Both the position numbers and the translations under genes were made by a program. Shown piece after piece: positions 1 through 34,870 of a stretch of 34,870 nucleotides of DNA. Each line of letters opens with the position of its first letter. Position 1 is the stretch's first letter. The notes under the pieces are model-generated. The model was not told the origin of the DNA. It searched no databases and saw only the letters and a list, made by a program, of their open reading frames with translations. The DNA lies in assembly GCA_028278405.1 (NCBI GenBank), contig JANQEK010000045.1, positions 1-34,870 on the forward strand, read 5' to 3'. This stretch comes from Nitrospinaceae bacterium (GTDB lineage: Bacteria > Nitrospinota > Nitrospinia > Nitrospinales > Nitrospinaceae).

Positions 1-671
1 TGAACCGGATACACCCCTCCGGACAACCCGGACACCTTGCGTACAGGAACCTCAAAGAATTTTTCCTCACCGCCGCGAAGCGTGAATCCCATCATTCCCT
101 GAAAACGGTCGGCTGACAATTCAGGAGGCAGGAGCAACATCATCCGAATATTCTTAAAAGAGGACGAGGGATTTTGGAGCAATATCCTGACAAGGGAGGA
201 GTTTTCGTCGGCGTTGGCGATCAAGCTTCCCTTGATCAGTGAAACCTTGGGTTCCCCAAAATAAAAGGAATCGGTGTGCACACTCGTGTGTGATTCGAGT
301 GCTCTCTCCTCATCTTTATAACGAACCATGGCCACCACCGGATAACTGCCGACAAGCCCCACGGGTGGATGCTTTGTATTCACCAGAGTCATACTTTGAC
401 CGGGCTCCAACCGATGGATCATCGGCATGTGAGACATGCTGTGATGAAAATGAAACATCGGATGAACGTGAAACAGGGGTTGAGAACCGGAATTGTTCAA
501 AGTTAGAGCGATCGTAACGCGGCCGTCATCGGCGACTTGCGATTTTGTGGAGAGCTTCAGAGGGGTATCGCCCATTGAAAGGGCTGGAATTGATAAAATG
601 ATCCCTAATGCGGTCCAAACCATGATTCCCGCAGTTTGAAAGAAAGACAGCTGACGGAAGGCCGGTTTCAT
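1..671 (-). CDS. Exported protein with His/Met-rich cluster, 3' end outside window
   Basis: Reading the minus strand from an ATG at 671 gives an uninterrupted frame of 223 codons that leaves the window at base 1, so the C-terminus is missing. An in-frame TAA lies two codons upstream of the ATG, which limits the start. Residues about 14-32 are hydrophobic and end in a signal-peptidase-like site, so the protein is probably secreted or lipid-bilayer anchored. The following region looks like beta-rich, Ig-like sequence. Residues 68-86 hold seven histidines and four methionines in 19 positions, a composition often seen in copper or other soft-metal binding segments; metal binding is an inference. 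I recognise no family. The gene is divergent from the slipin gene with a 132-base gap. No clear Shine-Dalgarno sequence is visible. Confidence 0.75.
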   Translation of the reverse strand, partial: MKPAFRQLSFFQTAGIMVWTALGIILSIPALSMGDTPLKLSTKSQVADDGRVTIALTLNNSGSQPLFHVHPMFHFHHSMSHMPMIHRLEPGQSMTLVNTKHPPVGLVGSYPVVAMVRYKDEERALESHTSVHTDSFYFGEPKVSLIKGSLIANADENSSLVRILLQNPSSSFKNIRMMLLLPPELSADRFQGMMGFTLRGGEEKFFEVPVRKVSGLSGGVYPV

Positions 672-803
672 ATTTTAAGTGTACCATAAGGCTGAACCAA
701 TACCGCCCCTGCCAAATAGAGCCATCTTTTTTCGGGTCAGCCATGAAAATGCGGTATCATATGGCCAATGGGATTCTAAAACCGTTTCCAGGGGGTACCT
801 GCC

Positions 804-1577
804 ATGCAACCAATCTATTTCGCTTTGATTCTGCTCCTCATGATCGTCTTAAGCGCGATCAAAATCCTTCGCGAATACGAGCGCGGGGTCATTTTCCTCT
901 TAGGCAAATTCTACAGGGTTAAGGGACCCGGGATCATCATCGTCATTCCCGGCATCCAGAAAATGGTAAAGGTCAGCCTGCGTACGGTGGTGATGGATGT
1001 GCCGCCTCAAGACATCATCACCAAAGACAACGTTACGGTCAAAGTCAACGCGGTGGTCTATTTCCGCGTGATCGATCCCCGAAAAGCCATTATCGAGGTG
1101 GAAGACTTCCTGTATGCCACCTCCCAAATCTGCCAGACCACCCTGCGGAGTATTCTCGGTCAAAGCCAGCTCGACGACCTGTTGTCAAACCGGGAGGAAA
1201 TCAACAACCACCTGCAGAAGGTCATCGACGACCAAACCGAGCCCTGGGGCATCAAAGTTGCCAATGTGGAAGTAAAAAATGTCGATCTGCCGCAGGAAAT
1301 GCAGAGAGCATTGGCCAAACAGGCCGAGGCGGAGCGGGAACGGCGCGCCAAGGTCATTCATTCCCTTGGTGAGTATGAAGCAGCGGAAAAAATCGGTGAT
1401 GCGGCGGATATCATCAACCAGCATCCACCAGCCCTGCAGTTGCGTTTCCTTCAAACCATGCTGGACATTTCGGTGGACAAAACCACGACCACCTTTTTCC
1501 CGCTTCCTATTGAGCTTTTTGGGCCTTTTTTGAAGGGAAGCGACTCTAAAGGCAACAACAATCCCGGAACGGCATAA
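804..1577 (+). CDS. Slipin / stomatin-like SPFH membrane protein
   Basis: The 257-residue product starts with one hydrophobic segment (about residues 3-20). The SPFH (band 7) domain follows, with the family-typical string [13 protein letters not shown] and a conserved pattern through residues 20-180, including [14 protein letters not shown] charged Ala/Glu/Arg helix ([15 protein letters not shown]) precedes a short C-terminal tail. SPFH proteins oligomerise on membranes, organise microdomains and can modulate membrane proteases. Length and layout fit bacterial slipins. A GGGGG run lies about eight bases before the ATG and supports this start. Slipins are commonly paired with an NfeD protein and a ClpP-class membrane protease; neither is adjacent here, so the gene may act alone or with partners elsewhere. 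Confidence 0.93.
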
Positions 1578-1755
1578 CGGGCACCGCCACCCGGCTTTTC
1601 CTTAAAACCTTGAATCTAGGCTCTGTAAAGTCCTTTCGAGTCCTGATCCGGTCACCAGTTCCCGTTGGCTCATCCGCAGCTTTTAGCCTCCTTTTATGGG
1701 GAAAAGCATCCTGGGATGTAATAAAATATCCCTAAGTAACCAGGATTTTGGGCCT

Positions 1756-4700
1756 ATGGATTCCTCAAAAACAATCAAAAATTTTCTGGATCGCGTCCAC
1801 CGGAGACGGAAAAACATCCGTCTGGCTCAGGGTGTGTTACAGCTTTTGACATGGGCTCTCGCCAGTGCGTTGGCCGCCAATTTGGTCGCTTATTTTTCGG
1901 ATAATCCCCGTCCCTTTTTGAACCCATTCCTCATCATATCGGTTGGCTTTATTGGGCTTGGAGTGATTTTCCTGCTGGTTAAAAGGCTGTTTTTTAAAAC
2001 ACCGCCCTATCAAACCGCCTTGTGGGTCGAAAACAATGTCGATGGCTTTAATAACTCTCTCGTCAGTTCGGTCCAGTTGGAACCGCTTCTGGCTGAATCG
2101 CCCTCAACCGGCACTGGCCTGTCGCGGGACATGGTCCGGGAGTTGATCCAGAGAACCGGCCAGCGCATTCAAACCCTCAAAGCCAACGAAATTGTTTCCC
2201 GGACCCCGCTGGTCCGAAGCGGTCAATGGATTGCAGGTGTTTTTCTCATTGCGTTGACTGTCGCTTTACTCCTTCCCGATTTCATGACGCGGGGTTATAA
2301 CCATTGGGTCCAACCACCTGCCCTCGCTCAAGTGACAACCGATTCAGATTCGTCGGAGCAGACCCCAGCAACTCCGGAAAGTAAAATTCAATATTCCATC
2401 GACCAACTGAATTTGACTTTTAACTTTCCCGCGTACACCCGGAAAAAGTCCGTCACTCATGATTCATCGGACGGAGCAATCAAAGTACTGCCCGGCACAG
2501 AGGTTCTTCTTAAAGGAATTGCGAGCGCTCCTGTCGAAGGCGCTTCGCTGGTACTCAACGGCAGGGACAACCTTTCCATGACCGTTCGGAACCAAACCAC
2601 GCTGGAAGGACGATTCATTGTAAAAGAGCCGGGCTTTTATCAGTTTCGTCTCAAATCTCCGAAAGGAGAAAAAGCTCTACTCGCTGAAAAATACCCGATC
2701 GCACTTAACAGGGATAAAGCTCCGAAAATTAACATCCTTTTAGCCAACCCCAAACCTGTTTACGACTTGTCCAACAAGGTTCAGTTTTATTACGAAGGGA
2801 AAGATGATTTCGGCATCCACAAAATCGACCTGGTTATTGATGTTGAGGGCCATATCCAGCGAAAAACCATCAAAAGAATCAAGGGTCCCCAAAAAATCAT
2901 AAAGGATGGATACACGTGGGAACTCAGCACAATGGATTTCCGGCCCGGTGACCGAGTGCATTATTATCTCGAAATCGAGGACAATGACAATGTCTTCGGT
3001 CCCAACACGGGACAGTCCGAAGTCTTTTCATTTGATGTATTCGACGAACAAAAGCAGCGGCTGGACCTTTTGGCATTGCAGGAGCAGTTGATCGATAAAA
3101 TGGTCGCCTTGCTGGCGGTCAGCCTGGTGACGGATATCACCGATATGAAAAATTCGCCGGACGGCATGGCAAAACTCAAGCATGTACTGGCTTCCAGCAG
3201 CAATCAGCTGATTGATATTATTGGGCTGGCCCAATCCATCGAATCCCAGGCCAAGGAAATCGAATCGTTTCCTCAACCTTATTTAACTCTGCTGGACAAT
3301 ATTATTTCCGGATTCAACGAGATCCGACAGGATCAGATTGAAGCCATGAACCGGATCACTAACGCGATGACCCGGGCGACCCCTATCGGCCTCAACTTTC
3401 CGCCTTTGGAATCCGTCCACGAACGTCTCATCACACATCTGGAACGGGACATCCTTTTCCTCATTAAAATACTCAATCGTGAGCGGATGGAGCAAGCGCT
3501 GAATCTCGATCAAACACTGACCGAACTGACGGAATCCCTCCGGGAAGAATTCCAAAAAGCCAAAGACAAAAAAGGTAAAGCCAACACGCCTCAGTTCAAG
3601 AAGGCCCTGGCCAAAATCAAAGAAACTCTTCAGCAAATCATGGAACAACTGGCGCGACAGAATCAGGGCATGCCGGATGAATTTCTCAATCCCAACGCTT
3701 TTGAAAATCTCAGCATGGAATCCTTCACCGCCTCTCTGGAGAAACTGATGGACCTGGTCAACCAGGGCAAAATCGACGAGGCCATGGAAGAGCTGCAAAA
3801 ACTTTCGGACGATCTCCGCGCATTTTCCGAGCAGCTGGACAATATGGACGCCGGTCAGGAAAACCTGGTGGACATGCAAATTATGAAGAAGTTGGACGAG
3901 GCGCTGGAGAAAATCGGCGCAATGGAAGAGAATCAGAAGAAACTTCTCGACCAAACCACGCAATTAAATAAAACCCTGCGCTCCAAGCAATCGGAAAAGT
4001 TTGAAAGCCGATTGGAAGAATTCTTTGCGGACCTGCGTAAGGATGTGCAGGCCATTCTCACCATTCTAAATAAAGACCAGCGAATTCTGGACGAGCACCC
4101 GGACATGAAGGAACTCCTCGCGCTGATGGACCAACAAGCAAAAATCAGCGAGCGGATTCAAAAACTGAATCAAGGCGCTATCGACTCCGTCGGCAAATCA
4201 AAACTTCGCAACAATTTTACGAAGCTCAACAAGGCCCGCGAGGAACTGTCCGCCAATGTGGAAGAGCAGCAGGTGCTTCAGATGAAGATGTTTTTCGGCT
4301 ACAGGAACTACCTGCCCGAGCTTGTGGAAAAGTACAACAAACTGGAGGAATTCACCGAGCTGATGGACTTATTCGAATTCAGCGCTTTGTTCAAGAATAC
4401 CTATCCTGAAGTCTTCCGGTGGCAAAACCATTTTCGCACTTCCCGAAAACTGGATCCGGAACTCCTGGATGAAATAAAGGTCGATCTGTTGACCGTCACA
4501 CAAATCAACAGTGAAATATCCAAGAAACTCGGAACGATGATGCGCGACATCAAACAGGATTACCAGAATCTCATCTCCGAGGAAAACAAGCAGGAAATGC
4601 AGCAAATGGCCGGCAAGCAGAAAGGTTTGCGAAAACAATCGGAAGAGTTGTCCCAGATGTTCCAAAAAATGACCCAGGACAACCCCATGATCAACCCCAT

Positions 4701-5097
4701 GCTATCCCGCAAAATGAATTTGGGCGGAAGGCATATGAAAACAGCTGAAAGCCGGTTGCAAAAAGGCCAGATTCCGGAAAGCATTTCGTCGGAAAACCAG
4801 GCTTTGCAGCAACTCTCGGAAACACGGGAAATGCTGGACCAGTTGAAGGAAGCCAGCCAGCGCCCCAGTCGATCACGAAGCCAGCGGACACTTCGGTTGG
4901 GACGGGGACAGGCACCGGACAGCAAACGCGGCGGCCAGTCCACCCGCATGCAACAGGAGAAAGTCAACCTTCCAACGGAAGATCAATATAAAGTTCCCGG
5001 CCAGTTCCGTGAAGAAATTTTGGAAGCGATGAAAAACCAGTACCCCAAACAATACGAACGGCTGGTGGGCGAATACTACAAGGATTTAGTGAAATGA
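1756..5097 (+). CDS. Giant membrane-anchored coiled-coil protein, DUF4175-like
   Basis: The frame is open from an ATG at 1696, but 1756 is preferred because it has an AGGA about 11 bases upstream and 1696 has no ribosome site. From 1756 the product is 1113 residues. Three hydrophobic segments lie near residues 27-47, 54-79 and 158-176. A beta-rich probably periplasmic part (about 200-430) follows, then a very long Gln/Glu/Lys/Leu-rich helical and coiled-coil region up to about residue 1040, and a basic tail. Membrane topology plus a long coiled coil next to a MoxR ATPase is characteristic of DUF4175/TIGR02302-type proteins; that family name is from memory and was not checked. Its TGA overlaps the ATG of the next gene (ATGA), which indicates translational coupling. 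The likely role is envelope assembly or quality control; the exact function is unknown. Confidence 0.8.
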   Translation: MDSSKTIKNFLDRVHRRRKNIRLAQGVLQLLTWALASALAANLVAYFSDNPRPFLNPFLIISVGFIGLGVIFLLVKRLFFKTPPYQTALWVENNVDGFNNSLVSSVQLEPLLAESPSTGTGLSRDMVRELIQRTGQRIQTLKANEIVSRTPLVRSGQWIAGVFLIALTVALLLPDFMTRGYNHWVQPPALAQVTTDSDSSEQTPATPESKIQYSIDQLNLTFNFPAYTRKKSVTHDSSDGAIKVLPGTEVLLKGIASAPVEGASLVLNGRDNLSMTVRNQTTLEGRFIVKEPGFYQFRLKSPKGEKALLAEKYPIALNRDKAPKINILLANPKPVYDLSNKVQFYYEGKDDFGIHKIDLVIDVEGHIQRKTIKRIKGPQKIIKDGYTWELSTMDFRPGDRVHYYLEIEDNDNVFGPNTGQSEVFSFDVFDEQKQRLDLLALQEQLIDKMVALLAVSLVTDITDMKNSPDGMAKLKHVLASSSNQLIDIIGLAQSIESQAKEIESFPQPYLTLLDNIISGFNEIRQDQIEAMNRITNAMTRATPIGLNFPPLESVHERLITHLERDILFLIKILNRERMEQALNLDQTLTELTESLREEFQKAKDKKGKANTPQFKKALAKIKETLQQIMEQLARQNQGMPDEFLNPNAFENLSMESFTASLEKLMDLVNQGKIDEAMEELQKLSDDLRAFSEQLDNMDAGQENLVDMQIMKKLDEALEKIGAMEENQKKLLDQTTQLNKTLRSKQSEKFESRLEEFFADLRKDVQAILTILNKDQRILDEHPDMKELLALMDQQAKISERIQKLNQGAIDSVGKSKLRNNFTKLNKAREELSANVEEQQVLQMKMFFGYRNYLPELVEKYNKLEEFTELMDLFEFSALFKNTYPEVFRWQNHFRTSRKLDPELLDEIKVDLLTVTQINSEISKKLGTMMRDIKQDYQNLISEENKQEMQQMAGKQKGLRKQSEELSQMFQKMTQDNPMINPMLSRKMNLGGRHMKTAESRLQKGQIPESISSENQALQQLSETREMLDQLKEASQRPSRSRSQRTLRLGRGQAPDSKRGGQSTRMQQEKVNLPTEDQYKVPGQFREEILEAMKNQYPKQYERLVGEYYKDLVK

Positions 5098-6671
5098 ATC
5101 ATCTGTTGAAACAAATCTGGTTGGTTGCTGGAGCTTTGGTCGTGTTGTCTGTTTTTAATGGATCGGCCCATGCCGATTTGCAGACTGAAGTGACCGAAGG
5201 TTACCTGCTGATCGACCAATGGCGATTCGAGGAAGCAGAAGTTCAAACACAGAAACTGCTGAAGCAGTATCCGAATTCGGGGGATGTCCATTTTCTCAAC
5301 GCGCGAGTTGAATTTTATAAAGGGAACTACGAGAAAGCCTGGAAAATTCTGGAAACCGTCGACGACCAGTACCACACCGTGAAAGAATTCAAAACCCTGG
5401 TCAACAACACCCGAGAGGCCACTTCCGTTTTCGTGACACAGGAATCGGAACATTTTATCTTCCGTTATATCGACGGCCCCGACCAGGTGCTCATTCCCTA
5501 CGCCAAGGAAGTCATGGAAAAATCATACCAGGTGCTGGGTAAGATTCTGGGATACTTTCCCAAGCAGAAAGTGCGGGTCGAGATTTATCCCGACCGCATT
5601 CCCTTCTCCCGCATCTCGCCACTCACATTAAAAGATATCATGACGTCCGGCACCGTCGCCCTCTGCAAGTACAACCGCATCATGATGATCTCCCCCGGTT
5701 CCCTGGTGCGCGGCTACAGTTGGATGGATACACTGAGCCATGAATACACGCATTACCTGCTCAGCAGCAAAAGCCACAACAATGCACCGTTGTGGCTTCA
5801 TGAAGGTATTGCCAAATATCTGGAAACCCGCTGGCGAAAAGATGCTGATTACATGACTCCCATCATGGAAACCATCCTGGCCGACGGACTCGCCAACGAT
5901 TACATGATCGCACTGGAAGACATGATGCCGTCCCTCGCCAAGCTCAAGAGCGCAGAGGACGTCCAACTGGCCTACGCCGAAGTCGCTGCCATGGTCGATT
6001 ACATGGTTCAGCAAAAAGGTGAAACCGTTCTGGCTCAACTGGCAACCTCCCTGGCTGAAGACACACCGTTTGAAATGGCTATGGAAACCGTCGTCGGCAA
6101 AAGCCTGAATGAATTTCAGATCGAATGGGAGAAACATATGGATGGCCGTCAGTTGAAAACTATCCCCGGCCTGACCGTATTAAAATTCCGTTTTAAAAAC
6201 CATCGATCGCCCGGCGAAAATGATTCCGCCAAGGAAGCCGCGCTTCAGGAAGCGGGCAGTCAACGGGCGCACGACCTCACCATGCTCGGTGATATTCTGA
6301 AATCCCGCCAGTACATCCAGGCCGCGATCGTGGAATACAAAAAGGCCATCGACGAATCAAAAATGCTGTCGCCTATTCTCTACAACAAACTGGCCGGGAC
6401 CTATCTCCTGCAAAAGGATTACGCCAAGTCCGAAGCGCTGCTCCGGAAAAGCCTGAATTACTACCCGCAATTCACCACGACTCTGACACACCTTGGTGAA
6501 CTGTATTACATGAAAAAGGATTACGCCGCTGCCGAGGAATTTTTTCAGAAAGCGGTACGCATCAACCCATTCAATCCACTGGTGCATTCCCGCCTTATCA
6601 ACATCTACGCCACCTTGGGAGAAACCGAAAAGAAGGAACAGCAGGGATTGTTGTACAGCTACATAAAATAG
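5094..6671 (+). CDS. Exported TPR protein with peptidase MA-like HExxH domain
   Basis: The 525-residue product has an N-terminal signal peptide (residues about 1-27, ending in AHA) and so should act in the periplasm. Helical TPR-like repeats follow (about 35-110). A gluzincin-type metalloprotease domain carries the zinc motif HEYTH at 216-220, with a downstream glutamate in WLHEGIAKY (H236, E237), the arrangement of peptidase MA-like (PF13485) proteins. The C-terminal third (about 390-515) is a run of TPR repeats suited to protein binding. The start overlaps the stop of the upstream coiled-coil gene by four bases, so the two products are probably made together. With the MoxR gene downstream it looks like one envelope-maintenance module. 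Whether the protease is active is untested, but all visible zinc ligands are intact. Confidence 0.85.
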   Translation: MNHLLKQIWLVAGALVVLSVFNGSAHADLQTEVTEGYLLIDQWRFEEAEVQTQKLLKQYPNSGDVHFLNARVEFYKGNYEKAWKILETVDDQYHTVKEFKTLVNNTREATSVFVTQESEHFIFRYIDGPDQVLIPYAKEVMEKSYQVLGKILGYFPKQKVRVEIYPDRIPFSRISPLTLKDIMTSGTVALCKYNRIMMISPGSLVRGYSWMDTLSHEYTHYLLSSKSHNNAPLWLHEGIAKYLETRWRKDADYMTPIMETILADGLANDYMIALEDMMPSLAKLKSAEDVQLAYAEVAAMVDYMVQQKGETVLAQLATSLAEDTPFEMAMETVVGKSLNEFQIEWEKHMDGRQLKTIPGLTVLKFRFKNHRSPGENDSAKEAALQEAGSQRAHDLTMLGDILKSRQYIQAAIVEYKKAIDESKMLSPILYNKLAGTYLLQKDYAKSEALLRKSLNYYPQFTTTLTHLGELYYMKKDYAAAEEFFQKAVRINPFNPLVHSRLINIYATLGETEKKEQQGLLYSYIK

Positions 6672-6753
6672 ATTACACTGAACCAGGTAAAGTTTTCGGC
6701 TTGCCCAACACACAACGAACGTGGTCATAAATATTTAACATAAAAGAGATTTT

Positions 6754-7758
6754 ATGCCGACAGAGACAACCGCTCAAGATTTGGAACTGGCCAAGGAACT
6801 ACTGGAAGCCAAGGAAAAAGTCACCCGCGAAATTCACAAGGTGATTATCGGGCAGGATGCCGTGATCGAGGATTTACTGGTCGCACTGTTTTCGCGCGGG
6901 CACTGCCTGTTTGTCGGCGTTCCCGGCCTCGCGAAAACTCTATTGGTGAGTTCCCTTGCGAAAATCCTCCATCTCAAGTTCAGCCGGATTCAGTTCACAC
7001 CGGACCTGATGCCGTCGGACATCACTGGCACAGAGATTCTCTACGAAGACCAGGCGACCAAACACCGGGAGTTCCGGTTCATTAAGGGTCCGATCTTTTC
7101 GAATATCATCCTGGCGGACGAGATCAACCGCACTCCACCTAAAACACAAGCGGCCCTGTTACAGGCCATGCAGGAACTGCAGGTTACAGCCGGTCCCGAA
7201 ACTTATAAACTGGACCAGCCCTTCCTCGTGTTCGCCACGCAGAACCCTATCGAACACGAGGGCACCTACCCGCTTCCCGAAGCTCAATTGGACCGGTTCA
7301 TGTTCATCGTCAACGTGGATTACCCGACGAAAGAAGAGGAAGTGGAAATCGCCCTGTCGACCACTTCCGGCCATAAACCGGAACTGGAAGTGGTGATGCA
7401 GGCTGATCGAATTCTGGAGCTGCAAAACCTGGTACCGCGTGTGCCCGTCGCCGAGCACGTCGCGCATTACGCGGTCGACTTGGTACAGAGCAGCCGGCCC
7501 GGCAACGGAGCCACTCCCAATTTCGTTAACGAATGGGTGAACTGGGGCGCGGGTCCCCGCGCTTCCCAATATCTGGTGCTTGCCGCCAAAGCGCGCGCAT
7601 TGATGGACAATCGCGTCGCCGCTACCGTTGAAGATATCCGGAGCGTCGCCCGGCAGGTGCTGGAACACCGCATCATCCTCAACTTCAAAGCCGAAGCCGA
7701 GAACATCAAACCCACCGACATCATCGACAAATTGCTCGCCTCCGTGAAAGCGGGATAA
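6754..7758 (+). CDS. MoxR-family AAA+ ATPase
   Basis: This 334-residue protein is a full-length MoxR-type ATPase (AAA_3 core plus lid). The Walker A is the MoxR variant GVPGLAKT near residue 55, Walker B is ILADEINR, sensor 1 lies in FATQNPIE, and the arginine-finger region is LPEAQLDRF. MoxR proteins are chaperone-like ATPases that mature or load cofactors into envelope or VWA-domain partners. It follows the DUF4175-like and peptidase genes on the same strand after an 82-base gap, a grouping that usually continues with a DUF58 gene and VWA/Bat genes. Here the next gene is instead the unrelated AT-rich PHP-ATPase, so the expected operon appears to be cut off. The start has an AAAGAGA just upstream. 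Confidence 0.95.
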   Translation: MPTETTAQDLELAKELLEAKEKVTREIHKVIIGQDAVIEDLLVALFSRGHCLFVGVPGLAKTLLVSSLAKILHLKFSRIQFTPDLMPSDITGTEILYEDQATKHREFRFIKGPIFSNIILADEINRTPPKTQAALLQAMQELQVTAGPETYKLDQPFLVFATQNPIEHEGTYPLPEAQLDRFMFIVNVDYPTKEEEVEIALSTTSGHKPELEVVMQADRILELQNLVPRVPVAEHVAHYAVDLVQSSRPGNGATPNFVNEWVNWGAGPRASQYLVLAAKARALMDNRVAATVEDIRSVARQVLEHRIILNFKAEAENIKPTDIIDKLLASVKAG

Positions 7759-7782
7759 ATACGTGCCTCAATCCAGCTTCCC

Positions 7783-7811
7783 TTGACAAAATAGGCCACT
7801 AGGCCTATTTT
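7783..7811 (+). promoter_or_regulatory. Promoter with a palindrome filling the -35/-10 spacer
   Basis: A perfect -35 box TTGACA (7783-7788) is followed after exactly 17 bases by TATTTT (7806-7811) as a -10 box. The spacer and -10 are occupied by a perfect inverted repeat with 10-base arms, AAAATAGGCC (7788-7797) and GGCCTATTTT (7802-7811), around the loop ACTA. Two readings are possible: an operator bound by a repressor controlling the PHP-ATPase gene, or a factor-independent terminator ending the moxR transcript, since the right arm ends in Ts. Both may apply. The promoter fits the position of the 7847 start. Confidence 0.55.
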
Positions 7812-7823
7812 TAGGTATACCTA
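7812..7823. promoter_or_regulatory. Perfect 12-base palindrome beside the promoter, possible operator
   Basis: TAGGTATACCTA is its own reverse complement. It sits directly after the -10 box, over the expected transcription start of the 7847 gene. The larger palindrome next to it shares the half-site TAGG, so two related dimeric binding sites are possible. No regulator gene is adjacent. Confidence 0.45.
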
Positions 7824-7846
7824 TCAATTAGTTTATCTAGGGTTTT

Positions 7847-10645
7847 ATGGATAAGGGGGCACATTTCTATCGTTGTGATTTTCAAGTTCATACACCTAGG
7901 GACATAAATTGGAAAGGCGAGCGACCAACTACGGAGAGTGAGCGTAAGAAATACGCTGAAGAATTCATCAAAGCATGTCGAAAGCGTGGGCTTGATGCAG
8001 TTGCAATAACTGATCATCATGATGTGGCTTTCTTCCCATTTATTAAAAATGCTGCAGAAAATGAAATCGATGAAAATGAAAAACCAGTTCCGTTAAAAAA
8101 TCGAATTATTGTTTTTCCAGGAATGGAGTTAACACTAGTTCCAATCCAAGCACTTCTTATATTAAGCTCGGATTTTTCTGTAGACCTCTATCAAAACCTT
8201 CCAACCATCTTACAAATTTCTGAAAATTCTGCTTCCGCACCAACACATGCAGAGGTTGAACCATTAGATCACATCAAAACACTTCCAGAACTCTATAAAA
8301 GACTTGACAATACAGACTATCTTAAAGGCAAGTATATTGTTCTCCCACATGTTCAGGAAAAAGGTCATAAAACTATTTTTAGAAACGGATTAGCCCCCCT
8401 TTATAAGGAAATGCCTTGTGTAGGTGGATATTTAGATGGACCTATAACAAATTTAAGCATTGGCAAAAAAAACATCATCGACGGAAAACATGAGGATTAT
8501 GGTTTTAAGGCCTTAGGGGTTTTCCAGACATCTGATTGTCGAAATAGGAGTTTTGATGAATTAGGGACTCATTCTAGCTGGGTAAAATGGTCCAATCCAA
8601 CCGCTGAAGCGTTACGCCAAGCATGTCTTGCGCGACACACACGAATAACACATGAGGAACCTTTAATTCCTTCAGTTGTCATTCAGGGCCTCGAAGTTTC
8701 AAATAGTAAGTTTATGGGTCCATTAAATTTAAACCTTAATCCTCAGCTTAATTGCATTATTGGAGGGAGAGGAACAGGAAAATCTACAATTCTTGAATAC
8801 ATGCGATGGGTTCTTTGTGACCAACCTCCTCGAGCAACTGACGAAGACGAAGGAATTCCAGATTATGAAAAAAATAGATCAAGACTAATTCAAAACACAC
8901 TGGCCCCGTTAAATTCTGATGTGACAATTCATTTTCTCTTAAACGAAGTCCCACATTCAGTAAAAAGACAAGCCAATGACGGACAGGTATTCTTAAGAAT
9001 TAACAACGGTGAGTTTCAAGAGCAATCCGAAGAAGACATTCGAAAACTACTTCCAATTAGATCTTACAGCCAAAAACAACTTAGCGGTGTAGGCGATCGT
9101 AGTGACGAACTCTACCGTCTTGTACGTGGTCCCATAGTGAAAAATTTAAATGACCTTCAACAAAAGGGCAACGAATCAAAAGAGCAGCTCCGTGCACTTT
9201 ATGGGAAAATCAACTCCAAACGTATTCTAAAAAAACAACTTAAAAACGAACGCCTCGAACTACATTCACTAAACCAGCAGGCATCCCAGTTGCGCAAGGG
9301 ATTAACTGGACTCACAAAAAACGATCAGGAGATAATTAAAAAACACGAATTAATTGAAGAAGAAAAACGATTAGTGGGGGTATACGACCAAGGAATCAAG
9401 GCTCTTCTCGAAATCATTCAGTCCACCCAAACTGAATTCTCTTTACTAACTAGGGGAACGAAGATTGACGACAACCTACCTAATAAAGATTCTATTCTCA
9501 AACTAAAAGAAAAATACAACAAAATGTTACAGCTTGCCGAGGAAACGCTTGCCTCGCTATCCAAGAAACTCACAAAACAAGGAGAACTTCCAAGAGAATA
9601 CACTAAACTCCATCAAGAATGGCAGAATAAAATTAACAACCATAACAAAGCCTATGAGGCAGCAAAATCAAAAGCAACTTCTCATAAAGATAAACTTGAC
9701 CAAATATCGAAACTCGAAAAACGAATTCAGGAACTAACTAAACTAATTACTAAAAAAGAACAGTCGTTGTCTAGCCTTGGAAACCCTGAAACCAAATACC
9801 AAGAGACCCGAAAAAATTGGTTGAGCAGCTTTTCAAAAAGAGGAGACCTTCTCGAATCAGAATGCAAAAGACTAACCAGAGAATCCGATAATTTTATCAA
9901 AGCAACTCTCAATAGAGGAGCTGAGCTAAAAAATGTTTCTATAGAATTTAAAGAAATCACAAAAGGAACTCGAATTAGAGAAACCAAATGGGAAGAACTA
10001 CTTAATAATATTCGCTCAAATGTTTCCCCCACCAAAAAATGGGTTGAGCTATTAGATGAATTGGAGAAAATCGCTCAAATAGAAGATACTGAGGCTTCAA
10101 GAATCGACTTGAGCCAACTACCCATTCTGGATGCTAACAGCTTCAATGAAAATGAGCTAAATAAGTTATCACAAAAGTTATCTATCGATCAGTGGCTCGA
10201 ATTATCTTTGGTTGAGCTAGAGGACGAAATCAAATTTGAATACCAGCAAAAAAAAGACGAATTTATTTTGTTCTCGGATGCATCAGCAGGCCAACAGGCA
10301 ACGGCCTTACTAAAAGTACTTCTTAACCAGGACGGTCCTCCTTTAATTATTGATCAGCCCGAGGAAGATTTAGATAATGAAGTAATAAGGGAAATAATTG
10401 AGGATATCTGGTTAGCAAAAAACAAAAGACAGATTATCTTTACCAGTCACAATGCAAATATTGTTGTCAATGGAGACGCCGATTTAGTCATTGTTTGTTC
10501 ATATAAAACTGAAGGGGATCAGTCCGGCGGAAAGATTCGTACCAGCGGAGCAATTGATCAACCTGAAATCAAAGAGCTTATTACATCAATTATGGAAGGG
10601 GGACGAGAAGCCTTTCAACTGAGAAAAGACAAATATGGCTATTAG
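7847..10645 (+). CDS. PHP-domain/SMC-like ATPase, TrlF type
   Basis: The 932-residue product joins two modules. The N-terminal PHP metal-dependent phosphoesterase has the motifs DFQVHT, ITDHHDV, GMELT, VLPHV and TSDCRN within residues 1-240; the usual first HxH is QxH here. An SMC/RecF-like ATPase follows, with Walker A GGRGTGKST at 306-314, a long coiled coil (about 440-700), signature SAGQQATALL near 812, Walker B LIIDQPEED with D836, and the switch histidine in FTSHNAN. The order matches proteins named TrlF in databases (from memory). Such enzymes probably cut or process nucleic acid under ATP control; a role in phage defence is an inference. The gene is markedly more AT-rich than both neighbours (sampled lines about 30% GC against about 60% in moxR), has its own promoter and seems horizontally acquired. 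AGGG precedes the ATG. Confidence 0.88.
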   Translation: MDKGAHFYRCDFQVHTPRDINWKGERPTTESERKKYAEEFIKACRKRGLDAVAITDHHDVAFFPFIKNAAENEIDENEKPVPLKNRIIVFPGMELTLVPIQALLILSSDFSVDLYQNLPTILQISENSASAPTHAEVEPLDHIKTLPELYKRLDNTDYLKGKYIVLPHVQEKGHKTIFRNGLAPLYKEMPCVGGYLDGPITNLSIGKKNIIDGKHEDYGFKALGVFQTSDCRNRSFDELGTHSSWVKWSNPTAEALRQACLARHTRITHEEPLIPSVVIQGLEVSNSKFMGPLNLNLNPQLNCIIGGRGTGKSTILEYMRWVLCDQPPRATDEDEGIPDYEKNRSRLIQNTLAPLNSDVTIHFLLNEVPHSVKRQANDGQVFLRINNGEFQEQSEEDIRKLLPIRSYSQKQLSGVGDRSDELYRLVRGPIVKNLNDLQQKGNESKEQLRALYGKINSKRILKKQLKNERLELHSLNQQASQLRKGLTGLTKNDQEIIKKHELIEEEKRLVGVYDQGIKALLEIIQSTQTEFSLLTRGTKIDDNLPNKDSILKLKEKYNKMLQLAEETLASLSKKLTKQGELPREYTKLHQEWQNKINNHNKAYEAAKSKATSHKDKLDQISKLEKRIQELTKLITKKEQSLSSLGNPETKYQETRKNWLSSFSKRGDLLESECKRLTRESDNFIKATLNRGAELKNVSIEFKEITKGTRIRETKWEELLNNIRSNVSPTKKWVELLDELEKIAQIEDTEASRIDLSQLPILDANSFNENELNKLSQKLSIDQWLELSLVELEDEIKFEYQQKKDEFILFSDASAGQQATALLKVLLNQDGPPLIIDQPEEDLDNEVIREIIEDIWLAKNKRQIIFTSHNANIVVNGDADLVIVCSYKTEGDQSGGKIRTSGAIDQPEIKELITSIMEGGREAFQLRKDKYGY

Positions 10646-10698
10646 ACTCGGACCAAACTCTTTTTGAATCCGACAACTCAACTCTGAGCTTGTGGTAA

Positions 10699-10833
10699 AT
10701 TTCGGACACTCTGATCCGGCAGTTTTTTGAAGCGGAAGGACTCATTGAAGATGCGCGAAGAATGATGAAACCTAGCAGAAAAATTAAGAGGCTTGTCTTA
10801 AGGAAGGTGACGCGGCCGGAAGCTTTGCGTTGA
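10699..10833 (+). pseudogene. Possible C-terminal remnant of a host gene, weak
   Basis: From a TAA at 10696 to a TGA at 10831 there is an open frame of 44 codons with no start codon. It encodes a charged helical sequence (it includes FFEAEGLIEDARRMMKPSRK) and has base composition like the host rather than the AT-rich gene before it. It could be the tail of a gene that once followed moxR and was cut by the insertion. It overlaps the end of the opposite-strand glycosyltransferase-like gene, so a chance frame is also possible. Confidence 0.2.
10779..10801 (-). terminator. Weak terminator candidate of the minus-strand membrane-protein genes
   Basis: On the minus strand the stem TTAAGA/TCTTAA (10784-10801, six-base loop) is followed by five Ts (10783-10779). 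The stop codon of the upstream gene lies inside the stem. The stem is AT-rich and short, so efficiency is doubtful. Confidence 0.3.
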
Positions 10834-12151
10834 GTTTTTTGCTCCAAAGCCACAATAAAGATGCGCACAAACCTAAAGTTGCAAAAAATTTCAAAGTGCT
10901 CTGAAAAGAAATCCCGACATCCCAGATTTTAAATACCACAGATTCTGCAGGCATGAAAAACCGTTGACCGAATTCCTGTGCGGTCACGGTCATCGCGTCA
11001 CCAGGAACGGCTGCAAAAGGTTCCAGGTAATACAACAGGTTCATCCCCACCGCCCACAGGACCGCCAGCAGCAGCCCCGCCCGAACCAACCTGTTGGCGG
11101 ATGATAAGGACTTCAACAACCAGGGAAAGATCAGGTGAATCACAGGAACAAACGGTAGTAAAAATCGGGGTCCCCAGCACATTCCACCGTGCCAGGCTTC
11201 CCATCGGGAATAGAACAACAAATAACAGGTAAAGGAGACCAAAGAAGTACCCAAAGCATACCGGCACCAGGATTCCATTTCATGATTTTTGAAAAGTAAA
11301 TAGAAAACACAAAGAAAAGTCAAAGGGGAAAAAACCAGCAATCCTTTCCAAAAAGAAAACATTAATCCATAGATGCCTGTCATCCAATTACCGGCAAACC
11401 CTTCCTCCTGATAGCCAAAATTGAAAAATTCTTCGTACCGGTAATAGTTGTAACTTAAAAATAGAACAAGACTTGCCATCAGAATCAGCATACCTTCCAG
11501 CGCAACCCGCCATCCCTCGGATGAATTGTTACGCCTGACACGCGACACCCAAACTACGTAAGCAATCATCAACACAAAATAAAACACAAAAATAAAACCA
11601 TTCAAGACGAGCAACCCTAGACATAAAAAGTTCTGCCGGTTGGCGGACACATAGTCAGCAGTTGGAGCCGTATAAAAATAGTAAAACGAAATCAGAATCA
11701 ACAGAGCGCTCAGCGGTTCTGAATACAAGCCTCCCGCGTAAGGCAAAAGAAATGTCGCGCAAAACAGAGCGAAGGCGGAAATGAGGCTGGTAGTGTCATC
11801 CATGCCCATGGTTTTCAGAATTCTGAAATAGACGACACATAAGGAAGAAATAACAATTGGGAGAAACAGGTAAAAGGTAAACAGATCTCCAATTTTCTGC
11901 AGATTCTGAGGCGGTGCATGGGTCAAAACGGCGAAATAGTAACCGGCAGCATAAAATGGAGCCATCAGCAATGATTGAAGAGGAGCGTACTTGACCGGGC
12001 CAACCGATGTAAGCAGAGAACCTTCCGTCACGAAGTAATGGCTCAATTCAATCCTGAAAGCGCCGTCAGGAAAGACAGCGAAAAAATGGCCGAGGCATAT
12101 AATCGCGATGTAAAAAATAAAACCCAGAAAAAATGTTCTCATCATCAACAT
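10784..12151 (-). CDS. Polytopic membrane protein, GT-C glycosyltransferase-like (copy 3)
   Basis: The 455-residue product is mostly hydrophobic, with about ten or more membrane segments. Near the N-terminus it has a conserved acidic position in an extracytoplasmic loop (FPDGAFR), then KYAPLQSLLMAPFY, an EPLSALL motif, and WHGGMCWGPRFLLPFVPVIH in the C-terminal half. These resemble ArnT/PMT-type (GT39-like) lipid-carrier-dependent glycosyltransferases, which move sugars from polyprenyl-phosphate carriers on the outer face of the inner membrane. The substrate cannot be told. The start ATG lies one base after the TGA of the upstream paralogue, so the two are translationally coupled. A second ATG two codons in is also possible. 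Two full-length paralogues lie directly upstream. Confidence 0.8.
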   Translation of the reverse strand: MLMMRTFFLGFIFYIAIICLGHFFAVFPDGAFRIELSHYFVTEGSLLTSVGPVKYAPLQSLLMAPFYAAGYYFAVLTHAPPQNLQKIGDLFTFYLFLPIVISSLCVVYFRILKTMGMDDTTSLISAFALFCATFLLPYAGGLYSEPLSALLILISFYYFYTAPTADYVSANRQNFLCLGLLVLNGFIFVFYFVLMIAYVVWVSRVRRNNSSEGWRVALEGMLILMASLVLFLSYNYYRYEEFFNFGYQEEGFAGNWMTGIYGLMFSFWKGLLVFSPLTFLCVFYLLFKNHEMESWCRYALGTSLVSFTCYLLFYSRWEAWHGGMCWGPRFLLPFVPVIHLIFPWLLKSLSSANRLVRAGLLLAVLWAVGMNLLYYLEPFAAVPGDAMTVTAQEFGQRFFMPAESVVFKIWDVGISFQSTLKFFATLGLCASLLWLWSKKLNAKLPAASPSLRQAS

Positions 12152-12152
12152 G

Positions 12153-13511
12153 TCAGGAAGCTTCGCTGGCGGAGAGTTTGGGAGCAGACACTTTCAGACT
12201 GAATACTCGTCTCCAAACCCATAATGCAAAAGCACAGCACCCCAAAATCACAGCGCCTTTCAAGGCTTGGGAACCGCCGATTCCCGAGCTGGCAATTTTG
12301 TAGATAAACGATTCTTCGGGAAGGAACACCCTGTGTAAAAACGGCATTTCATTGTTCATTTGATAGGCAACCCAGGGATCGGCAAAGATCAAAATATTGA
12401 TTCCCAGTCCCCAGACCAATGCTAATGCAACTACAATTCGCAACACCTTGTTTTCTTTTGATACCGATTTCCACAAGAACGGAAACATGACATGAATCAG
12501 GGGAACAAACGGCAGCAGGAACCGCGGTCCCCAACACCAACCGCCATGCCAGGAATCCCATTTTGCATACACCAGCAGATAACAAGCCAAAGAAATCAGA
12601 GAAGTGGAAAACAGGTATCGGTGTCCAGGTTTCATCTCCTGATTCCTGAATAAAAACCAGACCACACAAAAAACTGTGATCGGCGCAAATACAATCAGAC
12701 CCTGGCCGAAGGAAAATATCAAACCATACAAACCGACTGCCAGATTGTTGTTAAAGCCCTCACCGGGATATCCGAAGTTGAACCATTCACCGAAACGCGC
12801 ATAGTTGTAGCCGAGAAATAAAACCACACCGACGCTTAGGATCAGCAATCCCTCCCTCGCCACCCGCCAGGCTTCCAGGGAGCTCTTGCGCCGAACCTGG
12901 GAGTCCCAAAGCACATAGGTCAACATCAAACCGGCATACAGCACGAAAACAAAATTATTTAATATCAACAAGCTTAAGCAGAAAAAATTTCTTCGTTGGC
13001 ACGCCAGATAACCTTCAGATTGCGCTTTCAACAAATAATAAAACGAAACCAGTATCAGAAATGCATTGAGAGGCTCGGAAAACATTCCCTTGGAGTAAGG
13101 CAATAGAAATGTGCAGCAAAACAATGTGAAGGTCGTGACAATACTGATGTCATCATCCACGCCCAATTCCTTCAGAATCTTAAAAAACAAAACCAGCAAG
13201 GCGGCAACGAGTACCGGAAGATAAATAAGATTGCACATCCAGATACCCCACAAGAACAATTTATCCGCAGGCACATCGGTCAACATCCCATACAAATAAC
13301 CGATCGCATAGGTTGGTATCATTAATACGGATTGAAGGGGAGCGTAGTTGATCGGACCGTGGGAAGTGATGAAAGATCCTTCGGTCATCAAAGAATGGGT
13401 GAGCGCCAACCTGAATGTTCCATCTGGATTAAACGTATTGAATGCACCCAGGAAAATCATACCCAGATAAAAAATCAATCCAAACGAAAAGACTTTGACA
13501 AAGGATTTCAA
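12153..13511 (-). CDS. Polytopic membrane protein, GT-C glycosyltransferase-like (copy 2)
   Basis: The 452-residue product is closely similar in plan to the copies on both sides. It has an N-terminal membrane segment and loop acid (NPDGTFR), NYAPLQSVLMIPTY, EPLNAFLILVSFYY, and WHGGWCWGPRFLLPFVPLIH. Shared motifs at the same spacing show that the three genes arose by tandem duplication. By family resemblance it should transfer sugars from an undecaprenyl-phosphate-type donor to an envelope glycan, lipid or protein; this is an inference. Its end nearly abuts the start of copy 3 (TGA, one base, ATG). A 160-base gap separates it from copy 1 and could hold its own promoter. No glycan-synthesis genes are adjacent to suggest a substrate. 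Confidence 0.8.
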   Translation of the reverse strand: MKSFVKVFSFGLIFYLGMIFLGAFNTFNPDGTFRLALTHSLMTEGSFITSHGPINYAPLQSVLMIPTYAIGYLYGMLTDVPADKLFLWGIWMCNLIYLPVLVAALLVLFFKILKELGVDDDISIVTTFTLFCCTFLLPYSKGMFSEPLNAFLILVSFYYLLKAQSEGYLACQRRNFFCLSLLILNNFVFVLYAGLMLTYVLWDSQVRRKSSLEAWRVAREGLLILSVGVVLFLGYNYARFGEWFNFGYPGEGFNNNLAVGLYGLIFSFGQGLIVFAPITVFCVVWFLFRNQEMKPGHRYLFSTSLISLACYLLVYAKWDSWHGGWCWGPRFLLPFVPLIHVMFPFLWKSVSKENKVLRIVVALALVWGLGINILIFADPWVAYQMNNEMPFLHRVFLPEESFIYKIASSGIGGSQALKGAVILGCCAFALWVWRRVFSLKVSAPKLSASEAS

Positions 13512-13671
13512 AAAGCACCCTGCCCTTCTCCAGACACTTGGAAAATGCGCCTAAGGAGTTCGGTTCCAAAGAGTTATGCCGATTCCACAATAAATTATTA
13601 TCGCATATGGCCCTTTATTTTCAACTGAACCGGCAATTCCTGGTAAGCGTAAAAAAGATGGAAATGTCCTG

Positions 13672-15033
13672 TTACGAGACGGGAATTTTGTGGCGATCGG
13701 AGCGGAGTTCCGGCCAGCGGGCCCAGCCCCATAAAGCCAAGGTAAGAAGAATGGTCATCACAAAAAACTTGCTGAACGCCGGCAGAATATCTTTCCATTC
13801 CCCGTTGTTGAACAGGAAGGAATATTCCGGAAGCCAGAGAGTGTACGCGTACGGTTTGGGATCGGCCACTTTTCCAAAGGTGGCGCTCTGGAAAGTTTCC
13901 CACTGCCCAACGTATTCCCAACCGTTGAGGAAAACCGCCCACAATATCAGGATTGCTCCCAATCCTTTGATCCACATGTTTGCTTTTTGAGCGCTTTTCC
14001 AGACATAGGGAAAAATCAAATGAATGATCGGAAGAAAAGGTAAAAGGTACCGGGGACCCCAGCAATAACCTCCGCTCCAGGTTCCCCATTTGCAATACAG
14101 CAAAACGTAACAAATAAACGACACGCCGAATGCACCCAGACAAAAACGCAACTTGGATTCAATTTTCTGATAGTTAAATAGAAAAAACAGAAGACAAACG
14201 ATGGTAAGGGATGAATAGACCATCAACCCGCGTCCGAACGAGAAAAAAAGCCCGTAAACCCCTTCCACCACGGGAGTCGTGAATCCCTCATCCTCATATC
14301 CAAAAGTCCAGACCGAACCATAACGGATAAAATTATAGTAAAGAGAAATTGCGATCGAGATCGCCATCAGCCCCACCCCCTCGCCAAACGCCCTTCTGGC
14401 CTCTCCGGGTTTTGCCCGGTTGGTGTAACTGGCGGCAAACACAAACAGGAGCATCAACCCAAAATAACCTTCAAAAATAAAATTGTTCAGACACAGCAAA
14501 GTTAAAAATAGAAAGTTATATCGGTTGTTGACTACAAATTTTCCGGACAGGGATCGCCAGAAAAAATAAAAGGAGCCAAGGATGAGCAATGCATTCAGAG
14601 GTTCTGAAAAAAGAATCCTCGAATAAGGAAGGAAGTACGTCCCCAGAAACAAAAGAGCGGTGGAAACCAGACTGACCGGAGTCTCCCAACCCATTTCTTT
14701 TTGAATTCTAAAAAAAAGAACGCACAAAGTAGCGGTGATCAACGGCATAAACAGGGAAGCGCAGGATTTGATCCCGGAGAAATGCAGTGAAACCGGATCC
14801 GCACCTTGAGACAACCCGTAAGAATAGCCCAACGCATAAAACGGCACCATCAATAGCGGTTGTAAAGGCCCATATTTGGACGGCCCAAAATAAGGGCTCT
14901 CCCATTGATGATCCACCAGAAGAGAGCGAGCCACTTCGGCCCTCTGGAAACCGTCCATGGTCCCGTGCGAAAATTTTCCCAGGAAAAGAATGGCCAGAAA
15001 AAAAATGAGGCCTAAAGCCAGGTATCGGCGCAT
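13672..15033 (-). CDS. Polytopic membrane protein, GT-C glycosyltransferase-like (copy 1)
   Basis: The 453-residue protein heads the minus-strand trio. It keeps the common motifs: loop acid in TMDGFQR, KYGPLQPLLMVPFYALGY, EPLNALLILGSFYF, and WSGGYCWGPRYLLPFLPIIH, spread over many membrane segments. It is the most divergent of the three near its C-terminus. A role as a lipid-carrier-dependent glycosyltransferase of the inner membrane is inferred from the PLQ..L and GPR.LLP.LP patterns typical of GT39/ArnT-like proteins. The ATG at 15033 follows an AT-rich upstream stretch with only a weak ribosome site. Its promoter should lie in 15034-15191, shared with the end of the exonuclease gene upstream on the same strand. 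Confidence 0.8.
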   Translation of the reverse strand: MRRYLALGLIFFLAILFLGKFSHGTMDGFQRAEVARSLLVDHQWESPYFGPSKYGPLQPLLMVPFYALGYSYGLSQGADPVSLHFSGIKSCASLFMPLITATLCVLFFRIQKEMGWETPVSLVSTALLFLGTYFLPYSRILFSEPLNALLILGSFYFFWRSLSGKFVVNNRYNFLFLTLLCLNNFIFEGYFGLMLLFVFAASYTNRAKPGEARRAFGEGVGLMAISIAISLYYNFIRYGSVWTFGYEDEGFTTPVVEGVYGLFFSFGRGLMVYSSLTIVCLLFFLFNYQKIESKLRFCLGAFGVSFICYVLLYCKWGTWSGGYCWGPRYLLPFLPIIHLIFPYVWKSAQKANMWIKGLGAILILWAVFLNGWEYVGQWETFQSATFGKVADPKPYAYTLWLPEYSFLFNNGEWKDILPAFSKFFVMTILLTLALWGWARWPELRSDRHKIPVS

Positions 15034-15191
15034 GATAAGGATTTTTCGTTCTAATTAGGTTAAATCAATCAGTAATCTCAGTATAAGGGGCAGACCACAA
15101 TTGTAAAGCCGGGAGATGGATGAAAAACCAACAAAATCAATTCAATTGGGGAATAGGAACGATTGAATCAGGTAGGGTTAAGAAGTCAAAC

Positions 15192-15854
15192 TTACTTTCT
15201 CAAAAGAGCATCAAGCGTCCAATCGACGTTGAGGCGGTTGCGGCCGGTTTTGCTGCGGCTGGTGTATTCAACGTAACCGTTATCGGCACCGAACAGAAAC
15301 AGGTCGCGGGTGATTTTCACGTCCATCTTGCAGTACTCGATAATTTTGTCGAGCTTGGATTTGTCCCCCGCCAAATATTCCTTGTACCATTTGAGCGACT
15401 CCAACCCATCGGCGGTTTTCTGCGCCCCGAGCGAGCATTCGGCAAGGTTGTTGAGGCTGAGCCGGTGATTCAATTTCTTATGCACATCGGCCAGCATGTC
15501 GAAGGTTGGTATCTCCAAAAGATCGATATGCTTCTCATTAGCATAGGGTTGCAGGACGGTGTAGTCGAATCCGATAACGTTAAAGCCCACTACCAAATCC
15601 GCCGTTTTCAGCTTGTCGACCAGTTTCAGCGCGTCGACTTCCAGATAAGTGAAGTAGTCCTCGTCCACGCTGTCCCACACCACTCCCACTGCGAGACCCA
15701 TCTTGTGGATATTGCCCCAGCCGCCCACGTCATCCGCGCTCTTCTGGGTTTCCAGGTCAAAATACTGGATTCGGGGACCCGATGTCTCTGGCTGGGGCGG
15801 TTCGGGAGCCGTTTCCGGAGGGGGATCTGCAAATAAATCGAACTGTTCGGCCAT
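15192..15854 (-). CDS. RNase H-fold 3'-5' exonuclease (DnaQ/YprB-like)
   Basis: The 220-residue protein has the three exonuclease motifs of the DEDD superfamily: Exo I in YFDLETQ (D33, E35), Exo II in VVGFNVIGFDY near residues 92-102, and Exo III in YCKMDVKITRDLF, with an aspartate in the YxxxD arrangement. The first 28 residues are a Pro/Glu-rich disordered lead that contains QFDLF, which resembles a clamp-binding motif (Q-x-x-L/F-F). If that is real it would tie the enzyme to the replication clamp. The likely activity is metal-dependent 3'-5' degradation of DNA or RNA. The gene stands alone between the membrane-protein trio (same strand) and the divergent flagellar genes. Confidence 0.82.
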   Translation of the reverse strand: MAEQFDLFADPPPETAPEPPQPETSGPRIQYFDLETQKSADDVGGWGNIHKMGLAVGVVWDSVDEDYFTYLEVDALKLVDKLKTADLVVGFNVIGFDYTVLQPYANEKHIDLLEIPTFDMLADVHKKLNHRLSLNNLAECSLGAQKTADGLESLKWYKEYLAGDKSKLDKIIEYCKMDVKITRDLFLFGADNGYVEYTSRSKTGRNRLNVDWTLDALLRK

Positions 15855-15953
15855 GGCGATTTATATCATTTTAGAGGCTCAAAATTCAAGCAATTAGGCC
15901 CGGATTTGGGCGGATCCACCGTTCTCAAACAGGCGATAAATCCTTTATTTTTC

Positions 15954-15981
15954 TAAAGTTCGATGATTCCGAGGCCGATAA
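15954..15981 (+). promoter_or_regulatory. Sigma-28 (FliA) promoter of fliD-fliS
   Basis: The sequence has TAAAGTT starting at 15954 and a perfect GCCGATAA at 15974-15981. This is the flagellar late-gene consensus TAAA-N15-GCCGATAA with a 16-base spacer, one base longer. Transcription would start near 15988, which leaves a 5' leader of about 57 bases to the ATG at 16045. Confidence 0.8.
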
Positions 15982-16044
15982 ATATCATGAGATGAATTGA
16001 AGGTGAGCCTATCACCGATCCCACGATTTGAAAAGGTTTTTACC

Positions 16045-17436
16045 ATGGAAATCACTTCCATTTTCGGCGCCCGCTCCGGTTTCGACTCCGCCAGTGTGGT
16101 GCAAAAGCTGATCGCCCTTCAAGAGCGCCCTATAGACCTCAAGCTGGCACAACTAGAGGTTAAGGAAACCCAGCTGGATGCCTTCCAAAGCCTGCGCACA
16201 CGGCTTCAGACGTTTCAGTCAGTGCTCAGCGGGCTGGCCACGTTCGACCAGTTCAACGGTTTGACGGCGGAATTCACCAAAACCGGTGGTGTGGGCAACG
16301 TACTCAACATCTCTACCACAAGCTCTGCCACTGTCGGTACGCACGACATCATCGTGAATTCCCTGGCTCAGGAAACCACCTTACTTTCCGACACGGGCTA
16401 CAACGCAACCACGGATATTGTTCCACAAGGTCTATTAGGCAACGCGTTTGTAGAGGTGGTGGTGGGTGGAGCGATCACACAAGTGGCCATCGCAAATACC
16501 GCAACCGTTCAGGATGTCGTGGACGCCATCAATGGCTCCGGTGCGGATGTCACCGCCTCTATCATCAATGACGGTAGTCCTGTAAATCCCCTGAAAATTC
16601 AAATTCGCGGTAACCAGCCCGGCGCCGCCAATGCAGTGACTGGTCGCGTTTTCCGGGATTTCATCATTTTTGAGGTGGATGATGTAACGTTCACCACGAC
16701 CCAGGCGGCAACGGACGCCTCTCTGATCGTGGATGGCACCAGCTATACCCGGACTACCAACTCCATCAGCGACATAATTACGGGGATAACCCTTAACCTG
16801 GAATCTGCGGGCACCGGCACACTGAATATTTTTACCGACCGAACTACGATTGCCGCCAATGTTAAAGATTTTGTGGATGGCTTTAATGAGCTGGTCGCTT
16901 TTATCGATGAGCAAACCACATTCAATGCAGAAACATTTGCCACGGGCACCCTGTTCGGGAATTCCTCTGTGCAAGGTCTGGAGTCTACCCTTCGGAGAAT
17001 CGCAACCGGTCAGGTTACGGGCCTTGCCGGTAGCTTTGATTTCCTTTCTCAGATCGGCATTACCACTCAGGACGACGGAACGCTGGCGCTGGATGAGGCA
17101 AAACTGGACCAGGCCCTGACTACAGATTTAACCAATGTCATCGAACTGTTCACCTCTGCCAACGGTGTGGTCACTCAACTGGACAGCCGGCTCTCGGTCC
17201 TTCTCGATTCGTCCCAGCAGGGACCGTTGAAAGCTGAACTGGATTCATTGACTGAAAGCATCGACGATTTGAACGCAACCATTCTCCGGATGGACGAGCG
17301 TCTGGAATTGATCGAGAGAAATATTCGTCAGGAATTTATCAATCTCGAAATTATCTTGGGAAAACTCGACGCACAAAGAAATGCATTCCAACAGGCATTG
17401 CAGAATCTGAGCGGTTTTTTTGACAGACAAGTTTAA
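16045..17436 (+). CDS. fliD: Flagellar hook-associated protein 2 / filament cap FliD
   Basis: FliD forms the cap at the growing flagellar tip and helps flagellin subunits fold into the filament. The 463-residue product starts MEITSIFGARSGFDSA, the canonical FliD N-terminus, followed by the FliD_N coiled region (about 10-100), a variable beta-rich central part, and the FliD_C helices (about 220-460), whose end carries the LDAQRNAFQQALQ-type pattern. The frame is open from 15997, but that ATG is only about nine bases after the predicted sigma-28 transcription start and lacks a ribosome site; 16045 has AAAAGG upstream. Length is normal. fliS follows after 36 bases, the usual pair, under a shared sigma-28 promoter. 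No flagellin or other flagellar genes are in the window. Confidence 0.95.
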   Translation: MEITSIFGARSGFDSASVVQKLIALQERPIDLKLAQLEVKETQLDAFQSLRTRLQTFQSVLSGLATFDQFNGLTAEFTKTGGVGNVLNISTTSSATVGTHDIIVNSLAQETTLLSDTGYNATTDIVPQGLLGNAFVEVVVGGAITQVAIANTATVQDVVDAINGSGADVTASIINDGSPVNPLKIQIRGNQPGAANAVTGRVFRDFIIFEVDDVTFTTTQAATDASLIVDGTSYTRTTNSISDIITGITLNLESAGTGTLNIFTDRTTIAANVKDFVDGFNELVAFIDEQTTFNAETFATGTLFGNSSVQGLESTLRRIATGQVTGLAGSFDFLSQIGITTQDDGTLALDEAKLDQALTTDLTNVIELFTSANGVVTQLDSRLSVLLDSSQQGPLKAELDSLTESIDDLNATILRMDERLELIERNIRQEFINLEIILGKLDAQRNAFQQALQNLSGFFDRQV

Positions 17437-17472
17437 CCCGAAATACTCACGCCAGCCGGCGGTAAAAATGAT

Positions 17473-17907
17473 ATGGCACCTCATACCGGATTACATAACT
17501 ACCAGGTCAACGACATCTCCACCTCCAGCCAGAGTCAATTGATTCTGATGATGTATGACGGAGCCCTGCAAGCGGTGAATCAGTCGATCCAGTGTATGAA
17601 CCTGAAAGATGTCTCCGGACAGAGCAAATATATTTTAAAAACCCAGGACATCATTAACGAACTGTCGCTGGCTTTGGATATGGAACAGGGCGGCGAAGTT
17701 TCCAAAACACTGGAGCAGTTGTACCAGTTTGTTCTAAACCAATTGATCCAGGCCAATATCACTTCGGATAAAATGTATTTGGAATCGGTTATTAAAGTCT
17801 TGTCTCCACTACGCGATGCCTGGAGCCGAATCGCAGAAACCTCCAACGGAGAAACCGAAACTCCCGAACCCGTCCCCCCCGGCACCCGATTTGCCGCCAA
17901 ATGCTGA
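17473..17907 (+). CDS. fliS: Flagellar export chaperone FliS
   Basis: FliS binds the flagellin C-terminus in the cytoplasm and prevents premature polymerisation before export. The 144-residue product has the family hallmarks: YQVNDISTSSQSQLILMMYDGALQ near the N-terminus, then four helices (to about residue 120) with an RDAW motif close to the end of the core. A Pro/Glu-rich tail of about 20 residues follows. It sits 36 bases behind fliD in the same transcription unit, so it should share the sigma-28 promoter. The ribosome site is weak (GGCGGT), which suggests reliance on coupling. A terminator lies about 80 bases after the stop. Confidence 0.94.
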   Translation: MAPHTGLHNYQVNDISTSSQSQLILMMYDGALQAVNQSIQCMNLKDVSGQSKYILKTQDIINELSLALDMEQGGEVSKTLEQLYQFVLNQLIQANITSDKMYLESVIKVLSPLRDAWSRIAETSNGETETPEPVPPGTRFAAKC

Positions 17908-17986
17908 CTCCCTCGCGGGAGAGGCAACTGGCTGACCGTTAACAGCAAACGACAATCCACATTGTGCAGCTCATGGTTTTAAATTC

Positions 17987-18016
17987 GCTCCGGGCCTTGC
18001 CCGGCAGCTTTTCTTT
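17987..18016 (+). terminator. Factor-independent terminator after fliS
   Basis: The hairpin is CCGGGC (17990-17995), loop CTT, GCCCGG (17999-18004), extended by GCT/AGC flanks with one bulged C, and followed by TTTTCTTT. A smaller stem CTCCC/GGGAG lies right after the fliS stop at 17908-17921. Confidence 0.75.
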
Positions 18017-18043
18017 GACAAAGAAAAACACTTGTGATAAAAA
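18015..18043 (+). promoter_or_regulatory. Probable promoter of sucCD
   Basis: A perfect TTGACA lies at 18015-18020, overlapping the tail of the fliS terminator. The -10 is less certain: TAAAAA at 18038 with a 17-base spacer, or an extended TGTGATAAA ending at 18041. Its place makes the ATG at 18034 impossible as the sucC start and supports 18097. Confidence 0.5.
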
Positions 18044-18096
18044 TCTGCCTCCCATCTGAATCATTCACCGAATTTTTGGTCGAAACTAACGAGCAT

Positions 18097-19257
18097 ATGA
18101 AAATCCACGAATATCAGGGCAAAGAACTGTTTCGCAAATACAATGTTCCGGTACCCAACGGCAAACTGATCCACAACAAATCGGAGGCGGTGCAAGCTGC
18201 CGGGGAAATCGGCACGCCGGTGGTCGTCGTCAAAGCCCAGATTCATGCCGGCGGACGCGGCAAGGGCGGCGGCGTAAAACTCGCCAAGAGCCCTCAGGAA
18301 GCAGAACAACACGCGGGAGAGATTCTGGGAATGACCCTGGTCACTCACCAGACAGGTCCGGAAGGCCGACTGGTCAAAAAGGTTCTCATCGAAGAAGGCA
18401 TGGAGATCGTCAAGGAACTGTACGTCAGTCTTCTTATCGATCGCGAAACCAGCCGGGTGATGATCATGGCCAGCGAAGCGGGCGGAATGGAAATCGAGGA
18501 AGTTGCGGCGGAAGAACCTGAAAAAATTATCACGGAAATCGTAGACCCGATTGTCGGTGTCAAACCTTACCTCGCGCGGAAAATTGCGTTTGCATTGAAT
18601 CTCAGAGGCGAGCCGCTCAAAAAAGCCATCCCTTTCATCATGAATCTGTATGAATGCTTCGTGAAAGAGGATTTGTCGATGCTGGAGATCAATCCATTGG
18701 TGATCACCGGAGACGACCGTGTTCTGGCGCTCGACGCTAAAATTGATATCGACGACAATGCCCTGGGCCGACACAAAGACACTCTGGAATTCCGCGATCT
18801 GGGTGAAGAAGATCCGAACGAAATCGAAGCCAGCAAATATCACCTCAACTACATTCAGTTGGACGGCAACATCGGCTGCATGGTTAACGGCGCGGGTCTG
18901 GCAATGGCGACGATGGACATCATTAAACACTCGGGTGGAGAACCGGCCAACTTTCTGGATGTGGGCGGCGGTGCCAATGAAGAACAGATTGAAAACGCTT
19001 TTCGCATCCTGGTTTCAGATGACAAAGTTAAAGCGATATTCATTAACATTTTTGGCGGTATTCTGCGATGCGACATCCTCGCAGCAGGTGTCGTCGCGGC
19101 GGCAAAGAAAATCGGCATTAAAATCCCGGTAGTGGTCCGAATGGAAGGGACCAATATGGAGGAAGGACACAAAATTCTCCAAGACTCCGGGCTCAACTTT
19201 ATGATTGGCAACGGCATGAAAGATGGTGCCAAGAAAGCGGTGCAGGCAATCCAATGA
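18097..19257 (+). CDS. sucC: Succinyl-CoA ligase (ADP/GDP-forming), beta subunit
   Basis: This subunit, with SucD, interconverts succinate plus CoA plus NTP with succinyl-CoA in the TCA or reductive TCA cycle. The 386-residue product begins [12 protein letters not shown], the standard SucC start. An ATP-grasp domain follows ([16 protein letters not shown] near residues 45-60; MLEINPLV), and the C-terminal CoA-ligase domain has [18 protein letters not shown] and [10 protein letters not shown]. Length matches the family exactly. The longer frame from 18034 is rejected because it lies in the promoter. The stop overlaps the sucD ATG by four bases, so both subunits are coupled. Placement about 2 kb before a 2-oxoacid:ferredoxin oxidoreductase operon suggests joint use in carbon metabolism. 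Confidence 0.97.
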
Positions 19258-20123
19258 GCATACTGGTTGACGAAAAAACAAGATTGTTAGTACAGGGAAT
19301 CACTGGCCGGGAAGGTCAGTTTCATGCCGAGCAATGCCGAAAATACGGTACCAAAGTAGTGGCGGGAGTCACGCCCGGCAAAGGCGGACAGACGGTAATG
19401 GAGGACATTCCGGTTTTTAATACCGTCAAACAGGCGGTGGCCAAAACCAAAGCCAACGCAACCATGATCTTCGTACCCCCGGCATTTGCGGCGGACGCGA
19501 TTCTGGAAGCAGCGGATGCCAGCGTGGAGTTGATCATCTGCATCAGCGAAGGGATTCCTGTCTATGACATGGTTGAAGTGTACCGTTATTTGCAAGACTC
19601 CGATTCACGTCTGATCGGTCCCAACTGCCCCGGCATCATCTCACCGGGTAAATGCAAAATCGGCATCATGCCCGCGCACATTCATAAAAAAGGCAACGTC
19701 GGCATTATCTCACGCAGTGGAACCCTGACCTATGAAGCTGTTGGTCAATTGACAGCGATGGGAATCGGACAGTCCACCTGCGTCGGTATTGGTGGTGACC
19801 CCATCATCGGCACCCGCTACATCGATACACTGAAGCTCTTCCAGAAGGACCGGGCCACCAAGGCCATTTGTCTGATCGGAGAAATCGGTGGAACCGCCGA
19901 AGACGAAGCGGCCTATTTCATCAAGAAGAACATCACCAAACCGGTGGTGGGCTTCATTGCCGGTCAGACCGCTCCTCCCGGACGGCGCATGGGCCATGCC
20001 GGCGCTATTATTTCCGGTGGACAGGGCACAGCCGAAGGCAAGATGAAGGTGATGAAAAAGTGCGGCATCAAGGTGGTAAAAAGCCCTGCCGATATTGGAA
20101 AAACCATCGCCCGTTGCCTCTAA
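19254..20123 (+). CDS. sucD: Succinyl-CoA ligase, alpha subunit
   Basis: The 289-residue product has the SucD features in order: a Rossmann CoA-binding domain ([16 protein letters not shown] near the start, GVTPGKGGQ), the [11 protein letters not shown] loop, the [14 protein letters not shown] motif, [10 protein letters not shown], and the active-site histidine in [14 protein letters not shown] that is phosphorylated during catalysis. Length is normal for the family. The start ATG overlaps the sucC TGA (ATGA), typical for stoichiometric subunit synthesis. No terminator is obvious after it, and a small zinc-ribbon gene follows after 71 bases on the same strand, so read-through is likely. Confidence 0.97.
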
Positions 20124-20194
20124 CACAAATCCTCCCCGGGCAACTTTTCTCTTCAAAAAACAAATCCGCAACGGGATTCCTGCATCCCAAATTC

Positions 20195-20395
20195 ATGAGC
20201 GAAAACCTTGTCTGTCAGAATTGTGGAACAGAGAACGTGACGAAGTCAGCGTGGTGCGAGAAATGTCTCACCCCGTTTCAAACTTACAGCGAAAAGAAGA
20301 TACTGCAGTGTCCCAACTGCATGCACCCCAATGATTATAATTTAGAGCACTGCGAAGTGTGCCACGAACCACTCAAGCCCGGACAATCCGAATAG
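20195..20395 (+). CDS. Small double zinc-ribbon protein
   Basis: The 66-residue product carries two identical spaced zinc-binding sets: C7-C10 with C21-C24, and C39-C42 with C53-C56, each CX2C-X10-CX2C. Such rubredoxin-like/zinc-ribbon modules bind zinc and mediate contacts with nucleic acid or protein; the target is unknown. A much longer frame reads upstream through sucD antiframe sequence, but the ATG at 20195 gives a compact protein wholly explained by the two ribbons. Its TAG is immediately followed by the end of the convergent DUF1841 gene. It may be co-transcribed with sucCD. Confidence 0.75.
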   Translation: MSENLVCQNCGTENVTKSAWCEKCLTPFQTYSEKKILQCPNCMHPNDYNLEHCEVCHEPLKPGQSE

Positions 20396-20836
20396 TTATT
20401 CTTTCGAGTCTTCAGTATTAGCGGACAAACGCTTGAGACTTTCCTCGTAATCCAAATTGCTGAAGGAATCTCCTTTCCGAAAATTGCCATAATACATATC
20501 GGCGTAAACACCGATGATGGCGTGCAGGGCGGCATGAGAATCCAGCCCCTCCTTCATTAAACGCTTATAAGTCTCGGCGACGAATTCCGGAGATTCATCC
20601 TGAATCTGCTTGTCCACCATGATATGCCATACGGTGTGGACAAACGGATTGATCACCTGGCCTTCGATTTCCTGAGGGTAAATTGCCATATCACCCATTT
20701 CCCACGTGGCATCAAATTCTGGATGCATGTCCATCACATGGGCGATCCTCTGGTCGACTTCAGCAATATCGTCACCGCCTATCCGTTCACCCGCCACTCG
20801 GAGAACGCGGGTTTGAGTTTCTTTATCAAACTGCAT
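20396..20836 (-). CDS. DUF1841 family protein
   Basis: The 146-residue cytosolic protein matches the DUF1841 pattern as I recall it: MHPEFDATWEMGD, then NPFVHTVWHIMVDKQI, and a GLDSHAALHAIIGVYADMYY segment near residues 95-115, with several conserved histidines. The family has no known function; the histidine pattern could bind a metal. Family membership is from motif memory. The ATG at 20836 has GGAG about eleven bases upstream on the minus strand. It converges with the zinc-ribbon gene with no gap between stop codons and is divergent from nothing close; another minus-strand gene lies about 95 bases upstream. Confidence 0.75.
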   Translation of the reverse strand: MQFDKETQTRVLRVAGERIGGDDIAEVDQRIAHVMDMHPEFDATWEMGDMAIYPQEIEGQVINPFVHTVWHIMVDKQIQDESPEFVAETYKRLMKEGLDSHAALHAIIGVYADMYYGNFRKGDSFSNLDYEESLKRLSANTEDSKE

Positions 20837-20931
20837 GTCATGTTACTCCAAACAATATTTATAAAAACGAGAGGCCCGTTTTCAGGGCATCGAGATCCCA
20901 ACAAGTTGTAAACGATTAGATGACAAAATCG

Positions 20932-21309
20932 TCAGGGCGTCTCAGAAAAGTGAGTTCGGCGACCCCCCTCACTTCCTCCATAGACCATAAACACTCGCTT
21001 TCCCTGGCGAATGTGATATTTGGCCCATGCCGGAGATTTGCCATCGTAACTGGCGTCAGGGTCCTCCCCTTCCGCTTTCAAAAAATCCGGGTAATCCAAT
21101 CCCGCTTCGTAAACCTGAAGCAACAGGGCATCGGTCGTAAATCCTTTTCCCTTAAAACTGACTTTACTGAGAAATTTTTCTATCTCTGCAGGATCATTCA
21201 ATTCAATCGGTTTCATTTCTGTTCCATTTTTTGAGTAAAAATATTCAAAGGTTTTGATTCCATCGGGAACCTCTGATAAGCTTGGTTCGGGAATCACGGT
21301 TTTTTCCAA
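20932..21309 (-). CDS. Small hypothetical protein, family not recognised
   Basis: The 125-residue product is soluble and rather acidic, with an aromatic and charged core (FEYFYSKNGTEMKPIELND, then YEAGLDYPDFLKAEGEDPD) and a C-terminal part GKRVFMVYGGSEGGRRTHF. No signal peptide or membrane segment is visible. The start is uncertain: TTG at 21309 opens the frame right after an in-frame TAA, while GTG at 21297 has a GGAAAA just upstream. Base composition matches the host genes. The gene is divergent from the 21381 gene with a short gap, so the two may share a regulatory region. I cannot suggest a function. Confidence 0.6.
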   Translation of the reverse strand: MEKTVIPEPSLSEVPDGIKTFEYFYSKNGTEMKPIELNDPAEIEKFLSKVSFKGKGFTTDALLLQVYEAGLDYPDFLKAEGEDPDASYDGKSPAWAKYHIRQGKRVFMVYGGSEGGRRTHFSETP

Positions 21310-21380
21310 TCGATTTTATATCAATATAACCCGATTGCCACAATGGGATTTCGGGTGAAAAATTCATACAGGGGTTGATC

Positions 21381-21698
21381 ATGCTAATAGAAGAGAACCA
21401 AGTGCTCTCCCGAATTGAGCCGAATGGTCAAGGAGGCACGCAATTTCTGTACCGGGTGGATCAATACGGCGTTGCGGCTGTCAGCAATCCCCAAGAGGAT
21501 GTTTCTCAGATTCACTGGAAGGTGGACGTCATCAAATACCACAACAATGATACGTTACAATACGATCTCTGTCATACCACCGAACTCGCCAACAAAACCC
21601 TCACGCTTCGAAATGACAAATCGGTGAATGAATTTCTTGAAAAAGCCTTCGAATATTTTAAAGAACTGCAGAATCTTGAAAGAATGCTGGAAAAATGA
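21381..21698 (+). CDS. Small hypothetical protein, family not recognised
   Basis: The 105-residue soluble product (MLIEENQVLSRIEPNGQ at the start) has a beta-rich first half and an acidic helical C-terminus (FLEKAFEYFKELQNLERMLEK). No cysteine motif, signal peptide or membrane segment is seen. The ATG at 21381 is chosen over the TTG two codons upstream because ACAGGGG lies six bases before it. The gene is followed by the longest gene-free stretch in the window. Function unknown. Confidence 0.6.
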   Translation: MLIEENQVLSRIEPNGQGGTQFLYRVDQYGVAAVSNPQEDVSQIHWKVDVIKYHNNDTLQYDLCHTTELANKTLTLRNDKSVNEFLEKAFEYFKELQNLERMLEK

Positions 21699-22083
21699 AC
21701 CCAAACTTTCGCTGCTGAGCCACCAACCTCGGGACCCCGGCTTGTTTGTAGAAAAGTTACGGTCAGAACCCTGTCCAAGGGACTGAATTTTCTTTCAAAA
21801 GTTGTATAAATCATTGATATTTAAAGATTATTTCAATTTTTGAGGCATTTGAATCCCGATCACTCCCGATGCATCGATCCTTTAGTTACAAGGAATGACA
21901 ATTTTCGGAAAAAATATGTTTATTAAAATTGTATTGTCCTTGTAAACATGATAGTTTGTGGCACTTATTGAGACAGGCGGGTTTTCCCCAGTACAGTGAC
22001 TCGCCATCCTATGTGAATTTCGAATTGATCATTTCAGTTTTTTATATAAATCACGCCAATAGTTTGAAATCAGAGGAGTTGCT
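21699..22083 (+). other. AT-rich leader of the oxidoreductase operon, gene-free
   Basis: This 385-base stretch carries no convincing gene. It is AT-rich in its second half and should hold the promoter of the operon at 22084, but I see only partial -10-like words (TATAAA at 21805 and 22045) with no well-spaced -35. A long imperfect inverted repeat at 21886-21945 is described separately. A strong ribosome site, AGAGGAG, precedes the ATG at 22084. Confidence 0.6.
21886..21945. repeat. Imperfect inverted repeat upstream of the oxidoreductase operon
   Basis: Left arm TTACAAGGAATGACAAT (21886-21902) and right arm ATTGTATTGTCCTTGTAA (21928-21945) pair over a perfect outer nine bases and inner five, with a small mismatch between, around a 25-base AT-rich loop. 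No T-run follows, so it is not a simple terminator. It could be a dimeric operator or an RNA hairpin in the leader. Confidence 0.55.
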
Positions 22084-23274
22084 ATGTCAGAGAGCACCCA
22101 AACCAAGGAAAAATGGGTACCGAAGGGAGACTTACAGGAAGTCAAAGACGCTGAATGGCTGTTTCACGAAGCGCCTCGCAAGACCGAGTTTATAACCGGT
22201 AGTGAAGCGGCCCGCGAAGCCATTCGTCGCGCCAATGTGGACATCGCGATTTCCTATCCCATCACCCCGCAAAGTGAAACGATGCAACAAGCGGGTTATC
22301 TTTTTGACGAAGGGTATATCAAAGAATACTATCGTGGTGAGGAAGAAATCGGGGTAATGTCTGCCCTGGGTGGTGCCTCGCGTGCGGGTGTCCGTTCGCT
22401 GACAGCCACCTCTGGTCCTGGTTTGATGCGCGGACTGGAAGCGATTTCTTCGTGGCCCGGAGCACGCACCCCGTTGGTTCTGATGAACATGTGCCGCGTT
22501 ATCAACACCCCTCTCGCCATTCAGCCCGACAATATTGAAATATCATTCCTGTTGAACACCGGCATCTTGCATGCCCATGCCGAAAACCAGCAGGACTTTT
22601 TTGATTATTCCCTGGCTGCATTTATGGTCTCGGAAGAAGTGGACGTCACTTTGCCTGCCGTGGTTTCCGTGGACGGGTTCTTTGTCACCCATGCCCGCGG
22701 TCAGGTCTCCATGTTTGACGAAAAATACAAACTCCCTCCGCGTGACGGTTGGCGTAACGCGGTTCCGTCGATGGATAATGAAAATCCGCCGGCCCGTATT
22801 TCCCGTGACGCGCCCATTCAGAAGAGTAACTTCATCAGTTATCACATGCATGCCGCCTGGCAACAGGAAGTGTTTGCGGCTGTGCAGCGTTCTGCCAAGT
22901 ACTGGAGAAGGTATCTTGGCGACCTGATCGAAGTGGTTAATCCCGATGCTGAAGAATTTGTGGTTTCCTCTGGCGCGTGTGTATCCCAGGCACGTGAAGC
23001 GGTTCGCCAGGAAGAGGAAGCCGGACGTAAGGTCGGACTGGTTAAAATCAAAACCATCCGTCCCTGGCCACAACAAGAACTCGTTGCGGCGTTGAAAAAT
23101 GCCAAAAGGATCCTGGTTCCGGAATTCAACCAGGCGGGTTGGTTGCACAAGGAGTTGTGCTCCTCCCTGTATGGTCAAATCGACGCTGAAATTATACCGG
23201 GACCACGCGTTTACGGTGGCATGACCATGCCGACGGAAATGGTTCTGGAATGGCTCAAAAAACACCGCAAGTGA
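22084..23274 (+). CDS. porA: 2-Oxoacid:ferredoxin oxidoreductase, alpha subunit
   Basis: This subunit carries part of the thiamine-diphosphate site and the transketolase-like C-terminal domain of an enzyme that makes or splits pyruvate or 2-oxoglutarate with CoA and ferredoxin. The 396-residue product has AISYPITPQSETMQQ near residue 56, GEEEIGVMSALGGASRAGVRSLTATSGPGL (residues about 80-110), and the C-terminal domain II (about 285-390). Length fits the four/five-subunit (Hydrogenobacter-type) enzymes rather than the long single-chain NifJ. The gene opens an alpha-beta-gamma-delta cluster. The pyruvate versus 2-oxoglutarate choice cannot be read from sequence; nearby sucCD favours 2-oxoglutarate. 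The start has AGAGGAG five bases upstream. Confidence 0.9.
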   Translation: MSESTQTKEKWVPKGDLQEVKDAEWLFHEAPRKTEFITGSEAAREAIRRANVDIAISYPITPQSETMQQAGYLFDEGYIKEYYRGEEEIGVMSALGGASRAGVRSLTATSGPGLMRGLEAISSWPGARTPLVLMNMCRVINTPLAIQPDNIEISFLLNTGILHAHAENQQDFFDYSLAAFMVSEEVDVTLPAVVSVDGFFVTHARGQVSMFDEKYKLPPRDGWRNAVPSMDNENPPARISRDAPIQKSNFISYHMHAAWQQEVFAAVQRSAKYWRRYLGDLIEVVNPDAEEFVVSSGACVSQAREAVRQEEEAGRKVGLVKIKTIRPWPQQELVAALKNAKRILVPEFNQAGWLHKELCSSLYGQIDAEIIPGPRVYGGMTMPTEMVLEWLKKHRK

Positions 23275-23290
23275 GGCCGTTTGTCGATAG

Positions 23291-23319
23291 TTGAATCGAG
23301 CCGGGCTTTTAATTATACT
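23291..23319 (+). promoter_or_regulatory. Internal promoter between alpha and beta genes
   Basis: TTGAAT (23291-23296) and TATACT (23314-23319) are separated by exactly 17 bases. It lies just after the alpha-subunit stop in an AT-rich 162-base gap, so the beta-gamma-delta genes may also be transcribed on their own. Confidence 0.5.
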
Positions 23320-23354
23320 GTGAGCTTTTGTAGATAATACACGACGTTTTTTAG

Positions 23355-23372
23355 GGAAAACCTGAGTTTTCC
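23355..23372 (+). other. Hairpin between alpha and beta genes
   Basis: GGAAAAC, loop CTGA, GTTTTCC form a perfect seven-base stem, extendable by wobble pairs and followed by TTTAAATTTT. It could act as a weak attenuator or as an RNA-stabilising or processing element that separates alpha from beta-gamma-delta expression. Confidence 0.45.
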
Positions 23373-23436
23373 TTTAAATTTTATAATTTTACTCAATCGA
23401 AATTAACGAATTTAATATATAGAAAGGTACTCAACC

Positions 23437-24318
23437 ATGTCATTCGATACTATCAAACCTTCTCCAGGTTATGAAGATATCCTTCCCGTCGAATACCAGG
23501 ATCTGGTTAAACACGGTCAGTACGGACGCGAAGTAAAAGTCAGTGAAATGGGTAAATTCAAGGAGCTTATCGAAGAGCATCCCATGTGCGCCGGTTGCGC
23601 CATGACGTTGTTCATTCGTCTGACCATGATGGCTCTGCCCAATCCGGAGCATACCATCAATGTGGGAACTGCCGGTTGCGGACGTCTCGCCATCAGCCAG
23701 GCCAATATCCCGTTTATCTATGGTAACTACGGCGACACCAACTCCGTAGCGTCAGGACTGAAACGCGGCCTGGAGTTGCGCTTTCCTAACCAGTTTAAGG
23801 ACGTAGTCGTTATGGCCGGGGACGGCGGATTGATTGATATTGGTTTTCAGGGACTGATGCATTCCTGGTTCCGCAAGGAAAGATTCACGACCATCATGTT
23901 GGACAACGAAGTGTACGGGAATACCGGCGGCCAGGAAAGCGGCATGACCATGCAGGGAAGAGTTTTGAAAATGGCTCCGCGCGGCAAACTGGTGGAAAAA
24001 ATCGATGCCATGGGACTGGCGAAAGTAGCTGGATGCGCTTATATCGCACGCATTGCACCGACCAATCCCTCTCGTGTCATGCGCACCATTCGAAGGGCGG
24101 TTCTCATCGCTCGGGAAATCGGTCCAACGTATATTCAAGCTTATACTTCATGCAACATCGAATATGCCATTCCGACTCCCGAGGTCATGCAGGACGCCTT
24201 TGATGTCGAAAAAGAACGGTATGGCTTCGAAGAAATCATGACGGACGACGCCAAAGCCTATATCACAGAAGTTGAAAAGAAACAAAAAGAGCTAGCAAAA
24301 GCGAAAGCGAAAAAATAA
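23437..24318 (+). CDS. porB: 2-Oxoacid:ferredoxin oxidoreductase, beta subunit
   Basis: The beta subunit binds thiamine diphosphate and a [4Fe-4S] cluster. The 293-residue product has the cluster ligands C51 and C54 (MCAGCAM), a further Cys in GTAGCGR near residue 82 and a late Cys in TSCN. The diphosphate/Mg motif is GDGGLIDIG near residue 129, with the partner Asn in DNEVYGNTGGQ. This pattern is that of PorB/KorB/ForB proteins. A Lys/Ala-rich tail (residues 280-293) is an extension. It follows the alpha gene after a 162-base gap holding a promoter-like sequence and hairpin, and precedes gamma by 18 bases. GAAAGG precedes the ATG. Confidence 0.93.
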   Translation: MSFDTIKPSPGYEDILPVEYQDLVKHGQYGREVKVSEMGKFKELIEEHPMCAGCAMTLFIRLTMMALPNPEHTINVGTAGCGRLAISQANIPFIYGNYGDTNSVASGLKRGLELRFPNQFKDVVVMAGDGGLIDIGFQGLMHSWFRKERFTTIMLDNEVYGNTGGQESGMTMQGRVLKMAPRGKLVEKIDAMGLAKVAGCAYIARIAPTNPSRVMRTIRRAVLIAREIGPTYIQAYTSCNIEYAIPTPEVMQDAFDVEKERYGFEEIMTDDAKAYITEVEKKQKELAKAKAKK

Positions 24319-24336
24319 CGAGGAGGTTTTAAATCC

Positions 24337-25047
24337 ATGTCAGAAGTTAAACGTTACAATGTACGTATGGCCGGGCTGGGCGGTCAGGGCGTTGTGACCG
24401 CATCTCATATCCTGAGTAATGCGGTTGTTCTTTCCAATGGACACAGTTCGCTGGTTCCTTTTTTTGGTTCGGAAAAACGTAATGCCCCCGTCGAAAGTTA
24501 TGTGCGAATCTCCAAAGATGAAATCTACGAAATCGGAGAAATCGTATACCCTAATGTGTTGATGATTTTTAGCGCTCAGGTTATTACGCTTGGCAAATCC
24601 TACACCATGCCGTTTTACACTGGGTTGAAAGATGAGGGGATTGTCCTCATCAACAGCAATCAGCCGATCAACTTTGTTCCTGATGAAGCCCGAGAACTGG
24701 AAGAAAAGGGAGCACGGATTTATTACCTCCCGGCTACGGAGATGGCGAACGAAGTTGCCAAAACGGAGTTGGCCACCAACATGTGTATGTGCGGTGCCAT
24801 CTCAGCAATTTTTGGGATGCCTGATCTGGAAGCTCTGGAGGGCTCGGTCAGAGACCGGTTCATCGGTAAAGGAATCGTGGTCTCCGGCGGAACTGCTGCT
24901 CTCGACAGCGTCATTGAAAAGAAATTCGCTAAAAAGCAAAAACTGCTTGAGGCGAATATGGACGCGATTAAGGCGGCTTACCAATACGCTATCGACAATA
25001 AATGGGGCGTCCATGCAGATGCCAAAGAAAAAACAGTTGCGGTTTAA
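24337..25047 (+). CDS. porG: 2-Oxoacid:ferredoxin oxidoreductase, gamma subunit
   Basis: The gamma subunit is thought to bind CoA. The 236-residue product has the family N-terminus MAGLGGQGVVTASHIL (residues about 11-26), the conserved PFFGSEKRNAPVESYVRIS stretch, and the TNMCMCGAI segment near residue 147. Length is usual for four- and five-subunit enzymes of this class. A strong ribosome site, GAGGAGGT, precedes the ATG and the gene lies 18 bases after beta. A Lys/Glu-rich tail ends the protein. It is followed after 21 bases by the small ferredoxin-like subunit. Confidence 0.9.
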   Translation: MSEVKRYNVRMAGLGGQGVVTASHILSNAVVLSNGHSSLVPFFGSEKRNAPVESYVRISKDEIYEIGEIVYPNVLMIFSAQVITLGKSYTMPFYTGLKDEGIVLINSNQPINFVPDEARELEEKGARIYYLPATEMANEVAKTELATNMCMCGAISAIFGMPDLEALEGSVRDRFIGKGIVVSGGTAALDSVIEKKFAKKQKLLEANMDAIKAAYQYAIDNKWGVHADAKEKTVAV

Positions 25048-25068
25048 CAAGCACATACTGGAGAAATC

Positions 25069-25332
25069 ATGTACTACGTTGCTGATGTAAATAAGGATAT
25101 TTGCTCTAAAACCAATTGCCACCTCTGTACGACCTACTGTCCGGAAGCTAACTGTATTAACTACAGTGAAAAGGACAAGTCGGCCTATGTCTCGGTGGAC
25201 CGGTGCAAATCCTGCGAAATCTGTGTGTATATTTGTAATGAAGTTGCAAAAAATAACGCCATTGAAATGAAATGGATCAACAACCTGGAGGACAGGTTTG
25301 TGATCAAACGCATTGGTGTTGTTCTGAGATAA
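25069..25332 (+). CDS. porD: Ferredoxin-like delta subunit of the oxidoreductase
   Basis: The 87-residue protein is a two-cluster ferredoxin in outline: C12, C17, C20 and C24 (CX4CX2CX3CP) plus C29, then C46, C49, C52 and C56 (CX2CX2CX3C, followed by Asn instead of the usual Pro). The second motif is canonical for a [4Fe-4S] cluster. The first has a longer gap between its first two cysteines than the usual CX2C, so its cluster may differ in potential or oxygen tolerance (inference). Position as fourth gene indicates it feeds electrons between external ferredoxin and the beta subunit. No fifth (epsilon) subunit gene is nearby. A GGAG lies close before the ATG and a strong terminator follows 19 bases after the stop. 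Confidence 0.85.
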   Translation: MYYVADVNKDICSKTNCHLCTTYCPEANCINYSEKDKSAYVSVDRCKSCEICVYICNEVAKNNAIEMKWINNLEDRFVIKRIGVVLR

Positions 25333-25351
25333 TATTCTGAATCGATCATCC

Positions 25352-25387
25352 AAGGTATTTGGGCATCGCCCAAATACCTTTTTTTTT
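25352..25387 (+). terminator. Strong terminator of the oxidoreductase operon
   Basis: AAGGTATTTGGGC (25352-25364), loop ATC, and GCCCAAATACCTT (25368-25380) form a perfect 13-base stem that ends in a nine-base T-run. This closes the operon before ndk. Confidence 0.93.
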
Positions 25388-25430
25388 ATCCTGAATAACC
25401 ATTCATTTTACGAGGAGTTTCATTCAAATT

Positions 25431-25847
25431 ATGGAAAAAACGCTGGCGATTGTTAAACCCGATGCGGTCGAGCGCAATCTCATTGGAAAAATTCTGGAGC
25501 GGATCGAATCCAACGGTTTCCGCATTGTGGCTATGAAGCGGACGCAGTTGAGCTTGCCCGTAGCTGAAGGATTCTACTATGTTCACAAAGAGCGGCCCTT
25601 CTTCAAAGACCTGACGAACTATATGTGTACGGGTCCGGTAGTGCTTCTGGTTCTCGCTCGAGACAACGCCATTCCGGAGTGGCGGAAACTCATGGGAGCA
25701 ACCAACCCCAAAGACGCCGACGCAGGAACCCTTCGCAAGGACTTCGCCATCGATATTGAAAAAAACTCCGTCCACGGCTCCGACTCGGCAGAAAACGCAG
25801 CGTATGAAATTTCTTACTTCTTCAGCCAGACGGAGATTCAGGATTAA
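25431..25847 (+). CDS. ndk: Nucleoside diphosphate kinase
   Basis: The enzyme moves the gamma-phosphate between nucleoside tri- and diphosphates in the cytoplasm and keeps NTP and dNTP pools balanced. The 138-residue product starts [21 protein letters not shown], has the ERPFF segment and [14 protein letters not shown], and near its end [12 protein letters not shown], whose histidine is the phosphorylated catalytic residue. Length is typical of bacterial NDKs. It begins just after the oxidoreductase terminator, so it has its own promoter. An AGGAG lies thirteen bases before the ATG, a little far. An exported-protein gene follows at 24 bases. Confidence 0.97.
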
Positions 25848-25871
25848 TCAGGTATCACTGGGAGAGAAATC

Positions 25872-26399
25872 ATGAGACCGAACTTCAGGAAAACCATCGC
25901 ACCTGCTTTGTTCGCATGGATAGCAATTCTCGCCCTGCCCTTCACTGCTGATGCGGGGCCCAAGTATTTTTATCAGCTATACAACAATTCCGAAAACTTT
26001 GGCTTGGTGATCTTTCCCAAAGAAAGGATCTTTCCGGAATTGGAACATGCCGTCCAATCACTCGGTTTCAAGAAACTCGGATCCGGAGAGGCAGTCATGC
26101 GCTCGGGCAGCAAGAAGGAAAACTTTACCTATATGATGCCGGAGGAAGTGCAGAAAAAGCACCGGCTGGAGAAATTTATTATCCTTCAGGTCCTGGCCGA
26201 CGGCGTGGGAATTATGGTGGGCATCTACGAGCAGGAATTCGGGCTCACACTCCCAACAAAAGTCTTTATTGTTCAAGAGTTAAAGGATAATATTTCGAAA
26301 ACCCTTGATATTTTCCGCAAACAGTTGCGGCAGGAAAAACAGGAAATCGAGTGGATTCCGGGTGCTATAATAAATAGAGAACAGATTGGGTATCATTGA
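25872..26399 (+). CDS. Exported protein of unknown function
   Basis: The 175-residue product has a clear signal peptide (basic start, hydrophobic core about 11-24, cleavage after TADA near residue 28) and so is probably periplasmic or surface located. The mature part is mixed alpha/beta with no recognised motif, membrane anchor or lipobox. Its GVGIMVGIYEQEFGL stretch is hydrophobic and could pack as a core beta-strand. The GGGAGAG ribosome site is close to the ATG. It lies between ndk and an FmdB-like zinc ribbon on the same strand with short gaps, so these are likely in one transcript. I cannot suggest a function. Confidence 0.75.
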   Translation: MRPNFRKTIAPALFAWIAILALPFTADAGPKYFYQLYNNSENFGLVIFPKERIFPELEHAVQSLGFKKLGSGEAVMRSGSKKENFTYMMPEEVQKKHRLEKFIILQVLADGVGIMVGIYEQEFGLTLPTKVFIVQELKDNISKTLDIFRKQLRQEKQEIEWIPGAIINREQIGYH

Positions 26400-26417
26400 T
26401 TTTTGGAGGACCTTTGG

Positions 26418-26609
26418 ATGCCGATTTACGAGTATCAATGCGACAAATGCAAACAACAAACAGAGGCTCTGCAGAAGGCAGACGATCCCCCTCTCGAGAC
26501 CTGCGAAAAATGCGGGGGCAAACTTCAAAAGACGATTCCCAATTCCACCTTCCATCTTTATGGAGATGGGTTTTACTCCACCGATAACAAACGCAAATAC
26601 CTGAAGTAG
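26418..26609 (+). CDS. FmdB family zinc-ribbon protein
   Basis: The 63-residue product starts MPIYEYQCDKC, the signature of FmdB-type putative regulatory zinc ribbons, with cysteines C8, C11, C29 and C32 binding one zinc. A frame opens from a TTG at 26403, but GGAGG at that point is the ribosome site for the ATG at 26418. FmdB-like proteins were first linked to formamidase/formate-gene regulation but their role in most bacteria is unknown. The pterin synthase gene starts one base after the stop, indicating tight co-expression. Confidence 0.85.
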   Translation: MPIYEYQCDKCKQQTEALQKADDPPLETCEKCGGKLQKTIPNSTFHLYGDGFYSTDNKRKYLK

Positions 26610-26610
26610 A

Positions 26611-27036
26611 ATGATATATATCACACGAAAATTGGAGTTCTGCGCCAGCCATCGTCTGTTTAATCCCGAATACTCCGATGAAAAAAACGCACGGGTCTTC
26701 GGCTTGTGCAACAACCCCAACGGACACGGCCACAATTATGTGATGGAAGTTACCGTCCGGGGCGAAGTGCATCCCGAAACCGGCATGGTGCTGGATCTCA
26801 AAGCACTCAAGCAGCTGGTCAACGAAGAGATTATTCTCAAAGTTGACCATAAGAATTTGAATGTGGACGTGCCGTTTCTCAAGGACGTGATTCCTACGGC
26901 AGAAAACCTGGCCATCCGATTTTGGGAAGTCCTGGAACCCAAATTGGACAATGGGCAACTGCACGAAATCAAATTGTACGAATCCGAACGCAATTTCGTC
27001 ATTTACAGAGGAAAATCCCGTGAAAGAGTTGATTGA
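26611..27036 (+). CDS. 6-Pyruvoyl-tetrahydropterin synthase family protein
   Basis: The family converts dihydroneopterin triphosphate to 6-pyruvoyl-tetrahydropterin or, in QueD, to 6-carboxy-tetrahydropterin on the queuosine path. The 141-residue product has zinc ligands H14, H39 and H41, catalytic Cys33 in [11 protein letters not shown], and the pterin-anchoring glutamate in [11 protein letters not shown]. The [11 protein letters not shown] form is that of true PTPS (eukaryotic and PTPS-II type), rather than the shorter QueD loop, which hints at tetrahydrobiopterin-like products. folE, the enzyme making its substrate, overlaps its end on the same strand, so the two steps are coupled. No sepiapterin reductase gene is in view. 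Confidence 0.88.
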
Positions 27037-27574
27037 AAAACTATTGATCGAACTGGGCGAAGACCCTTCCCGCGAGGGCCTGCAGAATACGCCGGAGCGG
27101 GTCGCCAACTCCATGAAATTCCTGACCGGCGGATATTGGGTCAATATCGACGAGTTAGTGAACGATGCGCTGTTTGAAGACCCGAACACCGATGAAATGG
27201 TGATTATCAAAGATATCGATGTCTTCAGCCTGTGCGAGCACCACATGCTGCCGTTTTTCGGGAAATGCCACGTGGCATATATCCCGGACGGCAAAATTGT
27301 AGGCCTCAGCAAGATACCGCGGATCGTCGACGCTTTTGGCCGACGCCTGCAGGTGCAGGAGCGCCTGACCACACAGATCGCCGACTGCCTGGGCAACATC
27401 CTGAAACCAAAGGGCGTCGCCGTGGTGGTCGATGCGCTCCATCTGTGTATGTCTATGCGCGGCGTAGAGAAACAAAACTCCTACACCACCACCAGTTCGA
27501 TGCTGGGCGCGTTCAAATCGAATCCGAGTACACGGAGTGAATTCCTGAGTTTGCTTGCAGGGCGTAACCGGTAG
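27020..27574 (+). CDS. folE: GTP cyclohydrolase I, type FolE1
   Basis: This enzyme converts GTP to 7,8-dihydroneopterin triphosphate, the first step of folate and pterin synthesis. The 184-residue product has zinc ligands in [15 protein letters not shown] and the CMSMRG motif, with the [11 protein letters not shown] entry and QERLTTQIA segment typical of the family. A longer frame from 26951 exists, but the GTG at 27020 has GAGGAAAA before it and gives a normal-length protein starting VKELIEKLL. It overlaps the pterin synthase gene by 17 bases, which indicates translational coupling and shared pathway. Confidence 0.95.
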
Positions 27575-27639
27575 CGATCGGAAATCCAACGTGCTATCGT
27601 AACCCCTTTTAAAATAAGGAATATTTAAATTGCCTGAGT

Positions 27640-27669
27640 TTGACATTCCCAAAAACCGGGAGCTATAAT
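27640..27669 (+). promoter_or_regulatory. Near-consensus promoter of phoH-ybeY-HIT-mutS
   Basis: TTGACA (27640-27645) and TATAAT (27664-27669) are both perfect, with an 18-base spacer. Transcription would start near 27677. The TTG at 27640 that opens the phoH frame is part of this -35 box, so it cannot be the translation start. Confidence 0.8.
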
Positions 27670-27702
27670 GAGGCATCAACCATTGCAAGGGAATCCAATC
27701 GA

Positions 27703-28689
27703 TTGAACGACGCTACCTCCAAAGACTTACTCCTCGAAACCAGTGACCACATTCCGGATATTTTCGGAACCCAGGATCTCAACCTCAAGCAAATCGAAAA
27801 GAAGTTCAACGTCCGCGTCACCACCCGTGAAAACCACATCAAAATAAACGGCGCGCCGAAGGACGTCGAAGCGGTGGAACACCTACTCCTGCAGTTGCAG
27901 GAAATGATGGCCCAGGGCAACCGATTACAGAACGGCGACATCAAATTCGCTATCCGGCTGGCTGCGGAAGACCCGAATGTGAATTTGATTTCCCTGTTCA
28001 GCGAGCGAGTTACCGTATCCCCGAAAAAAGGATTCATCACCCCAAAAGGAACCAACCAGCGTGAAATGATCCGGTCGATCCGGAACAACGATGTGGTCCT
28101 GGCAATCGGCCCCGCAGGAACGGGGAAAACCTACCTTGCCGTAGCCATGGCGGTGGAAGGGTTTCTCAAGCACCAGTACAAGCGCATCATTCTCACTCGT
28201 CCAGCAGTAGAGGCTGGAGAAAAACTGGGCTACCTGCCGGGGGACATTGCCGAGAAAATCCATCCGTACCTTATGCCTTTGTACGATGCGTTGTACGACA
28301 TGATCGAATACAACCAGGTCCAGCAGATGATCCAGGAAGGTTATATCGAAATTGCGCCCCTTGCCTACATGCGGGGTCGTACACTCAATGACGCGTTCGT
28401 CATTCTGGATGAAGCGCAAAACTCCACCGTACCGCAAATGAAGATGTTTCTCACCCGGCTTGGGTTCCGTTCCAAGATGGTGGTCACCGGCGACATCACC
28501 CAGGTTGACCTGCCTGCAGGCACTACTTCGGGCCTCATCAACGCCAAGAACATCCTGAAGAAAATAGATGGGATCAGCATCATTCGCTTCAATGAAAAGG
28601 ATGTCGTCCGGCATGAACTGGTCAAGAAAATCGTCCACGCCTACGAGGAGGAACGAACCTCTTCGAATGGAAATTCCGATTCAAGCTGA
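27703..28689 (+). CDS. phoH: PhoH-like ATPase
   Basis: PhoH-type (YbeZ/PhoL) ATPases are linked with ribosome and RNA quality control and normally partner YbeY. The 328-residue product has a KH-like N-terminal part (residues about 15-75), Walker A GPAGTGKT at 136-143 and Walker B FVILDEAQN near residue 230. The frame is open from 27640, but the promoter covers that start; a TTG at 27703 with AAGGGA about eleven bases before it is the best remaining start, giving a short leader and a family-like N-terminus. The rare TTG start may lower translation. ybeY follows after 23 bases and HIT and mutS genes after that. Confidence 0.92.
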   Translation: MNDATSKDLLLETSDHIPDIFGTQDLNLKQIEKKFNVRVTTRENHIKINGAPKDVEAVEHLLLQLQEMMAQGNRLQNGDIKFAIRLAAEDPNVNLISLFSERVTVSPKKGFITPKGTNQREMIRSIRNNDVVLAIGPAGTGKTYLAVAMAVEGFLKHQYKRIILTRPAVEAGEKLGYLPGDIAEKIHPYLMPLYDALYDMIEYNQVQQMIQEGYIEIAPLAYMRGRTLNDAFVILDEAQNSTVPQMKMFLTRLGFRSKMVVTGDITQVDLPAGTTSGLINAKNILKKIDGISIIRFNEKDVVRHELVKKIVHAYEEERTSSNGNSDSS

Positions 28690-28712
28690 CCTCCCGGTCC
28701 AGCCGCCTTGAA

Positions 28713-29180
28713 ATGGAAATCTTGCTCCAAAATAACCAGGACCAACATCCCGTCAACCCCGAACAATTCCAGTCCCAAATCAGACAAGTACTTGAAAGAT
28801 TGGGAGAAACTCATTGCGAACTCAGTCTGTTGCTGACCGACGATACGGAAATACAAGCGTTGAACAAGACTTACCGCCACCTCGACAAGGCTACGGATGT
28901 GCTATCCTTCCCCCAAGACGAAGACGCGGTCAACGAATCGGGGGACACCCTGTTGGGGGACGTGGTGATTTCAGTCGAAACGGCCGCCCGTCAGGCGAAG
29001 GAGCACCATCTCAACTTCAATGAAGAGTTGATCCTGCTGGCCATTCACGGCATACTTCACCTACTGGGCTACGACCACGAACGGTCCCCGCAAGACGCCC
29101 GCATCATGCAAGACAAAACCCAGGCCGTATTCGAAACCCTGTTTCCCGGGCGACGCCCTTCGGGAACCAGCAATTTTTAA
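28713..29180 (+). CDS. ybeY: Endoribonuclease / rRNA maturation factor YbeY
   Basis: YbeY is a zinc-dependent single-strand endoribonuclease needed for 16S rRNA 3'-end maturation and late 70S quality control. The 155-residue product has the full metal motif HGILHLLGYDH near residues 115-125 (HxxxH plus a third His), preceded by TDVLSFPQDE and LLGDVVIS. Length is normal. It follows phoH by 23 bases, the usual PhoH-YbeY pair. The ribosome site is weak, so coupling to phoH translation is likely. Confidence 0.95.
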   Translation: MEILLQNNQDQHPVNPEQFQSQIRQVLERLGETHCELSLLLTDDTEIQALNKTYRHLDKATDVLSFPQDEDAVNESGDTLLGDVVISVETAARQAKEHHLNFNEELILLAIHGILHLLGYDHERSPQDARIMQDKTQAVFETLFPGRRPSGTSNF

Positions 29181-29210
29181 CCGAACCGCAATCCGCCGGA
29201 GACCCGATTT

Positions 29211-29699
29211 ATGGACAGCCTCTGGGCCCCCTGGAGAATGGAGTATATTGTGTCGGACAAAACCGGGGAGTGCATCTTCTGTACCGCCCCACCGGCCAAC
29301 GACGATGTGGCCAGGAAAATCCTTTACCGGGGCGAGCACACGTTTGTCATGATCAACATCTATCCATACTCCAACGGGCATCTCCTGGTCTCTCCGTACC
29401 GTCATCTGGATTGCCTGACCAAAATGAATGAAGCCGAAATGCTGGAGAGCGGCAAGCTGATCCAGAAAGCCACAGACATCCTGCGCCAGGCCTATACTCC
29501 GGATGGTTTCAACGTGGGCTACAACATCGGCCGTAGCGGGGGAGCGGGGTTTGAAGACCACATCCACGCCCACATCGTGCCGCGTTGGGCCGCCGACACC
29601 AATTTCATGCCAGTGCTGGCCGACACCAAGGTGCACCCGGAGCACATCGAAGCCACTTACAATCGACTGCAACCGCTGTTTCAAAAACTGAAACTCTGA
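29211..29699 (+). CDS. HIT family nucleotide hydrolase or Ap4A phosphorylase
   Basis: The 162-residue product carries the histidine triad HIHAHIVPRW near residues 119-128, with the middle histidine as nucleophile. The N-terminal WAPWRMEYI and CIFC (zinc-binding) segment match the longer bacterial HIT proteins related to Ap4A phosphorylase (Rv2613c type), which cleave dinucleoside polyphosphates. Substrate is not certain. It lies between ybeY (30-base gap) and mutS (one-base gap) on the same strand, in the operon led by phoH. Confidence 0.9.
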   Translation: MDSLWAPWRMEYIVSDKTGECIFCTAPPANDDVARKILYRGEHTFVMINIYPYSNGHLLVSPYRHLDCLTKMNEAEMLESGKLIQKATDILRQAYTPDGFNVGYNIGRSGGAGFEDHIHAHIVPRWAADTNFMPVLADTKVHPEHIEATYNRLQPLFQKLKL

Positions 29700-29700
29700 C

Positions 29701-32352
29701 ATGACCGAGTCCGTCAAAAAGAAAAAACCGGTACCCGACGAAACGCCGATGATGCAACAGTACCAGAGCATCAAGCGGGACTACCCGGACGCCATCTTGT
29801 TCTTCCGGATGGGTGACTTCTACGAAATGTTCAACGAGGACGCTAAAACCGCTTCTAAGATTCTCGAGATCGCCCTTACTTCCCGTAACAAAAATCAGGC
29901 CAACCCCGTACCGATGTGCGGCATCCCGCACCATTCCTCCAACCTTTATATCTCGAAGCTGGTCAAACAGGGCAAGAAAATCGCCATCTGTGAACAGGTG
30001 GAGGACCCGAAGCTGACCAAGGGATTGGTGAAGCGGGAAGTGGTGCGTGTCATCACGCCGGGAACGGTGCTTGAAGATCACCTGCTGGACCCGAAAAGCC
30101 CTCATTACCTGGCATCCGTTTACATCGGAAAAGATGGCACTGGACTGGCGGCAGTGGACTTGTCCACCGGTGAATTCAGGGTAACGGAAATCCAGGATTC
30201 CAAATCGCACCATTTGCTGGCCGACGAGCTGAACAAACTGGACCCGCGGGAGGTCATCGCTCCTGAATCCATCCTCAATGAAGAGGGCTCAGGCATCCAG
30301 GGATGGGGATCGTACTGTCTGAACCCCTGCGAGGACTGGACGTACAGCCACGGAGAAGCCTACCGGCATCTGACGGACCATTTCAAAACTCATTCGCTGG
30401 AAGGGTTCGGCTGCGAACATCTCAAAAATGCCATCAGCGCCGCTGGCGCTTTGATCCGGTATCTGCGCGACACCCAGAAATCCGCGCTGCAACACGTCAA
30501 TACCCTGTCCACTTTCAACCTCCACAGTTACATGTGGCTCGACCAGGCCACCGTCAACAGCCTCGAGTTAGTGAAAGCGAGCGATGGTGACCGCAATCAT
30601 TCCCTGCTGGGCCTTCTGGATGAAACCTGCACGCCGATGGGCGCCCGGCGGCTCAAGGAGTGGATTCTGAAACCGTTGGTCGACCGGACCGCCATCGAGA
30701 ACCGGTTGAACGGTGTGACCGTGTTTCACGACAACCTGATGGACCGCAACGATCTGCGCTCTCACCTGGGACACATCTACGACCTGGAACGCCTGCTGGG
30801 CCGCATTTCACTGTCCGCCTGCAGTCCGAGAGATTTGACAGCGCTCAAAAGTTCGCTGGCGGTTCTGCCGGAAATCAAACAAACCCTGCAGCGCTGTGAT
30901 TCAAAAGACCTGCAACGATTTATTGAATCCTGGGACAATCTGGAGTCGGTACACCAACAGATCGATCACATGATTGTGGATGACCCACCCTACAATCTCA
31001 AGGACGGCCATTTGATCAAACCAGGCTGCCACGAACAACTGGATCGATTGAAATCCATCTCGCGCGACGGTAACCAGTCGATTGCCGCGCTGGAAGCCCG
31101 CGAACGCGAGCGCACCGGTATTTCCCAATTGAAAGTCGGCTTCAATAAAATCTATGGGTATTACATCGAGGTGACCAAGAAAAACCTCGACCGGGTGCCA
31201 GAGGATTACATTCGCAAGCAATCGCTGGTCAACTGCGAGCGGTACATCTCGCCGGAACTGAAACAACACGAAACCGAAATCACCGGTGCGGAAGAAAAAA
31301 TACTGGCGCTCGAGCAGGAATTGTTTCAGCAGGTTCGGCAGGCCGTTGCGGCGGAGGGCAAACGCATTCAATCCATGGCATTGCTGTTGAGCGAGCTGGA
31401 CGCCATGGCATCTCTGGCAGAAGTGGCCCATCGTCACCAGTACACTCGACCCTCTTTAAAAGATGGAAACGAACTGCGCTTTGTCAACGGAAGGCACCCT
31501 TTAGTTGAGCAGATCGATCCTGCAAACCCGTTCATTCCCAATGACACCACCCTGGACTGTGACAGCAACCAGATCATGGTCATCACTGGTCCCAACATGG
31601 CCGGCAAATCCACCTACCTCAGGCAGGTGGCGTTGATCACGCTGATGGCGCAAATCGGCAGTTACGTACCTGCAGACGAAGCGGAACTGGGTCTGGTCGA
31701 CCGTATCTTTTCACGAGTCGGAGCGCAGGATCATTTACTGAAGGGACAGTCCACTTTCATGGTGGAGATGAACGAAGCCGCTAATATTCTCAACAATGCA
31801 ACCCGCCAGAGCCTGATCATTCTGGATGAAATAGGACGGGGCACCAGCACTTTCGACGGCATCAGTATCGCCTGGTCGATGGTCGAGTACCTGCACGGTC
31901 CGGATCGCATCGGCGCCAAAACCCTGTTTGCCACGCACTACCATGAGTTGACCGAACTGGAGGAAACGCTTGCGGGCGTCAACAACTTCAATGTTCAGGT
32001 CAAGGAATGGAATGATGAAATTATCTTCCTGAGAAAAATTGCGCCTGGTGGCGCCGACAAGAGTTACGGAATTCAGGTGGCCCGGCTGGCGGGTTTGCCG
32101 GAGAAGGTGTTGAAGCGGGCTCACGAAGTGTTGTTTAATTTAGAAAACAGCGAATACGATGAAGTGGGAGTACCGAAAATCGGACGTTCTGAGGAGACTC
32201 CTGCCGCCACCGGACCGCAGCAAATGGGGTTGTTCGCCACTCTGCCTTCGCCATTGGTTCAAAAGCTCAAGGAAATCCGGCCCGATGAATTGACCCCGCG
32301 TGAAGCCCTGGAAAAATGGTACGAAGTTCTTGAAATCTTGAAAGATGGCTGA
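29701..32352 (+). CDS. mutS: DNA mismatch repair protein MutS
   Basis: MutS recognises mismatches and small loops and recruits MutL. The 883-residue product has the mismatch-binding N-terminal domain with the Phe-Glu wedge motif in GDFYEMF (near residue 40), connector and core/clamp domains (about 130-560), Walker A GPNMAGKST at 630-638, Walker B IILDEIGRGTST, and the helix-turn-helix plus a C-terminal tail with LSP-like dimer/clamp region. Length is normal for bacterial MutS. The ATG lies one base after the HIT gene stop, so it is probably read from the phoH promoter. No mutL is near. Confidence 0.98.
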   Translation: MTESVKKKKPVPDETPMMQQYQSIKRDYPDAILFFRMGDFYEMFNEDAKTASKILEIALTSRNKNQANPVPMCGIPHHSSNLYISKLVKQGKKIAICEQVEDPKLTKGLVKREVVRVITPGTVLEDHLLDPKSPHYLASVYIGKDGTGLAAVDLSTGEFRVTEIQDSKSHHLLADELNKLDPREVIAPESILNEEGSGIQGWGSYCLNPCEDWTYSHGEAYRHLTDHFKTHSLEGFGCEHLKNAISAAGALIRYLRDTQKSALQHVNTLSTFNLHSYMWLDQATVNSLELVKASDGDRNHSLLGLLDETCTPMGARRLKEWILKPLVDRTAIENRLNGVTVFHDNLMDRNDLRSHLGHIYDLERLLGRISLSACSPRDLTALKSSLAVLPEIKQTLQRCDSKDLQRFIESWDNLESVHQQIDHMIVDDPPYNLKDGHLIKPGCHEQLDRLKSISRDGNQSIAALEARERERTGISQLKVGFNKIYGYYIEVTKKNLDRVPEDYIRKQSLVNCERYISPELKQHETEITGAEEKILALEQELFQQVRQAVAAEGKRIQSMALLLSELDAMASLAEVAHRHQYTRPSLKDGNELRFVNGRHPLVEQIDPANPFIPNDTTLDCDSNQIMVITGPNMAGKSTYLRQVALITLMAQIGSYVPADEAELGLVDRIFSRVGAQDHLLKGQSTFMVEMNEAANILNNATRQSLIILDEIGRGTSTFDGISIAWSMVEYLHGPDRIGAKTLFATHYHELTELEETLAGVNNFNVQVKEWNDEIIFLRKIAPGGADKSYGIQVARLAGLPEKVLKRAHEVLFNLENSEYDEVGVPKIGRSEETPAATGPQQMGLFATLPSPLVQKLKEIRPDELTPREALEKWYEVLEILKDG

Positions 32353-32378
32353 TTAGACTGCTTTTTTCTGAGGAATTT

Positions 32379-32452
32379 TCTCTTGCCGGGAAACTGGGGA
32401 TTCCTGCAAGATGCATAAAAACAATTCTCTAAAGTATCCCCCCGGCAAGGGA
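32379..32452. other. Long imperfect hairpin after mutS, possible structured RNA
   Basis: TCTCTTGCCGG (32379-32389) pairs with CCGGCAAGGGA (32442-32452) over eleven bases with one wobble; inside it, GGGGAT (32396-32401) pairs with ATCCCC (32436-32441) across a one-sided bulge, and a TGCA-AGA-TGCA mini-hairpin lies in the loop. No T-run follows, so a terminator is unlikely. It matches no riboswitch I can name. Confidence 0.5.
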
Positions 32453-32620
32453 TGCGAAAAACAGGCGCAATTTCACTCAACTTCAATAAAAATGGGTATT
32501 TACTACCAATGTAAAATAATCTATTATGTGAATGTATAGGTCGGATGACCCGCGCCGCACGAAATCCCATTGTTTTAATTTGTGTTTTGTCGACATAAAA
32601 CATATGTTGCATAGCCCCTC

Positions 32621-33298
32621 ATGAACAATTTCCAACAAACCCATCGAATCTTTGCTCTATTGTTTGGGATTTTGTGCTTTTTCGTTACCCCGGTTTGGGC
32701 CGAACAACCTACCATCACTAAAGTCAGCCTCAACACCGAAAAGGAACTGGTTACTCTGGATGCTGACTTGATCGACGCTTTCAATGAAAAAATGAAAGAA
32801 GCGATTGAAAGCGGTGTTGCGATGACGTTCACCTACGAAATCGAGTTTCTCAAGCATTCCTCTGTTTTTGGGGACGAAGTGATTTCGGAAAACAAGGTGA
32901 CCCATACCGTCCAGTACGACACGCTGAAAAAAACCTACCAGTTTTCTTCAAAGGGAAAAAATGTAAACCGGAAGGTTGCCACCAAAAGCATGGAGAAATA
33001 CCAGGAGTTGATGCTGACACTCAAGGATATCCCCATCGCACACGTCTTTAAATTGGATCCAGAGGAAAAATACTACGCCCGTGTGAAGGCCGAAATGGAA
33101 GCGGATGGATTGTGGTTTCCCTTCAATTATCTTCTATTTTTCGTTCCTTTCGACGAATTTGAAACCTCGTGGACCCAGTCCACCCCTCTGACCATAAAAA
33201 TGGACCCGGCTTTTGGAGTGGACTCTTCTCGAAAAAAATCCAAGCCGGCAATCCCTGCCAAGGGGGTAGCAAATGGTATCCGATCCTTTAACCAGTAA
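32621..33298 (+). CDS. DUF4390 family exported protein
   Basis: The 225-residue product has a signal peptide (hydrophobic about 11-24, cleavage near PVWA-EQ) and then a beta-rich domain with the LWFPFNYLLFFVPFDEFETSW motif near residues 167-187 that marks DUF4390 proteins. A Ser/Lys-rich tail ends it. DUF4390 proteins are typically encoded just before NtrY-like sensor kinases, as here, and may serve as periplasmic sensory partners; their biochemical role is unknown. An in-frame TAG lies just upstream of the ATG, so the start is fixed although no ribosome site is clear. The end overlaps the kinase start by 26 bases. Confidence 0.85.
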   Translation: MNNFQQTHRIFALLFGILCFFVTPVWAEQPTITKVSLNTEKELVTLDADLIDAFNEKMKEAIESGVAMTFTYEIEFLKHSSVFGDEVISENKVTHTVQYDTLKKTYQFSSKGKNVNRKVATKSMEKYQELMLTLKDIPIAHVFKLDPEEKYYARVKAEMEADGLWFPFNYLLFFVPFDEFETSWTQSTPLTIKMDPAFGVDSSRKKSKPAIPAKGVANGIRSFNQ

Positions 33299-34870
33299 CC
33301 CCCAGTACGTCCAGCTCTCCGAAGAGCAAATCCGATTAAAGAAAAAACGGGCCCGCCGCAATATTGTCTGGCTGATCGTCAGCCTGGTGGGGCTGACTGT
33401 GCTGGAAGTCTTTATCCTCAAGCAGCAAAAAGCCAGCATTGCGGATAACATCAATATCATTTTCCTGTTCAATGTAATCATTATTTTGCTGGTATTGCTG
33501 ATCGTGATGATCACACGCAATCTGGTCAAGCTGTACAATGAACGGAAAAGTAAAATCATCGGGGCAAAATTCCAGACCAAGCTTATCTTTGCTTTTTTCA
33601 TTCTTGCCTTGGTCCCAGCAACCTTGTTATTTTTCGTCGCCAGTAAATTATTCAGCTACAGTATCGGGAACTGGTTCAGCATCCAGGTAGAACGTTCTTT
33701 ACAACAATCCATGGAAGTAGCGCGCGAATACTATTCCCATGTCGAGCGCAAAAGCCAGTTCCATGCCCGAAAGCTCGAGACGTTGATCACGAAAAATCAA
33801 CTGTATCTCCAGGACAAACGCGATACATTGCAGCGGTTGGTCGAAACCAAAACCGAGGAGTATGAACTGGGCGGCGTCATCGTCTACGATCAACAGGGAC
33901 AAGTGGTTGTTTCTTACGCCAATAAATCGATGCCGCAGAACTATACTAACCTCGATTATGCGGACCTGATACGAGAAAGCATGGAAACCGAGGGCTCTGC
34001 CGAAATGCGTTCCCACACCAAAGGCAATTATCTAGTGGTTCTCCTCCCCCTCAAACAGAATGTGGAGGGCAAGACTTCTATATGGGGATATATATTGACC
34101 TTATCTAAGATCCCCAAGAGCACCATGATCAAAATTGAGGGTATCCGCAATACATTCGAAGACTACAAAAAGCAGAGCTTCCTCAAACTTCCGGTCAGCG
34201 CCAACTACTACACCACCTTTATTCTGATGACACTGTTAATTCTATTTTCGGCGATTTGGCTTGGCTTTTACATGGCTCGCGGCATCACCATTCCCATCCA
34301 ACAGTTGGCAGCAGGAACCCGGCGGGTCGCAGAAGGCGACCTTAATGTCAAAGTCAACCTGGATACTGGAGATGAAATCGGACTGCTGGTCAACTCCTTC
34401 AATACCATGACTGAGCAACTGAAAACCAGCCGTAAAACTCTCGAAGAAGCCCATGAAAATCTTCAGATCACCAATATTGAGCTGGATGAACGACGACTGT
34501 ACACCGAAACTATCCTGGAAAATATTGGTGCCGGCGTTATCTCCATCAATAAACAAGGACGGATCACCACCCTCAATAAAGGCGCCAAACGCTTGCTGGA
34601 TGCTGAGAACAAGGAGATCGTTGGACTCAACTATAAAGACGCTTTTGATCCCTCTTTCCATGAACCGATCCGCAACATGATCAAAAAAATGAATGAGGAT
34701 CATAAGGAAAATTACGAGGAGCAGGTGGAATTAACCGTGGGCGAAAACAATCTAACCTTGTTGGCGAATATCAAGTTCATGCGTGACGAGCGTAAAAAAT
34801 ACATTGGTCTTTTGCTGGTGTTTGAAGACGTCACCCAACTCATCAAGGCCCAGAAAATTTCCGCCTGGCA
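33273..34870 (+). CDS. NtrY-like sensor histidine kinase, 3' end outside window
   Basis: The frame runs from the ATG at 33273 (AAGGGGG seven bases upstream) to the window edge: 532 codons, C-terminus missing. Membrane segments lie at about residues 35-52, 62-82, 105-126 and 315-335, with an extracytoplasmic sensor region between the third and fourth. HAMP (about 335-388) and PAS (about 410-520, ETILENIGAGVISIN) domains follow. The last residues, AQKISAWQ, are the normal entry to the NtrY HisKA region, so the catalytic kinase part should lie just beyond. NtrY-type kinases phosphorylate sigma-54 activators (NtrX) in nitrogen or envelope/redox control; the partner regulator is not in view. The 26-base overlap with the DUF4390 gene indicates coupling. 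Confidence 0.92.
   Translation, partial: MVSDPLTSNPQYVQLSEEQIRLKKKRARRNIVWLIVSLVGLTVLEVFILKQQKASIADNINIIFLFNVIIILLVLLIVMITRNLVKLYNERKSKIIGAKFQTKLIFAFFILALVPATLLFFVASKLFSYSIGNWFSIQVERSLQQSMEVAREYYSHVERKSQFHARKLETLITKNQLYLQDKRDTLQRLVETKTEEYELGGVIVYDQQGQVVVSYANKSMPQNYTNLDYADLIRESMETEGSAEMRSHTKGNYLVVLLPLKQNVEGKTSIWGYILTLSKIPKSTMIKIEGIRNTFEDYKKQSFLKLPVSANYYTTFILMTLLILFSAIWLGFYMARGITIPIQQLAAGTRRVAEGDLNVKVNLDTGDEIGLLVNSFNTMTEQLKTSRKTLEEAHENLQITNIELDERRLYTETILENIGAGVISINKQGRITTLNKGAKRLLDAENKEIVGLNYKDAFDPSFHEPIRNMIKKMNEDHKENYEEQVELTVGENNLTLLANIKFMRDERKKYIGLLLVFEDVTQLIKAQKISAW

Follow-up and report, generated by a model that had tools for sequence, protein, structure and literature searches.

Ppl of Escherichia coli is a single-gene anti-phage system, a 3'-5' ssDNA exonuclease that is inhibited by NTPs and activated by 3'-OH ends (PMC12904381). 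In Photorhabdus, trlF is tied to a temperature-restriction operon; a role against phages was not shown in that study, which included no mutation in trlF and in which trlG carried the phenotype (PMC7554251). On PHP-SMC defence our literature searches found only Ppl (in a review article) and an 'AAA-like ATPase' pair without a name (PMC12255303), and on TrlF proteins they found little. PHP domains that bind metal hold three metals by nine residues; of these nine, the PHP domain of E. coli Pol III has lost five, including the first His and the last His, which is Arg there, and it does not bind metal (PMC3666897).

The gene analysed here lies in a window of 34,870 nucleotides, the whole stretch of DNA under study, from a Nitrospinaceae bacterium (contig JANQEK010000045.1). 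Like other members of the TrlF family its product joins PHP to a split ABC/SMC ATPase and its distribution is patchy and plasmid-associated; it differs in belonging to a QxH[ST]PRD clade with DHH and DxR/K motifs, and in having no trlR or trlG partners. With Ppl it shares the architecture and the single-gene state, and homology is detectable over residues 207-927, but it is 21% identical to a Vibrio protein annotated as Ppl, in which HxH, SDHN, LAH and TDSH are retained, and its score in the Ppl equivalog model (NF042955) is far below the cut-off (179.8 vs 1000 bits). The Photorhabdus temperature restriction locus (trlR-trlF-trlG) resembles it in the family name of trlF and as horizontally spread cargo between housekeeping genes, but trlG and trlR are absent beside the window gene, whose neighbours are moxR and an opposite-strand membrane-protein gene. 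Rad50, SMC, RecN and JetC are similar in their heads, whose fold is predicted for the window protein, and in their coiled-coil arms; the window protein departs from them in its N-terminal PHP domain, its short arms and the lack of an Mre11, kleisin or JetD partner. EndoQ, PolC and Pol III share the PHP fold at 11-18% sequence identity, with a metal-ligand set that is altered in the window protein.

Family, fold and composition

The gene and the parts of its product are as follows.

7847-10645, + strand: trlF-family gene, 932 aa, PHP-SMC/Rad50-like ATPase; uninterrupted ORF
7847-8671, + strand: PHP-fold N-terminal domain, residues ~1-275 (modelled by itself: pLDDT 93.3, pTM 0.90)
8762-8788, + strand: Walker A GGRGTGKST; K312 and S313 invariant
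9104-9886, + strand: coiled-coil arms within the ATPase, residues ~420-680, from AlphaFold2 secondary structure and SMC/Rad50 matches
10283-10369, + strand: ABC signature ASAGQQ and Walker B IIDQPEEDLD, conserved in homologues

The assignment to TrlF made in the original prediction was borne out by a search against family and defence-system models: the protein scores 536.6 bits with NCBIfam NF045780 (TrlF family AAA-like ATPase), residues 3-931 aligning to positions 1-944 of the 944-position profile, and thus passes the curated cut-off (350 bits) along the full model, while its best PADLOC match is Ppl (PDLC02208). In Pfam it matches AAA_23 and AAA_21, with PHP (PF02811) below threshold. An AlphaFold2 model of the whole protein, built from an alignment of 56 clade members, has a mean pLDDT of 88.2. 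By Foldseek the whole protein resembles the heads of Smc, Rad50, JetC, MukB and RecN, and the N-terminal part best matches EndoQ (E 2.6e-7, prob 1.00), followed by PolC, PHP phosphoesterases and the PHP domain of Pol III. A sequence search of solved structures with a PHP profile gave no PHP match; the fold search did place the domain, and in the model the N-terminal domain is a PHP fold. Since the NCBIfam and Pfam matches and the Foldseek placement of both parts agree, the predicted fusion of PHP to a RecF/SMC-like ATPase, with split ABC/SMC heads and a coiled coil, holds. A His switch (SHNAN) is also present, so that Walker A, signature, Walker B and His switch are all intact, and all are conserved in homologues.

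The gene, which begins 88 bp behind moxR, has a GC content of 38.0% against 56.0% for moxR, and a GC3 of 0.31 against 0.69 for moxR and 0.50-0.69 for every other gene compared. Its codon-usage divergence (0.32) is the highest among 17 window genes measured, the others lying between 0.02 and 0.15. GC, GC3 and codon usage thus agree with the earlier claim of an AT-rich gene between dissimilar flanks; the contrast of 30% to 60% given then fits extreme lines only, as lines of 60 bases range from 27 to 48% GC in trlF and from 45 to 67% in moxR. The gene is horizontally acquired. TrlF is a known, under-studied family, and the window protein belongs to a variant clade of it at a well-defined acquired locus.

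A variable slot between moxR and an exonuclease-like gene

The insert, which extends from ~7760 to ~15190 (7.4 kb), consists of trlF and three genes for membrane proteins, and is bordered by two further genes.

6754-7758, + strand: moxR AAA ATPase gene, left border
10784-15033, - strand: three tandem membrane-protein paralogues of 452-455 aa, rest of the insert; no Pfam match
15192-15854, - strand: RNase_H_2 exonuclease-like gene, right border

The region downstream of moxR was compared across relatives. The window gene is missing from all 60 nearest genomes, so that none of these relatives shares it at this locus, and the slot is either empty or holds other genes. As an example, the interval between moxR and the exonuclease-like gene is ~150 bp in G001, of the same genus, 62 bp in G012 and ~200 bp in G010. 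G005 and G007 have a Peptidase_M74-like gene there; G016 has a HigB-like toxin and an HTH antitoxin (HigA-like; both at L051 4773-5381) plus another ORF; G008 has an 84-aa ORF (L049 13062-13316) with a weak CARF_HEPN match (E ~0.001), perhaps a gene remnant. In G002 a different AT-rich ORF, cut by the contig end, begins right after a hairpin that is common with the window. Both flanks of the slot align to G005, at 82-87%, which speaks against a chimeric contig.

The three membrane paralogues are 40-49% identical to each other, have 7-8 predicted TM segments, and gave no Pfam or PHROGs match. They have no close match in the genus, the nearest being 36% identical in G032, and because their codon deviation (0.12-0.15) is milder than that of trlF they may have arrived separately. 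The single-gene islet of the original prediction is therefore right as to presence/absence variation and too narrow as to extent, since these three genes are missing from the genus as well. That trlF had taken the place of a DUF58 gene was rejected: no relative inspected has DUF58 in the slot, and the best DUF58 of the genome (C11:125339-125974) adjoins another moxR (C11:126189-127106). We found no tRNA or Rfam element as an insertion landmark at the locus.

Three overlapping or adjacent elements lie between moxR and trlF.

7783-7811, + strand: promoter-like TTGACA (7783-7788), 17-base spacer and TATTTT (7806-7811); 10/12 consensus match, overlapping the hairpin
7788-7811, + strand: perfect 10-bp hairpin AAAATAGGCC-ACTA-GGCCTATTTT, then T's (z -4.0)
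7812-7823: 12-bp palindrome TAGGTATACCTA, possible operator

The match to consensus is in keeping with the proposal that trlF brought its own promoter; against it, promoter-like sites in the region (7) are no more frequent than in shuffled sequences (6.5), and the site coincides with the hairpin. The hairpin ends in T's and is kept behind the moxR of a congener before other DNA, so that it may be a moxR terminator or an operator, either being as likely as a promoter. The element, TTGACnnAATAGGCCACTAGNCCTATTTTTAGGTAT, stands directly behind moxR in the window (7783-7823) and, nearly identical, in G002 (L047 3045-3080); among 8 genus members it is found in G000, the window genome, and G002 only, and different DNA starts right after each copy. 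A role as a multi-copy attachment repeat found no support, with one copy per genome in 2 of the 8 genus members.

The PHP site and its clade

The residues of the PHP site were compared in an alignment of 92 full-length relatives, the window protein included.

7877-7903, + strand: motif I, D11-F-Q13-V-H15-T-P-R-D19, Gln for the first His; Q13, H15 and D19 in 69/69 clade members
8012-8020, + strand: motif II, D56-H57-H58; mostly TDHN or TNHN in other TrlF/Ppl
8126-8128, + strand: Glu94, motif III acid; E in 92/92 sequences
8348-8350, + strand: His168, probable ligand, kept in the window protein; Asn in 48/69 clade members
8534-8542, + strand: motif IV, D230-C-R232; canonical relatives have His or Lys after Asp-x

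The predicted Gln at the first metal ligand (DFQVHT) is present, yet it is no peculiarity of this protein: Q-x-H in motif I occurs in 69 of the 92 sequences, which form exactly one side of a split in the tree (support 0.984), while 20 of the 23 relatives outside have HxH. The substitution comes with further changes of the active site. D11, D19, D56-H57-H58, E94 and D230 are found in all 69 members and position 232 is R or K, while position 168 holds Asn in 48, His in 20 (the window protein among them) and Gln in one. Other TrlF branches and annotated Ppl mostly have HxH, [TS][DEN]HN, LAH and SD-x-H/K; the NCBIfam model does not require the HxH that the window protein lacks. Although one of the two probes of the genome scan was a Q-biased pattern, the clade is not an artefact of retrieval, because 27 of its members carry the Walker B probe sequence only, without the Q probe. 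In a second group of TrlF-like proteins (L139, L141, L143) motif I has degenerated to [LF]QVN and the PHP site is apparently lost.

In terms of the nine-residue metal site, as assigned by sequence alignment, position 1 of the window protein is Q and position 9 probably R, with H15, H57, E94, H168 and D230 present. Given the changes that the clade shares at position 1, and probably at position 9, its PHP domain may be non-catalytic; the strict conservation of the remaining PHP residues argues for a retained, altered function. As the site is altered, nuclease activity of the window protein is uncertain.

Distribution and restriction-modification neighbours

Of 77 genomes searched in the phylum, 3 (counting that of the window) have a TrlF protein that scores above the cut-off, and the nearest homologue is 47% identical. 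In the scan of genome contigs a single-protein query found nothing and an alignment query found homologues. Clade members are spread over many phyla, among them Omnitrophota, Patescibacteria, Actinobacteria and Proteobacteria. Plasmids (some conjugative) of sphingomonads, Agrobacterium and Hymenobacter carry them too, as do two IMG/VR contigs (L144, L145). The canonical HxH genes of the phylum are followed by a 390-aa ORF (L054 4193-5371; L056 3986-5170) that is TrlG-like by eye (AlbA_2-type ATP-binding protein).

The neighbourhoods of homologues were surveyed at 51 loci, with heuristic ORF calls and modest numbers. On two sphingomonad plasmids the homologue follows type III mod/res genes at a distance of 8 bp; the Agrobacterium homologue begins ~30 bp downstream of a gene for a restriction endonuclease. 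Overall, 83 upstream neighbours included ResIII 9, N6_N4_Mtase 8, N6_Mtase 5, Eco57I 4 and Methylase_S 4. Among 111 distal control ORFs of the same loci there were 3 ResIII and 3 N6_Mtase; N6_N4_Mtase, Eco57I and Methylase_S, not being among the families listed, account for at most 1/111 each. These controls were restricted to at least 250 aa, since a first distal set averaged shorter than the upstream set. When six proteins of R-M or upstream-neighbour type were used as seeds against all called ORFs, matches appeared only at positions -4 to -1, those of R-M seeds nearly all at -3 to -1, and three of the matches were the seeds' own loci. The expected enrichment near defence genes thus takes the form of R-M genes directly upstream, above the distal control. 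The association is clear and not universal: most loci, the window included, have no R-M neighbour. The window gene is not in a defence island; its genome has a complete type I R-M system (hsdM, hsdS, hsdR) near a contig end (C25:323-6290; L162) and a IIG-like enzyme on contig C20, both unlinked to trlF, and no PF01555 match was found in it.

Proposed function and alternatives

The family, fold, motifs, acquisition, slot variability and R-M neighbourhood of relatives are computed results; a defence role, sensing of DNA ends and any nuclease activity are inferred from there. We lean, if only slightly, towards an acquired PHP-SMC ATPase, related to Ppl, that would process DNA ends of invaders from a slot of gene turnover; the stand-alone defence enzyme of the original prediction is plausible. 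The gene would have landed horizontally between moxR and the exonuclease gene. The protein probably forms a dimer by way of its Rad50/SMC-like heads, which would bind ATP as well as DNA, the latter most likely at ends or abnormal structures; by homology, these ATP-gated heads would pass the DNA to the PHP domain and gate it, and the domain would process the DNA of invaders, like the related single-gene system Ppl. Since the clade often accompanies R-M genes, the natural substrate may be DNA cut beforehand by restriction or phage endonucleases, and the same linkage suggests restriction cuts as the supply of ends for many relatives. In favour of this reading we count the full-length TrlF profile, the PHP fold near those of DNA enzymes, the SMC-like heads with intact ATPase motifs, the foreign composition, the absence from relatives, the plasmid- and R-M-linked homologues and the activity of Ppl; against it, the lack of a defence island and of an adjacent R-M system, the altered PHP site, the weak Ppl score and the Photorhabdus study, in which trlF was not linked to phages. 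A more specific version, which we regard as a fairly long shot, makes the QxH[ST]PRD clade a distinct type of enzyme, in which an SMC-gated, rebuilt PHP centre (Gln-x-His, Asp-His-His, Asp-x-Arg) finishes restriction-cut DNA; if so, copies would in many cases move together with R-M systems, and solo ones, the window copy among them, would use other breaks, made by unlinked R-M systems or phage nucleases.

The changes at three typical metal positions (Q13 and R/K232 in all members, Asn168 in 48 of 69) could also mean that the PHP domain of the clade is catalytically dead, a structural or ligand-binding module (for example NTP-sensing), with the ATPase binding or compacting invader DNA or partnering a nuclease such as an R-M enzyme. 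The E. coli Pol III domain that binds no metal (PMC3666897) likewise has Arg as its last residue of the site and lacks the first His, but D11, Q13, H15, D19, D56, H57, H58, E94 and D230 are invariant (69/69 or 56/56) across many phyla, a conservation stronger than expected of a decayed site, and the window protein keeps H168; we judge a dead domain unlikely, though deserving serious attention. Two further readings take the gene out of defence. A stress- or temperature-response gene like the Photorhabdus trlF, carried as accessory cargo, would accord with the operon from which the family is named (PMC7554251) and with a window copy that has no defence neighbour; it is improbable given that trlG rather than trlF carried the Photorhabdus phenotype (PMC7554251), that the window copy has no trlG-like neighbour, and that relatives are found on plasmids and downstream of R-M genes. 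That trlF is a passenger drifting without function in a hot spot appears more improbable still: it is orphaned from R-M partners and the slot of one family member (G008) holds only a short, remnant-like ORF, but its 932 codons contain no stop, and the ATPase and clade-specific PHP motifs are all kept at 47% identity to the nearest homologue.

TrlF is a common annotation for proteins without a measured function. A widespread clade with a uniformly altered PHP site beside R-M genes leads to two testable questions: does the variant site bind metal and cleave DNA, and do these proteins act downstream of restriction? The window copy is a solo example, unique in its genus, and the almost empty site of a congener allows a comparison.
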